DNA from: a bacterium
Lineage (GTDB): Bacteria; Oederibacteriota; Muellerivitia; Muellerivitales; Muellerivitaceae
Assembly: GCA_035549195.1 (NCBI GenBank)
Contig: DASZRK010000002.1
Coordinates: forward strand, 1-64,000
Length of the DNA stretch: 64,000 nt
Direction of reading: 5' to 3'
In this document: positions 1-64,000 of the stretch, piece by piece
Layout: each line of letters opens with the position of its first letter
How positions within the stretch are numbered: position 1 is the stretch's first letter
Program-made: the position numbers and the translations under genes
Notes under the pieces: model-generated
The model's input: the letters and a program-made list of their open reading frames with translations, nothing else
What the model was told of the DNA's origin: nothing
The model's database searches: none

Positions 1-1465
1 AGGTGTTCGTCGGGGTAGTGGTGGGGGTGTTGGTGCGGGTCGGTGTATTGGTCGGCGTATTGGTGAAGACCACCGTGAATGTGTTCGTGAAAGTGTTGGT
101 CGGGGTATTGGTCCTCGTGAAGGTGTTGGTCGGGGTGTTGGTGAAGGTCGGGGTATTGGTAAAGGTGTTCGTGAAGGTGTTGGTGGGGGTATTGGTGCGG
201 GTCGGGGTCAAGGTCGGGGTGAAGGTGAACGTGAAGGTGTTGGTGGGCGTGTTGGTCCTGGTCGGCGTGGGCGTGGCCACTGTCGGGGTATTGGTGGGCG
301 TATTGGTCCTCGTGAAGGTGAAAGTCGGGCTGGGGGTCCAGGTATGGGTCGGGGTAGGAGTCGGCACCAACTGGATATAGGTGATGGCGCCGGAAGTTTT
401 ACTGCCCGAGGGCCATGTGACTTGGGCCTGGTCCACGAATGTCAGGCCGCAACTGGAGATGGGGTCATAGTAATTGATGACCTGGGCGGTCGCGGTCACA
501 CAACCGTTCCCCAAACTCGGGAAGACAAGATTGTTGCTGTTGGCGGTCGGCTCGTTGGCCAATCCTCCGGCCGGGGCGTAGTAACAAAGGGTATAGGGTT
601 GGGCGGCATCCCCGAAGCCCCAGCAACCGAACGAGAACTGGCTACAGGTGGAATTGTTGGTGACGAAATTATCCGTGATCGTGGTGCTCCCATTGGTGAC
701 AGGCCCTCCGGTGTTACAGACCTGGATGGTGAAATTCATCGTCACCGTATTGGAACCCGTGTTGGTGACTGCGCTGGCCAGGGTCTTGGTGATGGTGAAG
801 TTCGGGGGGCCAATGGTGGGCGAGGGGGTCGGAATGGTCACGCATTGACGCCAGAAAAGGGCTCCATCCGAGGTCCCATAATCCCCCGAACAGTTGTTCG
901 CGATGAATGGCAAAGGCTTCCCGGTGACCGGGTTATAGATCTGGTTCGCCCACACCGATGCCGTCACCCCGGAGGAGCAATAGGAAGAAGAGAACCCGCC
1001 CCCGGTATAGTTCGGGTCGTACCAGGGACGACTACTGCCGTCGTTGGCCGGCGGGGTGGAAGGATTGCCGCCGGAAACATAGTCCACTTGGACACCGCCC
1101 GATCCGCTGGTGATCTCGGAATGATTCCCCCCGGAACAGGTGATATCCAGGTCCCAGGAGGAGAAGGTGTCCTGGGGGGCGGTGTTCTGGGTATAGATGG
1201 CCAGACAGACCGTAGGACCGGTCAATAGGCCGATCGGAACCGACATACAGGGAACGGCAGCGGCCCCACCGGTGCCGGGAGCCCCGGCATAATTGAAGGT
1301 CCCGATCGAGGTTCCGCCGATCCAGACCTGTGAAACGTCGTCACCGGATACGCAGATCTTCGCCGAAGTCGGAGTGCACTGCGCTTGGGCCTTGGAGGTG
1401 AAAGCGGACAAAAAAAGGACACAGAGGAAGGGAAGGACGACTTTGGTTGAATCGGTTAAACGCAT
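1..1465 (-). CDS. Secreted Thr/Pro-rich repeat protein, 3' end outside window
   Basis: An open frame runs leftward from an ATG at 1465 to the window edge (488 codons, no stop), so the C-terminus is missing. Residues 1-28 ([20 protein letters not shown]...) form a Sec signal peptide. About 200 residues of Gly/Ser/Cys-rich sequence follow. Next comes a segment (near 480-830) with the look of a DUF11-like Ig-fold: [17 protein letters not shown], then [11 protein letters not shown]. From base 375 down to base 1 the protein is a Thr-rich linker made of units such as TPTNTFT and TRTNTPT. Linkers of this type usually join exported domains or project them from the cell. The missing C-terminus could hold another domain or a sorting signal. 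The G/T-rich plus-strand frame opposite the linker is a shadow. Function unknown. Confidence 0.85.
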
Positions 1466-1831
1466 GAAGGGGAAACCTGTGTTCTCCGGGGGCGGTCCTG
1501 GCCTTTCAGGATCGGACGAAGCCCGGGATCTTGTTGTCTCGAAACGTTTTTAAGCCTGGAACCGGTTTTATGGGGACAAGGCTGTTCATCGCTTGGATGA
1601 CAAAATCTTAACGTAAATACCGAACAAAATCGAGGAAACAAGGGTCTAAAGGAGTTCCAGGAAAGCGATTTTCCAAATCCACTTTCCCGTTAAACCGGAA
1701 TTCATCAAAAATATAAATCCATAGGGAATAAACAGACCTTGAGCGCTTTGGGATCGATCCGGGAAACAGGGCTTCCAGTAGGGCTCCTGGGAGAAGCTTC
1801 CCGGCCGGATGATCTTTAGGATAATGCCCCC
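1466..1831. other. Divergent intergenic region
   Basis: This 366-base gap separates the secreted protein (leftward) from the membrane protein at 1832 (rightward) and must hold both promoters. I see no gene or RNA in it. The right end carries a -10-like GATAAT at 1820-1825, six bases before the ATG at 1832, and no Shine-Dalgarno sequence. Confidence 0.5.
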
Positions 1832-3700
1832 ATGCAAGGAACTTCTCCCAAGACCGGTCCCTGGCTCTTCCCGGTCCTTGCGGCCTTCCTCCTGGCCGCC
1901 CTCTTCGGCCTTCATCGGATCAACGACGCCGACCTGGGCTTCCATCTCACCGCCGGCACTTGGATCCTGGACCACCACGCCGTCCCAAGGACGGACACCT
2001 CCACCTACACCGTCCCCGACCATCCCTACGTGGACCTGGAATGGCTTTACCAGGTCCTGCTGGTGCTGGGGTTCAAGCTGGGCGGCTATTCCCTTCTCTC
2101 ACTCTCCCATATCGTACTTTCCCTGCTGGCCTTCTACATCCTTTGGCGAAGGCTCGAGGAACAAGGAACACCCGCCGCTTCCCTGCTCTTCTGCGGCGCC
2201 GTTCTTGCGTGCGAGGCCCGTTTCCGGGTCCGGCCTGAGGTACCCGCCTGGCTCCTGCTCGGCCTCACCCTTCTCATCCTGGAACAACGGGCCGCAAGGG
2301 CCAAGGACCACTTGGCCTGGCTCCCGGTCCTTCAACTCCTTTGGGTCAACAGCGAGGGCCTTTTCTTCCTCGGCTTCGCCGCCATGACCTTCTTCTTTTT
2401 CTCATCGCGGATCCACGGAGGCCGTTGGGACGGGAAACTCGCGAAGATGTCCCTGGTCGCCCTGGCCCTGTCGCTCTTGAACCCCTATTTCCTGGACGGC
2501 CTGCTCTTCCCGTTCCATTTCCTGGGAAGCCTGGGTTCTTCCGGGATCTATCGATGGGCGGTGCAGGAGTTCCAAAACCCCTGGACCTTCACCCCGGCCC
2601 CCGGGGCCGACTTCCCCCTTTCCATCCGGGTCTACCAGGCCTTCACCCTGGTCCTCTTCACCGCGATGGCCCTGACCGCCCGGCGGAGGAGGTTCCACGA
2701 ATGGGCCCTGGCCCTTTTCTTCTTCGCCCTTTCGGTGGCCGCCCTGCGCAACATCCCGCTCTTCCTGCTGGCCTGCGCTCCCATCGCGGCGCGCGCCATC
2801 GGGGAATGGCCCTGGAGGACTTGGCTTCCTTTCCTTCGCCGCAAGACCTGGGACCATGGGGTCCCCGCCCTGCTCGCCCTTTTCCTTTTGGGGACCGGCT
2901 GGTCGGTGGTGACCAACCGCCACTGGGTGGCGCTCAAAGTCACGGACCGTTTCGGGTTGGGGCTCGACGAGGACGCCCTGCCCGAAGGAGCCTGCCGTTT
3001 CCTGAACGACCATCACTTGGACGGACGCGTCATCAACGACTTGGACAGTGGCGACTGGCTGTCCTGGCGTTGGGGCGGTAAGACCTTCCTGGACGGGCGT
3101 CTCGACGTCATGGGTCCGGACCTCTTCCAGGTCTATACCCGTTCCCAGGCTCCCGGCGGGGCCTCGGCCTTGGCCTCCGAACTTCAGCCCGACCTCTTTT
3201 GCTTCCAACCCCTGATCATTCCAGCCTGGGCGGCCGAACTCCCCCATTTAGGATGGCGCCTGGTCTACCTGGACCCGGTCTCGGTCATCTTCCTGCGCAA
3301 GGGTTATCACGACGAGGTCCGGTCCCTGGGGCCCTGGGACCCCGTGAACGAACGGGGACTGGACCCCACCCTGGGGCTCCGGGCCCGCGCGATCCTGGAG
3401 AGGACCCCGCCGGGTCCCGCCATGGCGGACCTCTTTCATCCCAGCGATTACCCCAACGAACTCTTGAGTTTAGGGATCCTTTCCGGGCTCTGCGGCCTCA
3501 CCCGGGAATCGGAGGTCTTTTTCCTCGAGGGCATCGACCGGACCCATGGAAAATACTGGGACTTCTTCTACAACCTGGGTCTTCTCTATGACTTCGAGGG
3601 CCGCAACGACCTGGCCACCCTCTGCATGGAACGGGTGAAGCCGGTCCTTCCCAAGGACCCGGCCCTGCGGAAGATCCTGGGCCTGCCCCCGGAACCCTGA
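1832..3700 (+). CDS. Polytopic membrane protein with C-terminal soluble region
   Basis: 622 residues. Residues 1-370 hold about nine hydrophobic segments. After the first comes an acidic/His loop (DADLGFHLTAGTWILDHH, then PRTDTSTYT and DLEWLYQ). That arrangement resembles GT-C fold, lipid-linked-sugar-dependent glycosyltransferases (PMT/ArnT-like), where the acidic residues of the first loop are catalytic. The last 250 residues are soluble and end in a TPR-like helix pair (YWDFFYNLGLLYDFEGRNDLATLCMER, split here by reading). It is followed by two more large membrane proteins of related style, suggesting a role in envelope glycosylation or polysaccharide assembly. Substrate unknown. The start ATG has no ribosome binding site, but a -10-like box sits six bases upstream. 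A plain membrane protein of unknown function is the alternative. Confidence 0.8.
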   Translation: MQGTSPKTGPWLFPVLAAFLLAALFGLHRINDADLGFHLTAGTWILDHHAVPRTDTSTYTVPDHPYVDLEWLYQVLLVLGFKLGGYSLLSLSHIVLSLLAFYILWRRLEEQGTPAASLLFCGAVLACEARFRVRPEVPAWLLLGLTLLILEQRAARAKDHLAWLPVLQLLWVNSEGLFFLGFAAMTFFFFSSRIHGGRWDGKLAKMSLVALALSLLNPYFLDGLLFPFHFLGSLGSSGIYRWAVQEFQNPWTFTPAPGADFPLSIRVYQAFTLVLFTAMALTARRRRFHEWALALFFFALSVAALRNIPLFLLACAPIAARAIGEWPWRTWLPFLRRKTWDHGVPALLALFLLGTGWSVVTNRHWVALKVTDRFGLGLDEDALPEGACRFLNDHHLDGRVINDLDSGDWLSWRWGGKTFLDGRLDVMGPDLFQVYTRSQAPGGASALASELQPDLFCFQPLIIPAWAAELPHLGWRLVYLDPVSVIFLRKGYHDEVRSLGPWDPVNERGLDPTLGLRARAILERTPPGPAMADLFHPSDYPNELLSLGILSGLCGLTRESEVFFLEGIDRTHGKYWDFFYNLGLLYDFEGRNDLATLCMERVKPVLPKDPALRKILGLPPEP

Positions 3701-3712
3701 GAAAAACCATTT

Positions 3713-3825
3713 CACCACAGGCCGCCTTCGGCGGCGCACCGAGAGCACAGAGAAAGACCTTTCCTTATTAAAGTAAAAGACAAATCCGCACCATCACCTT
3801 GTGACCTCCGTGGTTCGGACCATTT
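3713..3825. repeat. Inverted-arm intergenic repeat (CCACAGAG family), copy A
   Basis: The left arm near 3713-3755 contains CACCACAGG, a small GC hairpin, then GAGAGCACAGAGAAAGA. The right arm (3800-3820) reads, on the opposite strand, GAACCACGGAGGTCACA. The same arms occur in inverted pairs at 61044-61184 and 62938-63058. The element lies between two membrane-protein genes and separates them transcriptionally or at least spatially. No coding capacity. Confidence 0.6.
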
Positions 3826-3855
3826 TGCTTTTGTTTTTTATTGGGAATTCTCCGT

Positions 3856-3861
3856 TATCCT
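3856..3861 (+). promoter_or_regulatory. Candidate -10 box of a leaderless start
   Basis: TATCCT ends six bases before the ATG at 3868, the same geometry as TATAAT before the GTG at 19916. No Shine-Dalgarno sequence precedes the ATG. A -35 box is weak (TTGTTT at 3831, 19-base spacer). Confidence 0.35.
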
Positions 3862-3867
3862 AGGCCC

Positions 3868-5946
3868 ATGACCTCCTCCCCACCCGCAAGCCTGCTGAGC
3901 GCTCCCGCTTCCGCCAACAAGAAATGGGCGGCCCTGCTCCTGGGCCTGGCGGTGCTGGGCCTCTTCTCCAAGGTCCTTTCCACGCCCGGCCTGCTCCTGT
4001 CCACCCCCGATGGGGACCTGGCCAGCCAGTTCCTGGGCTGGCGGGCCTGGGGTTTTTCCGAATGGAGGAAGGGCCACTTGGCCCTTTGGAACCCCTATAT
4101 TTTCTGCGGGGCTCCCTTCTTCGCCGGGGCCCAGTCGGCGCTCCTCTACCCCTTGAACATCCTCTTTCTTTTCGTCCCCATCCTCCTGGCCTTGAACCTT
4201 TCCATCGCCCTCCATGTATGGCTGGCCGGGTTCTTCACTTATCTCTGGCTGGCCTCCCGCCGCCTCTATTTCCTGCCCGCCCTCCTGGGAGCTTTCGCCT
4301 TCATGTTCGGCGGCGCCTTCATCGCCCATGTCTACCCGGGGCACCTCTCGAACCTTTGTGCCATGGCCTGGATCCCGCTGGTCCTCTGGGCCCTGGAAAG
4401 ACTGGCCCGCGCCCCCGACCTGACTTCGTCCCTGGCGCTGGCCGGTGTCCTTTCGCTCCAAATTTTGGCCGGTCATCCCCAATACTTCGCTTACACCCTG
4501 CTCCTGGGTCTCCTTTATTTCTCCATCCTCGTGGCGGGCGAACCGACCGAATGGAAGCCCAAGATCCTTGGGGCGACGGCGGGCGCGGCGCTGGCCGCGC
4601 TGCTCACGATCGTCCAATGGTTGCCCGGCCTATTGGCCTCGAGGGACTTCCACCGGGACCTGGATCCGGGGACCTTGGGTTTCTTCTCGACCGATTGGGC
4701 CTCGCTTCGCGCCTTCCTTTACCTGGACCCCCGAACTTCCCCGGTCTTCCATCCCGGGGTCATCGATTCACGCATCTGGTGGGAGAATTGCCCCTTCCTG
4801 GGCGTGGGCGTGATCTTTTGGGTCCTGCTGGGCCTCACGGACGACCGCAGGACCGGGAAGGCGAAGTGGGCGCCCTTCGGGCTCGCGGTCCTGGCGGTCC
4901 TCCTCGCGCTCGGGCCCCATACCCCCCTGGACGGCCTCCTGCGTCTTGTTCCCCCCTTCGGTGATTTCCGGGGCAGTTCCAAGTTCCTGGTCCTCTCCCA
5001 GGTTTTTCTCGCCCTCCTGGCGGCCCAAGGAGCCCAAGGCTTCCTCGAGGCGGGCACCTCGCCCCTGGCCCGGACCCTGCGGTTCCTCCGGAACCCCTGG
5101 GGCCTCTCGATCCTCCTGGCGGTGTCCTTCATTCCCCTCTTTGATCTGGCCCGTCTTTGTTCCCCGTCCTTCGACGCGGAAAAATGGGGCGCCGAAGGGG
5201 AAAGGGCCGCCGAAACCTGGAAGGGCAAGTTGGGGGATGGGCGCATCTATATGAAAGGGAACAACGACCGATCCATGTTGTTGGGGGCTCCTTCCATCTG
5301 GGGGGACGACCCCTTGGTCCCGCGGCGCTTGGAGCGGCTCCTGGCCGCAGGGGCCCCAAAACCCCGGACCGCCGACGGGACCCTGCTCAACCTCGACGCC
5401 CACAAGATGGCCGTCACGCGCCTGGCCTACTGGGTGGAGGAGGGCCCCGACGGCCTCCAGGCCCGGGCCCTTCATTCCCCCTGGCTCCCGCGCTTCCTAC
5501 TGGTCGGCGCCTACCTGAAGGTGAAGGACCTGGACGAAGGCATCCAAGCCCTCGGACAGCCGGCTTTCCATCCCGTCTCCCAGGTGGTCCTGGAAGAGGA
5601 TCCGGATCCCGCCCCGCTCGAGAACGGGGGACGCGGCCAGGTCTCGGTCAGGATCCAGGATCCGGACCGGATGGAATTCAGCCTCAAGCTGGACAAGCCC
5701 CAGATTCTTTTGATGACCGACAGTTATGCGCCCGGTTGGGAAGCCCGGGCTTTCCCCGACAGCGGCCAAAGGAGCTATCGGGTCCTGCCCGCGGACGTCT
5801 TCGCGCGGGCCATCCCCTTGTCGGCGGGCTCCCATCATTTCGAATTGGCCTATGCCCCGCCTGGCTTCGACCTGGGAAAATGGCTTTCCCTCCTGGGTCT
5901 GCTTCTTTATGGGGCCGCTTGGGTCCGGGTCTTTCGCTTAAAATAG
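3868..5946 (+). CDS. YfhO-family polytopic membrane protein
   Basis: 692 residues with about 12 hydrophobic segments and a C-terminal periplasmic beta-rich region. The first loop reads SQFLGWRAWGFSEWRKG, then LWNPYIFCGAPFFAGAQSA, the W-N-P...G.P pattern typical of the YfhO family. YfhO proteins are GT-C-like membrane proteins needed for glycosylation of lipoteichoic acid in Bacillus; the substrate in this diderm is unknown. The C-terminal part (TDSYAPGWEARAFPD) also matches the usual YfhO tail. I prefer the ATG at 3868 to an in-frame TTG at 3841 because a -10-like box would overlap the longer form. The gene ends in TAG four bases before the DUF2723 gene, so the two are probably co-transcribed. 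Together with the gene at 1832 it forms a cluster of large glycosyltransferase-like membrane proteins. Confidence 0.85.
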   Translation: MTSSPPASLLSAPASANKKWAALLLGLAVLGLFSKVLSTPGLLLSTPDGDLASQFLGWRAWGFSEWRKGHLALWNPYIFCGAPFFAGAQSALLYPLNILFLFVPILLALNLSIALHVWLAGFFTYLWLASRRLYFLPALLGAFAFMFGGAFIAHVYPGHLSNLCAMAWIPLVLWALERLARAPDLTSSLALAGVLSLQILAGHPQYFAYTLLLGLLYFSILVAGEPTEWKPKILGATAGAALAALLTIVQWLPGLLASRDFHRDLDPGTLGFFSTDWASLRAFLYLDPRTSPVFHPGVIDSRIWWENCPFLGVGVIFWVLLGLTDDRRTGKAKWAPFGLAVLAVLLALGPHTPLDGLLRLVPPFGDFRGSSKFLVLSQVFLALLAAQGAQGFLEAGTSPLARTLRFLRNPWGLSILLAVSFIPLFDLARLCSPSFDAEKWGAEGERAAETWKGKLGDGRIYMKGNNDRSMLLGAPSIWGDDPLVPRRLERLLAAGAPKPRTADGTLLNLDAHKMAVTRLAYWVEEGPDGLQARALHSPWLPRFLLVGAYLKVKDLDEGIQALGQPAFHPVSQVVLEEDPDPAPLENGGRGQVSVRIQDPDRMEFSLKLDKPQILLMTDSYAPGWEARAFPDSGQRSYRVLPADVFARAIPLSAGSHHFELAYAPPGFDLGKWLSLLGLLLYGAAWVRVFRLK

Positions 5947-5950
5947 CCGG

Positions 5951-7834
5951 ATGAAATTCCCGGACCGGCTCACCCTCCCCCTGGTCTTCCTGGCCGCCTT
6001 TGGCCTGGCCCTTTGGGGCCTGAACCCAAGCTTTTATATGGACGATAGCCCGGAGATCACTACCGCGGCCGCCACCCTCGGCATCGCCCACCCGCCCGGC
6101 TATCCGCTCTATACCCTTCTGGGCCGCCTTCTTTCTTTATTACCGCTAGGGCCCATCTGCTTAAGGGTGAACCTGCTCGCCGCCCTTTCGGGCGCGGGGA
6201 CCTGCCTCCTTCTTTACATCCTTCTTTCCAGGACCGTCCAACTGCCCAAGGCCCTGGCCGCGCCCTTCTCGCTCATCTGGATGGCGGGGGCCACCGCCTA
6301 CCCGGCCTCTTTGAGCTCCAAGAACGGCGTTTATCAGATGGCGGCCCTCTTCATCCTGGCGACCCTGGCCTCCCTCTGGCGCTCCAAACGTCCCCTGGCC
6401 TTTATCCTCTTCGGCCTCTCCCTCGCCGGCCACTGGATGACCATGCTCCCCTGTCTCGGGGGATTCGGCTGGATCCTTTACAACCAATGGAAAGGGCGGC
6501 CGCTGCCGGTCAAGGAACTGGTCCGATCCATCGCGTTCCTCTTGCTGGGTCTTTCGCTTTATCTCTATCTCCCCCTTCGGTCTTCCTTGGACCCCGTCAT
6601 CAACTGGGCCCATCCGGTCGACCTCACCAACTTTTGGCACCACGTGACCCGCTATGTCGATAAGAACAAGGACTTCACTTGGGATATCGGCTTATGGGTC
6701 CAACAAGGACTGTTTTACCTGAAGGGGTCCTTCCTTGAGTTCAACGGCTTGGCATTGCTTTCGATCCTGGGGATATGGGCCCTCTGGAAAACCGAAAAAA
6801 ACCGGGCACTTGGACTGGGCCTGGCCTGGGCCGGCCTTTTGGCCGCCGTTTGTGTCTTCTCCAAATTCTCCAGCGGCCGGGAATACCTCATGCAGAACTA
6901 TTCCATCGCCTCCCTGGCCTTCATCCCGCTTTTGGCCGCCCTGGGCTGGCGGTGGCTGTCCGGAAGGTTCGCGGCACTGTCCGAGTTCGCCTCTCCACTG
7001 GCTTGGGCGCTCGCCTTGGGCCTCCTGTCCCTGGGACTCCCCCGGGGAAGCCAGGCGGGTTATACCTACAGCTACGACTACCTGCTCAACGCCTGGCGGG
7101 ACACGCCCAAGGGATCCTTTTTCTTCTGCAAAGGGGACGTGTTGGATTTCCCCGCCTGGTATTTCCAGATCATCGGCGGGAAAAGGCCCGACCTGGCGGT
7201 CCTGGGCGGCGGGAGCCTGCCGATGGATTGGTACCGCATCCACCTGGCCAAGACCCACCCGGGCCTGGTCGTTCCCTATCCCGTCCACGAAAAGGGCAAG
7301 GAATACATCTCAGGTCATCTGATGCTTTGGATGGTGGATCACAACCCGGACCGCCGCCTTTTCTTCACCTTCCCCGACCTCCGGGACGACGGGATGGCGG
7401 ACCGGACCCTGGTCCCCTATGGACTGGTCCAGGAAGCCTTCGGGCCGGGGACCCGGCCGCATTGGGATGAAGGACGGGCCGAAAGGCTTTGGGAGGACAT
7501 GCGGCTCCGGCATTTCGAGGCGGGCGACCGTTATGTGGACGAAGTGACCTGGGACCAGTTCTTGAGGGACTACGGCGCCACCCGGTCCTGGATGGCCGGC
7601 TATTACTCGAAAGAAGCCGGGGCCAAGGACGATCCGGCCCGTTCCCGAAAGGGGGAACTGCGGAAGGCCATCCCGCACCTGCTTTGGGCCCAGGCCTGGG
7701 ACCCGCGCAACGCGGCTTATGCCATGAACCTGGGGATCGCGGAGAATTATCTGGGGGAAAAGGAAGCGGCCCTTCGATGGTTCAAGACGGCCGCCGAGCT
7801 GGATCCCAGCCTCGTCCCACCTTCCGAACCTTGA
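5951..7834 (+). CDS. DUF2723-family membrane protein with TPR tail
   Basis: 627 residues. The N-terminus has the DUF2723 signature: MDDSPEITTAAATLGIAHPP, then GYPLYTLLGRL and RVNLLAALSGAG. About ten membrane segments follow to residue 370, then a soluble domain ending in a TPR-like repeat (NLGIAENYLGEKEAALRWF). DUF2723 proteins resemble GT-C mannosyltransferases, and members in Bacteroidetes act in protein O-glycosylation; that role here is inference. It starts four bases after the YfhO-like gene. No Shine-Dalgarno is evident, but TAAAAT at 5939-5944 lies six bases before the ATG, overlapping the upstream stop. The gene ends only two bases from the convergent GH5 gene with no clear terminator between them. 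Confidence 0.85.
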   Translation: MKFPDRLTLPLVFLAAFGLALWGLNPSFYMDDSPEITTAAATLGIAHPPGYPLYTLLGRLLSLLPLGPICLRVNLLAALSGAGTCLLLYILLSRTVQLPKALAAPFSLIWMAGATAYPASLSSKNGVYQMAALFILATLASLWRSKRPLAFILFGLSLAGHWMTMLPCLGGFGWILYNQWKGRPLPVKELVRSIAFLLLGLSLYLYLPLRSSLDPVINWAHPVDLTNFWHHVTRYVDKNKDFTWDIGLWVQQGLFYLKGSFLEFNGLALLSILGIWALWKTEKNRALGLGLAWAGLLAAVCVFSKFSSGREYLMQNYSIASLAFIPLLAALGWRWLSGRFAALSEFASPLAWALALGLLSLGLPRGSQAGYTYSYDYLLNAWRDTPKGSFFFCKGDVLDFPAWYFQIIGGKRPDLAVLGGGSLPMDWYRIHLAKTHPGLVVPYPVHEKGKEYISGHLMLWMVDHNPDRRLFFTFPDLRDDGMADRTLVPYGLVQEAFGPGTRPHWDEGRAERLWEDMRLRHFEAGDRYVDEVTWDQFLRDYGATRSWMAGYYSKEAGAKDDPARSRKGELRKAIPHLLWAQAWDPRNAAYAMNLGIAENYLGEKEAALRWFKTAAELDPSLVPPSEP

Positions 7835-7836
7835 CC

Positions 7837-10728
7837 CTACCTTAAGATCAACAATTTCAGGATGGACCGGCCCTGCGCGGTCTGGACGGCCACGTAATAG
7901 AGGCCGTTGGCCAGCGGCACGCCCATGCGGTCCGTCAGGACGACGGTGACCGTGGCCCCGGCCGGCACTTTCGGGAAACTTTCCAGGTTCACCCGGCGGA
8001 AGGCGGTGGTCAGGATCGAGACCGTCACGTCGGAGGTGGCGGAAAGGCCCGGGTTCAGGGTCACGTCCCCGCCAGTGACCGGGTTGGGATAGAGCACGGG
8101 CTTGAACAGGGGCAGGGGCGTGGAGGTCGGAGTGGAAGTGGCGGTCCAGGTGGACGTGGGCGTGGCGGAAGGGCTAGCCGTAGCCGTCGGAGTAAAGCTG
8201 TGGGTGAAGGTCGCCGTGAAGGAAGCGGTCGCGGTGAAGGTGCGGGTCGGGCTGCTGGTGGCGGTGGCCACGGGGGTAAGGGTCGAGGTGGACGTAGCGG
8301 AGAAGGTGAAGGTCGGTGTGAAGGTCCGGGTCGGGGTATGGCTCCAGGTGAAGGTCGCCGTCGCCGTAAAGGTGAAGGTCGGGGTCCCGGTCGGGGTGAA
8401 GGTCCGCGTAGCCGAACTTGTCGGCGTAGCCGACAACGTATGGGTCGGGCTCAAGGTCCCGGTCGGGGAGTCCGTGGGGGTGGAAGTCTTGGTCGGGGTG
8501 GAAGTGGCGGTCGCCGTGAAGGTGAAACTCGCGGTAGGGCTATCCGTCAGGGTGAAGGTCCGGGTCGGGGTCCCCGTCGAGGTGGCCGTTGCCGTGAAGG
8601 TGGCGGTGGGGTTGACCTCGGTCATGGCGTTCCCCGTCACCGGAGCACCGGTGAAGAGCACCGGCAGGCCATAGGTCCCGTCCACACCGGTCATGTCGCT
8701 GTTCGCGGCCACCGAAGCGGTGTAGGTCCCAGAGGCGGTGGCGGAGAAGGTATAGACCACCAGCAGCTGTTCGGTCGTGAAAGCGGGCACGCTGTTGGTG
8801 AAGCTCAAGGTCAAGGTCCCGTTGTCCGAACCATAGGTCCCGCTGGTGAGGAGGGAATCCCCACCGTCCAGGATCCCGTTGCCGTTGGTATCCACATAGA
8901 GCGAAACGCTGGTGATACCGGTCGCGTCGTTCCCCGTCCCCGAGGCCGTCAGTTTCAGGCTCGTGAAGGTGGTGGGAGCGTTGCTTTGGTTATTGACCTG
9001 GAGCTGCAGGACCGGGACCGAGGATCCGGGGATGAAGTTGGCCGCGGGGGGCTCGGAAGGACCCACCGTCAAGTGGACGAGGGGAGGGGTCGGGACCGAG
9101 GTCGGGGAAGAGGTCCCCGTCGGGCTCGAGGTGGCGGTGAAGGTTCGTGTCGGCGTGGACGTTGGGGTCAACGTGAACGTCAAGGTCCGGGTGGGGGTCG
9201 AAGTCGGGGTCGCCGTGTTGGCCAGGGTATTGGTGGGTGTCCCAGTGAAGGTGTTCGTCCGGGTGGCGGTGGCCGTCGGGGTCGAAGTGGCGGTGGAAGT
9301 GCCCGTAAAAGTACGGGTTGGCGTAACCGAAGGCGTAGCGGTGAGGGACGCCGTAGGCGTCATCGAAGCCGTACGGGTGGCCGTGGACGTGGGGGTCGAA
9401 GTGGCCGTGAAGGTCCTTGTCGGCGTAACCGAAGGCGTCGCCGTGAGGGTCGCCGTGGGGCTATTGGTCCGGGTGGAAGTGGCGGTGGAAGTCGCGGTGC
9501 GGGTCGGGGTGCCGGTGAAGGTATAGGTGTTGGTGGGGGTGTTGGTACGAGTCGCGGTCGAGGTGGGTGTGAAGGTGAAGGTCGGGGTGCTGGCGCCGCA
9601 ATTGGGGGTCGGGGTCTGGTTGAGGTTGTAAAGCCAGGTGGAGACCGGGGCGCCATGGTAGGAAGTGGTGGGATAGCCGCTGAAACTGGTCAAAAGGGTC
9701 GGCCCCACGTCCGAGCTGAAGCACCAGGCCAGGGCGGAATAGGTGTAGCTGCGGTTGTTGCTTCCATTGATCCAAGCCAATGTTTGGGTGTCCCAATTGG
9801 CCGGATCCGAATTGGAAGCCCCGAATTCCTCGATGAAGACCGGGTAGTTGTTGGTGATGGTGGTCACGTAAGGGTCCCATCCGCCGGCGGTCACGCCTTT
9901 GTTGTTGTAGATATGGGAGGTGTAGAGGATGCCGTTGCCCGAAGCCTGGGTCAGGGCGTTACCCGCGGTCGCCAGGGGTGAGAGGTCGTAGGAATAACCC
10001 AGGCCGCCGATCAGGCAGATATTGTTGGCCCCTGCGGTCCGCACCGCGTTCACGATGGCCTGGAGTCCCGGCGACGTGAAGTTCCCCGAGGTACCCGCCA
10101 CGGTCCCTCCGTTCTTCAGGATGGCCCAAGTGGTCGGATAAGGTTCGTTGTAAAGATCGAAGAGGACCGCCGGGTTGTTGCCATAGACCCCGGAGATGGA
10201 CTGCCAGAGGGTGACCGCGTTGGCGTCCGGCATGGGTTGCTGGCTGGCCGAGCCTCCCCAACCGGCGCCGCACGGGGCCGAAGCGGCGGAGGCCTGACTG
10301 GACCAGTGCAGGTCCAGGTCCAGGTACACGTTGTTGTTCGAGCAATAATTGATGACGGCCTGGATCATGGCGCGATAGGCGGTCTGGTTGGGCGTCTGGC
10401 CGTTCGCGGTGCATCCGAACCAATAGTCCTGGTTGATGGGCAGTCGGATACAGTTGGCGTGCCAGACCTGGACGGCTTCCGTGATGATGGTGACGTAGTC
10501 GGTCATGGTGACGCCGCTGATGGTCGTGGTCGGACGGCCCGTACCCCCGTCGCCCGTCGGGCTGTACTCCAAACCGGACACGTTCACGCCATGCAGGCGG
10601 ACGGTGCAGCCGCTTGCGTTCACGATCTGGTTGCCGTTGATGTGCAGCATGGAGGGCGCGGCGAAAAGGGGTTGGGCGGAAAGAACCGCCAACAAAAGGG
10701 CGGAAGCCAATAACGTTTTCAGCGGCAT
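7837..10728 (-). CDS. Secreted GH5 endoglucanase with Thr-rich linkers and YPNP C-terminal domain
   Basis: 963 residues from the ATG at 10728, which begins a clean signal peptide ([20 protein letters not shown]). The longer frame upstream adds 27 residues that would bury it. Residues about 25-375 are a GH5 (cellulase A) TIM barrel: [11 protein letters not shown] near the start, acid/base Glu in [13 protein letters not shown] (about base 10145), nucleophile in [10 protein letters not shown] (about base 9830). Next comes a Thr-rich linker of about 150 residues, then a beta-sandwich domain with a Ca-loop-like [12 protein letters not shown], a second Thr linker, and a final 85-residue domain starting [11 protein letters not shown]. 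That last domain resembles FlgD-Ig or type IX sorting domains; whether it sorts the protein here is unknown. Role: extracellular beta-glucan or hemicellulose cleavage. Its Thr-coding tracts give long spurious frames on the plus strand. Confidence 0.9.
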
Positions 10729-10995
10729 GGCTGAAAGTTTGGCACCTCTATGAAAAGTTCGGTCTTGCATGGTCCCGTTCACGGCTTCGAGCGCTCCACG
10801 TGACTCCACCCGTCAAGGCGGAACAAAGCGGAACAGCTCTCAGAAGATTTCCGGAAAATACGACAGGCTTTCACCTAAATCGTTTTATCAACTATACCAT
10901 GAAGGGAAAATGCCCAGGGTCGGACCCGCTAAAAGAGGCTTCCAAAGACCCCCAAATGCCGGGGACTGACACGTTCAAGCAAACCTGATGAAAAT

Positions 10996-11337
10996 TTATT
11001 TCCGGGGACGGTGATAGTGGAGGACCTTTACGTCCTGCAAGGTCACCAGGCCGTGGGGCGGGAGCATCGGCTCCACCCATTTCCAAGCCTTCTTGATACG
11101 GGCCGGACTGTCGACGATCTCCACCATCACGGGAAGGTTCTCGGTGATGTCCAGGATCCGGGCCGAATGGATGCGGGTCGAGGATCCAAATCCCTCCAGA
11201 CCCTTGACCACCGTGCAGCCCGCCAATCCCTCACGGTGCGCCATTTCCAGCAGGGCGTGATAGAGGGGCCGTCCCTTCCACTTCAGGTCCTCGTCCACGT
11301 AGATCCGCAGCGACTGGCATTTGCCTTTCAAGTCCAT
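10996..11337 (-). CDS. DUF190 protein, partner of CrcB
   Basis: 113 residues. It matches DUF190: LRIYVDEDLKWKGRPLYHAL, GLAGCTVVKGLEGFG, LPVMVEIVDSP, which is a PII-like small regulatory fold. DUF190 genes often sit beside crcB and are thought to modulate the fluoride channel; direct evidence is limited. The Shine-Dalgarno AGGAGG overlaps the TAG stop of crcB, and only nine bases separate the genes, so translation is probably coupled. It is expected to be controlled by the upstream fluoride riboswitch. The 260 bases to its left, up to the GH5 gene, show no gene and no convincing terminator. Confidence 0.88.
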   Translation of the reverse strand: MDLKGKCQSLRIYVDEDLKWKGRPLYHALLEMAHREGLAGCTVVKGLEGFGSSTRIHSARILDITENLPVMVEIVDSPARIKKAWKWVEPMLPPHGLVTLQDVKVLHYHRPRK

Positions 11338-11346
11338 GACGTCCTC

Positions 11347-11721
11347 CTAGATCAGCCTGCCGACGACCACGCCCGCCCAGGTCGCCACCAGACATCCTAC
11401 CAAAGTGGCCCCCATATTGACGAAAGCCAAGGTCATATTGCCCTGCTGGATGTACCGAAAACTGTCCCAACTGAAGGTGGAATAGGTGGTGAAGGAGGCG
11501 CACCAACCCACCGCCACCAGGAAACGGATGTTCGTGCTGAAGAACTGCCGGTCCAGGTTCAGGGTCAGGAAGAGGGCCAGCACGAAGGACCCGACCACGT
11601 TGATCATCAGGGTCCCATAGACGAAGTCGGTCCCCCATCGCTCGGTGGCCCAGGCACCGGCCCAAAAACGGCAATAGGCCCCCAGGACCGCGCCCAAACC
11701 GATATAAAGGTATTTCTCCAT
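11347..11721 (-). CDS. crcB: CrcB/Fluc fluoride channel
   Basis: 124 residues, the normal size of the family, from the ATG at 11721 with Shine-Dalgarno GGGGAGG eight bases upstream. The longer frame adds 17 residues that fall in the riboswitch terminator region and is rejected. Four membrane helices are visible. Family motifs: GAVLGAYCRF (GxxxGaxxRy), GTLMINVVGSF (the GTLxxN element), and VGWCASFTTYSTFSWD (G..g.fTTfSTf), whose Phe and Thr residues line the fluoride path. CrcB works as an antiparallel dual-topology dimer exporting fluoride across the inner membrane. Control by the fluoride riboswitch directly upstream is seen in the sequence. Confidence 0.95.
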   Translation of the reverse strand: MEKYLYIGLGAVLGAYCRFWAGAWATERWGTDFVYGTLMINVVGSFVLALFLTLNLDRQFFSTNIRFLVAVGWCASFTTYSTFSWDSFRYIQQGNMTLAFVNMGATLVGCLVATWAGVVVGRLI

Positions 11722-11750
11722 CCTCAACCTCCCCGAAAGGTCCTTAAATG

Positions 11751-11784
11751 AAAAACTCCTACCAGGCCTCATGGCCGGTAGGAG
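11751..11784 (-). terminator. Riboswitch-controlled intrinsic terminator
   Basis: On the minus strand CTCCTACC-GGCC, loop ATGA, GGCC-T-GGTAGGAG is followed by TTTTT (11755-11751). The 5' arm (ACTCCTACC) is also the 3' end of the fluoride aptamer, so aptamer folding and terminator folding exclude each other. Confidence 0.9.
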
Positions 11785-11827
11785 TCATCGGCCCCGAAGC
11801 GGGGCGGTTTTGGCAAACTCCATTGCC
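11777..11827 (-). promoter_or_regulatory. Fluoride riboswitch (crcB motif)
   Basis: Minus strand reads GGCAATGGAGTTTGCC, then AAAACCGCCCC, GCTTC, GGGGCCGATGACTCCTACC. This follows the crcB consensus: P1 stem with loop GGNRATGGNGTTYGCC, the AACCGCC strand, and the end GATGACTCCTAC. The pseudoknot GGAGT/ACTCC is intact. When fluoride stabilises the pseudoknot, the 5' arm of the following terminator is held and transcription into crcB continues, so this is a transcriptional ON switch. A candidate -10 box TAAGAT lies at 11857-11852. Confidence 0.95.
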
Positions 11828-11950
11828 GTTGGTCGTCGGATAACGTTTTTTATCTTAGCGGGAAGGCCTACGGGCGACAAGCCCCACGGAAGATGCTTTT
11901 CCGGCGGGGAAACCTTAAAATGCGCCCCATCCAGCCCTCAGGAGCGGACC

Positions 11951-12649
11951 ATGCCCCGTGTCTCTTGCTTCCAACACATCGATTGCGAAGGGCCCGGCAC
12001 CCTTTGGGACGTCCTCAAGTCCAAGGGCGTGCAGGTGGAATTGCTCAAGCCCTTCCAAGGGGAGGAGATCCCCGCCCATCCGGGCGACGGGCTCATCGTG
12101 TTGGGCGGCCCCATGGGCGTCTATGAGGAGCGACGGTTCCCCTGGATGACGAAGGAACTGGACGCCATCCGCCGCTGCCTGGATTCCTCCATCCCCGTGC
12201 TCGGCATCTGCCTGGGGTCCCAGATGCTGGCCCACGCGGCCGGCGGCCAGGTCTTCCGCGGCGCCCAGCCCGAAGTGGGTTGGTTCCCCATCGACCTCAC
12301 GTCCGAGGGCCACGGGGACCCGTTGCTCTTGGGGCTCCCGGGGACCTTCGACGCCTTCCATTGGCATGGGGACACCTTCACCCTGCCCAAGGGCGCCGTG
12401 CGCCTGGCCGAGAGCGCCCTTTACCGCCACCAGGTCTTCAAGGTGGGCGGCAACGCCTACGGCTTTCAATGCCATCTGGAAGTGACCGGGGCCATGGCCA
12501 GGGAATGGGCCTCCCTCTATGCCAAGGAACTCACACCTCAGGGCGGGCCCAACCGTCCCGAAAGGATCCTCGAGGGGTTGGAGGACAAGGCGCGGGCCCT
12601 CCGAGTATTTTCGGAAAAGGTCTTCAGCCGCTTCGCCGCGCTCCTTTAA
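11951..12649 (+). CDS. Class I glutamine amidotransferase
   Basis: 232 residues from the ATG at 11951, preceded by GGAG. It is a stand-alone GATase1 domain of the GMP-synthase-like kind: oxyanion region VLGGPMGVYE, nucleophile elbow PVLGICLGSQMLA with the catalytic Cys, and the catalytic His-x-Glu in GFQCHLEVTG. Such proteins take ammonia from glutamine for an unknown acceptor or act as gamma-glutamyl hydrolases; one cannot tell which from sequence. The frame can be extended upstream to 11771, but that part overlaps the fluoride riboswitch on the other strand and lacks similarity. Its TAA overlaps the convergent GH2 gene by four bases. Confidence 0.9.
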   Translation: MPRVSCFQHIDCEGPGTLWDVLKSKGVQVELLKPFQGEEIPAHPGDGLIVLGGPMGVYEERRFPWMTKELDAIRRCLDSSIPVLGICLGSQMLAHAAGGQVFRGAQPEVGWFPIDLTSEGHGDPLLLGLPGTFDAFHWHGDTFTLPKGAVRLAESALYRHQVFKVGGNAYGFQCHLEVTGAMAREWASLYAKELTPQGGPNRPERILEGLEDKARALRVFSEKVFSRFAALL

Positions 12650-15552
12650 GGGACCCGGGGGCTTTTTTTCACTACTTGGACGGGCCATTTCAGGACGGCG
12701 GGGGTAAGTCCCGGCGCGGAGGCCTCCAGCTCGATCTCCCCCGGTTCTTCCCCGCTTTGCACCAGCACCTGGGCCAGGCCGTTGAAAAGATGCCGCTTCC
12801 AGGCCGGGGCCGGCACCACCACCCGCAGGGCTCCGGGGTCCAGATTGAGTTCCTCCCATTCCCAGCGCCTCAGCAATTCTTTACCCATGACCGCATAGCT
12901 GTTGCGGCCTGGCTGGAGGATCCCTGGGTCCAGGGTAACGGCGGCGCTACGGTCGTCCCGCTTAATGCCCTCCATCACCAAATGGCCGTTCACGAAGACC
13001 TTCTGCCCATCCACCAGGGCCTTGGGGTAAAGGACGATCTGGGAATAGCTGGAAAGATCGGGCAGATCGAAATGGCCCCGGACCACCCGGTCCTTTGGGA
13101 TATCCTTCGTGACCTTGCCCTGGTCGTCCTCGCGGCCGCTGAAGAGCTTGGGCCAACCCGATCCGCCGTCCCCCGCCCCCACCGGCCCGTCGCCCGAAAA
13201 GGGACCGTCCTTCATCCGCAGGTCCTGGATGGGCACCTGGGACACGGTATCGAAGTATCTGTCCGCCTCGTGGCTGATCGGGTCCCCGTTGCCCACCCCC
13301 AACAGCCGCCCCGGGCCCTTGACGGTGAACTGCACCAGGTCCGACGCGTCGGGAACTTCCAGGCCCTGGGAATCCAGAGCCTTCACGGTCACCACCGCCA
13401 CGTCCTCCCCGTCGGCCCTCAGGAATTCCTGGTCGTTCACCAGGGCCAGCCGCGCGGGTGCCCCGCTGGTCTCCCGCTTGGTTTCGGCCACGACCTTGCC
13501 GCCCTTAGAACCCTTGGCGGAAAGCGTCCCCGGGGCGTAAGCCACCGCCCACTCGAGGTGCGAATCCTTCTCCATACGTTTCTTGCCCAGGCTCTTCCCA
13601 TTGAGGAAAAGCTCCACCTCGTCGCAGTTGCTGTAGGCGAAGACCGTGACCGGCTTTCCCTCCTTGCCCTTCTTCTGCCAGTCGGGCGTGAGGAAAAGGG
13701 CGGGCGCCGGGTCCCACCAACAGCGCAGGTAGTCGGCGCAGTCCTTCCAGAACCCGCAGGTATCCAGGATGCCGTATTGGGAACTGACGGCGGGATAATG
13801 GAAGGGGCTCTCCTCGCCGCGGTAGTCGAAGCCTGTCCAGAGGAAGAGGCCGCCCAGGTAGGGACGGGCCTCGTAATACTTCCAGATGCGCTCGATGCCG
13901 TCCTTGGGGTCCTTGCGGTCCGAGGGGCCTTCCCGGCCATAGGTGGCGTCGTCATAAACGCCCCGGGTCTGGTGGGTGGTGGAATCCTCGGTGCCGAAGC
14001 TGGGTTTTTGAGGGTACTTGGCGTGGAAATCGTCGGTGTTGCCGTGGTCGATGTAGTTGTATCCCATCAATTCGATGGGGATGGAAGTTCCGTTCCCCCA
14101 CCCGCCCGAGATGGCGGCCGTCACCAAACGGGTCGGGTCCAGGGCCTGGATGCGGGGCTGGAGGGAAGCGGTGATCTGCACGCCCCGGTCGTTGCCTTCC
14201 ATCCCCCATTCCTCGTTCCCGAGCGACCAGGCGAAGATGCAGGGGTGGTTGCGTTCGGAAAGCACCTGCCGCCGGAAACGGTCCAGCAGTTCAGGGGTGG
14301 TGCCCATCAGCCGGTTCTCGGAAAGCACCAGCATCCCCAGCCGGTCGCAGGCTTCCAACAGCTCGGGGGTCGGCGGGTTGTGGGAACAGCGGTAGGCGTT
14401 GCAACCGAAGGATCTCAGCTGTTTGATCCGGAAGTCCTGCAAGGCGTCGGGCAGGGCCACCCCCACCCCGGCGTGGTCCTGATGGTCGCTGGTCCCCTTC
14501 AATTCCACGCGCTTTCCATTGAGGAAGAACCCCTTGTTGGCGTCCCAGCGCAGGGTGCGGATGCCGAAGGGCGTCTCCACCTGGTCCACCACTTTCCCTT
14601 TCACGATGAGGCTGGTCACGCAACGGTAGAGGGAGGGTTCCTCGGGGGACCAAAGCCAGGGCTTGGGGACCTGCATCTTGAGGACGTTGGTCGAGGAACC
14701 GTTCAAGGGCAGGGCCGCGACCGTGGTCTTGGCCCCGGTGAGGGCCTTGCCGCGCGGGTCCAACAGGATCTGGGCGACCTGCACCGGGCCCTGCCCCGCT
14801 TCCCCTTCCTGGGACAGGGTGGTCTGCACCGTCACCTGGGCGCCCCCGGCGCCCAGGGCGCTGGTCACGAAGACCCCGTCGGGGGCCACATGCAGGGGCG
14901 AGGTCTTGATCAGCCAGACATGGCGGTAGATCCCGGCGCCCTCGTAGAACCAGCCCTCTTCCTTCGAGGCGTCCACCCGCACCGACACCGTGTTCTTCTC
15001 CCCATAGAGGAGGTAGTCGGTGATGTCGTAGCGGAAGCCGTTGTAGCCGCTCTGCTCCCGGCCCATATAGAAGCCGTTGACGAAAACGATGGAATCGCGG
15101 AAGACGCCGTCGAACTTGAGGACGAAACGCTTCCCCTTCTCATCCTTGCCGACCTGGAAGGTCCGGCGGTACCAGCCCACGCTGTTCTGGGGGAACATCC
15201 GCCCGATGGCCTTGTAGCCGTGGCTGAAGCATTCCCCCTGGTCGGTGAAGGGCAGTTCCGCCGCCCAGTCGTGGGGTAGGTCCACCACCCGCCAGGCCCG
15301 GTCGTCGAACTTGGGGTCCGCGGGCCCGTCGGCCAGCCCGGCCTTCGCGAAGTAGGAGAAGTAGGCCTTGCCGAAACCGAAATCCTTGTCCGGATCCACC
15401 GCGTTGCCCAGGGCGAAATGCCAGCCCCGGTCCATGGAGAGGCGTTCCCAGGAGGTTCCCGAAGGACCGGGATCCGGGACGGCCCCTAAAGCCATCCCCT
15501 GTGCCAAGATGAAAAGCGAAACGATGTGGAAAACCCGGCGAAATGTTCCCAT
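12646..15552 (-). CDS. Secreted GH2 beta-galactosidase-like enzyme
   Basis: 968 residues from the ATG at 15552 (AAGGAC upstream); residues 1-24 are a signal peptide. Order: N-terminal sugar-binding jelly-roll (WRVVDLPHDWAAELPF, then SVGWYRRTFQV), Ig-like domain, TIM barrel with GTSDHQDHAGVG, acid/base in FAWSLGNEEWG (about residue 447), and nucleophile Glu in PSFGTEDSTTH (about residue 520). C-terminal beta domains follow, including one like DUF4982 (VTVFAYSNCDEVELFLNGKS). The form of the nucleophile motif and the extra domains match GH2 enzymes of plant-polysaccharide degraders. Beta-galactosidase is the likeliest activity; other beta-glycosidases cannot be excluded. With GH5 and GH67 in this window it points to growth on plant polymers, although the three genes are not in one operon. 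Confidence 0.9.
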   Translation of the reverse strand: MGTFRRVFHIVSLFILAQGMALGAVPDPGPSGTSWERLSMDRGWHFALGNAVDPDKDFGFGKAYFSYFAKAGLADGPADPKFDDRAWRVVDLPHDWAAELPFTDQGECFSHGYKAIGRMFPQNSVGWYRRTFQVGKDEKGKRFVLKFDGVFRDSIVFVNGFYMGREQSGYNGFRYDITDYLLYGEKNTVSVRVDASKEEGWFYEGAGIYRHVWLIKTSPLHVAPDGVFVTSALGAGGAQVTVQTTLSQEGEAGQGPVQVAQILLDPRGKALTGAKTTVAALPLNGSSTNVLKMQVPKPWLWSPEEPSLYRCVTSLIVKGKVVDQVETPFGIRTLRWDANKGFFLNGKRVELKGTSDHQDHAGVGVALPDALQDFRIKQLRSFGCNAYRCSHNPPTPELLEACDRLGMLVLSENRLMGTTPELLDRFRRQVLSERNHPCIFAWSLGNEEWGMEGNDRGVQITASLQPRIQALDPTRLVTAAISGGWGNGTSIPIELMGYNYIDHGNTDDFHAKYPQKPSFGTEDSTTHQTRGVYDDATYGREGPSDRKDPKDGIERIWKYYEARPYLGGLFLWTGFDYRGEESPFHYPAVSSQYGILDTCGFWKDCADYLRCWWDPAPALFLTPDWQKKGKEGKPVTVFAYSNCDEVELFLNGKSLGKKRMEKDSHLEWAVAYAPGTLSAKGSKGGKVVAETKRETSGAPARLALVNDQEFLRADGEDVAVVTVKALDSQGLEVPDASDLVQFTVKGPGRLLGVGNGDPISHEADRYFDTVSQVPIQDLRMKDGPFSGDGPVGAGDGGSGWPKLFSGREDDQGKVTKDIPKDRVVRGHFDLPDLSSYSQIVLYPKALVDGQKVFVNGHLVMEGIKRDDRSAAVTLDPGILQPGRNSYAVMGKELLRRWEWEELNLDPGALRVVVPAPAWKRHLFNGLAQVLVQSGEEPGEIELEASAPGLTPAVLKWPVQVVKKSPRVP

Positions 15553-15675
15553 GGTCCGTCCTTGAAAGGTGATCGAGCGCCCCAATCATGCCACCAGGTG
15601 AACGGTCGGAGGGAGGAAAAAAGGAAAGCGTCGGAACGTCCGTTAAAAAATTCCCAGGAATTCCCGGACCGGCGG

Positions 15676-17670
15676 TCAGGGCCGGGGGCTCTTGGGGCCG
15701 TCCGGGCTCCCCACGCCTTCCGCAGGGATCAGGCCTTGCTCCAGCAAGGAGCGGCTCAATAGATAGCCGATCAACCGGCTTCCATAGGCCGTGTAGTGAC
15801 CGTCACAGCAACGGGTCGCGGCGGGATAGTAGCTGACCTTGAGCGCGTTATAGGGCCCGCTCAGGTCCAGGTAAGAAAAATGATAGCGCCCCGCCAGGGT
15901 CCCCCAAAATTCAGGGATAGAGTCCGGCCAGATCCGGTAAGGGACGTAGAAAAGGACCATACGCGGAGCCTTCCCGCCGGAGGTCCTCAGGGCCGAGAGC
16001 CTCTCGTCGAACAATTGGAGGCGCTTGCCGGTCATTTGGACCAGGTCCTCCCAATTCTCCCGGTCCTCCCAAAGCCCCAGGCCGGCATCGTTCCCCTGCC
16101 CGGGATAACCCAACTTTTCCGTGTCGCCCTTTTCCCTTTCCTTGAAGCGCCGGTAAAGGTCCGCCGCCGGACCCTTCGACGGCACCCTCCGGGACAAAGG
16201 TTTTAGGACCCTTTCCGGATCCACCCGGTAGGCCGGCACCCCCTCGTGGGTCAGGGGTTTGAGGTAATAATCCATGAAACCGGTGCTCCCCGCCAGGCAG
16301 AGGACCAGGTCCACGTCGTATTTCTGCACGATCGACGGGAGCTCGTATTGCGCGTAGGAAGCCAGTGCCTCCCCTTTCCGGTTCCATTCCAGGACCTCGT
16401 AATGGGTCCCGTCCCCCCGGAGGGCGGCGTCCGTATCCAGGTAGAACTCCAACTGTTTGGCCATGGTGTCCGCCCGGAGGGTCTTGTAGAGGATCCCGGG
16501 AGTGACCCGGTCCAAGGATGGGTCCGGGGGGCCTGAGTCCGCCCGGGGGGCCACATAGGCGCGCGAGTCCCCCGCTAGGAGGATCCGGAAGGTCCCCTTG
16601 GGCTTGGCCGCCGGATAGGAATAGTCCATGACCACATCCCCGGGCTCGGAGTTGGTGGAGGCGATCCGGTATTTCTCGAACTCGTAATCCTTGACGCTGA
16701 CCACCGCGTTGGGGATCACGCTGGGCCGGCTGATGAAGAATTGACGCGGTTCGACCGGGCTGGCCAGGAACCCGACCCGGCGGTCCGGGGTGATGCCGAG
16801 GAAGGCCTCGGGCATCGGGTCCTTTTCATCGCCCAGGAATCCCCAGGCCGTCCCGAGGCCCACGGGTTCGATGATCCCCCCGTCGAACCGGATCCATTCC
16901 TTTTGCGAGGACTGGAGGGCGTAAAGACGCCCGTCGGAGAAGGCCATTTCCTCCACCTGGTCCGCGTGGCTGTACAAGGAAAGGACGGTCCCGGGACCCG
17001 TCAGGTCCATCCGGTGGATCTTGGAGGAATCCCTGTCCGAGACGTAAAGGCGGTCTTTCCCGATGCACAGGGCCTTGGGGAAAGGGACGGAGGCGTCATG
17101 GACGAGAAGGTCCACGATCTTCATGGATCGCAGGACCAGTTTCGAAAGGAGCCCCCGGTCGGGCTGGGTGAAATAAAGGCAATCATCCGCCGGCCGGTAG
17201 GCCAGGTCCCGAATGGCCAGGTCGCCCGGGAAGCTGGAAACGGTGCGGGACTTCAGGTCCAGGAACCGCAGCCGGTGGGAGGCCCGGTCGAAGACCGCCA
17301 ACCGGTCCTTCGACAGGAACGCCATCGGGGACGGCCCATCGAAGCTGGCCTTTTCGAAAGGTCCGTCCTCCTGCCCGGGAGCGCCGGTCCCGGCCAGGGT
17401 CGTGACCCGGTCGCCATGGGCCAGGTCGACCTGCCGGATCCTTTCGTTCCCCGTATCCGCGATGAAGAGTTTTTCCCCCGAAGGGTCCACGGCCATCCCT
17501 TCGGGCGCGTTGAACCTCGCGTCGACGAAAGGACCATCCGCGAAACCCGGGTCATCCCCTCCCGCCACCAGGCTGTTGTAATGGCCCATGGGGGCCACCG
17601 CATGGCACATTCCCAGGACCAAGCCCCAAGACACGAGAAGGCCCACGGACATGGGCGGACGGTTGGCCAC
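15676..17670 (-). CDS. NHL-repeat protein fused to an SGNH-hydrolase-like domain
   Basis: 664 residues from a GTG at 17670, chosen because AAGGAG lies seven bases upstream and a signal peptide follows (MSVGLLVSWGLVLGMCHAVA). Residues 25-330 are NHL-type propeller repeats (FNAPEGMAVDPSGEKLFIAD, TGNERIRQVDL). Residues about 360-650 look like an SGNH/GDSL fold: FRILLAGDSRAYVAP with the nucleophile Ser, and CCDGHYTAYGSR with the Asp-x-His pair. SGNH domains of this kind act as O-acetyltransferases or deacetylases on exopolysaccharides. The gene is divergent from an acyltransferase-3 gene 200 bases away, which supports a shared role in polysaccharide O-acylation. The fusion of a propeller and an SGNH domain in one exported protein is unusual. 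Confidence 0.75.
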   Translation of the reverse strand: MANRPPMSVGLLVSWGLVLGMCHAVAPMGHYNSLVAGGDDPGFADGPFVDARFNAPEGMAVDPSGEKLFIADTGNERIRQVDLAHGDRVTTLAGTGAPGQEDGPFEKASFDGPSPMAFLSKDRLAVFDRASHRLRFLDLKSRTVSSFPGDLAIRDLAYRPADDCLYFTQPDRGLLSKLVLRSMKIVDLLVHDASVPFPKALCIGKDRLYVSDRDSSKIHRMDLTGPGTVLSLYSHADQVEEMAFSDGRLYALQSSQKEWIRFDGGIIEPVGLGTAWGFLGDEKDPMPEAFLGITPDRRVGFLASPVEPRQFFISRPSVIPNAVVSVKDYEFEKYRIASTNSEPGDVVMDYSYPAAKPKGTFRILLAGDSRAYVAPRADSGPPDPSLDRVTPGILYKTLRADTMAKQLEFYLDTDAALRGDGTHYEVLEWNRKGEALASYAQYELPSIVQKYDVDLVLCLAGSTGFMDYYLKPLTHEGVPAYRVDPERVLKPLSRRVPSKGPAADLYRRFKEREKGDTEKLGYPGQGNDAGLGLWEDRENWEDLVQMTGKRLQLFDERLSALRTSGGKAPRMVLFYVPYRIWPDSIPEFWGTLAGRYHFSYLDLSGPYNALKVSYYPAATRCCDGHYTAYGSRLIGYLLSRSLLEQGLIPAEGVGSPDGPKSPRP

Positions 17671-17822
17671 GGAAGCGCTCCTTGGAACGGACGAAGATCG
17701 ACGGATTCTACCAAAAAAGGAAAGGCTCGAACGGATCCCGGGGCCTTCGAAAACCGAGTGGGTCGGCGGCATCGTACGGGAAGTCGAAAAAGTGGAACTT
17801 AGGGGAAAACCCGATAAAATTT

Positions 17823-17849
17823 CAGGGAATTCGTTGAATGAATTCCCTG
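17823..17849. promoter_or_regulatory. Perfect hairpin/palindrome in divergent promoter region
   Basis: CAGGGAATTC, seven-base loop GTTGAAT, GAATTCCCTG: ten perfect pairs. It ends 12 bases before the Shine-Dalgarno of the acyltransferase gene and lies between two divergent genes. It could be an operator or a 5'-UTR hairpin. It is not followed by a T-run, so it is not a terminator. Confidence 0.5.
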
Positions 17850-17872
17850 CCCGCTTTCCCCGGAGAGGTCCC

Positions 17873-19000
17873 TTGAAAAAATGGCAGGTCATCGACCTGG
17901 TCCGCAGCTTTTCCATCATCGCCGTCATGGGTGTCCACAACTACGCCAACATTCCCTTCCAGCACGCCTGGACCTGCTGGCTTTGGGGCCGCTTTTGCTT
18001 GAACGGCTTTTATGGTGTGCTTCTCTTCCTGATGGTCTCGGGCTTCCTGATCACCCATGTCATCGCCAAGAACCCGGGCGGATTGGCCAAGCCCAACCTC
18101 CGGCTTTTTTATGTCCAAAGGATCGGCCGGATATGGCCCCTTTTCCTCCTGGTGTGCGGGTTCGGCGGCCTGTTGTACCTTTTGGGTTCCCCCAACGGCC
18201 CCCGATACCGGGAATGGTTCCAGCCAGGGCCTTACTACGGCCCCTGGTTCTGGCTCTCCATCCCGACCTTCCTGTTCAACTGGTTCCTGGTGGCCTTCAA
18301 TGACTGGGGATACGCGGGACAATGGAACATCCTCTGGAGCCTTTCCATCGAGGAACAGTTCTATCTTTTCTATCCCCTTTGTCTTAAAAAAATCGCCCGT
18401 AAGACGCGGGGCTGGATGGTCGCGCTGGGGGTCATCCTTTTCGCGATGGCGTGGCGCCTTTTCTTCTACTTCCATTGGACCGGCAACCATTTCATCCAAT
18501 CCTATGGGACGCCCGCGAAACTCGACATGATCGCCATGGGGATCCTCCTCTATTGGACCGTCCAGCATCATGGCAAGGCCCTGTCCCGGGCCGGGGCCCT
18601 GAGCGCTTGCCTTTGCGTGGCGGGGGGACTTCTCCTCCTGGCGTCCTATTTCGGGACCCGCTGGAACGACCCCCTCGAGGAGATCTACGCGCCCGAGCTG
18701 TTGGGCCTCGGCCTTTTTCTTTTCCTTTTGGGCGGGCTCCATCTGTCGTTCTTCGAGTCCGCCCTTTTGAGACCCTTGAGCCTTCCGGGAAAATATTGCT
18801 ACGGCGGTTACCTGCTCCACCTGCCCCTCAAATCGCTCCTAGATCCCTTTTTAGGGCGGTTCGACGTCTTCAGCCGCTTCGGGATCTGCATCCTCGCCAC
18901 CACCCTGGTGGCGGCTTCTTCCTACCATTTTTTTGAGATGCCCTTGAACCGGGCCATCCGCAGGCACTTCGGGGGAAAAACCGCCCCTCGGACCCGGTGA
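17873..19000 (+). CDS. Acyltransferase-3 (OafA/YrhL-like) membrane protein
   Basis: 375 residues, starting at TTG 17873 with GGAGAGG five bases upstream. The longer frame back to 17588 overlaps the divergent gene and is not used. About ten membrane helices. Family markers: LVRSFSIIAVMGVHNY (helix 1, with the conserved Arg and His), FYGVLLFLMVSGFLIT, FYVQRIGRIWPLF (the RRxxRIxP-like motif), and WNILWSLSIEEQFYLFYP. Acyltransferase-3 proteins move acyl groups, mostly acetyl, from cytoplasmic acyl-CoA to surface sugars. The divergent SGNH protein is a plausible periplasmic partner. Substrate unknown. Confidence 0.9.
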   Translation: MKKWQVIDLVRSFSIIAVMGVHNYANIPFQHAWTCWLWGRFCLNGFYGVLLFLMVSGFLITHVIAKNPGGLAKPNLRLFYVQRIGRIWPLFLLVCGFGGLLYLLGSPNGPRYREWFQPGPYYGPWFWLSIPTFLFNWFLVAFNDWGYAGQWNILWSLSIEEQFYLFYPLCLKKIARKTRGWMVALGVILFAMAWRLFFYFHWTGNHFIQSYGTPAKLDMIAMGILLYWTVQHHGKALSRAGALSACLCVAGGLLLLASYFGTRWNDPLEEIYAPELLGLGLFLFLLGGLHLSFFESALLRPLSLPGKYCYGGYLLHLPLKSLLDPFLGRFDVFSRFGICILATTLVAASSYHFFEMPLNRAIRRHFGGKTAPRTR

Positions 19001-19040
19001 ACCGGCAGGAAAGTTTTCGACCCTTTCTTAAGCCCTTGAT

Positions 19041-19086
19041 TTAACAATCCTGTGCCCCGGGTCCCGCAGGGTCCCTCCCTATAATC
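19041..19086 (+). repeat. Promoter-like repeat, copy 1
   Basis: A 46-base block starting TTAACAATCCTGTGCCCC and ending CCTATAATC. It matches 19865-19910 without gaps, 38 of 46 positions by my count, and both end in TATAAT. It begins 41 bases past the acyltransferase stop and would drive the lipoprotein at 19230 with a leader of about 140 bases. Confidence 0.6.
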
Positions 19087-19229
19087 GGCCCCAGCCCACA
19101 AAAGAAAAACCTGATGGTTCATCGATAAACTTTCGGGGAATGGTCCAAGGATTTTCAGGACCACGTTCGGCCTTTTTCCAAAAAAGTGATATTCTTTGGG
19201 ATATTAAAAGTCCCTTCTGACGAGGTCCT

Positions 19230-19868
19230 ATGAAAAAGATCCTATTAGTTGCTCCGTTCTTCTTCGCGATCCTGGTCCCCTTCGGCTGCAAGCTTCCGCC
19301 GGTCACGATGCCGTTTGCCACCCCGACCCCCACCTCCATCCCCGCGGTCCCTCCGACCGCCACGCCGACCTTGGCCCCCGCGACCCCAACGCCCACCGCT
19401 ACCGTCCCTTCAACCTCCACTCCCTCCGCAACGCCCAGTCCCATTGCCCCGATCCCCACCATCGACCCCAATGCCGTTTGCGGTTTTACGGTCGTGACGG
19501 TTCCAACCAATACGACCCCGACCAACCTCTCCGCTTTGGAGGTCCCGATCGTGAACGTTTCCAATCTCCCGACCGCGAATTGCCTTGTCATCCGCTCTTT
19601 CGCCGATTGGCAAAATTGGTGCGGAACGGCGACACCCCCGGCCCCGCCCGTCGATTTCTCCCAACAAATGCTTGTCGAAACCTTCCTTTCCTCCGGGTGT
19701 TTGGGGCATTCCACCCTCGACAACGTCTGTGTGGGCCCTTCCCAGGTCATCCTCTACAAAACGTTCCACCCCGCGGCCCAAAGCTTTTGTTGGGCCCAGG
19801 CCCAAATACCCATTTGGGTGGCCATACCGCAGAACAATCTCCCTATCGCCATCTACTCTTCGAATTAA
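19230..19868 (+). CDS. Thr/Pro-linker lipoprotein
   Basis: 212 residues. Signal peptide with lipobox LVPFGC (Cys about residue 20), then a Pro/Thr linker to about residue 82 (TPTPTSIPAVPPTATPT), then a domain with four or more Cys: VIRSFADWQNWCG, PVDFSQQMLVETFLSSGC, NVCVGPSQVILYKTF. The pattern of that domain (VIRS..DW..., PPVDFS..M.) recalls the PrcB C-terminal domain, but I am not certain. It is expected to be anchored in a membrane and exposed to the periplasm or surface. GAGG precedes the ATG. Its stop codon lies inside the second copy of the promoter-like repeat that serves the next gene. Confidence 0.75.
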   Translation: MKKILLVAPFFFAILVPFGCKLPPVTMPFATPTPTSIPAVPPTATPTLAPATPTPTATVPSTSTPSATPSPIAPIPTIDPNAVCGFTVVTVPTNTTPTNLSALEVPIVNVSNLPTANCLVIRSFADWQNWCGTATPPAPPVDFSQQMLVETFLSSGCLGHSTLDNVCVGPSQVILYKTFHPAAQSFCWAQAQIPIWVAIPQNNLPIAIYSSN

Positions 19869-19910
19869 CAAGCCTGTGCCCTCGACCCCGGGGGGTCCCT
19901 CTCTATAATC
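19865..19910 (+). promoter_or_regulatory. Promoter-like repeat, copy 2, with TATAAT six bases before a GTG start
   Basis: Second copy of the block at 19041-19086. The TATAAT occupies 19904-19909 and the GTG start of the DUF2252 gene is at 19916, so transcription would begin at or within a base or two of the start codon. TCGACC 16 bases upstream is a weak -35. No Shine-Dalgarno is present. Confidence 0.65.
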
Positions 19911-19915
19911 CCCCC

Positions 19916-21211
19916 GTGAAACCCTTCGACCTCCCCGACGACGGCAAGCCCACCCCCTCTCCCGACCGGCCCGAATGGGTCCGCGAGCGGATCCGCCGCC
20001 AGGACCGTCCTCTCGAACCTAGGTTCCGAAAGGCCAAATGGTCCCTCATGGCCCGGTCCCCCTTCTTCTTTTTCCGCGGCTCCAACGGCCTTTTCTGGGC
20101 CGACCTCGCCCGGTCCCCCTTGTTGGAGGGTTTCGGCGGCGGCAAGGGGACCCGCCTTTGGGTCAGCGGGGACGCCCATTGCGACAATTTCGGGAGCTTC
20201 ACCGACGCCACCGGACGCCTGGTCTATGACCTGACCGATTTCGACGATGGGATCGTGGCCGATTACCAGATGGACCTCTGGCGCCTGGCCGCCAGCCTGG
20301 TGCTCCTGGGCCGGGGAACGGGCCAGGGCGCCAAGACCCAATACCGGATGGCCTACGAGGCCGCCCGGGGTTATTGGCAGGAACTCAAGAGCTGCCGCTG
20401 GTACGAGAACGTCCGCCACGGTCCCTGGGACGAGGAACAATCCTCCGGCTCCCTCCGCCATTTCCTGTCCCATGTGAGGGACCACTACGGTTTTGGGAAG
20501 ATGCTGGAACGATGGACCAAGGACGGCAAGGGAGTCCCGCGCTTCAAGATCCCCGGCTCCAAGGACCTGGAGGCCCTCCCCCGACCCTTGGCCAAGGAAC
20601 TGGAGAAGACCCTGCGCCGTTACGCCGGGGACCTTAAGCCCTGGCCCGCGGACAAACCCCGCCTCTTCGAGGTGCTGGACCTGGCCCGCCGCTTGAACGG
20701 CGGGATCGGTTCGGAAGGCCTGCGCCGCTTTTACGCCCTGGTCCGGGTCAGCGGAAAAACGGAAGCGCCTTACCGGATCCTGGAGATCAAGGAGCAGGTC
20801 CGGCCCGGCGCCTGGGACCATCTTCCCAAAAGATCCCGGCGCAAGACACAGGAACTCGCCGGCAAGGGCCAGGCCGCCAGGGCCCGGTCGGCCGAGGAGG
20901 CCCTGGCCCGGCAGCCCGATCCCTGGCTGGGCGTCTTGGCCCTCGGGGGCGGGGATTTCCTGGTGCGGGAACGGTCCCCTTTCAAGGCGGTGATGCCGCC
21001 GGAGGAAGTGGACGAGGTGGCCGCGCGCCAGATGGGCGGCATCCTGGCCCGGGCCCATTGCCGCGCCAAGGACAGCTTCGCCCGGAAGGCCTTCGACCTC
21101 ATCCGCCGGGACAAGAAGGTCTTCCGCCGCCGCGTGGCCGACATCGCCCTGGCCTACGCCGACCAGGTCGAGGCCGACTTCAAGGCCTTCAAGACCCTCA
21201 AGGCCGATTAG
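19916..21211 (+). CDS. DUF2252 family protein
   Basis: 431 residues from the GTG at 19916; the frame reads further upstream only through the lipoprotein gene. DUF2252 markers in order: RSPFFFFRGSNGLFWADL, RLWVSGDAHCDNFG (the GDxHxxNFG motif), YDLTDFDDGIV, MDLWRLAASLVL, and late YRILEIKEQVRPGA. The family has a kinase-like (aminoglycoside-phosphotransferase-type) appearance with GDxHxxN in the role of a catalytic loop, but its substrate is not established. Cytoplasmic; no signal peptide. It appears to have its own promoter just before the start codon and may be translated from a leaderless mRNA. It ends in TAG. Confidence 0.88.
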   Translation: MKPFDLPDDGKPTPSPDRPEWVRERIRRQDRPLEPRFRKAKWSLMARSPFFFFRGSNGLFWADLARSPLLEGFGGGKGTRLWVSGDAHCDNFGSFTDATGRLVYDLTDFDDGIVADYQMDLWRLAASLVLLGRGTGQGAKTQYRMAYEAARGYWQELKSCRWYENVRHGPWDEEQSSGSLRHFLSHVRDHYGFGKMLERWTKDGKGVPRFKIPGSKDLEALPRPLAKELEKTLRRYAGDLKPWPADKPRLFEVLDLARRLNGGIGSEGLRRFYALVRVSGKTEAPYRILEIKEQVRPGAWDHLPKRSRRKTQELAGKGQAARARSAEEALARQPDPWLGVLALGGGDFLVRERSPFKAVMPPEEVDEVAARQMGGILARAHCRAKDSFARKAFDLIRRDKKVFRRRVADIALAYADQVEADFKAFKTLKAD

Positions 21212-21292
21212 GTTTCAATGGATCACAATTGGTTCTGGCCCCCTCAAAGCTATATACTTGTTCGTCTTTCGATCAAATCTTGGAGGAAGCCA

Positions 21293-21928
21293 ATGAAATT
21301 CAGGTCTATTTTTGCAAGCGCCTTGATCCTTTCGGTCATGGGTCTGACCCGTGCCCTGGCCGATGCCCAACCGACCCCGGATCCCGCCGCCAAGGCAGAA
21401 GCCGACTATCAGAAATATCTGAAGGACCGCCACGGGGCCATGAAGGCGGAACACGATAAATTCAAGAATCAGACCACCTTGTCCCTGGAATATTACATGA
21501 GCCTCCATGACCTGGAATTCCAGAAACCCAAGGGGGGCGGCACCAAACTCCACATGACGATCATCGGCGTCATCCCGGATAAAATCACCAAAAAGGAAGG
21601 CCCCCAATTTGCATTGGAGATCATCGCTCCAGGTGATAAAGGTTGGCGTTATCTGGATTGCAAGGAACTGAATTGGCTGGTGGACGGGAAGCCCTTCAAA
21701 TGGCAGGACCAGGATTACGACAACAGCGTCTTGGACAGCGGCTCCACAATGGAATATTTCCGGATCTACCTGACCCCCAAGATGTTGGCGAAACTCGCCA
21801 AAGCGCAAACGATCGAGGGGAAGATCTGCAACGATGAGTTCGTCTCCAACCAAAAGCAGATGTGGGTCCTCCGTTGGGCGAATGAACAGATCGAGGCCAT
21901 CTCCAAGGCCAACACCGCCACAAAATAA
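21293..21928 (+). CDS. Exported protein of unknown function
   Basis: 211 residues from the ATG at 21293, which has GGAGGAA upstream and opens a signal peptide (MKFRSIFASALILSVMGLTR). The longer frame from 21218 adds 25 residues without support. The mature protein starts with a charged helical stretch (AKAEADYQKYLKDRHGAMKA) and continues as a mixed alpha/beta domain. I recognise no family. TATATA at about 21250 may be the -10 box. A strong terminator follows at 21961. Probably a single-gene transcript; periplasmic or secreted. Confidence 0.8.
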   Translation: MKFRSIFASALILSVMGLTRALADAQPTPDPAAKAEADYQKYLKDRHGAMKAEHDKFKNQTTLSLEYYMSLHDLEFQKPKGGGTKLHMTIIGVIPDKITKKEGPQFALEIIAPGDKGWRYLDCKELNWLVDGKPFKWQDQDYDNSVLDSGSTMEYFRIYLTPKMLAKLAKAQTIEGKICNDEFVSNQKQMWVLRWANEQIEAISKANTATK

Positions 21929-21960
21929 GGCCTCTTTCAAATCCAACCGTTATCGGACCT

Positions 21961-21995
21961 AAAAACCCGGCCCTCCCAGGCCGGGTTTTCTTTTT
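21961..21995 (+). terminator. Intrinsic terminator
   Basis: AAAAACCCGGCC, short loop, GGCCGGGTTTTC then TTTTT. It ends the transcript of the exported protein at 21293. Confidence 0.9.
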
Positions 21996-22074
21996 CACGC
22001 TTTCGGTAAACCGCTTGACCTCGGATTTACTTTCTCGGAACCCCCTCTTTACTTCCCCATCCTTCCAAGGGAAT

Positions 22075-22563
22075 AGTCTTCTTAATAAATCGATCCAGGA
22101 GGGCTACCACTCGGTCACCCCTTACCTGTCCATCGATGGCGCGGCCCAGGCCATCGAGTTCTATAAGAAGGCCTTCGGGGCCCAGGAGCTCTACCGCATG
22201 CCCGCCCCCAACGACCGCGTCGGCCACGCCGAGATCCAGATCGGCGATTCCCGCGTCATGCTGGCCGATGAGGAACCCTCCATGAGCTCCTTCGGCCCCA
22301 AATCGGTGGGAGGCACACCGGTGAGGCTCCTGATCTACCTGGAGGACGTGGACAAGGTCTTCTAGAGGTCCCTCCAGGCCGGCGCCAAGATCCTCAAGCC
22401 GGTCCAGGACCAGTTCTACGGGGACCACTCCGACTCCCTGGAGGACCCCTTCGGCCACAAGTAGCATCTTGCCACCCACATCGAGAACGTGGCCCCCGAT
22501 GAGATGAACCGGTGCCTGAAGGACATGGTGGAGAAGAAGTCCCTGGAACCCGCGCTCGATTAA
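22075..22563 (+). pseudogene. VOC/PhnB-like glyoxalase-fold gene with two in-frame TAG codons
   Basis: One continuous frame encodes a PhnB-like protein: EGYHSVTPYLSIDGAAQAIE, FYKKAFGAQELYRMPAP, VGHAEIQIGDSRVMLADE, LIYLEDVDKVF. TAG at 22363 then interrupts it, the frame continues with RSLQAGAKILKPVQDQFYGD, DPFGHK, then TAG at 22462 and HLATHIENVAPDEM to the TAA at 22561. In this family the position after FGHK/R is usually Trp, so the second TAG fits TGG to TAG. The normal start Met is also missing; the codons before SIQEGYH are CTT CTT AAT AAA, leaving only a remote TTG at 22015. No frameshift is present, so decay is recent. Other genes here end in TAG, which argues against readthrough. A sequencing or assembly error is the alternative. 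Confidence 0.85.
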
Positions 22564-22574
22564 GGCGGAAAAGG

Positions 22575-22611
22575 AAAAGCCCCGGGGCCGCAAGGCTTCC
22601 GGGGCTTTTTT
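22575..22611 (+). terminator. Intrinsic terminator
   Basis: AAAAGCCCCGG, 13-base loop, CCGGGGCTTTTTT, directly after the VOC pseudogene. It has kept its form although the gene is broken. Confidence 0.85.
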
Positions 22612-22658
22612 GTTTACCCCCTCGGTTACAATGGATTTAAACGCTTTCAAGGAGCCCC

Positions 22659-24710
22659 ATGGTCCGCGCCCTTCCCGTCTTTCCCCGGCGCCTTAACATC
22701 CTGGCGGCCCTTCTCATGGTCCTGGCACCGGCTCTTTTCCTTCACGCTGAGGATGGTCACAAACTCTGGCTGCGCTATGCCCAACTAGTCCAACCCCCGA
22801 CCATCAAATTCTTCTATCTCAACGACGATTCCACAACCGGCCATGTCATTGCCGAAGAAATAAAGCGGGGCCTGAGTGATTTATCGGGATATCCCGTCTC
22901 CCAAACGTCGGATCCCAAGAACGCCCAACTGATAATCGGAACACCAGACAATCTCGAACTTCTTCGAGAGCCCTCCTGGAAAAAGAACTTTTCTCACTTA
23001 GGTCCTGAAGGTTTTTTATTGAAGAGGGAAGGTTTTTCATTCTTAGTGGCCGCCAAGACCTCCCTGGGTTGTCTCTATGGGGCCTTCCGGCTCCTGGAAC
23101 TCTTCTCGCAAGACAAGGACCTGGAAGGGGATGGGGTCCTGGAGAGCCCCCTGATCCACCGCCGCCTGCTCGACCATTGGGACAACCTGGACGGCACCAT
23201 CGAGCGGGGTTACGCCGGCAAGTCCCTCTGGAAATGGAATGAATTGCCGGGCCATGTGAATGAAAGGGTCTTGGATTACGCCCGGGCCTGCGCTTCGGTG
23301 GGCATCAACGGAACGGTGCTCAACAACGTCAACGCCGACCCGCGCATCCTGACCCTTCCCTATTTAAAGAAGGTCCAAGCCCTGGCGGACGCCATGCGGC
23401 CCTACGGTCTCAAGGTCTATCTCTCCGCCAATTTTGGCGCGCCCAAGGCCCTGGGGGACCTTCCCACGGCGGACCCCTTCGATCCGCAGGTGCGGAAATG
23501 GTGGGAGGCGAAAGCCTCCGAGATCCACGGGCTCATCCCCGACTTCGGGGGTTTCCTGGTCAAGGCCAACAGCGAGGGCCAGCCGGGACCGCTGGATTAT
23601 GGCCGCACCCACGCCGACGGGGCGAATCTCTTGGCCGACGCCCTGGCCCCTTATGGCGGCGTCGTGATCTGGCGGGCCTTCGTCTACAAGGACAGCATCG
23701 ACCCCGACCGCATCAAGCGCGCCTATAAGGAACTCATGCCCCTCGACGGCAAGTTCCGCAAGAACGTCATCATTCAATCGAAGAACGGGCCGCTGGATTT
23801 CCAGCCCCGGGAGCCCTTCCATCCCCTCTTCGGCGGCTTGAAGAGGACCCATCTGGGCGCCGAGCTCCAGGTCACCCAGGAATACCTGGGCCACTCCAAC
23901 CACCTGGTCTATCTGGGAACGATGTGGGAGGAATTCTTCGGGTCGGATACTTTCGCCCATGGCCCCGGTTCCACTATCGAAAAGCTCCTTGCCCGGGACC
24001 GGGACAGCCTGATGGCCGGTGTCGCCAACACCGGGGATGACCGGGACTGGTGCGGAAATCCATTCTCCCCCGCCAACTGGTACGCCTTCGGAAGGCTCGC
24101 CTGGGACCCAACGCTCAAAAGCCGGGACATCGCCGAGGAATGGACCCGCATGACCTGGACCCGGGACCCTCAAGCGGCCCCGGCCATCACAGATCTGCTG
24201 ATGGGCTCAAGGGACACCTACATCGATTACACCTGTCCCCTGGGGCTGGCCGGGGTCTTCGAGAAGGACCTGCATTACGCGCCCGACCCGGGCATGGTGG
24301 ACCCGCGCCATGACGACTGGTCGGCGGCCTATTACAACCGGGCCGACGCGAAAGGGATCGGCTTCGACCGCACCCGGCGCGGGAGCGATGGCGTGGACCA
24401 ATACCATGCGCCCCTGAACGACCGCTTCAACGGCCTCAAGACCTGTCCATTGGACTACCTGCTCTGGTTCCATCACGCGAAGTGGGACCAGCGCCTCTCC
24501 ACCGGCCGCACCCTCTGGGATGAATTGGTCTTCCGTTATGGCCAGGGCCGGAAGGAAGCCGAGGCCATGAAAGCCCAGTGGCAAGGCCTGAGGGGAAAGG
24601 TGGACGACGAGCGGTTCGGAAAGGCGGAACGGAAACTGGAAATCCAGGCGAGGGAAGCGGACGTCTGGGGCAAGAAGTGCCTGGGTTATTTCGGGTCCTT
24701 CCGGAAATAG
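22659..24710 (+). CDS. GH67 alpha-glucuronidase
   Basis: 683 residues; AAGGAG precedes the ATG. A signal peptide (hydrophobic LNILAALLMVLAPALFLHA) is followed by the GH67 N-terminal alpha/beta domain, then the catalytic barrel: LLDHWDNLDGTIERGYAG, GFLVKANSEGQPGP (general acid Glu, about residue 305), HADGANLLADALAPYGG, VIWRAFVY, and VIIQSKNGPLDFQPREPFHP (with the Asp and Glu that activate water, about residues 375-385). GH67 enzymes remove 4-O-methyl-glucuronic acid from the end of glucuronoxylan oligomers. Length matches the family. Most GH67 enzymes are cytoplasmic or periplasmic; the signal peptide implies export. Supports xylan use by this organism. The segment 22800-23040 is somewhat more AT-rich than the rest. 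Confidence 0.95.
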   Translation: MVRALPVFPRRLNILAALLMVLAPALFLHAEDGHKLWLRYAQLVQPPTIKFFYLNDDSTTGHVIAEEIKRGLSDLSGYPVSQTSDPKNAQLIIGTPDNLELLREPSWKKNFSHLGPEGFLLKREGFSFLVAAKTSLGCLYGAFRLLELFSQDKDLEGDGVLESPLIHRRLLDHWDNLDGTIERGYAGKSLWKWNELPGHVNERVLDYARACASVGINGTVLNNVNADPRILTLPYLKKVQALADAMRPYGLKVYLSANFGAPKALGDLPTADPFDPQVRKWWEAKASEIHGLIPDFGGFLVKANSEGQPGPLDYGRTHADGANLLADALAPYGGVVIWRAFVYKDSIDPDRIKRAYKELMPLDGKFRKNVIIQSKNGPLDFQPREPFHPLFGGLKRTHLGAELQVTQEYLGHSNHLVYLGTMWEEFFGSDTFAHGPGSTIEKLLARDRDSLMAGVANTGDDRDWCGNPFSPANWYAFGRLAWDPTLKSRDIAEEWTRMTWTRDPQAAPAITDLLMGSRDTYIDYTCPLGLAGVFEKDLHYAPDPGMVDPRHDDWSAAYYNRADAKGIGFDRTRRGSDGVDQYHAPLNDRFNGLKTCPLDYLLWFHHAKWDQRLSTGRTLWDELVFRYGQGRKEAEAMKAQWQGLRGKVDDERFGKAERKLEIQAREADVWGKKCLGYFGSFRK

Positions 24711-24726
24711 GACAGCTTCGACCCGA

Positions 24727-24918
24727 ACCCATGGAACAGGGAGGGACGAGATGAATGGGATGGGAAAGCTTAAGAACAAAAGACCTTTCATCAACATCGA
24801 ACAAAACCGGCTTATCGACCTGGACTCTCGGACCCATGGAACAGGGATGCACCCGGATGGATGGGATGACCTTGAAAAAAGATCTCATCGGCGTTGATCG
24901 GCGTCCATCCCTGTTCCA
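24727..24918. repeat. GGAACAGGGA-type intergenic repeats, two direct and one inverted
   Basis: The 16-mer ACCCATGGAACAGGGA occurs exactly at 24727-24742 and 24832-24847. Each copy is followed by a GATG/ATGGGATG-rich stretch. An inverted unit (TCCCTGTTCCA) lies at 24908-24918. The block is non-coding, sits between the GH67 gene and its terminator, and looks like a small dispersed repeat family. Confidence 0.65.
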
Positions 24919-24942
24919 GGGTCGGGATCGAGGACTGAAATA

Positions 24943-24977
24943 AAAAAAGCCCCGGGTCCCATGATCCGGGGCTTTAA
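24943..24977 (+). terminator. Intrinsic terminator
   Basis: AAAGCCCCGG, ten-base loop, CCGGGGCTTT. It lies after the repeat block, about 230 bases past the GH67 stop, so the repeats would be in the GH67 transcript. Confidence 0.75.
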
Positions 24978-25457
24978 ACGACCTCGCTCATACTTTTCGT
25001 CTTGACCTTTCTACGGCACATCTTCCCGGACCCTTGAACTGGCCTGGGCTTCTCGCCCTGCGCCGGGAGGCGCGGCCCTCGGATCCGTCCGTCGATTGTC
25101 CAGCACGTCACCGACCCATCCCATCTCACCGGCTCGGCCCGGGAAAACCCCTTGACGTTTGGGACCTCAGGTCCCCGCTACACCCCTGGGGTGTCGTCCG
25201 GAGGCGCTTTCCCATCCTCCCCGGCTTTCCGCGTCCGGATCCCTTCTCGGTTCGGAACCTCAGTTCCCGTTGCGCCTGGAGGGGCGCTGACCTTGGGGAT
25301 CCTTCCTACGATCCTATTTATACGCGCCCATCCCGAATCCCTTTATGAGCTTCCTCACATTTTCAGGGCTTTTTTAGGGTTTTTTCCCCGGGAACCTTTT
25401 TCCAGGGGCGGGGTCCGATGGGGTGAAGGTAGGAGAAATAACCCAAGGAGTCTCGCC
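24978..25457 (+). other. 480-base non-coding leader with paired hairpins
   Basis: No convincing gene. Two similar hairpin pairs occur. Pair 1: GGGACC-TCA-GGTCCC (25161-25175), then CACCCC-T-GGGGTG (25181-25193). Pair 2: GGAAC-CTCA-GTTCC (25254-25267), then GCGCC-TGGAGG-GGCGC (25272-25287). The stems differ between the pairs by compensatory changes. A frame runs through the region but its product is low-complexity and has no signal peptide. The stretch leads into the exported-protein gene at 25458 and may be its 5' UTR. Confidence 0.45.
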
Positions 25458-26339
25458 ATGCGCCTTAAAGCCCTTTTCGCCGCCGGGGTGGTCCTCTTGA
25501 CCGCCCTCCAAGCCCAAGCCGCCGTGAAGAATTTCAGGGTGAAGTACCTGCAGTCCATCTGGGAGGACGGGAACCTGACCCGGAACACCCAGCATTCCCC
25601 CTTCGGTTTCCGGGTGGAGATCGTGAGCGATGACGAGGGCGTCAAGAGCGAATCCAGCCGCGACGGTCGGCCCTTCGTGGCGGCGGAAAAGGGCGAGCGC
25701 TACTCGGTCCGCCTATACAATCCCCTCCCGGTGCGGGTGGCGGTGAACCTGACGGTCGACGGGCTCAATTCCATCTCGGGCAAGCCCAGCGGCGTCTCCG
25801 ACGGCCAGAAATGGATCATCGACCCTTACGGGACCATCACCATCCCCGGCTGGCAGGTCTCCGGCGGCGAGGCCCGCCGCTTCTTCTTCACCGACAAGCC
25901 CAAGACCTACGCCAAGTGGATGGGGGACCGGACGGGCAAGGACCTGGCGGCCAACTGCGGGGTCATCGGGGCGGCTTATTTCTGGGACCAAGAGGAACTG
26001 GACCGCTACTACGCCGACCACCCTGTCTATCGTTATTCCTACCGGCCTTATCCCTACGGCGCCTTGAAGAGCCGCGCCTCGGCCCAAGCCTCCGGCGCCC
26101 CGGCCCACAACGCCATGGACTGCGCCGAACCACGCGCCATGGAGGAAGAGAAAAAGGAAGTCGCCGGCACCGGCATGGGCGAACGGGAATCCCATCCGAC
26201 CTACCAGGTGGACTTCCACTACAACACGGGGATGTACGACGCCGCCCAGGCCGTGGTCATCTACTACGACTTCGCCCGCAAAGCCTCCCCCAACCCCTTC
26301 CCGGAAATGAGTTTTGCCCCTGAACAACCCCTGCGCTGA
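25458..26339 (+). CDS. Exported protein with conserved DGLN/GW domain
   Basis: 293 residues from the ATG at 25458 with AAGGAG seven bases upstream and signal peptide MRLKALFAAGVVLLTALQAQ. The middle region reads ERYSVRLYNPLPVRVAVNLT, VDGLNSISGKPSGV, IDPYGTITIPGW. This pattern (G-x-RYSVR...N, VDGLN...G, GW) recurs in exported proteins of unknown function from several phyla. The C-terminal third is Ala/Glu rich and low-complexity before a final beta segment. It should be periplasmic or surface located. It has a long upstream leader with hairpins. A bidirectional terminator follows at 26468. Confidence 0.75.
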   Translation: MRLKALFAAGVVLLTALQAQAAVKNFRVKYLQSIWEDGNLTRNTQHSPFGFRVEIVSDDEGVKSESSRDGRPFVAAEKGERYSVRLYNPLPVRVAVNLTVDGLNSISGKPSGVSDGQKWIIDPYGTITIPGWQVSGGEARRFFFTDKPKTYAKWMGDRTGKDLAANCGVIGAAYFWDQEELDRYYADHPVYRYSYRPYPYGALKSRASAQASGAPAHNAMDCAEPRAMEEEKKEVAGTGMGERESHPTYQVDFHYNTGMYDAAQAVVIYYDFARKASPNPFPEMSFAPEQPLR

Positions 26340-26363
26340 GGCCACCCGCCGAAGCGCCGGTTT

Positions 26364-26450
26364 GGGTGTACCAATGCCAGCGCAGCCCCACGCCGGGACT
26401 TTGGAGGGAGGCGGCATTTGGGGCTCGACGCCAAAAAAGCATTGGCACCC
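26364..26450. repeat. Imperfect inverted repeat
   Basis: GGGTGTACCAATGC (26364-26377) faces GCATTGGCACCC (26439-26450), with inner segments CAGCGCAGCCCC and GGGGCTCGACG also partly complementary. It can fold as a long imperfect hairpin between the exported-protein gene and the terminator. Possibly a miniature inverted-repeat remnant. Confidence 0.4.
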
Positions 26451-26467
26451 TGGGTTTTACATCCCAA

Positions 26468-26506
26468 CAAAAAAGGCCGGATCCCCTTGGGGACCCGGCC
26501 TTTTCC
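26468..26506. terminator. Bidirectional intrinsic terminator
   Basis: AAAAAAGGCCGG, loop, CCGGCCTTTTCC. It has A-rich and T-rich flanks, so it can end both the gene at 25458 and the minus-strand operon whose last gene is at 26516. Confidence 0.85.
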
Positions 26507-26515
26507 GTCAAGGCT

Positions 26516-27406
26516 TCAGTAAAGGATATTGCCGCTGGTATTGCAGTTCGTGTCCCCAAAGGCCGTGACGTCGAACTTCATATAGGGGAATCCGTGGCGG
26601 TTCAGACGGAAATCGAATTGAACATAGGTCGCTCCGACATTGACCACGTCCCGGACCTGGAGCCAGGCGGTGGTGGTGGCGGAGAGCTTGACCGCATAGA
26701 CGTCGTCCACTTCCATGACGGCGGCGGGGCCCAACGCCGCCTGCTTGGCGGCCAGGCTGTCGTTGTAGAAGACCGTGGAGGGGGGAATGGCCGTGTAGTC
26801 CACCCAATGGCCCGTGCCCAGGTAGGCGATGTTGGGTTGGGGGCTCGGATAGGCCTGGAGGTACATGGAAGTGACTGGTGAACTCCAAAGGGCCTGGATG
26901 TCGGGCGTGGGGCCGAGGGAGACCGGCGAGTAGGCGACGACGTTGTTGTCGAAATTGAAGGTATCCGGAACACCCGCGTTGGAGCCGGGATTGGCGATCG
27001 TGGCCATGTAACAGGTGCTGTTCAGGCTCCCCATCTCCAGGGCGAAGGGCGTATTGCCGCTGACCGTGACCACGCCCGCCCCGATCTGGGCCGGTAGGCC
27101 GTTCAAGAGCCACTCGGCGGAGATCAGCCAGCGGCCGTCATGGGGCAAGTTGAGGTTCAGGGGGCCGTTGAGGCTGGCCAACTGGCTATAGCTGACCGAT
27201 CCGCTGAAGACCTCGGAGGCCGAAACCACCCGGTAAAGGAGGACCGGCGTGAGCAGGGTGAACTTGGACGAGATCCCCTCAGGGGCCGGCACCGAAAGCG
27301 TGAGCCCGGAGGCATTGTTGGGCCGGGCGCTGGAAGGCAACTGGTTGCACCCGACCAGGGTCAGGACCAGGGCCGCCGCGAAAGTTAGAAAGGTCTTTTT
27401 TACCAT
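26516..27406 (-). CDS. Lipoprotein of unknown function, last gene of FecR operon
   Basis: 296 residues. Signal peptide with lipobox LTLVGC. The mature part is beta-rich with no linker tract: SKFTLLTPVLLYRVVSASEV early, and YMATIANPGSNAGVPDTFNF in the middle. I recognise no domain. Its ATG overlaps the stop of the upstream beta-barrel gene by seven bases, so translation is probably coupled. The order FecR-like protein, outer-membrane barrel, lipoprotein suggests one envelope complex. The terminator at 26468 ends the operon. Confidence 0.75.
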   Translation of the reverse strand: MVKKTFLTFAAALVLTLVGCNQLPSSARPNNASGLTLSVPAPEGISSKFTLLTPVLLYRVVSASEVFSGSVSYSQLASLNGPLNLNLPHDGRWLISAEWLLNGLPAQIGAGVVTVSGNTPFALEMGSLNSTCYMATIANPGSNAGVPDTFNFDNNVVAYSPVSLGPTPDIQALWSSPVTSMYLQAYPSPQPNIAYLGTGHWVDYTAIPPSTVFYNDSLAAKQAALGPAAVMEVDDVYAVKLSATTTAWLQVRDVVNVGATYVQFDFRLNRHGFPYMKFDVTAFGDTNCNTSGNILY

Positions 27407-28548
27407 TGGAACCCCACATTCGTGCCGAAGCTGACGCGGTGATAAGCCACGTCGTAAAGGGATCCGGTCACCTGGTCCGTGGCGGCCTTCTCATTGATCA
27501 CGAGATGGTACAGCCCCACCAGGTTCAGGAAGGTCCCGCCCCCCATGGAAAAGGTCACGCCCTGCTCCACACCGAAAAGATCGCCGCCCGCCTGGTAATA
27601 CAGGGGGACGGTGGCGTCATAGCCGTTGGGAAAGATCCGGTCCCAGACCAACCCGGTCATCATGGAAACCCCCGGGCCCGCCGCCCAACCCAGGAAAGGC
27701 CTCAGTTCCAGGCGGTCCCCCAGGAAATTCTCGTCCTCCCGCACCTGGTCCCCCGTCACCGGGTCGGCCACCCAACCCCGGCCGTAGAAACTATAGGAAG
27801 CGTTCAGGGAGAACTTGTCCCCGCCCATCTTCTCCAGCCATTGGCCGGTAAAGACCGTGCTCTCCGCCGAAGTGAATTGGGACAGCGGATCGGTGACCTT
27901 CGACTCGAAGGCGAAGGTATGGAAGACCTGCATCCCGATCGTGCCCGTCGGGGACAGCCGCCCTCCCATGCCCCCCATGGCCACCAGGGAATCCCCGGGG
28001 TTGAAGGTGCCCTGGTCGACGGACCCGATGTTGTAGGTGGTGGTCAGGAGATAACCGGCGCCCGCGCCCCAGTTGAAGGTCTCGTCGGTGGAGGCGATCG
28101 ACCAGAAGAGACTGCCGCCCCATCCGCGCCCATGGTAGAAGCTCGGTTCGAAGATGAAGGGAATGGCCGCCACCGAGGAGTTGGCCTCCCAGGTGGTGTC
28201 CCCGCTGGCGAATTGGACGCTCCCGGTGAGGTTCGACACCAGGGAAGGGCCCGCCTTCATGTCCCAGGAGGCCGTGAGCGTGGTGTCCGAGAATTGGCTG
28301 GCCTGGAAGCTTCCCGCGTCCAGCCCGCCGCCCTCGGTGCGCTGGTAATCCCCCGAGACGAAGGCCCCTTCGGCCGAAAGGCCGAAGTCCCCGGTGGTCA
28401 GCCGGAGGGAGGCGGGCATCCGGTGCTCGGTCCCCGAATAGATGAAGTTGCTGCTCCAGGAATCGAACACATAGCCCAGCTGGAACTGGAGGCTTTCGGC
28501 CGCCGCGGGAGAGGCGAGGAGCAGGAGGGCCAAGAGGGTCTTTTTCAT
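27400..28548 (-). CDS. Predicted outer-membrane beta-barrel protein
   Basis: 382 residues with signal peptide MKKTLLALLLLASPAAA. The mature protein alternates polar and aromatic/hydrophobic residues in short strands separated by Gly/Asp/Ser turns: FQLGYVFDSWSSNFIYSG, GGSLFWSIASTDETFNWGAG, MQVFHTFAFESKV. It ends in ...VSFGTNVGFQW, an aromatic C-terminus like the BAM recognition signal. By strand pattern it would form a porin- or transporter-like barrel. It follows the FecR-like gene by seven bases and overlaps the lipoprotein gene. Cargo unknown. Confidence 0.75.
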   Translation of the reverse strand: MKKTLLALLLLASPAAAESLQFQLGYVFDSWSSNFIYSGTEHRMPASLRLTTGDFGLSAEGAFVSGDYQRTEGGGLDAGSFQASQFSDTTLTASWDMKAGPSLVSNLTGSVQFASGDTTWEANSSVAAIPFIFEPSFYHGRGWGGSLFWSIASTDETFNWGAGAGYLLTTTYNIGSVDQGTFNPGDSLVAMGGMGGRLSPTGTIGMQVFHTFAFESKVTDPLSQFTSAESTVFTGQWLEKMGGDKFSLNASYSFYGRGWVADPVTGDQVREDENFLGDRLELRPFLGWAAGPGVSMMTGLVWDRIFPNGYDATVPLYYQAGGDLFGVEQGVTFSMGGGTFLNLVGLYHLVINEKAATDQVTGSLYDVAYHRVSFGTNVGFQW

Positions 28549-28555
28549 GGGCGCC

Positions 28556-29383
28556 TCACTGTTCCGGATACTTGAGCAACAGGATCACGGTGTGGGCCCC
28601 GAGCCCCTGCAGGTTCGCGTCCCCGGCCTTGTTGCCGATCGTGCCCGTGTCGGAGGTCCCGCCGGTCAGGGGCTTGAAGGGATCGGGCCGGTTGCCGCCC
28701 ATGCCCATGAAGGGATCGAAACGGTTCGGGGGGCCGGGGGGCTGGTCCCGGCGGCCTTGCGGCGGCCCGGGCGGCTCATGGCCCTTCCCTTTCTTATCAT
28801 GGTCCCGTCCATTCCCCGGATTCCTGGGAATGTCGAGGTGGCCTCCCCGAAAATGGCTCTCGCTGCCAGCTCCATATTGGAAGATGGAACCTCCGGCCTT
28901 GGCCCAGACGTTCCCTTCCTTGACGAAGAGGTCCACCTTCTCCTGCCCGTCGTAGCCCACCTCGTATTGGGTGCCGCGCACGCCGCAGACCACCCCGCCC
29001 GCCTCGATCTCGAAGGAAGAGCGGGAGGAGGAGAGTTTCTGGACGGAGGCGAAGAGGCGGCCCAAGAGGAGCTTGAACTTGAGGACCTTGTCCTCGGGCC
29101 CGTCCTTCTCCACCTTCACCAGGGTGAACTTGGTTCCGGGCTTCACCTGGACCTCGGAGCCGTCGAAGAAGCGCAGGGTGGCGTTGGAATCCTGGGACGT
29201 GGCGAGGGTCTCGCCCTCATGGACCTTGGCGTCCCGGTGCAGGACCACGGTCTTCCCCTTGCGCCTCACCGTGACCTTGCCCGAAACGGAGGTCAGCACG
29301 GCGGAACCCGGTGCGGCCTTGGCGGGGACGGGGACATAAAGAAGGAAGGCGGCGGCAAGAAGAAGGAGGAAGCGGGACTTCAT
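28556..29383 (-). CDS. FecR-domain exported protein
   Basis: 275 residues from the ATG at 29383 (GGAG seven bases upstream; a TTG four codons earlier is less likely). Signal peptide MKSRFLLLLAAAFLLYVPVP. Residues 30-160 form a FecR domain: LTSVSGKVTVRRKGKTVVLH, VHEGETLATSQDSNATLRF, DGSEVQVKPGTKFTL, then FEIEAGGVVCGVRGTQYEVG. The C-terminal third is a disordered Gly/Pro/Arg/His region (GPPQGRRDQPPGPPNRF). Free-standing FecR proteins without a FecI sigma factor are common in such genomes and are probably envelope sensors or structural proteins. First gene of a three-gene operon. A TATAGT box lies about 40 bases upstream. Confidence 0.85.
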   Translation of the reverse strand: MKSRFLLLLAAAFLLYVPVPAKAAPGSAVLTSVSGKVTVRRKGKTVVLHRDAKVHEGETLATSQDSNATLRFFDGSEVQVKPGTKFTLVKVEKDGPEDKVLKFKLLLGRLFASVQKLSSSRSSFEIEAGGVVCGVRGTQYEVGYDGQEKVDLFVKEGNVWAKAGGSIFQYGAGSESHFRGGHLDIPRNPGNGRDHDKKGKGHEPPGPPQGRRDQPPGPPNRFDPFMGMGGNRPDPFKPLTGGTSDTGTIGNKAGDANLQGLGAHTVILLLKYPEQ

Positions 29384-29507
29384 GGGGAACTCCAAGGGGG
29401 TTTGCCTGATCGAACGTTGAAACTATACCCCGGCCTCGTCCGAAGGGGGGCGATTTTTGGGCCTTTCGTTTACTCCTGGCTTTTTCGGCGCTCCTGTCCC
29501 CCCAAAA

Positions 29508-29538
29508 GAAAAAGGGCGTGGGATCCCCACGCCCTTTT
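29508..29538. terminator. Bidirectional intrinsic terminator
   Basis: AAAGGGCGTGGG, ATC, CCCACGCCCTTTT. A 12-pair stem with A and T flanks. It lies just downstream of the minus-strand lipoprotein at 29554. Confidence 0.85.
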
Positions 29539-29553
29539 GGATTGGAGCCCGGC

Positions 29554-30267
29554 TTATTTCGTGGAGGTCACGGCGAACCGGTCGGTGGCGTTCATCAAGG
29601 CCACCGGATAGGCATTGTTCCCCCAGACCCCCGCGTCCTGTTCCAGTATCGTCACGTCGATGGTGTAATCCCCGCTGTTGGGGAAATAGCTCGAGGAAGC
29701 CGTGCTGACCTGCCCCGACGCGGCGGGGGGATAGGGTCCGACAAGCGTGTTGGAATAGGTGCTCAAGTTCGTGACACGGACGCTATCCCGGTTCCCGGCC
29801 TTGGTCCAGACGATGGGCCCTGGCGAGGTGAAAGGAGGGATGGTGATGTTCCCCGGCGCGACGATCGAGGCGGTATAAAGGGTCGATCCGATCAGGACTT
29901 GGAGGGTATAGGTCTGGCCCGGCTGATAGGTCCATCCCGTACCCGGGTCCATATAGGTACCGGTCGTGACCGCCGCGACGGGAACATGGACATTACCGGG
30001 AGCGATCAAGGTCACTCCGGAAGCGGCCAAGGGCCCGCCACCGGGTGACTGGATGAGGAGCTGACATTGGGTGCTCACGGTGGTAACACCATAGGAGACG
30101 CTCGTCTGCCGGGTGATCCCTCCGTCGAAGATCGGCCCGTTGGGGTTCCCGCCCCCGCCACCGCCGGGATTACCGGGATTGCCGGTCCCCGGGACATAGA
30201 CGGAAGTACAAGAGCTCAAGAGCGTGCCGAGAAGGATCGAGACCAACAGGAAAAAAGAACGTTTCAA
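29554..30267 (-). CDS. Lipoprotein of unknown function
   Basis: 237 residues. I start it at TTG 30267, with GAGGAG six bases upstream, so that the product begins LKRSFFLLVSILLGTLLSSC, a good lipoprotein signal with Cys in SSC. A longer frame from 30324 lacks a ribosome binding site. After the Cys comes a Gly/Asn/Pro linker (GNPGNPGGGGGGNPNG), then a beta-rich domain with GGITRQTSVSYGV and repeated ITIP..T segments resembling an Ig-like fold. No family recognised. It is a separate unit between two terminator-flanked neighbours. Confidence 0.75.
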   Translation of the reverse strand: MKRSFFLLVSILLGTLLSSCTSVYVPGTGNPGNPGGGGGGNPNGPIFDGGITRQTSVSYGVTTVSTQCQLLIQSPGGGPLAASGVTLIAPGNVHVPVAAVTTGTYMDPGTGWTYQPGQTYTLQVLIGSTLYTASIVAPGNITIPPFTSPGPIVWTKAGNRDSVRVTNLSTYSNTLVGPYPPAASGQVSTASSSYFPNSGDYTIDVTILEQDAGVWGNNAYPVALMNATDRFAVTSTK

Positions 30268-30401
30268 GACGGGCTCCTCGAAAGAATGTCGTTTCAAGAG
30301 ACTCAAGGATAACCCCTCTCCCACCCTTTGACAAATTTCCGGGACCCTCCGGATTTGTACCGGTGTTTCAAGCCTTTTTCCGGCACCCGAGGCGGCGCCC
30401 C

Positions 30402-31730
30402 TTACTGCCAGAACCTCAGTCCCACCTGGAGCGGAAGGAAAAGAGCGGTCCCATCATCCGAAAGGTTCCCCTTGGCCTGCCCGGTCATCCCGTTGCCGCT
30501 CAGGGTGATCGTGTCCTGGCCGTCCTGGGACATGAAGGTCATGTCCAACCTCCCCTGGAAGAAAAGTTCCCGGTCCGGACCCCATTTGACCGCAACCCCC
30601 AGACCCGGGCTGAGGAGGAAGGTGTTCTCGGAAACGGAGGTCGTGACGCTCTGTCCGTTGTAGCTCGTGGTGATCTGGGCCGAGTGGAAAGCCACCCCCG
30701 CGCCCCAAAAGAGATAGGGGGTCACGGCGCCACTCCCGGTGGGGAAGGAATAACGGGCCGAAAGGCGGACCGGGATATAGGACCAACCGCCTTGGAAGGT
30801 GGTGCCGGCAGGGAGCGGGGTCCCATAATCCTGCTGGTAAAGGTTGGCGAGATAGTCGCTGTTGATCGGATGGTCTTCGGTCCCACCTTCCAAGTCCAGT
30901 GTCCAATGGGGATCCAGGACGAAAGAAAAGGAAGCTTCGAAGCTGAGCCCCGGGAGATATTCCTGGGTGGTCTTGCCGCCCAAGGGGACGGCCAGGCCCG
31001 GGGAAAAGGCGAAACCAAAGGTCCGGGGACCCTTCCCCGGGGTTTCCACGAGCGGAGGCGGCGGAGGGCCCAGTTCGTCCTTTTCGCTGATCGGGGACGT
31101 CGGGGTCGGGGCCGTTCCCTTGGGACCTGAAGAAGGGTTTTCCGGGGCGCCCGACCCTTCCCCCACCAAGCTGTTGTAACGGTCCACGGCCTGGTCCCGG
31201 TAATGGGCCCCATCCCCGTCCACGATCATCCCGATGGCCGCGCTCAGGACCCCGATCCCCGTCAACAGGATGGCCGGGGCCGGGTCGGGAGGGGCGGTGC
31301 TGGTCAAGGGGGGACCATAGGGAGGATAGGTGGTCGTCGAGGTCCCTTGGGCGGTCAGCTCATAGACCAGCCCTCCCAGGGCGAAGCCCCCGCCGACCAC
31401 GTCCAGAACGGTCGACAGGCCCTGCTTCCCCTGCGCCGCCTTCATCAGCCGGTCCGCTTCCGGGTCGCCCAAGGGTCCGATCACATCCTGGAATTGCCGG
31501 TAGGAGGTCAACTGGAGCCCATCGTGGAAATATTCCCGGTGGGGTTTCTTCTCGTCCCCGCCTTCCTGCACCCCGATCGGGGTCAATCGGGGGAGCTTCG
31601 GGGAATGTTTGGACCTCGACTTCGGGGTTTCCGGCCCGGGGGAAGCGGCGGGCTTCACCACGTCGGCCGCAAGGGCAAGGGAGTTGAAGAGGATCGAAAG
31701 GACCAGACCCAGCGCGAGAGAACGTTTCAT
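30402..31730 (-). CDS. Outer-membrane barrel protein with N-terminal periplasmic part
   Basis: 442 residues with signal peptide MKRSLALGLVLSILFNSLAL. Residues 25-230 are soluble or contain two hydrophobic helices (VLDVVGGGFALGGLVYELTA and ILLTGIGVLSAAIGMIV), with Pro-rich stretches. Residues 235-442 look like an eight-stranded barrel of the OmpA/OmpW type: FGFAFSPGLAVPLGG, LSFEASFSFVLDPHWTLDLE, YLFWGAGVAFHS, LGVAVKWGPDRELFFQGRL, and the end LPLQVGLRFWQ. Two inner helices before a barrel are unusual and leave the topology unsure. Likely a single-gene transcript. Confidence 0.7.
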   Translation of the reverse strand: MKRSLALGLVLSILFNSLALAADVVKPAASPGPETPKSRSKHSPKLPRLTPIGVQEGGDEKKPHREYFHDGLQLTSYRQFQDVIGPLGDPEADRLMKAAQGKQGLSTVLDVVGGGFALGGLVYELTAQGTSTTTYPPYGPPLTSTAPPDPAPAILLTGIGVLSAAIGMIVDGDGAHYRDQAVDRYNSLVGEGSGAPENPSSGPKGTAPTPTSPISEKDELGPPPPPLVETPGKGPRTFGFAFSPGLAVPLGGKTTQEYLPGLSFEASFSFVLDPHWTLDLEGGTEDHPINSDYLANLYQQDYGTPLPAGTTFQGGWSYIPVRLSARYSFPTGSGAVTPYLFWGAGVAFHSAQITTSYNGQSVTTSVSENTFLLSPGLGVAVKWGPDRELFFQGRLDMTFMSQDGQDTITLSGNGMTGQAKGNLSDDGTALFLPLQVGLRFWQ

Positions 31731-31800
31731 GAGAGGCTCCCTAAATAATGTACCGGCCGATACGCCGACATTTTAAGGAATTCTCCCTTCTTCATCACGT

Positions 31801-32604
31801 CTATCTTTCGGCCTTTCCCTTCCGGTCCATAAGGTCGGCGGTAAGGCGACGGGTCACCGGCACCGCGATCAAAAGGCAGAGGATCTCGCCCCCGAAGAGG
31901 TAGCCGATGGGCGCGCCCAGGGGCGTGAGGAAGAGCCCGGCGTTCCCGATGTTCACCAACCCGACGAGGTTGATGGCCAGGTGGGCCATCATCCAGGGCA
32001 GGATGGAATTCCCGGAGCGCTCGAACACATAGGCCCCGGTGAGCCCCAGTAGGAAGACGAGGATGTCCGGGAAAAGGAACCGGACATGGGCCCCCAGGAA
32101 GGCGTTCCCGAAATGGGCCAGGGCCCAGGCGAAGGAGGAGACCAGGGCGGCCGGCCCGAAGGCCCAGCGCTCGCGCAAATTTTGGAAAAGGAATCCCCGG
32201 AACACCAGTTCCTCGAAAAAGGTCCCCACCAGGAACCAGGCCAGGAGGAACGGCCATTGGGGGAAAAGGGACATGGAGAATCCCTTGTGGACGTAGGCGA
32301 CGTAGCCCTCCCCATATCCGACCAGGACCGGAACGGATAGAACGAACCCCAGCCCCAGCCTCTGCCCCGTCACGGCCTTGAAGCCCAGATAGGCCAGGCT
32401 TTCCTTCCATCCCTGGGCACGGAGCCGCCGGGTCAGCAGGACCGTCGCCAGGATGAGCAGGACCGACGGCAGGCACCAGACCAGGATGGATGGGTCCGGC
32501 CCCAGGCCCGCCCTCTCGGTCCAACGCAGGACCAAGTTCTGGCAGATATAAAAGAGAAGGGTGATCCAGGCCGTATGGCCCAGGGCTTGGACCGTCCCCC
32601 TCAA
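31801..32604 (-). CDS. CPBP-family intramembrane metalloprotease
   Basis: 267 residues. I place the start at TTG 32604, which overlaps the TGA of the upstream gene (TTGA); the same frame runs far upstream but only as a shadow of that gene. Seven to eight membrane helices. CPBP/Abi motifs: FFEELVFRGFLFQNL (EExxxR), SFAWALAHFGN (FxxxH) and SILPWMMAHLAIN (HxxxN), which hold the catalytic Glu and metal-binding His residues. The family processes membrane-anchored substrates such as prenylated CAAX proteins; in bacteria roles include bacteriocin immunity and envelope protein processing. Translation is coupled to the Yip1-like gene before it. Confidence 0.9.
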   Translation of the reverse strand: MRGTVQALGHTAWITLLFYICQNLVLRWTERAGLGPDPSILVWCLPSVLLILATVLLTRRLRAQGWKESLAYLGFKAVTGQRLGLGFVLSVPVLVGYGEGYVAYVHKGFSMSLFPQWPFLLAWFLVGTFFEELVFRGFLFQNLRERWAFGPAALVSSFAWALAHFGNAFLGAHVRFLFPDILVFLLGLTGAYVFERSGNSILPWMMAHLAINLVGLVNIGNAGLFLTPLGAPIGYLFGGEILCLLIAVPVTRRLTADLMDRKGKAER

Positions 32605-33281
32605 AGGAGGTGGACCCCCAGGAAGAACCCGATCAACAGAAGGAAGGCCAGGATCACCCCACCCACGAGAACGACCGTGAGGACAATGGTCCAAAAGGCC
32701 ATCCACATCGAGAACCGATGGGCCATGGAGAGCGTGATCAAGTTCACGATGAGCCCCCAGATCCCCACCCCGAAGGCCACGACCACCCAGACCCCGTGCC
32801 AGAGGGGGGAATTGAACAGCTTGCCGGACAGGTTGCAAAGATCGACCAGGACCGTGCCCGCAAGACACCAAGTGACCTGTTTGAAGAGCGCTTGGGGGCT
32901 CCCACTTCCACCCAAAAAAGCGCCGATGTGGGAATAAAGCCAGGCAAAGAGTTTGAGCATCAAATAGCCCACGGGAACGCCGAGGAGGGTCATGAACAGG
33001 GCCACCAAGGGCCCCTTCTCTATCCACACTCCGGGGAGTTCGGCCAATTGCATCACCCAAAGCAAGGTCCAAACGTGGCGTCCGTCGGGGCCATCCAGGA
33101 TCCACTGGAAGGTCGAGCGGGTATCGGTCATCACCCCCCAAAAATTGCCCCAGAAGGTGCCGGGGTCCGCGTGCTGGGCGGCCATCGGACCGGCACTCGG
33201 CAGACTGGCCTGACAGGCCGGGCAGGCCAAGCTAAGGCTCGAGATCTCCGCGTTGCACTTGGGGCAATGGATAGTGGCCAT
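32601..33281 (-). CDS. Zinc-ribbon Yip1-like membrane protein
   Basis: 226 residues; AGGAAA precedes the ATG. Residues 1-30 form a short zinc ribbon (HCPKCNAEISSLSLACPACQ). The rest resembles the Yip1 family: FWGNFWGVMTDTRSTFQWIL near the start, followed by four or five membrane helices, one with GVWVVVAFGVGIWGLIVNLI. Yip1-like proteins in bacteria have no settled function; eukaryotic members act in membrane trafficking. It overlaps the CPBP protease gene by four bases, and the pair is likely functionally linked. Confidence 0.75.
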   Translation of the reverse strand: MATIHCPKCNAEISSLSLACPACQASLPSAGPMAAQHADPGTFWGNFWGVMTDTRSTFQWILDGPDGRHVWTLLWVMQLAELPGVWIEKGPLVALFMTLLGVPVGYLMLKLFAWLYSHIGAFLGGSGSPQALFKQVTWCLAGTVLVDLCNLSGKLFNSPLWHGVWVVVAFGVGIWGLIVNLITLSMAHRFSMWMAFWTIVLTVVLVGGVILAFLLLIGFFLGVHLL

Positions 33282-33553
33282 AGGATTTCCTTTCGAACGA
33301 TTTTCATGTCATATCCGACAGGCTCGATAGCAAAGCCATTTTAATGGATTTTTTCCACGCCCGTTCTCGTTTAAAATGGCGCCACTTTCCACATGGCCCA
33401 AGTAACCCATGCCTTCGATCCGAAGAGCAATGGCGCGAAGGACGGCGGCACCATCGCGCCCTGGCCAAGGCCAAGATGACGGTGTTGTTCGGTAAATGAC
33501 CCAAAGACCGGGTGGGGGCATACCTCCCGGCCCGGGTCCTCTCAAGGCGGACC
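33282..33553. other. Divergent intergenic region
   Basis: 272 bases between the Yip1-like gene (leftward) and a response regulator (rightward). It contains a small hairpin CCAT-TTTA-ATGG followed by T6 near 33338 and a -10-like TTTAAAAT near 33372. No gene seen. Confidence 0.4.
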
Positions 33554-33952
33554 ATGACGACCTCCAAGACCATCCTGGTGGTGGAAGACGATGAAGGCCT
33601 GCGGCTGGTGGTGAAGAAGGCCCTGGAAGCCCAGGGCTATTCGGTGATCCACGCCGAGGATTCAGTGGGGAGCAACGCTTCCGTGCGCCTACGCGGCGGC
33701 CTGGTGGACCTTCTCCTGGCCGACATCAACCTGCCCGGCCTGACGGGGGGCGAATACGCCGATTACCTGACGACCATCAACCCCAACCTGAAGGTCCTTT
33801 ACATGTCGGGCGCCGCCAGCGACGGCCTGGTCCGCCTCCATGTCCGCCAGAAGAAGGCGGGGTTCCTGCAGAAGCCCTTCACCCTCGAGGAACTGGTGAC
33901 GGCGGTCCGCCGGACCCTGGAGGGGAACCCGAGCGGCCCGGACGCGGTTTGA
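33554..33952 (+). CDS. Single-domain response regulator (REC)
   Basis: 132 residues from the ATG at 33554, with AAGG upstream; the frame from 33512 adds 14 unsupported residues. A lone receiver domain: TILVVEDDEGLRLVVKKALE (acidic pair), LLLADINLPGLTGG with the phospho-acceptor Asp, VLYMSGAAS (switch Ser), and AGFLQKPFTLEEL (conserved Lys). The spacing and the KPF-TLEEL ending match the CheY-like receivers found at the end of hybrid kinases. No output domain, so it must act by protein contact. A second REC gene follows 150 bases on; no kinase lies nearby. Confidence 0.9.
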   Translation: MTTSKTILVVEDDEGLRLVVKKALEAQGYSVIHAEDSVGSNASVRLRGGLVDLLLADINLPGLTGGEYADYLTTINPNLKVLYMSGAASDGLVRLHVRQKKAGFLQKPFTLEELVTAVRRTLEGNPSGPDAV

Positions 33953-34102
33953 CCCTTTTAGGTCCCCGTCCAAGGCCAAAAAAAGAAGCAAATTAGGCAG
34001 CTTCCGGACCCCCGGGCCTTTTTTTGCCGGGACCTTTTCCCTTCCCCCGGGCTTGCGGGTATCATCAGGTCATTCGTCCCATCACCGACCCGGAGGTTCG
34101 CC

Positions 34103-34495
34103 ATGAAGGCTTCCGACTTCACCCTTCTTTTTGCCGAGGATAATCCGCAGATCATGACCCTCTATAAGAAGGCCTTCGCCCAGGAGGGATACCGGATCCT
34201 CACCAGCACCAACGCCGCCGAGGCCATGGCCGAGATCCAGGCCGAGAAGGTGGACCTGCTGGTGACCGACCTGGCCATGCCCGAGGCCAACACCTTCGAC
34301 CTCTTCCATCTGCTCCGGGAGAAGTTCCCCAAACTCCCGGTCATCATCGTCTCCGGGAAATACCAGGACCTGAAGGACGACTTCCTCAACAAGGGCTACA
34401 AGGTGGCCGCCTTCATCCAGAAGCCGGTGGAATTGGCCGTCCTGAAGGCCAAGGTCGCCGAGGTCCTGGGCATCGAACCGGCCGCCGCCAAGTAA
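34103..34495 (+). CDS. Single-domain response regulator (REC)
   Basis: 130 residues; GGAGG precedes the ATG. Receiver features: TLLFAEDNPQIMTLYKKAFA, VDLLVTDLAMPEANTF with the phospho-acceptor Asp, LPVIIVSGKYQD, and AAFIQKPVELAVL with the conserved Lys. There is one acidic residue pair (ED) in the first loop as required. It is not a close copy of the REC protein at 33554. A TATCAT box lies about 40 bases upstream, and a terminator directly follows, so it is transcribed alone. Partner kinase unknown; the chemoreceptor at 61191 is too far away to infer a link. Confidence 0.9.
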   Translation: MKASDFTLLFAEDNPQIMTLYKKAFAQEGYRILTSTNAAEAMAEIQAEKVDLLVTDLAMPEANTFDLFHLLREKFPKLPVIIVSGKYQDLKDDFLNKGYKVAAFIQKPVELAVLKAKVAEVLGIEPAAAK

Positions 34496-34503
34496 CTTCC
34501 CTC

Positions 34504-34549
34504 CAAAAACAAAAAGGCCCTGGTCTTTCGACCAAGGCCTTTTTGTTCC
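34504..34549. terminator. Bidirectional intrinsic terminator
   Basis: AACAAAAAGGCC-C-TGGTC, loop TTTC, GACCA-A-GGCCTTTTTGTT. It can serve both the REC gene at 34103 and the lysine-rich micro-ORF at 34593. Confidence 0.9.
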
Positions 34550-34592
34550 TATCTAAAAGGGACGATGTTGCTGCCCCTTCGTCCTACTGGCG

Positions 34593-34649
34593 TTAGCGCT
34601 TTTTCTTCTTCGTCGCCTTCTTCTTAGCGGCTTTTTTCTTCTTCGCCAT
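34593..34649 (-). CDS. Lysine-rich micropeptide, 18 residues
   Basis: A complete small ORF: MAKKKKAAKKKATKKKKR, TAA stop. Its start has one of the strongest ribosome binding sites in the window, GGGAGGTGATCC, six bases before the ATG. A bidirectional terminator lies 44 bases past its stop. A second ORF of the same kind (MAKKKAKKTAKKKKR at 46061-46108) has the same layout. Composition is only Lys, Ala, Thr and one final Arg, like the tails of bacterial histone-H1-like or HU-like proteins, so binding to nucleic acid or acidic surfaces is a reasonable guess. Function unknown. Chance is possible for an AAG/AAA-rich stretch, but the shared start MAKKK, shared end KKKKR, Shine-Dalgarno and terminator argue for a gene. 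Confidence 0.6.
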   Translation of the reverse strand: MAKKKKAAKKKATKKKKR

Positions 34650-34806
34650 TAGGGATCACCTCCCAGTGAGATATAGCTTCATCGTAGCACTGAATTTTTC
34701 CCTCCCCGACCTCAAAATGATTTTCGCGGATCCCGCGTGAAGATTTTTCTTGATGCGAGAGGACTTTGGGTTTAAGCGGCGGCGATCACCGCGGAAGGAG
34801 CCCGGG

Positions 34807-36192
34807 TCACTTGTATTCGGAGTATTGCGCCTGGATCCCGGCCTGGGCATAGGTGTCCGACAGGCGGTAGGAGAGCACGTATTTGTGCCGTGCGTCGCCC
34901 CAGAGTTCCCTTTTCCCCTCGGTGGGCTCCGCGGCCGCGGGGTCGTGCTCCACCATGAGCTTGTCCGAGGACACCACCGCGCTGTCCACCGCGACGGTCC
35001 ACTCCAAGGTCCAATCGAGCGTCCGGTGGGGCTTGACGCCCGCGGCCGCCGGCGCTCCGTCCCCCGAGGCCGCCTTCAAGGAAAGGGTCAGGATCGCCCG
35101 GTGGTCATGCCGCTCCAGGGTGTCGTCATAAGTGGCGTAATCGGTGCTGTTGGTGAAGGTCCGTTCGTTCTTGCCCTTGGGTTCGAACCCCATTTGGGCC
35201 TCCAGGCCGGGCATGCCGAAATACTCGAAATGGGGTTTGAGGATATTGGTCCCCCAGGCCACGGTGATGGGCGAATAATAGCGGGTGATATAGCTGACGT
35301 CGTAGTGGATCAGGTGGCGGCCGGGCCCGATCTTGGTCAGGCAGCGGCGCAAATGGTCCCCCGGCTGGCCCTCGAACTGGAGCCTGGTCTTATGGTCCAG
35401 GATGACGTCCGTCGTGTCGGTGCGCACCCCCAGGTCCTCGAAGTTCACCGTGGGGCCGTGGAAGAAGAGGAACGCCAGGACGCCCAGGGCCCCGGCCAAC
35501 ACCAACCCCAGGGCGGGGAGCAGGTGGGGCATGTCGGAGCGGCGGCGGCCGCCCTTGGGCCTTTGGGGTTCGATCCCCCCGGGCTTGTAGGCCTCATAAA
35601 TCTCCAGGGGCTCGTCGATCCCCTTCACCTGGTAGCTCCCGTGATCGGCCCAGTCCGCCTCCTGCTTGCGCCCCGCCATCCAGCCCTTGGCCGAGTCGAA
35701 GACGCTGTAGGTCATATAGATGTGCCCGCCCTCGGCCAGGCCCTCCACCCGGGAGGCCCGGTTCACATGGCGGCCGAAGACGTCCAGGTCCGTCTTGTCC
35801 TCCACGGTCACCTGGCCCATGTGCAGGCCGATGCGCACCAAGAGGGGCGGTTCGCCGGGGCGGGAATCGTTGTAGCGCCTCAAGGCTTCCTGGATCTCCA
35901 GCGCCCGGGCCACCGCCGTGGAGGGTTCGGAAAAGACCGCCATCACCGCGTCCCCGATGTGCTTGATGATCCGGCCGGCCCCGCCGCGCTCGATGATGGG
36001 GCCCAGGATGCCGTCATGGGTCCTGCGGACCTCGTTGGAATAGGCGTCGCCCCTCTCCTCGGTGAGGCGGGTGAAGCCCTGGATATCGGTGAACATGATG
36101 GTCAGCACCGAGGTGTTCCGGCTCTGCCGGAACCCGTCGATGAGGGTCAGTTCCTGGGGATCGATATGGAGGTTCTCGGGTATCTCGGTCAT
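34807..36192 (-). CDS. Class III adenylate/guanylate cyclase with TM and C-terminal extracytoplasmic domain
   Basis: 461 residues from the ATG at 36192. The cyclase domain comes first: LTIMFTDIQGFTRLTEERGD (first metal Asp), IIKHIGDAVMAVF (second metal Asp in GD), LLVRIGLHMGQV, and FGRHVNRASRVE with the Asn and Arg that bind the transition state. This is followed by YQVKGIDEPLEIYEAY, typical of the class IIIb group. A membrane helix is near residue 225 (LLPALGLVLAGALGVLAFLF). The final 200 residues are beta-rich and presumably periplasmic. Catalysis inside and sensing outside is the likely design, in the reverse order of most receptor cyclases. It follows the AGE gene by 54 bases and is probably the last gene of that operon. 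Confidence 0.9.
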   Translation of the reverse strand: MTEIPENLHIDPQELTLIDGFRQSRNTSVLTIMFTDIQGFTRLTEERGDAYSNEVRRTHDGILGPIIERGGAGRIIKHIGDAVMAVFSEPSTAVARALEIQEALRRYNDSRPGEPPLLVRIGLHMGQVTVEDKTDLDVFGRHVNRASRVEGLAEGGHIYMTYSVFDSAKGWMAGRKQEADWADHGSYQVKGIDEPLEIYEAYKPGGIEPQRPKGGRRRSDMPHLLPALGLVLAGALGVLAFLFFHGPTVNFEDLGVRTDTTDVILDHKTRLQFEGQPGDHLRRCLTKIGPGRHLIHYDVSYITRYYSPITVAWGTNILKPHFEYFGMPGLEAQMGFEPKGKNERTFTNSTDYATYDDTLERHDHRAILTLSLKAASGDGAPAAAGVKPHRTLDWTLEWTVAVDSAVVSSDKLMVEHDPAAAEPTEGKRELWGDARHKYVLSYRLSDTYAQAGIQAQYSEYK

Positions 36193-36246
36193 GGGTCCAT
36201 CCTCGCATGGGGTCCGAGAGGGCACAATGGGGGCCCCGCCGTTCCT

Positions 36247-37383
36247 TCAGGAAGCCTTGGAAGAGCGCCAGTCGGCCAACTCGGCCACGCACATCAGGAT
36301 GTGATAGAAGGAACTGGCCGGGGAAGGTCCGGGTAGGAGCCTGCCACCCGCCTCCAGCCGGTCGCCCCAGGAGCCGCGGGGTTCGCGGTCGAAATAGGAA
36401 CGGAGCACACCCGCCTCCAGTTGCCCGATCCGCCGGGTCCGGGCCTCCTCCCCCACGTCGCTTCGCACCATCCAGGCCTTGAGGGCCTCGGTCTGCACCC
36501 AGAGCCGGTGGGTCCGCTGGGTGACCTTGCCGCCGGCCGAGACCTGGTCGAAGACCATCCCGGTCGCCGGGTCCACGCCGTAACGGTCGGCGAAGCCGCA
36601 GATCTTGGGGCCCAGCGACGGGTCCACGGTCATGTGCTTCCCCGCCCGCGCCAGGAGCCAGGCCCATTCGTAATGGTGTCCCGGCTCCACCAGGATGCGG
36701 AATCTTTCCCGCACCGGCTTCCAGCGCAGGTCGAAAAGCTCCCGCAGGGCCCCGGTCTTCCCGTCGATGACCCGGTCCCGCGCCAGGCCGTAAAGGGCCT
36801 GCGCCTCGACGAGGTAACGCCGGTCGCCCGTGGCCTCGAAGGCCAGGATCATGGACTCGAACCAATGCATGTGGGGGTTCTGGCGCATGAACTTACGGTC
36901 GCTTTTCGACTGATGATATCCCCCGGCGACGGCCGACAGGTTGGCCCGGACCATGAGGAGCGTGCTTTCGAGCAGGGCCAAGACCTCCGGCTTCTGGGTC
37001 AGACGGTGATAGGCCGTGAGCCCCAGCACGATGAAGGCGGTGTCGTAGAGGTCCATTTCGGGGTCCAGGAGGGACCCGTCGCGGTTCAGGCGCCGCGCCC
37101 AGACCCCGTCCTTGTTCCTGCCGTGGGCCTTGAGATAGTCGAAACCCTGGTCGGCCAGGGAGGCGGCCTGGGGATGCCAGCCGCGAAGGGCCGCCGTGGA
37201 GAAGGAAAAAAGCTGACGGCCCTGGACCCGCACCCGCTTGAAGGGGACGTCGGAGGGGTTCCCGTCCGGGGCCAGTTCCTCGACGAAGCCGCCGTATGTC
37301 TTGTCCCAGCCCCGTTCGACCCAGAGCGGCAAGGCTTCCGCCTTCATCCAGGTGACCAGGTCCATCGCGGCCGATCCGGTCAT
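36247..37383 (-). CDS. AGE-family epimerase/isomerase
   Basis: 378 residues from the ATG at 37383, one base after the stop of the autotransporter gene. It is an (alpha/alpha)6 barrel of the N-acylglucosamine 2-epimerase family: KRVRVQGRQLFSFSTAALRG, DLYDTAFIVLGLTAYH, RQNPHMHWFESMILAFEA, VEPGHHYEWAWLLARAG and LWVQTEALKAW. The Arg, Glu and two His residues of the family active site are present in these motifs. Members interconvert N-acetylglucosamine/N-acetylmannosamine, mannose/fructose or sulfoquinovose-type sugars; the RQNPHMH form is common in mannose isomerase-like members. Substrate cannot be fixed. No signal peptide, so cytoplasmic. Confidence 0.88.
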   Translation of the reverse strand: MTGSAAMDLVTWMKAEALPLWVERGWDKTYGGFVEELAPDGNPSDVPFKRVRVQGRQLFSFSTAALRGWHPQAASLADQGFDYLKAHGRNKDGVWARRLNRDGSLLDPEMDLYDTAFIVLGLTAYHRLTQKPEVLALLESTLLMVRANLSAVAGGYHQSKSDRKFMRQNPHMHWFESMILAFEATGDRRYLVEAQALYGLARDRVIDGKTGALRELFDLRWKPVRERFRILVEPGHHYEWAWLLARAGKHMTVDPSLGPKICGFADRYGVDPATGMVFDQVSAGGKVTQRTHRLWVQTEALKAWMVRSDVGEEARTRRIGQLEAGVLRSYFDREPRGSWGDRLEAGGRLLPGPSPASSFYHILMCVAELADWRSSKAS

Positions 37384-37384
37384 G

Positions 37385-40285
37385 TCAGAACCCCATATCC
37401 AGGCCGCCCGAAAAGCCCTGGCTGCCGCCATTTCCGAAGGCCACCAGGTCGCGGAAGGCCATGGAGACCTTGAAGGTTCGGGAAACGCGCACCCCCAGGC
37501 CGGCTTCCGCCGCCAGGCCGTCGGACCAGGCCGTCGGACCGGTCACGGTGAAGGCTCCGCTCCCCGAAAAGCCCGCGCTCAACGCGTCCGAGCTTCCTTC
37601 GTAACGGTGTTCCCAGGCCAGGCTCAGGGAAGGGTCGAAGATCAGGTCGCCCACGGCCAGGCGCCGCGAGGCCCTCGTCCCCAGGTCGCTCACCACCGAG
37701 TTCTCGCCCTGGGCGGGGAAGGTGAGCGGCGACAGGGATCCCGTCTCGGTGAAACCATCCACCCCCACATGCACATATTGGCCCGAGGCGAAAAGCCCGG
37801 CCCGGGTCGGACCCAGGTCGGTGTCGAACCCGGCGCCCAGTTGACCGCTGACACGGGTGCCGCCCGTGGAACCGGCGGCATATCCGCCGTAGCTGGGCCG
37901 CTGGACCTGATAACGGTCCAGGCCGGCCGCGAAGGAGGCTTCCAGATAGGCGTCCGTCGCCCGCCATCCCGCATAGAGGCCCGCCTGGCCCCCGGTGGCG
38001 TTCACGGCGCCGTTGGCGCCCGGCACGCTATCGCTTTGGCCATAGCCCAGGAGCAGTCCCAGGATCAGGTCCTTGGACAAGTGGTTCTCCAGCCCCGCCG
38101 TCAGGCCGCTGGAGGTGAATTGGTAGCCGGGGGCGTTGGCGTCCCCCGCGAGGCTCTCGGAAACGCTCTGCCGCTCCACGAAAAGGCCCCAGGCGCCGGA
38201 AGCCCCCTTCGCCATGGAGGCCTCCTCGGACGCCGGCAGGTCGCCGGCGAAAAGCACCTCACGGCCTCCCCATTGGGCGGTGCGGGAAAGTCCATCATCC
38301 CCGGCCCTTTTCGAAAAACGGCGCGAGACCATGTCGGCTTGCGCCCGGGCGGCCGCGAAACCCATCGGGAAGACCGGCAGGATCCCCGTGGGCGCGATCT
38401 GGTCGTAGTTCGAGGGCAAGGAACTGGTCGTTTGCTGGCCCAGGGAGATGGTCAGGTCCTGGGTCCCCGCGCTCCCGAAGGCCTGGTCCAAGGCGGCCGC
38501 CACGGCCTTTTGGTTGGGCGTCACCGCCAGGGCGGTGAAAGAAGGGAGCACTGCCACCAGGAAGACCTGAGTGGGCTCATAGATAGGAAGCATGCGCACC
38601 GTGGTGAAAGGATCGGTCACGTTGTCGAACCGCCCCGAGACGGTCCCCCCGGTCTGGAGCAACAGGAAGGATTGGCCCGAGGTGGGAGCGATGACCGAGT
38701 AATTGAAGATGGTCAAGGCACCGGCCAAGCTGGCGTTGCCCGCGATGTTCAATTGGTCGTAAGGGAAGGCGCTGGCCAGGCCCATCTTCAAGGTCACCGC
38801 GGAACCCTGGACATAGTCGCCGCCGATATTGAGGGTCCGGGGGCCGCCGGCCATCGCCAAGGTCCCCCCCGCCACGGTCACCGAACCGGCGCCGAGGGCC
38901 GAGTTGCTGGCCGCCAGGATGGCTCCCGAATCAAGGAGCAGCCCGCCCGTGAAGCTATTGGCCCCTCCCAGGGTCAGGGTGCCCGTCCCGACCTTGATGA
39001 AGGAACCCCCGGTCCCGCCGATCGCGCCGGACAAGGTGGTGGAACTGTTGTCGGACCCGCTGACCAGTTGGTTGGCGCCCAGGTGGATGGTGCCCGCGCC
39101 CGTCACGGAAGGAACCGTCACCGGGGCCGACGCCGCGCTGATGTCAAAATTGCCGTTGGCGCCGATGGCCAAGAGACCCGCCCCCAAGGTCCCGTTCCCG
39201 CTCAAGGCCAGGGTCCCCCCGTTGACGGTGGTCGATCCGCTATAGCTGTTGGCCTGGGTCAAGGTCAGGCTGCCGACGGTGACCCCGTCGTCGAGGATGA
39301 GGTTGCCCGATCCCGAGAGGGTACCGTTGAGAACATCGTCGTGATAGTGTTCGTCCAGGGTGAAGTTGTTGGTGATGTCGATGTCCTGGGTCATGGTCAC
39401 GGAACCGGTGGTGAACCATCCCACATTGTCGAAGAAAAGGGTGGCGGGCCCGCTCCCGAAGACGCCGGACTGGTAGAAGCCGAAGGACGAGTTGGTGGCC
39501 CAGGTGTTCCCCGTATAGCTTTTGTTCCCGGAGAGCGTAACGCCGGCCGATACGTAGGAAACCCCGTGGCTGCCGAGGATGTCCCCATCGATATCCCCGC
39601 TGCCGTTCAAGGTCCCGCCGGCCGCGGTGATCTGGATGGTCTGCGACACGAACAATCCCTGGAGCCCGCCTTCCAGCGTTCCACCGTCCAGGGTGATGGT
39701 GGTGGCCGTGTCCCCAAGGCTCGCGGGATCGGCCTGGAGGGTGGCGCCGTTGGTGACGGTGATCCCACCGGTGAAGTCATTGTGCCCGCCCAGATAGTTG
39801 AACCCGCCCGCCACCAGCAAACCCCCGCCTCCGGTGATGGTCACGGACCCCGGAAAATCCCGGACCGTGTTGAGTTCCAGGACACTGCCGCTCCCGATGC
39901 TGACGACCCCATTTTGCATGGACATGTTGTTGAGAGAGAGGGTGCCGCCGCCGCCGAAATCAAAGGATGTGTAATGATTGCCGCTCCCATCCAGGAACAG
40001 GGTGAGGACCCCTGTACCGGAAACGGTCAGGGTGGTCCCGGCGTTCTTGGTGACCGAGGTGTAGGAACCGGTCTGAAGGATACTGGTGAAACTGTTGAAG
40101 AGCGGGCCGAAGTTGATCGTGTCGGACGTGGAGGCCCCGTCGCCGGCGGCGGAATTCAAGGCCGCGCCCAAGGACCCGGCGCCGGTCCCACCACTGTTGG
40201 CGGTGACGGTATAGGTCTGGGCAAAGGTCCAGGGCGATAGGCCAAGGGCCAAGACGAGCGACGCGAGGAACGTGGGATGTTTCAT
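37385..40285 (-). CDS. Type V autotransporter with PATR-type passenger
   Basis: 966 residues from the ATG at 40285 with GGAGG seven bases upstream; signal peptide MKHPTFLASLVLALGLSPWT. The passenger (to about residue 680) is a beta-helix with autotransporter-associated repeats: YSGSTTVNGGTLALSGNGTL, FIKVGTGTLTLGGANSF, GAGSVTVAGGTLAM. A linker (YDQIAPTGILPVFPMGFAAA, typical of the region before the barrel) leads to a beta-barrel of about 270 residues: WGLFVERQSVSESL, GLTAGLENHLSKDLILGLLL, YLEASFAAGLDRYQV, ending in GGLDMGF with the terminal Phe needed for BAM insertion. The barrel belongs to the classical autotransporter domain. Probably a surface adhesin or scaffold. It is the first gene of an operon with the AGE enzyme and the cyclase, an odd set of partners. 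Confidence 0.93.
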   Translation of the reverse strand: MKHPTFLASLVLALGLSPWTFAQTYTVTANSGGTGAGSLGAALNSAAGDGASTSDTINFGPLFNSFTSILQTGSYTSVTKNAGTTLTVSGTGVLTLFLDGSGNHYTSFDFGGGGTLSLNNMSMQNGVVSIGSGSVLELNTVRDFPGSVTITGGGGLLVAGGFNYLGGHNDFTGGITVTNGATLQADPASLGDTATTITLDGGTLEGGLQGLFVSQTIQITAAGGTLNGSGDIDGDILGSHGVSYVSAGVTLSGNKSYTGNTWATNSSFGFYQSGVFGSGPATLFFDNVGWFTTGSVTMTQDIDITNNFTLDEHYHDDVLNGTLSGSGNLILDDGVTVGSLTLTQANSYSGSTTVNGGTLALSGNGTLGAGLLAIGANGNFDISAASAPVTVPSVTGAGTIHLGANQLVSGSDNSSTTLSGAIGGTGGSFIKVGTGTLTLGGANSFTGGLLLDSGAILAASNSALGAGSVTVAGGTLAMAGGPRTLNIGGDYVQGSAVTLKMGLASAFPYDQLNIAGNASLAGALTIFNYSVIAPTSGQSFLLLQTGGTVSGRFDNVTDPFTTVRMLPIYEPTQVFLVAVLPSFTALAVTPNQKAVAAALDQAFGSAGTQDLTISLGQQTTSSLPSNYDQIAPTGILPVFPMGFAAARAQADMVSRRFSKRAGDDGLSRTAQWGGREVLFAGDLPASEEASMAKGASGAWGLFVERQSVSESLAGDANAPGYQFTSSGLTAGLENHLSKDLILGLLLGYGQSDSVPGANGAVNATGGQAGLYAGWRATDAYLEASFAAGLDRYQVQRPSYGGYAAGSTGGTRVSGQLGAGFDTDLGPTRAGLFASGQYVHVGVDGFTETGSLSPLTFPAQGENSVVSDLGTRASRRLAVGDLIFDPSLSLAWEHRYEGSSDALSAGFSGSGAFTVTGPTAWSDGLAAEAGLGVRVSRTFKVSMAFRDLVAFGNGGSQGFSGGLDMGF

Positions 40286-40430
40286 GGGGCCTCCAGGGAA
40301 GTGAAAGGAAAATACCCAATCCCTAAGACCGGCGCAATCGAACAAGTGGGATTAAATCCCCCCAAAACCGTGATTTTGACCGACGCCCCAAGTGTAAGAT
40401 GAAGCCGCTGGTCTTTCCTGGAGGTTGGTC

Positions 40431-40850
40431 ATGCATTCACCCGAGGAGTTCCTGCCCGCCTATCAAAAAGCGGTCTGGGAAAAGGATGTCGAGGCCTTCG
40501 CGGCCCTTTTTGATCCGGCCATCCATGTCTTCGACATGTGGGGCCGTTGGTCTTTCGAAGGCCTCCCGGCTTGGAAGGAAATGGCCAAGGGTTGGCTCGG
40601 ATCGCTCGGCGCCGATAGGTGCCAGGTGGAGTTCCAGGACACCCATCTGGAAACATCGGGCGACCTCGCCTGGCTCACCACCACCGTCACCTTCCGGGGG
40701 GTGGACCCCTCGGGCAAAGAACTGCGGTCCCTCCAGGAACGGATGACCGCGGTCATCCGTCGAAAGAATGGGGATTGGAAAGTGGTCCACGGACACCATT
40801 CAGGCCCTATCGACCATTCCACCCTAAAGGTCATCCTCAAGAAGACTTAA
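40431..40850 (+). CDS. SnoaL-like/NTF2-fold protein
   Basis: 139 residues from the ATG at 40431; GGAGG lies six bases upstream. The pattern is that of the SnoaL-like ketosteroid-isomerase superfamily: FLPAYQKAVWEKDVEAFAAL, FDPAIHVFDMWGRWSFEG, AWLTTTVTFRGVDPSG, RMTAVIRRKNGDWKVVHGHH. Such cone-shaped domains bind small hydrophobic molecules or act as isomerases; the function is not predictable from sequence. Cytoplasmic. TAAGAT (40395-40400) may be the -10 box. It is followed after nine bases by an exported-protein gene with its own Shine-Dalgarno, and the two are probably co-transcribed. Confidence 0.85.
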   Translation: MHSPEEFLPAYQKAVWEKDVEAFAALFDPAIHVFDMWGRWSFEGLPAWKEMAKGWLGSLGADRCQVEFQDTHLETSGDLAWLTTTVTFRGVDPSGKELRSLQERMTAVIRRKNGDWKVVHGHHSGPIDHSTLKVILKKT

Positions 40851-40859
40851 GGAGCGGAC

Positions 40860-41411
40860 ATGCGGAACGTCATCTTGAAGAACCTCCTATTCCCCATCGC
40901 CCTGGCGCTCATCCTGCTCGCGCCTTTTGCCGCCCAGGCCAAGAAACCCAAGACATCCGCCACCCAGTCCATCCAGAACAAGACCTGCGGCTATTACCTG
41001 CGCTATCCCAAGGGCTCCACGCTGGACCGCCCCGGCGATTGCGTGTTGAGGATCACCCGGCCCAAGGCCAAGGAAGCCTGGGTCAACGAGCAGACCCTGA
41101 CCCTCTATACCGCGCCCCTCGACCAAAAGGATCTGGGCGAACCGCCCGCCGGGGAAGTGCAGCCGGACGGGTTCCTGATGATCGGCCGCATGAAGCTGAC
41201 CAAAAGCATGGCCATGGACGCGGCCATGAGCCACCGGATGGTGACGATCGTCTATGAGGGCCAATATGGGAAGCGCAAGTACCGGTTGGAAGGGTTCATG
41301 AACAGCGCGGTCCCGGAAGTGATGGACCTGCATCCCAAGCATTGGGACCCGGTCAAAACGGCGGAAAAACTTTTCGACGGTCTGGTCTCGACCTTTCGGC
41401 CTTTCCAGTGA
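40860..41411 (+). CDS. Exported protein of unknown function
   Basis: 183 residues; AAGGAG before the ATG. Signal peptide with hydrophobic core LLFPIALALILLAPFAAQ. The mature protein has two Cys (NKTCGYYLRYPKG and GDCVLRITRP), which could form a disulfide, and a mixed alpha/beta pattern (RMVTIVYEGQYGKRKYRLEG, then a C-terminal helix EKLFDGLVSTFRPF). The layout resembles small periplasmic proteins that report on a 'physical' stress response, but I recognise no family. It ends six bases from the convergent VOC gene without a clear terminator. Confidence 0.75.
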   Translation: MRNVILKNLLFPIALALILLAPFAAQAKKPKTSATQSIQNKTCGYYLRYPKGSTLDRPGDCVLRITRPKAKEAWVNEQTLTLYTAPLDQKDLGEPPAGEVQPDGFLMIGRMKLTKSMAMDAAMSHRMVTIVYEGQYGKRKYRLEGFMNSAVPEVMDLHPKHWDPVKTAEKLFDGLVSTFRPFQ

Positions 41412-41417
41412 CCGGTC

Positions 41418-41840
41418 TTACCCTCTTTTGTCCCCTTTGAAGATCCACTGGACCCCGAAGCGGTCATAGAACTGGCCGTAGGTGCCGAAAGGCAGGTCAT
41501 GCAGGTCCTGGAAGCGGGACTTTTCACAGCCATTGGAAAGCTTGTCAAAAACAGCCTTAAGTTCCTCATACCCCTGTCCGATCACGAAGATAGCCGAGGT
41601 ATTGCCCTGCTTAGGCTCGAAGGCGGGGGACGCCATCCAGTCGGAGGCCGAGATCTCAACGGCCCCGCTCTTTAAATGGGCGTTGATGGTCCGGTCGTGC
41701 TTGTCCTTGGGCAGGAGGTCCTTCATCGGACTGTCGCCGAGCTTGGTGACGGTCAATTCCCCGCCCAGACAGGAGTGGTAGAAGGCCATGGCCTCTGCGC
41801 AGTTGCCGTCGAACAAGAGAAAAGGGATGGCACGCAGCAT
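41418..41840 (-). CDS. PhnB-like VOC (glyoxalase-fold) protein
   Basis: 140 residues from the ATG at 41840, with AAAGGAG eight bases upstream; a GTG six codons earlier lacks a site. VOC features of the PhnB subgroup: AIPFLLFDGNCAEAMAFYHS, CLGGELTVTKLGDSP, INAHLKSGAVEISASDWM, FGTYGQFYDRFGVQWIFKGD. The conserved metal-binding positions of true glyoxalases are only partly kept (as usual in PhnB-like proteins), so activity is unclear. It is intact, unlike the VOC pseudogene at 22075, and belongs to a different subgroup from it. Confidence 0.88.
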   Translation of the reverse strand: MLRAIPFLLFDGNCAEAMAFYHSCLGGELTVTKLGDSPMKDLLPKDKHDRTINAHLKSGAVEISASDWMASPAFEPKQGNTSAIFVIGQGYEELKAVFDKLSNGCEKSRFQDLHDLPFGTYGQFYDRFGVQWIFKGDKRG

Positions 41841-41858
41841 TTCCACGCTCCTTTCCAC

Positions 41859-42563
41859 CTACTGGCAGTAGCCCGCCCGGATGTCGAGATAGTTGGAGTA
41901 TATGTTGCAACTGTTGGGGGTGTTGGAAAGGTTCCCACTGGTCAGGCTCCCGATCCCGAAATTGTTCCCCGTACTGCCGCTGAAGAACCCAGGGGCCAAG
42001 CCTCCCCCGCCGCCCTCATCACAGATACAGAGGCAATAGGTCGTGCCCGAACTCACGGGCGCGTTCCCCGCGATGCCCAGGGTCACCCAGGCGCTCGCCC
42101 CGCCGGTGCCCAAATAGGTCACTGCGGAGGCCCCCACCAGGTTCTGGGGAACCCCGCCGGAACTGGTATAGACCGCGCCCTGCAAGGACACCGGGTTGTT
42201 CGAGATCATGTAGATCTCGATGTCCTTCAAGGTCCCATCGGCGGAAGGGGAAAAATCACTGAAATAGACCGTGGAGAAATCGGCCGGGCTGGTGAAACCG
42301 CTGTCCTGGACCGAATCCCCAAAGACCGAGGGGATGCAGGTATGGGTGGCTGTCGCGGTCGCCGTGGAAGTGGAGGTGGAAGTGGGCGTTTGCGTGGGGG
42401 TTTGGGTGGCCGTCTGGGTGGGCGAATCGGTCGTGGTGGTGGTCGGCGTGGTGGTCGCCGTCCCGGTCGGGGCGGGCGGGGTGGGATTCGTCGAGTTGTT
42501 GGAGGGACACCCGGAAAGCAGAGCCCCGAGGATCAGGAGGGTCGAGAAAAGAGCGCCTCCCAT
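41859..42563 (-). CDS. Thr-linker lipoprotein
   Basis: 234 residues from the ATG at 42563 (GGAG eight bases upstream). Signal peptide with lipobox ALLSGC, then PSNNSTNPTPPAPTGTATTT and a Thr-rich linker to about residue 75. The C-terminal domain is beta-rich and resembles choice-of-anchor/jelly-roll domains of surface proteins: FTSPADFSTVYFSDFSPSAD, LKDIEIYMISNNPVSLQGAV, and a Cys pair in TYCLCICDEGGGGG. The domain pattern SSGTTYCLCI is seen in proteins predicted to bind ligands at the cell surface; not certain. One of seven Thr-linker proteins in the window. Confidence 0.8.
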   Translation of the reverse strand: MGGALFSTLLILGALLSGCPSNNSTNPTPPAPTGTATTTPTTTTTDSPTQTATQTPTQTPTSTSTSTATATATHTCIPSVFGDSVQDSGFTSPADFSTVYFSDFSPSADGTLKDIEIYMISNNPVSLQGAVYTSSGGVPQNLVGASAVTYLGTGGASAWVTLGIAGNAPVSSGTTYCLCICDEGGGGGLAPGFFSGSTGNNFGIGSLTSGNLSNTPNSCNIYSNYLDIRAGYCQ

Positions 42564-42915
42564 GAGATTTCTCCAAGAGGACCGGAACGGAACATCGGAT
42601 GGGAACATGGAAGGCCTTTCGAAAAAGGATGGGTAAATCCTACGGGCGGGATTTTCACAACACAAGATGGCCTGGATCTTTTAGCCGATCCTTAACACCG
42701 CCCTCCCCGGCGTCCCCCTTCAGCCGCGGATGGACGATCCAACCCTTCCCTCAAGCTCCCATCCAGTCCTCCCTTCCCACCTAAAGGGCGGGATGGACCG
42801 GAAAGGGCCTGGTTGCGGGGGAAATGGGACATCGAACTTTTCGTACCGCCGGAACGTCTCATAGGGGAAGGACCAGGGGTCTTCCCCCTGAACGTTCAAT
42901 TCCTGGAGGAACATC
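42564..42915. other. Intergenic region with hairpin
   Basis: 352 bases between divergent genes. A hairpin (GGGGAAG...CTTCCCC, 42862-42886) lies 30 bases before the gene at 42916, without a T-run. No gene is supported; a short plus-strand frame here has no ribosome binding site. Confidence 0.4.
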
Positions 42916-43587
42916 ATGGATCGAGTGAAACGTATCGTTGGGCTCGTCGGCCTGGCCATCGGGATCCCGGTAGCGGCAATGGCGCAGGTCCAAATGGGGG
43001 TCTCGGCCGGCCCCAACGGTAACGCCTTCTACCTGGCCATCGGCAGCTATTATCAAGCGCCCCAGGAACAGGTGGCAGTCTGCCAGCAGCGGCACATCCC
43101 CGACGAGGAAATGCCCGTGGTCTTCTTCATCGCCAAGCGCGCCCATGTGGCCCCCAGCGTGGTTGTGGACCTTCGCGCGGGCGGCGCCTCCTGGGTGGAC
43201 ATCCTGGGCCGTTACCGCTTGAACCCCCGGATCTTCTACGTGAAATTGAACGGTTCCGTGGTCGGCACTCCCTACGCCCACTACTACGATTTCTACCGTC
43301 ACCGTGGCCATGTGGCCCTGGTGGACGCGGACATCGTGAACATGGTGAACCTGCGTTTCGCCTCCGAGTACTACCACCGCCCGGCGGAGGAAGTGGTCAA
43401 ACTGCGGGGCCAATACCGTGACTACCGGGCCCTGCACGAGCATTACCGGCCCGCCCCCCACCCCGGCCCCAAAATGCGTCATGACCGCCGCGAGGACCGT
43501 CGCGAAGACCGCCGGGACAAGCGGGACGACCGTCATGACGACCACCGCGACTGGAAGGACGACCATCACGACGATCACCGTCCCTAA
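42916..43587 (+). CDS. Exported protein with His/Asp/Arg-rich tail
   Basis: 223 residues; GGAGGA precedes the ATG. Signal peptide (RIVGLVGLAIGIPVAAMA). The folded part includes YQAPQEQVAVCQQRHIPDEE and VVVDLRAGGASWVDILGRYR, reminiscent of small periplasmic proteins with a helix-rich fold. The last 45 residues are almost only His, Asp, Arg and Lys (RREDRREDRRDKRDDRHDDH), with about ten His. Such tails bind metal ions in some periplasmic proteins, or bind nucleic acid or acidic polymers. I recognise no family. A strong terminator follows 24 bases after the stop. Confidence 0.78.
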   Translation: MDRVKRIVGLVGLAIGIPVAAMAQVQMGVSAGPNGNAFYLAIGSYYQAPQEQVAVCQQRHIPDEEMPVVFFIAKRAHVAPSVVVDLRAGGASWVDILGRYRLNPRIFYVKLNGSVVGTPYAHYYDFYRHRGHVALVDADIVNMVNLRFASEYYHRPAEEVVKLRGQYRDYRALHEHYRPAPHPGPKMRHDRREDRREDRRDKRDDRHDDHRDWKDDHHDDHRP

Positions 43588-43610
43588 GGTTGCGCCGCAC
43601 CCTATTGACT

Positions 43611-43648
43611 AAAAAAGGCCTTGGTCATTGGACCAAGGCCTTTTGTTT
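43611..43648. terminator. Intrinsic terminator
   Basis: AAAAAAGGCCTTGGTC, CATTG-type loop, GACCAAGGCCTTTTGTTT. A 14-pair stem, ending the gene at 42916. Confidence 0.9.
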
Positions 43649-43720
43649 TATCGTATCCACTTGATCGGCCCAAGATCCGTCCGACGCCGGAACATCCCGT
43701 TAATATTCGGCCCATCCATC

Positions 43721-43749
43721 TTGTATTCACCGGTCCCTTTGACCAAAAT
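43721..43749 (+). promoter_or_regulatory. Candidate promoter for a leaderless lipoprotein mRNA
   Basis: TTGTAT (43721-43726), 17-base spacer, CAAAAT (43744-43749), then seven bases to the ATG at 43757. There is no Shine-Dalgarno. Spacing is that of a housekeeping sigma promoter with transcription starting at the initiation codon. Confidence 0.5.
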
Positions 43750-43756
43750 CCCTGCC

Positions 43757-44707
43757 ATGAAAACAAAATACCTGGCGGTCCTTGCCCTTCCGTTCCTTTC
43801 CCTTTTCTTCATCGGTTGTCCCGGGAATAATCCATCCTCCCCCGGAGAACCCACCAGCACCCCCACCATCACCGGGACACCGACCAACACGGCCACTTCC
43901 ACGCCCAACGTGACCCCGGTCGGGAGCAACGGCACCGCCTATTTGGAGGCGCTTTCCTATACCAACAGCCATCTCTACGGATGCGATTACACGGGCAATC
44001 TCTATCGCTTCACGGACAGCGGCAGCAGCATCTCCATTGATTACCAGACCGCCATGCCCTCGGGCTACTACGCCAGCCTGGCCACCACCATCGCCAGCGG
44101 CAACGTGACCCTTTTCATCGACGACTCGTCCAACAACGTCATCCGGGTCTATCGGGACACGGGCTCGGCCTTCGCGCCCGTGACTTCCTTCGGTTCCGGG
44201 ACCTATTTCGCCCCAAGGGGGATCGGATTGGACGGATCCGGGAACGTCTTCGTCTCCGATAACAACAACGGGGATAACCGGATCGTCCCTTACAGCTACG
44301 ACTTCTCCACCAACGTGGCCACCGCCGGCACCCCGGTCACCACAACGGGCATCGGGCTCCGCGGCCCCGGCTCCATCGAGTTCGATGGCGCCAACACTCT
44401 TTACGTCTGCGGGAACAACTCCCTGGCGACGGCCAAGATCTACTCGTTCTCGGACCCCTCCCTTTCGGCGGGGGTCTCCTTCGGCGGATCGGGGGGCTTG
44501 AGCGGGGGCTCGGACCAAGTCGCGGTGGATCCGGTCTCGGGCAAGATCTTCGTGATCGATTCCAGCGACATCAAGAAATTCGACACCAGCGGGAACCTGC
44601 TTTTTTCCTTCACGACCTCCAGCTCCGGCCTCGGCCTGGCCTTCGACGGCGCCGGCCATCTTTACATCGGTTGTGTCGCCGGGCTCATCAAGATCGATAC
44701 GCCCTGA
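43757..44707 (+). CDS. Lipoprotein with short Thr linker and NHL-like propeller
   Basis: 316 residues from the ATG at 43757. Lipoprotein signal MKTKYLAVLALPFLSLFFIG with Cys next, then a brief Thr linker (TSTPTITGTPTNTATSTPN). The rest forms repeats like a beta-propeller: LYGCDYTGNLYRFTDSGSS, PRGIGLDGSGNVFVSDNNNG, QVAVDPVSGKIFVIDSSDIK, GLAFDGAGHLYIGCVAGLI. The spacing (G-I-x-x-D-G-x-G-N-x-F-V-x-D) is that of NHL/SMP-30-type propellers. Probably a surface-exposed binding protein. No ribosome binding site is seen; a promoter ends seven bases before the start. It is similar in plan to the protein at 48492. Confidence 0.8.
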   Translation: MKTKYLAVLALPFLSLFFIGCPGNNPSSPGEPTSTPTITGTPTNTATSTPNVTPVGSNGTAYLEALSYTNSHLYGCDYTGNLYRFTDSGSSISIDYQTAMPSGYYASLATTIASGNVTLFIDDSSNNVIRVYRDTGSAFAPVTSFGSGTYFAPRGIGLDGSGNVFVSDNNNGDNRIVPYSYDFSTNVATAGTPVTTTGIGLRGPGSIEFDGANTLYVCGNNSLATAKIYSFSDPSLSAGVSFGGSGGLSGGSDQVAVDPVSGKIFVIDSSDIKKFDTSGNLLFSFTTSSSGLGLAFDGAGHLYIGCVAGLIKIDTP

Positions 44708-45020
44708 CCTTTACCGCCGTTGGCCGGGCCGTACCGATGCCTCGGTCCCAATCCCCTGGATCGGTTTTTATTTCCCAGGCCATCCATGAATGATCACCTG
44801 TTCCGTCGACCGGCGCCCACCCCGGCTAAAAACATTTCCCGCCGTGGAACTTGAAATGATTTTTTGCCGCCTATTTGTCCGACAAAGAACGTTCCCATAG
44901 TTTTTTCCATCCCTCTTCGAAATTCCCCGTTAAAAGTCCCGGCGGTCATGGTTTTTTTCTACGCGAGGACCGCATAGTCCATCCATGAAATCGAAAACGA
45001 GGATCAACGAGGGGGGAACG
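44708..45020. other. Intergenic region with a palindrome
   Basis: 313 bases with no gene. TTTGTC-C-GACAAA (44874-44886) is a perfect odd palindrome and may be an operator. CATAGT at 44973-44978 lies six bases before an in-frame ATG at 44985. Confidence 0.4.
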
Positions 45021-45470
45021 ATGAAGAACGGATGGATCGAGAAGCATGAACAGCAACGTATTTCCGCCACCCTGAAGGCCCAATTCCGGCGGCTGGACCC
45101 GTCGGAGGCCCGGGACCTGCAAACCCAGGCCTCCTACCGGCAGACCGGCCTGAAACAATTGGCCCAGCTTTCCAGGGATTCGACCCTGCACCGGGCCATC
45201 ACCCGGGACCTGTTCCAGAGCCGCCTTTTCCTGGTGGGTCAAAACCCCTTATCGGCGGGAGAAAGGCTGGAGATCCTGCTCCAGCTTCCCCAATACCGGC
45301 TCCCCCTGGGCCTCCTGGCCGAAGTGGCCGGCGTGAAGACCTCGACCGAAATGGGCAACACGCTTTTCCATGGGGCCCTGCAGGTCTTGGCCATCCACAA
45401 GGACGATGTGGACCGCCTGTCCCGTCACTCCCTCCAACAGCATTCGGCCCGGCCCTGGGGCCGGACATAA
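45021..45470 (+). CDS. PilZ-like protein, degenerate, or unknown
   Basis: 149 residues from the ATG at 45021, preceded by GAGGGGGG; an in-frame ATG at 44985 is the alternative and has a -10-like box six bases upstream. Residues 60-130 (FQSRLFLVGQNPLSAGERLE, ILLQLPQYRLPLGLLAEVAG) follow the second half of a PilZ domain, which has a 'pl..G..l.l.l.lp' core and ends with an acidic/helix region (LAIHKDDVDRLSRHSLQQ). The RxxxR and D/NxSxxG motifs that bind cyclic di-GMP are not apparent, so nucleotide binding is doubtful. N-terminal 55 residues are helical and basic. Function unknown. Confidence 0.6.
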   Translation: MKNGWIEKHEQQRISATLKAQFRRLDPSEARDLQTQASYRQTGLKQLAQLSRDSTLHRAITRDLFQSRLFLVGQNPLSAGERLEILLQLPQYRLPLGLLAEVAGVKTSTEMGNTLFHGALQVLAIHKDDVDRLSRHSLQQHSARPWGRT

Positions 45471-45500
45471 AAAAAGCCCCGGTCGTTGGGACCAGGGCCT
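45469..45500 (-). terminator. Intrinsic terminator
   Basis: Minus strand: GCCC-T-GGTC, loop CCAAC, GACCGGGGC, then a T7 run. It ends the zinc-ribbon gene at 45532 and touches the end of the convergent gene at 45470. Confidence 0.75.
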
Positions 45501-45531
45501 GGGGATCAGGGGACTTCGGGTCGGCCGGGCG

Positions 45532-45837
45532 TTACTTCTTGGCCGAGGCCACCGCGGCCGTTATCGGCACCGTCTCGGGGATCGTCCAACGCTGGAGATC
45601 ATAGATCCCGTTGGCCGAGAGCTTGGCCAGGAACCGGGGGAAACGCAATTCGACCATCCGGACCCGGACGATCTCGTGCATTTGTTCGGCGGTCATCTTG
45701 GGTTCGGTGAAGGAACCCAGCCGGTAGCAACGACGGCAATAGAGCTCCGAGGGGGAGCCGTCGCTTTCGCTTCCGTGGTCGTAATCGATCAGGAGGGGGG
45801 CGGCGCAACTTTGGCAGACGGTCTTGGGGCGTTTCAC
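45532..45837 (-). CDS. Putative zinc-ribbon protein
   Basis: 101 residues. Residues 1-50 are a zinc ribbon of the 'CQSC..P' type: VCQSCAAPLLIDYDHG, then SELYCRRCYRLGSFTEP, giving two CxxC pairs. After it comes the short helical region TAEQMHEIVRVRMVEL typical of that family (F.eP.mT.eqM...). Such proteins are small cytoplasmic metal-binding proteins of unknown role. The last 30 residues are specific to this protein. A terminator follows directly. The same transcript could continue to nothing else, so it is likely monocistronic. Confidence 0.85.
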   Translation of the reverse strand: MKRPKTVCQSCAAPLLIDYDHGSESDGSPSELYCRRCYRLGSFTEPKMTAEQMHEIVRVRMVELRFPRFLAKLSANGIYDLQRWTIPETVPITAAVASAKK

Positions 45838-45996
45838 GGCGGGCTTCCTTTCGGGACGTATCCGTCGGAAGGTCCCGCGAAGGGGCCGCTGCAGGGGTAG
45901 GTCTTACTTCAACTATAGTCCCGAACGCCCGGGAAAAGGGTTTTATATGGGGGGAATCACGGCGTGACGGTTAACCCGGACGAATGACCTTCCAAT

Positions 45997-46028
45997 AAAA
46001 AAGCCCCGGCGTTTCCGCGAGGGCTTTT
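45997..46028 (-). terminator. Intrinsic terminator
   Basis: Minus strand: AAAAGCCC, loop with an inner CGCGG...CCGGG pairing, GGGCTTTTTTA. It lies 33 bases past the stop of the micro-ORF at 46061, matching the layout at 34504. Confidence 0.75.
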
Positions 46029-46060
46029 GTTCGGACCACAAATTTCTCAAGTGCTTGTGG

Positions 46061-46108
46061 TTAGCGCTTCTTTTTCTTCGCTGTTTTCTTTGCTTTCTTC
46101 TTCGCCAT
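46061..46108 (-). CDS. Lysine-rich micropeptide, 15 residues
   Basis: A complete ORF: MAKKKAKKTAKKKKR, TAA. The Shine-Dalgarno GGAAGGAGG lies eight bases before the ATG. A terminator follows the stop. It is a paralogue in plan and sequence of the ORF at 34593: both start MAKKK, end KKKKR, and consist of Lys, Ala, Thr and one Arg. Codons mix AAG and AAA rather than repeating a simple unit. It lies 200 bases from a DUF3795 gene and is not obviously part of any operon. Role unknown; a nucleic-acid- or membrane-binding peptide is the simplest guess. Confidence 0.6.
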   Translation of the reverse strand: MAKKKAKKTAKKKKR

Positions 46109-46308
46109 GGAAGGGCCTCCTTCCGATTCGACATGCCAACATCCTAACACGCCATTCCCCCGGGGCCCGTTCCATCTTCCCTGTCGCCGGCGGACGCGAA
46201 GATTGTCCTTGCAATCCACCGGAAGGGAGCGGCGGGAATCGGACCGCCCCAGATCCTCTCGCGACGGCCCCCGGCCTCTTTTTTCCTTTTAAGTTTTAGT
46301 GGGGACCC

Positions 46309-46659
46309 TCAAGACCGAGGCATGGTCCGGCGACGCCGTTCCGCCATCTCCTCGGCAAAGACCTTCGGACCCACCCGCTTGATCTCCGCCACACAGGCCG
46401 CACGGTTCGAGTTGAGGACAAAACCCATGACCTTTGAGATGAAATTATTGAATTTCTTGCATTGCGCCGGGTCCGGGTAACGCGCGCATTCCGCACAGGT
46501 ACGGATCCCGCTCGCCTCCACGCATTTTTTGACCGCACACCATCCGTTCTTCCGGCTCTTCCGACAACCCTCGCACTTCCCATTCAAATAAGAGGGACAG
46601 GCCCCGCAATAGAGGCCGCAACAGGCCACCAGGGCCGGCTCGGCGACGATGGAACGCAT
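46309..46659 (-). CDS. DUF3795 protein
   Basis: 116 residues from the ATG at 46659 with GGGAGG upstream. It is Cys-rich and matches DUF3795: LVACCGLYCGACPSYLNG, KCEGCRKSRKNGWCAVKKC, IRTCAECARYPDPAQCKKF. At least ten Cys suggest binding of zinc or an iron-sulfur cluster. The function of the family is unknown; many members sit in anaerobes and in uncultured lineages. No signal peptide. The 200 bases between it and the micro-ORF at 46061 contain no other gene. Confidence 0.88.
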   Translation of the reverse strand: MRSIVAEPALVACCGLYCGACPSYLNGKCEGCRKSRKNGWCAVKKCVEASGIRTCAECARYPDPAQCKKFNNFISKVMGFVLNSNRAACVAEIKRVGPKVFAEEMAERRRRTMPRS

Positions 46660-46798
46660 GAAGATCCTCCCCAAAGAACCTATGGGCCTCATCCTAGGAG
46701 CGTTCGAGAAGTTTCTTTATGATCTGTGTTAGCCGGTTCCCCGCCCTTTCGGCCGCCAATCTCCCGCCAAAAGGGCGCAAGAGGACCCGATCCCAGGG

Positions 46799-47815
46799 TC
46801 ACCCCACCTTCAACACCACCCGAAAGCGCGCCTTGCCGCTCATCATGCGGTCATAGGCTTCCTGCGCCTTTTCCAAGGGATAGACCTCGTTCATGGACTT
46901 CACCCCGGTCATCTCGCTGAAACGCAGTGTGTCCTCCGAATCAATGGAAGAGCCGCTGGGCCAACCCAAGATGTGTTGTTTTCGCATGAGCAGGGGGAGC
47001 ATGTTCACCTGGATGGGTTTGAAATCCACGCCCAAGAGCACGAAACGGCCCTGGAAGCCGAGCCCGCCGATGGTGGCCGACATGGCGTCGGCGTTGGTGA
47101 CGGTGGAAAGGATGGTCTTGGCCCCGCCCAGGGCCTGAAGGGCCTTGGCCGGGTCTTCCTTCGTGCTGTCGATGTAGTGGTGGGCGCCCAACTTCTTGGC
47201 CAGCTCGGCCTTGTCGGCGCCCCGGGCGATGGAGACCACCCGGTAGCCCATCTTGGCGGCGAACTGCACCCCCAGGTGACCCAAGCCACCCAGCCCCAGA
47301 ACGGCCACCGTATCCCCCGCCAAGGCCCCGCTATGGCGAAGCGAATTGAAGGTGGTGAGCCCAGCGCAAAGGAGCGGCGCCGCGTCCACGCCATCGAGGC
47401 TTTCCGGCATCGCGGCCAACGATTGGGTGGAAGTGATCATATATTCCTGGTAACCGCCGTCGTAGGTGATCCCGGGGATGGAGCCCTTCTCACAGCTCAC
47501 GAACTCGCCCTTGCGACAGGGTTCGCATTCACCGCAGTGGCCGCCGTACCAACCCACCCCGACCCGCTGTCCCACCTTCCACTTGTCCACGCCGGCGCCG
47601 ACCGCGTCGATCAGGCCGACCACCTCATGGCCCGGCACCGCCGGGAACCGCCCCGCCATGGCCCCGCTCACCGCCAAGGAATCGCTGTGGCAGATGCCGC
47701 AGGCCTGCACCTTGATCCGCACCTGGCGGGGTCCCGGTTCCGGGATGGGCCTTGTCACCAACTCGAATGGACCGTTCGCCTTGCTGACCTGCATGACCTT
47801 CATGGTTCCCGCCAT
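46799..47815 (-). CDS. Zinc-dependent alcohol dehydrogenase
   Basis: 338 residues; its ribosome binding site, AGGAGGTGATCC, is nearly the full anti-SD complement. MDR superfamily: catalytic zinc ligands in ACGICHSD and PAVPGHEVVG, structural zinc Cys residues in GHCGECEPCRKGEFVSC, and the Rossmann motif VAVLGLGGLGHLGVQ. It resembles alcohol dehydrogenases of the AdhA/YahK type, which reduce aldehydes with NAD(P)H. The gene is divergent from an HxlR regulator 240 bases away, a common arrangement for aldehyde or electrophile detoxification, so regulation by that protein is likely. Cytoplasmic. Confidence 0.93.
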   Translation of the reverse strand: MAGTMKVMQVSKANGPFELVTRPIPEPGPRQVRIKVQACGICHSDSLAVSGAMAGRFPAVPGHEVVGLIDAVGAGVDKWKVGQRVGVGWYGGHCGECEPCRKGEFVSCEKGSIPGITYDGGYQEYMITSTQSLAAMPESLDGVDAAPLLCAGLTTFNSLRHSGALAGDTVAVLGLGGLGHLGVQFAAKMGYRVVSIARGADKAELAKKLGAHHYIDSTKEDPAKALQALGGAKTILSTVTNADAMSATIGGLGFQGRFVLLGVDFKPIQVNMLPLLMRKQHILGWPSGSSIDSEDTLRFSEMTGVKSMNEVYPLEKAQEAYDRMMSGKARFRVVLKVG

Positions 47816-47840
47816 GGATCACCTCCTGAAATTTGGATCG

Positions 47841-47897
47841 CTGTCATCGCGAGGAGTGCTCCCCGAATAGGGGAGCGGTCACGACGTGGCGACCCCA
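47841..47897. repeat. GCGAGGAG-type dispersed repeat
   Basis: TGTCATCGCGAGGAGTG, then the hairpin GCTCCCC-GAATA-GGGGAGC (47858-47876), then GTCACGACGTGGCGACC. I recall the pattern 'TCATTGCGAGGAG...GACG.GGCGATC' as a widespread intergenic repeat in many bacteria. It lies between the alcohol dehydrogenase and HxlR genes. At 48010-48025 GGCACC-CCCA-GGTGCC is a separate palindrome and a candidate HxlR operator. Confidence 0.55.
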
Positions 47898-48058
47898 GTT
47901 CAAATACGCCTCTTCCCAGCAATGACCGCATTTTCCTTACTTGTGGACGCTTGAATCCTTGAACCAGCCGGAACAAGAATAGGCCCGCCGCCTGAAAAAT
48001 AGAAAGAAGGCACCCCCAGGTGCCTCCACCACCCCGAAGTACCTCTGGAGGTTTCGAA

Positions 48059-48457
48059 ATGCCTTTATTGGAAGCGGAAAAAATGACGGATCACTCGAAG
48101 AAGGTCCGCATGGTCCGGGAGGTCCTGGATCAGGTCGCGACCAAATGGACCCTGATGGTGTTGGATGTGCTGGAGGGCGCCGGCGATGTCCGCCAGTCCA
48201 AACTTTTAAAGGCGATCCCGGGCATCAGCCAGAAGATGCTCACCCAGACCCTGCGGCAGTTGGAGCGCGACGGTCTCGTCACCCGCAAGGTCAAACCCAC
48301 CATCCCGCCCCAGGTCAGCTACAAGCTGACACCCCAAGGGGAATCCCTCAGCTACGCCACCTGCGCCATTTGGGAATGGGTGGAGAAGAACATCAAGTAC
48401 GTGGAAGATTCGCGAGCGGGATTCGATTCAAGGAAGAAGACCCCGGCCCTACCTTGA
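48059..48457 (+). CDS. HxlR-family transcriptional regulator
   Basis: 132 residues from the ATG at 48059, with CTGGAGG eight bases upstream; an ATG further back at 48020 is unsupported. Winged helix of the HxlR type: VATKWTLMVLDVLEGAGDVR, QSKLLKAIPGISQKMLTQTL, RQLERDGLVTRKVKPTIPPQ, VSYKLTPQGESL. HxlR regulators respond to aldehydes, quinones or disulfide stress, often through Cys; here Cys lies in YATCAIWEW near the end. It is divergent from the zinc alcohol dehydrogenase. A fragment of a second copy of its 3' end is found at 50117, beyond the next gene. The C-terminus (SRKKTPALP) differs from that of the fragment. Confidence 0.92.
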   Translation: MPLLEAEKMTDHSKKVRMVREVLDQVATKWTLMVLDVLEGAGDVRQSKLLKAIPGISQKMLTQTLRQLERDGLVTRKVKPTIPPQVSYKLTPQGESLSYATCAIWEWVEKNIKYVEDSRAGFDSRKKTPALP

Positions 48458-48491
48458 CCCAAGGCCCGAATTTCGATCCGGCCCGTTCCCT

Positions 48492-49970
48492 TCACTGTTT
48501 CTGGAATATCACCACACTGCCCTGCCCGCTGGAGACATAGAGGTTGTTGTAGGTGGCATCGAAGTCCAACCCCTCCGGATAGGTGAACCCGTTCGTATAG
48601 TGCGTCACGGCCGCGGCGGAAGGGTTGAACTCGGCCACGTACCCCGGGGAATAGGTGTCGAGCGTGAAAATATCGCCGGATCCGTCGAAGACCGACTCGC
48701 TGGCCGCCGGTACCCCGGGCAGGGTGACGCTCTGCTGGTAAACCCCGGCCTGATCGTACTTATAAATGACGCTGCCGACTTGGATGCAGAGGTTCCCCAG
48801 GTTGTCCCAGGACATATAGCTGCCGCCGAAGGCGGGCAGGGCCCCGGCCCCCGAATTGGCGAAGGTAGCGACCTGGGTGTAGGTGGGCGGTGCCCCGGGG
48901 GTGATGGACCAGGCGTAGCATTGGCTGTTCCCGCTATCCTCGGCATAGACCGTGGTCCCGGAGGAATTCACGGCCACCGCCGCGGCCCCGCCGTTGACGA
49001 CCGTGAAAAGGCTTCCGCCGAAGGAGGTCAGGTAGTTCCCGGATGCGTCGAAAACATCGATCTGGCCGGTCGTGCCGCTTCCCTTTTCACCGACATAGAT
49101 GTTCCCCGTGTTGGGGTCCGCGGCCACCTGCGAAGGTTGGGCGAAGGTGGAAGTTCCGTTGAAGGTCGTGATGGTCGTGACCGGCACCGACGAGGAATTC
49201 AAACCGGTGGCGGTCCACTGGGTCATTTTGTTGAAGGCCAGGACCCAAACATCGCCGCCGCTCACGCAGAGGCTGGTGATGCTTCCCACGGAGGAAAAGT
49301 CCCCGAAGGTCACCGCGGCCGCGTAGGTGGGCCCGATGGCCGGGGTGGAGGTCCCCGTTTCCGTGGGGGTGGAAGTGGCCGTGGCGGTGGCCGTGTCGGT
49401 GCCCGTGGACGTGGCCGAATCCGTCGGGGTGGCGCTGGGGCTGTCGGTGGCCGTCGAGGTGGCGGTGGACGTCGGGGTGACCGTGGGGGAAAGCGTATCG
49501 GTCGGCGTGTCCGTCGCCGTCGAGGTGGCGGTCGAAGTGGCGGTGGAGGTGGCGGTATAGCTGGGCGTGGGAGTGAAGGTGAAGGTCGGGGTCACGAGGA
49601 TCGTGACCGGGGTCCAGGTCGAGGTCGGGGTATCGGTGATGGTAAAGGTGGACGTCACGGTGGGGCTGGAAGTGGGACTGGAGGTGTCGGTGGCCGAACC
49701 CGTCGGGGTGAAGGTGGCGGTGGAGAAAATGGTCACCGGCGTCCAGGTGGAGGTCGGGGTATCGGTGACGGTCGGTGAAAAGGTGGAGGTCCCGGTGCTG
49801 GTGATCGTGGGGGTGGACGTGGCCGATCCGGTCGGGGTGAAGGTGGCCGTGACCAGTTCGATGATGGTCACGGGCGCGGGGGAGGTCGGCGAGCTGCCGC
49901 CGCAACCGGGCAGGTTCACGGCCACGAAACCCGCGAACAATAGGATAAGGGTGGTCTTCAGGAATCTCAT
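48492..49970 (-). CDS. Lipoprotein with long Thr-rich linker and propeller domain
   Basis: 492 residues. Signal peptide with lipobox NLPGC, then GGSSPTSPAPVTIIELV and a Thr-rich linker to about residue 215, in which a block of about 50 residues (FTPTGSATSTPT...DTPTSTWTPVTI) is repeated. The C-terminal 275 residues form NHL/propeller-like repeats: FAQPSQVAADPNTGNIYVGE, AVAVNSSGTTVYAEDSGNSQ, YPEGLDFDATYNNLYVSSGQ. Ends IFQKQ. Presumably anchored in the outer membrane and exposed. It is inserted, on the opposite strand, between the intact HxlR gene and a copy of the HxlR 3' end, which suggests this segment was rearranged. Confidence 0.82.
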   Translation of the reverse strand: MRFLKTTLILLFAGFVAVNLPGCGGSSPTSPAPVTIIELVTATFTPTGSATSTPTITSTGTSTFSPTVTDTPTSTWTPVTIFSTATFTPTGSATDTSSPTSSPTVTSTFTITDTPTSTWTPVTILVTPTFTFTPTPSYTATSTATSTATSTATDTPTDTLSPTVTPTSTATSTATDSPSATPTDSATSTGTDTATATATSTPTETGTSTPAIGPTYAAAVTFGDFSSVGSITSLCVSGGDVWVLAFNKMTQWTATGLNSSSVPVTTITTFNGTSTFAQPSQVAADPNTGNIYVGEKGSGTTGQIDVFDASGNYLTSFGGSLFTVVNGGAAAVAVNSSGTTVYAEDSGNSQCYAWSITPGAPPTYTQVATFANSGAGALPAFGGSYMSWDNLGNLCIQVGSVIYKYDQAGVYQQSVTLPGVPAASESVFDGSGDIFTLDTYSPGYVAEFNPSAAAVTHYTNGFTYPEGLDFDATYNNLYVSSGQGSVVIFQKQ

Positions 49971-50116
49971 GGGGCCTTCCCGCCGAAAGATGGGTGAAAT
50001 TATGCGAGAAACGGACGAAGTATCAAGGTCGGTAAATGAATATTAACGTGTGTTTTGCCAAGGAATCCTCTCGAATGGAGGGGGACCGGCTCCCGGCCGT
50101 TATCGCGCCGGACGCC

Positions 50117-50209
50117 TACGCCATCTGGGAATGGGTGGAGAAGAACATCAAGTACGTGGAAGATTCGCGGGCGGGATTCGATTCGATGAAGAAGAACTTG
50201 TCGGCCTAA
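50117..50209 (+). pseudogene. 3' fragment of an HxlR gene
   Basis: The frame reads YAIWEWVEKNIKYVEDSRAG, FDSMKKNLSA, stop TAA at 50207. It copies codons near the end of the HxlR gene at 48059 (YATCAIWEWVEKNIKYVEDS) with only a few base differences over about 75 bases, then diverges to a different end (NLSA in place of TPALP). No helix-turn-helix part precedes it; upstream sequence to 50041 is unrelated. It is a remnant of a duplicate or of the ancestral gene. Confidence 0.85.
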
Positions 50210-50254
50210 TGAAGTCGATACACGAACTACGGAAGAAAACCTTATTCTTCCGCT

Positions 50255-51718
50255 TTAATAATAAGCCATGAGGGTGCCGATGCCCCCATTGTTCAGGTCG
50301 GAATAGGCCACGTAAGGAATTCCGTTGTAAAGATAGAGAGAGGGATAATCGGTGCCGCCAGGCGTGAAGCCCGCTCCGCCGACCGGGGACCAGGAAGATC
50401 CGTTGTAACTCAGGACCGTCAGCTTGTTCCCGAGCCCGCCATCCGAAAAAGCCGTGTACACCGTCCCGCCCGAAACGCCCAGGGAGCTAAAGCCGATCCC
50501 TCCGGTGGAGATCCCGTTGGAACCCAGGACGATCCATGCGCTTCCGTTGTAGCTCATGACCGTTTCTTTGTAGCTGTTGGCGACGTCCTGATAGGCCAAG
50601 TAAGGCGTCGTCCCGTCCATGAACAAATTGGTTAATTGGGCGGTCCCTGAAGTAAAGCTGGTGGGCCCCACAGCTACCCAGTTGCTCCCGTTGTAGGTCT
50701 CGACGGTGGCCTTGGACCCGTCCTCATAGCCGATATACAAAGCGCCCGAAGAAAATCGAAGGCTCGTACTATTAACGGTCCCGGCCGAAAAGCCGGCACC
50801 CCCGAGGTAACTCCATGAGCTCCCGTTATAGGTCATCACACTGGCCTTATAACCGTTGAGGGCGTCCTGAAAGGCCACATAAGGGGTCCCGGTCGAGGGG
50901 TCGATGGCCAGCGAAGCATAAGGGGCATTCGGCGTTGAAAAATTAGCGGCCCCCACATAAGACCAGGTGGATCCGTTGTACCCCAGGAGCGAGTTGTTCG
51001 GAGAGCCGCTATAGTCCAGGAAAGCCACGAAGGGGTTGTGGTTGTAGAAATCCAGGGAAAGGTAATCGGCCCGAGCGCTCGTGATATTCGTACTTCCGAC
51101 CGGGCTCCAGGAAGAACCGCTGTACTTCATGACCGAGGCTTTTTTTGAGTTGGCAACATCCTGGAAGGCCACGTAGGGGGTCCCGTTATCCACATAGAGG
51201 GAGATGTAATTCGCCGCGCCGGAGGAAAAACCGGTGGTTCCCACCTGGTGCCAACTGGGGATGGTGGGGGTTGGCGTCACCGTGTCCGTGGGGGTCGAGG
51301 TCGGGGTGTTCGACGGGGTGGAAGTGTTGCTGGCGGTGGGTGAATCGGTCACGGTCAGGGTCGGGGAATAAGTGAAGGTGGGGGTAACGGTCGGGGTGCT
51401 GGTGGGACTGTCCGTCGGCGTCGCGGACGGAGTGGCCGTGGAGGAGTCGGTCGGCGTTGAAGTCACGGTATCCGTGGGGGTGTTGACGGCAGTGGCTGTG
51501 CTGGAGGAGGTGGGGGTCGACGTTGGGGTTGAAGTAAGGGTGGAAGTGGCCGTATGGGTGGCGGTATTGACCAAGGTGTTGGTGGCCGTTGGGGTGGGGC
51601 TGGAGGTCGGCGGCGCGGGGCTGGTGGGGCTGTTGTTACTGTTCGAAGGGCAGCCAGCGAGGAACAGGGCCATTACAGCGCAAAGGGCCGATGCAAGATA
51701 AAGAGTGGATCGCTTCAC
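50255..51718 (-). CDS. Thr-linker lipoprotein with seven-bladed propeller repeats
   Basis: 487 residues from a GTG at 51718, with GGAGGG upstream. Signal peptide with lipobox ALFLAGC, then a Thr-rich linker to about residue 150. Seven repeats of about 48 residues follow, each of the form 'W..VG..gFs.g...y.SL.....tPYVAFqD..n..KasVM.YNGSSW': for example GTPYVAFQDVANSKKASVMK, TPYVAFQDALNGYKASVMTY and IPYVAYSDLNNGGIGTLMAY. Seven units point to a seven-bladed beta-propeller. Surface-exposed ligand binding is likely. The repeat has no close match in my memory of named families. It is followed by the HxlR fragment on the other strand. Confidence 0.82.
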   Translation of the reverse strand: MKRSTLYLASALCAVMALFLAGCPSNSNNSPTSPAPPTSSPTPTATNTLVNTATHTATSTLTSTPTSTPTSSSTATAVNTPTDTVTSTPTDSSTATPSATPTDSPTSTPTVTPTFTYSPTLTVTDSPTASNTSTPSNTPTSTPTDTVTPTPTIPSWHQVGTTGFSSGAANYISLYVDNGTPYVAFQDVANSKKASVMKYSGSSWSPVGSTNITSARADYLSLDFYNHNPFVAFLDYSGSPNNSLLGYNGSTWSYVGAANFSTPNAPYASLAIDPSTGTPYVAFQDALNGYKASVMTYNGSSWSYLGGAGFSAGTVNSTSLRFSSGALYIGYEDGSKATVETYNGSNWVAVGPTSFTSGTAQLTNLFMDGTTPYLAYQDVANSYKETVMSYNGSAWIVLGSNGISTGGIGFSSLGVSGGTVYTAFSDGGLGNKLTVLSYNGSSWSPVGGAGFTPGGTDYPSLYLYNGIPYVAYSDLNNGGIGTLMAYY

Positions 51719-52181
51719 GGACCCTCCAGGGTTGGTTAACCCTACGCTAGTCCTCTCGACCCAGCAAGGATAACAAAGGTAAAAGAACCATTTAGGGCCA
51801 AAATCTTGAGCCTATCGCCCCCTCGGTTTCCTCCCGAGCCCCTTTTTTACTACGGCGTGGTAAAACCATCCCTGGTAAGAAGCGCCCTTTATGAAACCCT
51901 TATTTTGCGTTATGCGCGGCGCATAACTTTCCCCGCTACCCAGGGGCGTCAAGACGGAGTCATCCAACCTATTCTTCCAATAAATTCCAATTCTTCATAA
52001 AACCCTTATTTTGAGTGTCCAGTCTCTGGACAGCAGAAATAAGGGTTTTTGGGGTGTCCGGCTTGCGCCGAGCCTTTTCGGATAAAAGGTCTTATTCAAG
52101 AGGTTGCTGAAGGGGTGGTTCGGGACCGACGGGGGCTAGGGCCTAGGCGTCCCTGTTCGAAGAACGGTCGAGACGACCGAC
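51719..52181. other. 463-base intergenic region with palindromes and a terminator-like hairpin
   Basis: No gene is supported. GTTATGCGC-G-GCGCATAAC (51909-51927) is a perfect palindrome resembling operators. AAACCCTTATTTTG occurs at about 51894 and again at about 51998; the second copy pairs with AAATAAGGGTTTTT (about 52038-52051) around GTCCAG-TCT-CTGGAC to make a long hairpin with a T-run. That hairpin could end a transcript in either direction. Confidence 0.55.
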
Positions 52182-53186
52182 TTAGGGGGCTTGGAGCGCT
52201 TTGCGCCTTCTGTAGCTAATGACGGTCGCCACGATAATGGCCAAGGCGATCAAGAAAGCCAAGATCGGCCGGGACCAAAGTTCCGAGAATTGGTCCACCC
52301 TGAAATCGGCCGGTTCCGTCGGGTCATAAAGGACTTTGACCGTCTGGCCGACATTGGGCATCAAGAACTCCAAGCCCGAGCGATTCCTGCTTTCCAAAGT
52401 GAGTTTCACACCTTTTTGCGTCGTAAAGCAGACCTCAAGGTCCTCGTAGCCCGAACGGCCGCTGGAATGATGGATCCACCGGGTCACGACCCCGGTCGTG
52501 GGAAGGGCCGTCTTCAAGAATTCGGTCGTACGCCAGATCATAAAACTTCCACCACCCAGAAGAAGGGCCACCATGAGCCCGACCAGGAGGGCCGCCGCCC
52601 CAGGGGGCAGGGGTTTCCGGGCTTGGCTCCCATTCGGCGGCTGGGGCACCCCTTTTTTGATCTCCCGGATCCTCAAGATCCCGATCGTCGCGGGGATACC
52701 CAGGATCAATAACGCAAAAACGATGATCACCCAATCTTCCCCTGGGAAATGGCGTATCAGCATGTCTTGAACGATGAAATAAAGGCCGGCAAGGAAAAGA
52801 CCGCCTAAGAGGATCACCATCAGCCAATAAGGGAGAGTGGAAGGCCTACCCTTGCGGTCATCCTTCACCTCACCCTGTGGTCTTTCCAAGCCCCGATCCG
52901 CCGACCAAGGCCCCAACCCGAACATCTTTTTGATCGCAGCGACCGCGAGAAAGTAACCGATCAGTAATGGGAGAATGATGGCGAGATAGAGGGGAAAGAA
53001 CAGGAAAGCGGTAAGTCGTTTGAGAGAGCTCGCCGTTTCGGGGCTAGGGAGATACCAAGAATAGATCTTTGAAGCCACCAACAAGCTGAAAAGGCCGATC
53101 AAGACAATACCAATGACCCCGAAAAAGGTCTCGACCGAAGAAGGCTTCTTATAGTTCTTGGACATCGGATACTTGGGGTTTCTCAA
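52182..53186 (-). CDS. DUF3592-like membrane protein
   Basis: 334 residues. The start is a TTG at 53186 with AAAGG about seven bases upstream; an ATG seven codons later has no site. Six or seven membrane helices. Between the last two lies a domain like DUF3592: LPTTGVVTRWIHHSSGRSGY, EDLEVCFTTQKGVKLTLESR, VGQTVKVLYDPTEPADFRVD. In DUF3592 proteins this segment is extracytoplasmic and followed by a final helix, as here (PILAFLIALAIIVATVISYR). Function unknown. Base composition falls between that of the GC-rich surroundings and the AT-rich island that starts 160 bases to its right. Confidence 0.75.
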   Translation of the reverse strand: MRNPKYPMSKNYKKPSSVETFFGVIGIVLIGLFSLLVASKIYSWYLPSPETASSLKRLTAFLFFPLYLAIILPLLIGYFLAVAAIKKMFGLGPWSADRGLERPQGEVKDDRKGRPSTLPYWLMVILLGGLFLAGLYFIVQDMLIRHFPGEDWVIIVFALLILGIPATIGILRIREIKKGVPQPPNGSQARKPLPPGAAALLVGLMVALLLGGGSFMIWRTTEFLKTALPTTGVVTRWIHHSSGRSGYEDLEVCFTTQKGVKLTLESRNRSGLEFLMPNVGQTVKVLYDPTEPADFRVDQFSELWSRPILAFLIALAIIVATVISYRRRKALQAP

Positions 53187-53296
53187 TGGCTACCTTTGGA
53201 TGATCGAAATGGCTGATACGAGGTCTATTTTATGGGAAAAGGCGTAAAGACCGGAGCTTGGACCAGACAGGAATAACGACGCTTCGCTCGGTGGGA

Positions 53297-53317
53297 CAAA
53301 AAATGGGCTTAGCCCAT
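53297..53317 (-). terminator. Intrinsic terminator
   Basis: Minus strand: ATGGGCT-A-AGCCCAT followed by TTTTTTG. It closes the HigB/HigA/beta-protein operon, 31 bases past the last stop. Confidence 0.75.
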
Positions 53318-53347
53318 CTGTTCTCTACACCTTTTATTTCTCAAGCT

Positions 53348-54514
53348 TCAATCTTTGGGGTTAATCTCTTCGTTGCTTTTTGTTTTCAAAAGTAGCGGAA
53401 TTTGTACCGGAGAAATAGTTTTTGAAAAAGAATTGATTATTTGATTCTTAGTTAAAGTAATGTGACGATTTGTATCGATTGAAACCCAACTTTGAAGATT
53501 TCCCGTTGATCCACTACCTTGGGCGCATTTAGCTATTCTCCCATCCCCCCAGGAATAGTCCGCGCTATCGAATTCTTCATTGTCAAATACTTGCTTCGCC
53601 AAATTGTGATACTGCCCGTATCCTTTTTTTAGGCTATGCCCTTTAAACACCAACCATTCACCACTAGTTGCATAGCGAATTTTTCCACTCGGACTCATTT
53701 TCCGCGGATTGAAGTTCAAAAAATTAGGATGAACAATTCCATAATCTCCAAAGAATAAATTTATATTTTCATTCTTAAAGTACTCGAACAAACCCTCCCA
53801 AAGCTTTACTTCATGCCTCGATATCTTGAAAACAGAATCACATTTAACTTTACCTAACGTCTCCGGGAAACTTGATGCGACTACAATAAATGTATTCGTC
53901 AAACCTAGCCGAAGCATCTTGTTAATCGTTCCGATAGCCAAATGGGTATAAGAAATAATGTCTGATAGATTAATCGACCTAAAATCCAGCATCACATCAA
54001 AACCAATATGATTTTTACCGCTGACCAATCGACGCAATAAATCCTCAAACCATTTTCGAGATTGTTGATAGTTCCTCATATCCAATTCGAACAATCTCAA
54101 ACAAGCCTTTTGCCGATTTCTCTGAATGATTTTTTTGAATTCGGAAATATAAAATTCATCTCTATCAAAACCTATCGTTGGAAAGGCATGAATACCGCGT
54201 TTGTCAAAATAGGCGTCAACAAATTTCAAAGGATGTGAACCATCCTCGAGTCTTTCATTAAAACCAAAATCAAATAAATCGTAGTAGATTTCAGATCCCC
54301 AAGACGATATCAACTTGTCACAGGTTCTTTGCAAGTGCATTTCGAGAGAACTTTTCGGGATACCATCCGGATGCTCTTCCGAATATTTTAAATCGACATT
54401 TGGAATATCGATAAAAGGAACTATTCCCGAGACCACATCAGCAGATAACATCTTAAGTGCGTGAAATTCTCCAGCTTTACCCTTTAAAACCGGAACATAA
54501 ATAGGATCGTTCAT
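53348..54514 (-). CDS. T4 beta-family protein
   Basis: 388 residues; AAGGTGAGGTGAAAG precedes the ATG. It resembles the 'beta protein' family named after a phage T4 protein: YVPVLKGKAGEFHALKML at the start, VVSGIVPFIDIPNVDL, LKFVDAYFDKRGIHAFPTIG, IGFDVMLDFRSINLSD, and RYATSGEWLVFKGHSLKKGY near the end. These proteins have a TIM-barrel-like repeating pattern and turn up in mobile and defence gene sets; no biochemical role is settled. Third gene of an operon behind a HigB toxin and a HigA/protease fusion, eight bases after the latter. Its composition is AT-rich and codon use differs sharply from neighbours, a sign of transfer. Confidence 0.75.
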   Translation of the reverse strand: MNDPIYVPVLKGKAGEFHALKMLSADVVSGIVPFIDIPNVDLKYSEEHPDGIPKSSLEMHLQRTCDKLISSWGSEIYYDLFDFGFNERLEDGSHPLKFVDAYFDKRGIHAFPTIGFDRDEFYISEFKKIIQRNRQKACLRLFELDMRNYQQSRKWFEDLLRRLVSGKNHIGFDVMLDFRSINLSDIISYTHLAIGTINKMLRLGLTNTFIVVASSFPETLGKVKCDSVFKISRHEVKLWEGLFEYFKNENINLFFGDYGIVHPNFLNFNPRKMSPSGKIRYATSGEWLVFKGHSLKKGYGQYHNLAKQVFDNEEFDSADYSWGDGRIAKCAQGSGSTGNLQSWVSIDTNRHITLTKNQIINSFSKTISPVQIPLLLKTKSNEEINPKD

Positions 54515-54522
54515 CTTTCACC

Positions 54523-55710
54523 TCACCTTACGGGCACAAATTCAAACTGCCTTCTTACTTCTCCCTGCCCAATCAGTTTAGAAAAGTTTATGTAGTTGTT
54601 TTTTTCTCGCCGAACCTGACCAGCAATAATGGCCGGATGAACATTCCAGATTTTGGAATATTCAAATATCAGTTTTTCGGATGGTTGTTTAACTAAAGCG
54701 CTTCTAGTCCAATCTTTTCGTGAAATTAAATACTCTGTCGCATAAAAATCCGCTTCTTTTTCCAACTCATCGGATGCATCGGAATCAATATCATCAAAAA
54801 AGAAAAATTCACTTTTCTTCAAATGCATTTTGATGTGCACCAATTCATGCATTAATGTGAACCAGAAATTATCAATACGATCGAACCTTAGTGTCATTCC
54901 AACAATTGGATTCCCTTTACTTGTAAAAAAGGAGGCGCCATCCAATTTCGTTTTAGGAAGGTGTTGCACAATCAATAATACAATTCCAAATTGCAGCAGG
55001 CGTTCCATTGCCAATCTTGGGCCATCATTTGCTAAACTCAGATTCGAAAGACCCCTCAAAAACTTTTCCGTAATTAACCCGGGGTCATACTCGGGAATAT
55101 TTTTTTTGTCTTCCGCCTCCTTTAAAACTCTGGCTGCCCATGCATGAAGTGAATAAACATCGAAAGAATCGCTTCCTTTTCCTGCAAATGTTTTTCGAAA
55201 CATAACCGGCGAAGGCAAAAATGCTCCCTTTCTCTTAAAAAGAGATTCGAAAGAATCAAATACTTCTCGTTCGGTTTTTCCAGAGATCCACCCCAGTTTC
55301 TTCATCGGACTAATCGGATATTTAGAAATGTCGACTGAGTCTCCGACATTTGACTTTTCGATAAGAAGGTCAATTGGTATTGACAACCCCTGTGATAGCA
55401 AACGAATCATTTGCAAGGTCAAGTTACGCTTTCCTGAGAGAACTTCCGAAACCTTGCTTTTTGAGCCTATATATTGGATTAAATCTGATTGTTTCAACCC
55501 ACGCTCTTCCATACGAAAAACAATTGCGTCTATAGGATTGGGGGAACTTATTGGAAAAGCTCCCTTTTCATATCGCTCCACTAAAACACCCAATAATTTT
55601 AGTTTCTCGGCCTCTGGAGTCCCCTCTGCCGGATCTAAAGCCATTAATCTGTTTATCTCGGTTAACGAGTCTTCATATTCAGTTTCTGTATTAATTACTC
55701 GCGGTTCCAT
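54523..55710 (-). CDS. HigA antitoxin fused to ImmA/IrrE-type metalloprotease
   Basis: 395 residues; AAGGTGATG precedes the ATG. Residues 1-125 have the length and pattern of a HigA antitoxin of the COG5499 kind: EYEDSLTEINRLMALDPAEG, then a helix-turn-helix in LKQSDLIQYIGSKSKVSEVL, SGKRNLTLQMIRLLSQGLSI. Residues 150-395 add an ImmA/IrrE-like metallopeptidase: FTLMHELVHIKMHLKK with HExxH and LEKEADFYATEYLISRKDW with the third ligand Glu. The usual HigA ends near residue 120-130, so the protease domain is an extra. It probably represses the operon, neutralises HigB and may cleave a target. Four bases separate it from higB. Confidence 0.88.
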   Translation of the reverse strand: MEPRVINTETEYEDSLTEINRLMALDPAEGTPEAEKLKLLGVLVERYEKGAFPISSPNPIDAIVFRMEERGLKQSDLIQYIGSKSKVSEVLSGKRNLTLQMIRLLSQGLSIPIDLLIEKSNVGDSVDISKYPISPMKKLGWISGKTEREVFDSFESLFKRKGAFLPSPVMFRKTFAGKGSDSFDVYSLHAWAARVLKEAEDKKNIPEYDPGLITEKFLRGLSNLSLANDGPRLAMERLLQFGIVLLIVQHLPKTKLDGASFFTSKGNPIVGMTLRFDRIDNFWFTLMHELVHIKMHLKKSEFFFFDDIDSDASDELEKEADFYATEYLISRKDWTRSALVKQPSEKLIFEYSKIWNVHPAIIAGQVRREKNNYINFSKLIGQGEVRRQFEFVPVR

Positions 55711-55714
55711 TACA

Positions 55715-56005
55715 TCACCTTGTCTTATTTCTTACGTCGTATTCCTTGTGCGTTCCAATCCAAACGACTTTTATCAATCCCCCGCCATAAGAGACTTCGA
55801 CTTCTAATCGATAGTCATTTCCTCTTATGTCAAAGATAACTATTCTCCCTTTTAAGATGCTCGCTTTTGCAAATGTGTTAGTCACGTCCTGCGGCAATTT
55901 CCAGACCGCCTTTTCTGTAATAGAAATCCAAACCTCGATTGAACTCTTGGCATCAGGGTGTTTTCGATAAAAATCGAACAACAAATCGCGTCGAATAATT
56001 AACAT
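55715..56005 (-). CDS. higB: HigB-type mRNA interferase toxin
   Basis: 96 residues; GGAAAG precedes the ATG. It fits the HigB family closely: MLIIRRDLLFDFYRKHPDAK, SIEVWISITEKAVWKLPQDV, TNTFAKASILKGRIVIFDIR, GNDYRLEVEVSYGGGLIKVV, GTHKEYDV. The catalytic-type basic and His residues near the end (GTHKEYD) are kept, so it is probably active. HigB toxins cut mRNA on the ribosome. First gene of the island operon; toxin before antitoxin is the usual higBA order. AT-rich. A candidate operator (inverted AAGTTCCCA) lies just upstream. Confidence 0.9.
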   Translation of the reverse strand: MLIIRRDLLFDFYRKHPDAKSSIEVWISITEKAVWKLPQDVTNTFAKASILKGRIVIFDIRGNDYRLEVEVSYGGGLIKVVWIGTHKEYDVRNKTR

Positions 56006-56056
56006 TACTTTCCCGATTACTTCTCTTTTGCCAGCTCATATGACAACAATACATGA

Positions 56057-56108
56057 AAGTTCCCAAAATATGAACAAAATAATAATAAAAAACACACCAT
56101 GGGAACTT
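56057..56108. promoter_or_regulatory. Inverted-repeat operator upstream of higB
   Basis: AAGTTCCCA (56057-56065) and TGGGAACTT (56100-56108) are exact inverse copies, with centres 43 bases apart (about four helical turns). They enclose an A/T-rich promoter-like stretch. The likely ligand is the HigA helix-turn-helix domain. Confidence 0.6.
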
Positions 56109-56137
56109 ATTGATCTTTTTCAACATTAGAAACAAAC

Positions 56138-56170
56138 AAAAAAGCCCCACCCTCCGGAGAGAGCGGGGCT
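56138..56170 (-). terminator. Intrinsic terminator of nrdJ
   Basis: Minus strand: AGCCCC, loop with inner CTCC/GGAG, GGGGCT, TTTTTTG. It separates the GC-rich nrdJ gene from the AT-rich island. Confidence 0.85.
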
Positions 56171-56242
56171 CGGCCTAACTTTAGGTTGCCCCTCATTGCA
56201 TGAGGGACAAGATCGTCAACGGCGGGCAGCGCTCCTAACTCA

Positions 56243-59023
<2,781 letters not shown>

Positions 59024-59349
59024 GCATCCTCCTTAAAGGAACGGTGCCCGGGGATCCTGGAAGGACCCGCACGGACAAAAAATGGTTTATGGGTTCCCCC
59101 AGGCCCTGTGGACCTGCGGGAGAAGGGGTCGCAAAAACACCGGCCCCCCCGGAGCCAAGATTTCCCTCCTGAGGTTAACCATGGGTTAACTCAGTCCTGG
59201 AATCCAGGTTGTAGTGGATGTGGTTCGGAAAGTTTCGTGCGAGGCTGGAAGGGCAGTAGTTGACGCGCGACGGTCGGATCCCCGTTATCCCCCTCTAAAA
59301 ATCACCCGAAGAAGGCCCCGGTACTTCCCCCATGGGACGCTCCCTCAGG

Positions 59350-59365
59350 ACACAAAATGTGGTGT
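59350..59365. promoter_or_regulatory. Candidate NrdR box 1
   Basis: ACACAAAATGTGGTGT against the consensus ACACWATATATWGTGT: 13 of 16 positions agree. It lies upstream of nrdJ. Confidence 0.5.
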
Positions 59366-59416
59366 TCGGTTGAACGACCAGCCACTAGGAAAAAAGCGGG
59401 CAAAAATCGTTATTTA

Positions 59417-59432
59417 ACACTACATTTTGTTA
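59417..59432. promoter_or_regulatory. Candidate NrdR box 2
   Basis: ACACTACATTTTGTTA agrees with the NrdR consensus at 12 of 16 positions. It starts 67 bases from box 1, wider than the 31-33 bases commonly seen. Confidence 0.4.
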
Positions 59433-59515
59433 ACACGCAGGTTATATACCCAAGGCCTAGTGCTGTCAAAGGAATTATCGGTCCCCCAAATGATTTAACA
59501 TAAGCCGGACCCGAT

Positions 59516-59698
59516 GGCTCCACCGCCAAGCCGCCAAGCCGCCAAGAAAAGTAGATGGGGATGGAACAACCCACCCCTTAAAAACCAATTCCCCCAAGTT
59601 TTATGGAATCCTCCGGATTTCACATCGGAGGGATTTGACCTTTTTAAGAGACGGCCAAAAGGTCGATCCTTCTTGGCGGTCTTGGCGTCTTGGCGGTG
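59516..59698. repeat. Inverted-arm intergenic repeat (CCGCCAAG family), copy B
   Basis: Left arm: CACCGCCAAGCCGCCAAG plus another CCGCCAAG unit (from about 59521). Right arm, read on the other strand: CACCGCCAAGACGCCAAGA and CCGCCAAG (to about 59697). The interior holds a hairpin AATCCTCCG...CGGAGGGATT. It lies just past the pgi stop. The overall plan matches the CCACAGAG modules: short period repeats as inverted arms around 100-180 bases. Confidence 0.65.
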
Positions 59699-59708
59699 AA
59701 AAGAAGAG

Positions 59709-61019
59709 CTATACCCCTTTGGCCTTGAGCTCCGCGGCCAGCTTCTCGAAGCCCTTCTTGCCCAGCAACGCGAACATGTTCTTCTTATAAGCCTCCACCC
59801 CCGGCTGGTCGAAGGGATTGATCCCCAAGAGCGTGCCCGAGATGCCGCAGGCCATCTCAAAGAAGTAATAAAGGTAGCCGAGCGAGTATTCGGAAAGTTC
59901 GTTCATCGTCAGGCGGATGACCGGAAGTCCCCCGTCCCGGTGCGCCACGGCGGTGCCCTTGAAGGCCTGCTCGTTGACCCAGGAAAGCTTCTTGCCGGCC
60001 AGGAAGTTCAGCCCCTCCCGGTCGTCCTTGTCCTTGGGGATGACCACATCCTGGTCCTCGTCCGCCACCCAGAGCATGGTCTCCATCAGGTTGCGCTGGC
60101 CTTCCTGCAGGTATTGGCCCATGGAGTGCAGGTCGGTGGTCAGGTCCACGCTGGCCGGGAAGAGGCCCTTGCCTTCCTTGCCCTCGGACTCGCCGTAGAG
60201 CTGTTTCCACCATTCGCTGACGTAATGAAGTTCGGGGCGGAAGTTGGCGAGCACCTCGGTGGTCTTGCCCTGGGTGGAGAGCAGGTAGCGGGCGGCGGCG
60301 TAGCGGGCCGAGAGGTTGGCCTTCCAGTCGGTGGACTTCATGACCTTGGCCGCGTCCTGCGCGCCCTTGAGGAGCTTGGCGATGTCGTAGCCCGCCGCCG
60401 CGATGGGAAGCAGGCCCACGGGGGTGAGCACGGAGTAACGGCCGCCCACGTCGTCGGGGATGACGAAGGTGGCGTAGCCTTCAGCGTCGGCCATGCCCTT
60501 CAAGGCGCCCTTGGACTGGTCGGTGACCGCCACGATGCGGGCCTTGGCCTTCTTCTTCCCCACCGCCTTCTCCACCCAGCTCTTGAGGATCCGGAAGGCG
60601 ACGGCCGGTTCGGTGGTGGTGCCCGACTTGGAGATGACGATGATCCCGGTCTTCTTGGGGTCGAGGTCCTTCATCAGCTTGGCCAGCGCCGTGGGTGAGA
60701 GATGGTTGCCCGCGTAATGGACCTTATCGGACCCGCCGAGGGCTTCGATGGTGGACTTGATGCCCAGGTAGGAGCCGCCGATGCCGACGGAAACGACCGA
60801 CTCGCACTTGGCGAAGGCCTTGGCCGCCTTCTTGAGGGCGGTCAACTGCTTCTTGGCCGTGAAGGGAAGGTCGATCCATCCCAGGTAGTCGGAGCCGCGG
60901 CCTGTGCCCTCCAGGAGGGATCTCAGGGCCGCCTCGACCCGGGGGGTAAGGGCGATGATGTCCTGTTCGGAGACCAGGTCAGAGATATAGGAAAGATCGA
61001 GGGTTAGGGGGGATGGCAT
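59709..61019 (-). CDS. pgi: Glucose-6-phosphate isomerase
   Basis: 436 residues, the short bacterial type; AAGGAG precedes the ATG. Family motifs: VVSVGIGGSYLGIKSTIEAL, IIVISKSGTTTEPAVAFRIL (phosphate-binding loop), GGRYSVLTPVGLLPIAAAG, DLHSMGQYLQEGQRNLMETM (with catalytic Glu) and INPFDQPGVEAYKKNMFALL (with the Lys near the active site). It interconverts glucose-6-phosphate and fructose-6-phosphate in glycolysis and gluconeogenesis. It lies between two inverted-arm repeat modules and is probably transcribed alone. Confidence 0.96.
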   Translation of the reverse strand: MPSPLTLDLSYISDLVSEQDIIALTPRVEAALRSLLEGTGRGSDYLGWIDLPFTAKKQLTALKKAAKAFAKCESVVSVGIGGSYLGIKSTIEALGGSDKVHYAGNHLSPTALAKLMKDLDPKKTGIIVISKSGTTTEPAVAFRILKSWVEKAVGKKKAKARIVAVTDQSKGALKGMADAEGYATFVIPDDVGGRYSVLTPVGLLPIAAAGYDIAKLLKGAQDAAKVMKSTDWKANLSARYAAARYLLSTQGKTTEVLANFRPELHYVSEWWKQLYGESEGKEGKGLFPASVDLTTDLHSMGQYLQEGQRNLMETMLWVADEDQDVVIPKDKDDREGLNFLAGKKLSWVNEQAFKGTAVAHRDGGLPVIRLTMNELSEYSLGYLYYFFEMACGISGTLLGINPFDQPGVEAYKKNMFALLGKKGFEKLAAELKAKGV

Positions 61020-61043
61020 GAAAGCTCCTTGAAAGGCAGTCTC

Positions 61044-61184
61044 GAACCACAGAGAGCACAGAGTACACAGAGAAAAGAAAAATAAAAATGGGTTTTAACG
61101 GCGGAAAATAAATGGTTTGGATGTCGGGTGGAAAGGAATCAGGCCAACAAAAGCCTTCTCTGTGCTCTCTGTGGTGAGAGGTTT
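61044..61184. repeat. Inverted-arm intergenic repeat (CCACAGAG family), copy C
   Basis: Left arm GAACCACAGAGAGCACAGAG with a further TACACAGAGAAAA; right arm on the other strand CTCACCACAGAGAGCACAGA. Units recur with a nine-base period. About 70 bases of A-rich sequence lie between the arms. It fills almost the entire gap between the pgi and chemoreceptor genes. Confidence 0.75.
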
Positions 61185-61190
61185 ATGCGG

Positions 61191-62894
61191 TTAGCGGATC
61201 TTGAACTTCTCCACCATGCCCTTCAGTTCCTCGGCCATGGCGGCCAGTTCCTTGAAGGTGGCGCTCACCTGCTCCATGGAGGCCGTCTGTTCCTCGGTGG
61301 AGGCCGAGACCTCCTCGGTGGAGGCGGCCGATTCCTCGGAAACGGCGTTGATGTCCTGGATGGAGTGGGCGATCTTGGCGAAACGCTGGGATTGGGCGTT
61401 GATCATCTCGGTGATCTTCTGGCTGTGCTCCATCACGTTCTCGATGACCCCCACGATGTCGGTGAGGGTGCTTTCCATGTGGCGGATGCCCTCCTTGCCG
61501 CCCTCGGCCTCCCGGGCGCTCTTCTTCATCGAATCCACCACCAGGGTGGTCTCTTCCTGCATCTCCTGGACCAGTCCCGTGATCTCCTGCACCGCCTTGC
61601 TGGAGCCCTCGGCCAGGATCTTGATCTCGTCGGCCACCACCGTGAAGCCCTTCCCCTGTTCCCCGGCGCGGGCGGCCTCGATGGCGGCGTTGAGGGACAG
61701 CAGGTTCGACTGCTCGGCGATCTGGGAGATGATCTCCACCACCCGGCCCACTTCCCGGCTCTTCTGCCCCAGCTTCTCCACCATGGTGGAGTTCTGGAGG
61801 ATGATGTCGTTCACGCTGGCCATCCGGCCGATGGCGTCCCGGGTCAATTTGCCCCCGGCCTTGGCGGTCTGGGTGGCGCGGTCCACCGCGTTGGAGGTCT
61901 CATGGGCCTTGCGCTCCACCTCCCGCATGGTGTCCTGGGTCTCCTGCATGAGCTGGTTGAGCTCGGCGATCTTGGCGGCCTGTTCCTCGGCGCCCTTGGC
62001 GATCTGCTGGACGGTGGTGGTCACGTCCTCGCTCATGGCCGAGACCTCGGCGGTGGAGTGGCTCATGGACTGGACCTGCTCGGTGAGGTGTTCGGAATGT
62101 TCCATGATCCGGAGCACCATGGCCCGGATGCGCCCCAGGAACTGGTTGAAGGAGCCCGCCATGGCCCCGATCTCGTCGTGGGTGCTCACCCGCACCTGCA
62201 GGGTCAGGTCCGCGTCGCCCCGGGAGAGCTGTTCCAGTTCGGCGCCCATCTCATGGATGGGCCGGATGACGAAATAGTTGAAGGTGGGCCAAAGGATGAG
62301 GGTCACGAAGAGCAGGATCGCCAAGGTGACGCCGCCCAGGGTCCAGAGGGTCTCGGTCACCCTTTCCTGGGACTCGGGGTCCAGGAGGCTCAAGGGGAGC
62401 TCCATCTCCAGGCCGCCGGAAAGCGCCCCGGCGCCGTCATGGAGCGGGAAAAGGCAGCGCACCGTCCCGCCGGGAAGGAACTGGGAGGGCGGGGCGATGT
62501 GGGACTCGATACGGGGCAGTTCTTCCTTCGGGTTGCCCGGGTGGGGGGTGTAGCCCTCCACGCGGACCTTCTCGGCCAGGGGCTTGCCCTTGAGGTCCAC
62601 GAGGATATAGGAGGAAGCCTGGAAACGGGAGGCCAGGTCCTCCAGCAGGTCGGCCAGTTCCTGGTTGCGGGAGTGGCGGACGGCGTTGTGGATGGTCTTG
62701 TCCACCAGGGCCACCGAGGAAGCCAGGACCTCGGTCTGCCGGCCCTGGACCCTTTCCTTCTGGCGGGAAACGGCGAGGAAGCCGATGACCAACGCGATGA
62801 AGAGGATGGAAAACAGGACCGTGGCGAGGACCCGGACGCCTAATTTGCTGCTGAACAAGGGCTGGCCTTTCCCACGGGGATGGAACGCAGGCAT
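61191..62894 (-). CDS. Methyl-accepting chemotaxis protein
   Basis: 567 residues. Short cytoplasmic N-terminus, first membrane helix ([20 protein letters not shown]), periplasmic domain of about 140 residues, second helix ([20 protein letters not shown]), HAMP domain ([18 protein letters not shown]), then the MCP signalling coiled coil. Hairpin tip: [36 protein letters not shown], the contact site for CheA and CheW. Methylation-type Glu/Gln pairs are present ([19 protein letters not shown]). Ligand unknown. No Shine-Dalgarno is obvious before the ATG; an internal start is not supported by the helix. No che genes in the window. It lies between repeat modules C and D. Confidence 0.93.
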
Positions 62895-62937
62895 TTTAAC
62901 AGGGACGGCGGTTTTTCAAGCGGGTTAAAAAACGATC

Positions 62938-63058
62938 GAACCACGGAGGGCGCAGAGATCACAGAGAAGACCCCTTCCCGGGGAAAGATAACGGCTTGAG
63001 GCCGAGCCCCGACCGATCTTCCCTCGGTGTCCTCCGTGACCTCTGTGGTTCGAGGACG
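62938..63058. repeat. Inverted-arm intergenic repeat (CCACAGAG family), copy D
   Basis: Left arm CGAACCACGGAGGGCGCAGA with a further GATCACAGAGAAGA; right arm on the other strand CGAACCACAGAGGTCACGGA with GGACACCG. It lies between the chemoreceptor and cysteine desulfurase genes. Arms match those of copies A and C. Confidence 0.75.
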
Positions 63059-63064
63059 TTCCTT

Positions 63065-64000
63065 TTATTTGTCGTCCTCGAACAGGGAGGACATCATCCT
63101 GAGGCCCTGGACCACCTCGGGCAGGGCCTTGAGGAACTGCTTCACCTGGTCGCCGGTGTTGTGGCGGCCGAAGCTCAGGCGCAGGCCCTGTTTGGCCTCC
63201 TTCGGGGAACGGCCCATGGCGGCCAGCACGTGGGAGGGGGGCGCGGAGCCCGCGGCGCAGGCGGCGCCCGAGGAGACGGCGAAGCCCTTGGCGTCCAGGC
63301 TGTGCACCAGGTTCTCCCCGTCCAGGCCGGGCAGGGTGACGTTGAGCAGGCCGGGCAGGCGCCGGTCGGGGTCGGCCGGGCCGTTCAGCTTCAGGTCGGG
63401 GAAGATCTTACGGGCCTCGTCCAGGAAGATCTCGCCCATGACCTTGAGGCGGCCCATCTCCGTAGGGTCCGAATGGATCAGCCGGGCGGCCTCGGCCATG
63501 CCCACGATGCCCGCCACGTTCTCGGTCCCGCCCCGGCGGTCCTTCTCCTGGCCCCCGCCGTGGATGAGGGGCACCAGCTCCACGCCCCGGCGCTGGTAGA
63601 TGAACCCGGCCCCCTTGGGCCCGTAGATCTTGTGGGCGGCGACGGAAAGGAAGTCGATCTTGTCCCGCTGGGTGTCGAGGGAGAGCTTGCCGTAGGCCTG
63701 CACCGCGTCGGTCATGAAGAGGATGCCGTTCTCCCGGGCGAAGGCCCCCACCTCGCGGAAGGGCTGGATGGCCCCCACCTCGTTGTTGGCGGCCATCAGG
63801 CCGATGAGACGGGTCTCGCCCTTGCGGACCGCCTTCTGGACGGCCTTGGGGTCCACGAAGCCTTCCGAGTCCACGGGGACCGTGGTGACGGAGACGCCGT
63901 GGTTGGTGAGCCAGTCGGCGCAGTCCAGCACGCAATGGTGCTCGACGGCGGAGAGGATGATGTGGCGGGGCTTGCCCTCGTGGGCCCAGGCCACGCCCTT
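63065..64000 (-). CDS. Cysteine desulfurase (NifS/IscS family), 5' end outside window
   Basis: The frame is open to base 64000, so the N-terminus is missing; 311 codons remain. Class V aminotransferase fold with PLP: ILSAVEHHCVLDCADWL, TDAVQAYGKLSLD, SVAAHKIYGPKGAGFIYQRR with the PLP-binding Lys, and FAVSSGAACAAGSAPPSHVL with the catalytic Cys on its mobile loop. It supplies persulfide sulfur for iron-sulfur cluster or thio-modification pathways. The SSGAAC(AAGS) loop is of the NifS/IscS group rather than SufS. Neighbouring scaffold genes, if any, lie outside the window. The stop is seven bases from repeat module D. Confidence 0.94.
   Translation of the reverse strand, partial: KGVAWAHEGKPRHIILSAVEHHCVLDCADWLTNHGVSVTTVPVDSEGFVDPKAVQKAVRKGETRLIGLMAANNEVGAIQPFREVGAFARENGILFMTDAVQAYGKLSLDTQRDKIDFLSVAAHKIYGPKGAGFIYQRRGVELVPLIHGGGQEKDRRGGTENVAGIVGMAEAARLIHSDPTEMGRLKVMGEIFLDEARKIFPDLKLNGPADPDRRLPGLLNVTLPGLDGENLVHSLDAKGFAVSSGAACAAGSAPPSHVLAAMGRSPKEAKQGLRLSFGRHNTGDQVKQFLKALPEVVQGLRMMSSLFEDDK

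Follow-up and report, generated by a model that had tools for sequence, protein, structure and literature searches.

A probable PD-lambda-2 defence operon in an AT-rich island behind nrdJ in a bacterium of a candidate phylum

The stretch of DNA analysed here (64,000 nucleotides, called the window in the following) contains three co-directional genes, A, B and C, on the minus strand, which follow each other with gaps of only 4 bases (A/B, 55715 and 55710) and 8 bases (B/C, 54523 and 54514), as an initial annotation had stated. These genes and the terminators on either side of them are:

55715-56005, minus strand: PD-lambda-2 A (putative), HigB-like protein, 96 aa
54523-55710, minus strand: PD-lambda-2 B (putative), fusion of a HigA-type helix-turn-helix and an M78/ImmA-IrrE metallopeptidase, 395 aa
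53348-54514, minus strand: PD-lambda-2 C (putative), P4 beta-family protein, 388 aa
53301-53319, minus strand: the operon's intrinsic terminator, 8-bp stem, 3-nt loop and T tail
56142-56171, minus strand: terminator of the upstream nrdJ, kept in relatives; the AT-rich island starts just past it

The region 53348-56005 has a GC content of 38.4%, compared to 60.9% for the whole window, and is the window's lowest-GC stretch of 2.66 kb, the minimum outside this neighbourhood being 56.5%. At codon position 3, A, B and C have a GC fraction of 0.35-0.43, in contrast to 0.91 in nrdJ and 0.89 in pgi; the genes adjoining the island range from 0.69 to 0.91. Both the AT-rich island and an own terminator had been proposed before and are borne out here, the terminator hairpin having a folding energy of -17.1 kcal/mol versus -8.7 kcal/mol for shuffled sequences (z = -3.5). 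With one promoter region and one terminator, the genes in the order A-B-C form a putative single operon. Past the operon terminator lies a gene for a DUF3592-domain membrane protein (52182-53186), to which two of seven family members have short partial matches, and further on a probable lipoprotein is encoded (50255-51718), in which a long Thr/Pro-rich stretch is followed by repeated YNGSSW-like units.

The contig reaches beyond 311 kb and its nrdJ is 87-93% identical to the nrdJ of family members, thus the island is located in host DNA and a binning error is unlikely. The surroundings of the island showed neither an integrase nor a flanking repeat, and the ten neighbouring genes gave no match to a PADLOC model at 1e-5 that would indicate a surrounding defence island. 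Around the island, the window has no att-like duplication of the 3´ end of nrdJ, though relatives have one. In the sister genome G002, the last 84 bases of nrdJ recur about 1 kb downstream (L115:5944-6027 and 6941-7207), and the repeats flank two small genes resembling a nucleotidyltransferase/HEPN toxin-antitoxin pair. In the sister genome G004, 35 bases of the 3´ end of nrdJ are repeated just behind this gene, and an AT-rich stretch follows (L116:2338-2372). Within this family, insertions may occur preferentially at the 3´ end of nrdJ. The DNA 3´ of nrdJ has no genes in common among the family members examined, and the exact empty site was unobtainable.

Protein A matches the Pfam family HigB_toxin (PF09907, 1.9e-21), aligns with E. 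coli HigB (5YCL, 5IFG) and retains the motifs GN-x-Y-R (R66) and THKEYD (H86, Y89), which we use here as motifs common to E. coli HigB and not as proven catalytic residues. Since these motifs are retained, A of the window may still be an RNase. Protein B matches Peptidase_M78 (PF06114, 1.4e-6), and its HTH_3 score falls just below the Pfam cut-off. Residues 7-116 of B align with E. coli HigA (5YCL/5IFG), the helix-turn-helix domain comprising approximately residues 1-120, and the metallopeptidase motif consists of HELVH (288-292), H296 and E317. The residues H288, E289, H292, H296 and E317 are invariant in all 74 aligned B relatives, thus the peptidase is under strong constraint. The AF2 model of B (pLDDT 88) resembles HigA and, weakly, CapP (7T5T, E 0.013). 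Like CapP of CapH/CapP and like ImmA/IrrE/PprI, B has an M78-type HExxH metallopeptidase tied to a helix-turn-helix; in contrast to these, both parts are located on one polypeptide, which has a HigB partner. Compared to HigBA of E. coli K-12 (5IFG, 5YCL, 6KML), A corresponds to HigB and the N-terminal part of B to HigA, whereas in the window HigA continues into an M78 part of about 270 residues, with beta as the next gene. The order HigB then HigA is that of type II HigBA pairs, but the fusion of HigA to a peptidase is unlike the classical pair.

Protein C matches only one Pfam family, Beta_protein (PF14350, 9e-60), and the PADLOC model "beta" (2.3e-12). The beta family is that of satellite phage P4; an origin in T4, as in the name "T4 beta-family" used at first, was rejected. 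The AF2 model of C (pLDDT 88, pTM 0.88) predicts a (beta/alpha)8-barrel-like fold, in which the conserved residues D79, R140, D177, R233 and D257 are located at or beside the strand ends. Barrel enzymes have their active sites at the strand ends, and an enzymatic or ligand-binding role of C is suggested by the predicted model. A PDB search with this model gave weak matches to barrel enzymes that name no enzyme activity, and one close structural match is an uncharacterised Gordonia phage protein. In the sister genome G001 (L120:6042-6968), the match of C of the PD-lambda-2 locus to the beta family is confined to the family's first half, the C-terminal part of this protein being different. A third component from the beta family also distinguishes the locus from toxin-antitoxin-chaperone (TAC) systems, in which this component is a SecB-like chaperone.

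All three proteins match the PADLOC component profiles of the defence system PD-lambda-2 over nearly their full lengths: PD-Lambda-2_A matches A (2.4e-31, residues 1-93 of 96), PD-Lambda-2_B matches B (6e-141, residues 1-390 of 395) and PD-Lambda-2_C matches C (4.6e-69, residues 1-363 of 388). The gene order A-B-C in the window is the order published for PD-lambda-2, and with a HigB-like A, an Xre/HigA-peptidase fusion as B, a beta-related C and tight spacing the layout is the same. The three-gene set almost certainly belongs to PD-lambda-2, and the locus is a real, well-delimited defence operon that is known in kind. PD-lambda-2 was identified by functional selection in E. coli (Vassallo et al. 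2022, PMC9519451) and is described there as a validated, toxin-antitoxin-like abortive defence against phage λ in which overexpressed B is toxic and A rescues it, while C is dispensable for neutralisation and needed for defence against λvir. The proposal of a three-gene defence or toxin-antitoxin-like module agrees with this published system, and the required C of PD-lambda-2 fits the idea that the beta protein is a separate functional part. The proposal that the module is undescribed does not hold: a new defence system could explain why the identity to the relatives found is modest (at best 45% for B and 32% for C) and why the copy of the sister genome G002 bears a fourth gene, but the in-order matches to all three published component profiles make such a system exceedingly improbable. 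The window copy differs from the published system in its host lineage and its low identity to relatives, and it is known here from sequence.

To see how widely the set occurs, genomes with B were scanned, which gave 80 loci from many phyla, and these were pooled with the loci of relatives. A strong full-length B was found in 83 loci, of which 51 also have C and 44 hold A, B and C, these counts being slightly high since a few places were fetched twice (for example L001/L002 and L003/L089). The set therefore co-occurs elsewhere, as had been expected. The median gaps among relatives are 8 nucleotides for A/B and 3 nucleotides for B/C (43 aligned loci, many phyla). In the window's phylum, beta was found in 3 of 45 genomes, all three from the window's family, and each time directly behind B. 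The B protein of G002 is located elsewhere in the B tree than that of the window, and since no relative found exceeds 45% identity to the window B, the two copies were probably acquired independently.

A-B pairs without C are found as well: for 29 of the 74 aligned B proteins no C was detected at the locus, so that A-B functions somehow without beta. On the B tree, the pairs without C fall into several clusters, with label changes far below those of shuffles. In three such loci (L046, L064, L083), the A-B pair without beta adjoins other defence-like genes directly 3´ of B, encoding nucleotidyltransferase-like, PglZ-like and DUF4062-like proteins, as judged by eye from the translations.

A and B might also be a plain addiction module by which a mobile segment is maintained, C being a passenger. 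The many relatives that are A-B pairs without C and the AT-rich, foreign composition of the island would fit, but the close linkage of C to B across phyla, its occurrence only with B in the three beta-bearing genomes of the window's phylum and the missing integrase and flanking repeat speak against it, as does the need for C in λ defence by PD-lambda-2 (PMC9519451). We consider this explanation quite improbable. The best explanation for A-B-C is a horizontally acquired PD-lambda-2 copy, inserted behind the nrdJ terminator.

The initial annotation had placed an inverted-repeat operator at 56057-56108. The repeat is exact (AAGTTCCCA-N34-TGGGAACTT), and a similar one occurs in 4% of the shuffles; its arms, however, are half-sites of two separate palindromes with a spacing of three nucleotides, as follows:

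56059-56075 (core 56060-56074), minus strand: putative operator site 1, GTTCATA-TTT-TGGGAAC, 10 of 12 core positions
56091-56105, minus strand: putative operator site 2, TTCCCA-TGG-TGTGTT, 9 of 12 positions, 31 bp upstream of site 1

In relatives, the palindrome TTCCCA-N3-TGGGAA is located no more than 120 bp upstream of A. When the loci from which the motif had been derived are excluded and a threshold of 10 of 12 positions is applied, 37 of the 44 remaining loci, from different phyla, have it there, compared to 0 to 2 of 43-44 loci in each of seven other windows that served as control. A second set, taken from viral contigs, attains this threshold in 7 of 16 cases, versus 1 of 80 control windows, and some variants there keep the palindrome by paired changes, for example TTCTCA-N3-TGAGAA. 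Many relatives have one perfect copy of the operator, whereas the window has two degenerate ones. The genome contains the exact sequence of site 1 a single time. A wider operator regulon is not supported, since 78 genome sites with at most two mismatches compare to 103 for the reversed-pattern control. Judged from sequence, the palindrome would most plausibly be bound by the helix-turn-helix of B.

The roles first proposed, HigB as toxin and HigA as antitoxin, are probably wrong, because in PD-lambda-2 it is B that is toxic and A that neutralises (PMC9519451); the toxicity in this relative is thus reversed compared to type II HigBA. According to the classical roles, A would be a ribosome-dependent mRNA interferase and B an antitoxin that is destroyed on a signal by its own fused protease, with C as the sensor, and the freed A would stop translation. 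That A aligns with HigB and the N-terminal part of B with HigA of E. coli is consistent with this, as is the retention of R66, H86 and Y89, which are all present in the window and in A of 45 of the 52 loci. Besides the reversed toxicity, the remaining seven loci argue against it: the HigB-like A of six of them (L023, L024, L025, L027, L029, L079) lacks R66, H86 and Y89, and A of L040 lacks H86 and Y89. The classical assignment is therefore unlikely for this locus. The A gene is still in place in all seven, and together with the invariant peptidase residues of B this suggests that A acts as the partner of B rather than as an indispensable killer.

For the acquired PD-lambda-2 operon we propose the following mechanism. 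In the resting state, A and B would be joined in a HigBA-like complex in which B does no harm. Acting at the TTCCCA-N3-TGGGAA sites, this complex would also repress its own promoter. Upon infection, the beta-family barrel protein C would sense a phage product or a phage-induced change and perturb the A-B complex, thereby freeing B. The freed B would halt growth, most likely via its M78 peptidase or else by another activity, and the infection would abort. It could also be that overexpressed B kills via DNA binding rather than proteolysis. The assignment of B as effector and C as sensor is somewhat short of an even bet; the persistence of M78-beta pairs in loci where another protein replaces A (see below) and the sharing of beta with gop-beta-cII of satellite phage P4 suggest C as the sensing part that these systems have in common. 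In P4, however, beta has been described as the antitoxin to Gop (PMC9122126), which would make C a neutraliser and not a sensor. The best explanation overall is an acquired PD-lambda-2 with this mechanism, to which we give a probability of roughly 0.6.

The fourth gene mentioned above belongs to the sce7726 family (PADLOC cll, NCBIfam NF033832). As the initial annotation had noted for beta genes, such genes are often nearby: in 35 of the 45 C-bearing loci with room, the gene converges with C, the two 3´ ends overlapping by 44 nucleotides in most cases. The aligned sce7726 proteins share the pattern D...G-x-E-x-K-S, which in our reading of the sequences resembles PD-(D/E)XK nucleases. The window contains no match to an sce7726/cII gene, and a genome-wide search with the PADLOC cll model, done without a positive control, found none.

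A comparable arrangement is known from gop-beta-cII of P4, which protects against λ and P1 (Rousset et al. 2022, PMC9122126). There, gop-β is followed by cII tail-to-tail, with a gap of 27 nucleotides rather than an overlap. The beta-family protein is common to both, and gop-beta-cII and PD-lambda-2 both protect against λ. In contrast to gop-beta-cII, the window has no gop, which is replaced by the HigB/HigA-peptidase pair with B directly upstream of beta, and no convergent cII/sce7726 gene downstream of beta.

In Brevundimonas and Agrobacterium, a DUF6932 protein replaces A. Two loci (L124:3249-6609 and L095:5273-8708) have DUF6932 in place of HigB, followed by an Xre-peptidase, beta and a convergent sce7726 gene. 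Five viral contigs (L153, L155, L163, L164, L167) encode a GNAT-like protein of about 228 aa, this assignment being marginal, then a peptidase without HigA, beta and a convergent sce7726 gene. Since different genes precede beta, the first gene looks interchangeable, and β, with or without cII, looks like one unit that is combined with varied front modules. Possibly, both PD-lambda-2 and gop-beta-cII are assembled from the parts of a single modular family, a tentative idea about which we have some doubt. Such a family would have a constant beta barrel that senses a λ-type trigger, usually together with a tail-to-tail cII/sce7726 gene with the PD-(D/E)XK-like motif, and swappable fronts (Gop, HigB with HigA-M78, DUF6932 with Xre-M78, or a GNAT-like protein with M78), the window being a reduced three-gene form. 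The protection against λ by both characterised β systems suggests that β supplies the recognition of the trigger; with two systems to go by, it could also be a coincidence, given that both studies included λ among their phages. The open-licence literature yielded no earlier report of the operator, of how often the convergent cII occurs, of the interchangeable first gene, or of the invariant peptidase residues of B and the HigB motif losses in A, and such reports may exist elsewhere.

With this locus, a defence system that has been validated in E. coli is now placed in a candidate phylum. The comparison also provides leads that can be tested: the operator, the invariant peptidase site, the damaged HigB motif and the β-cII unit in common with P4 gop-β-cII.
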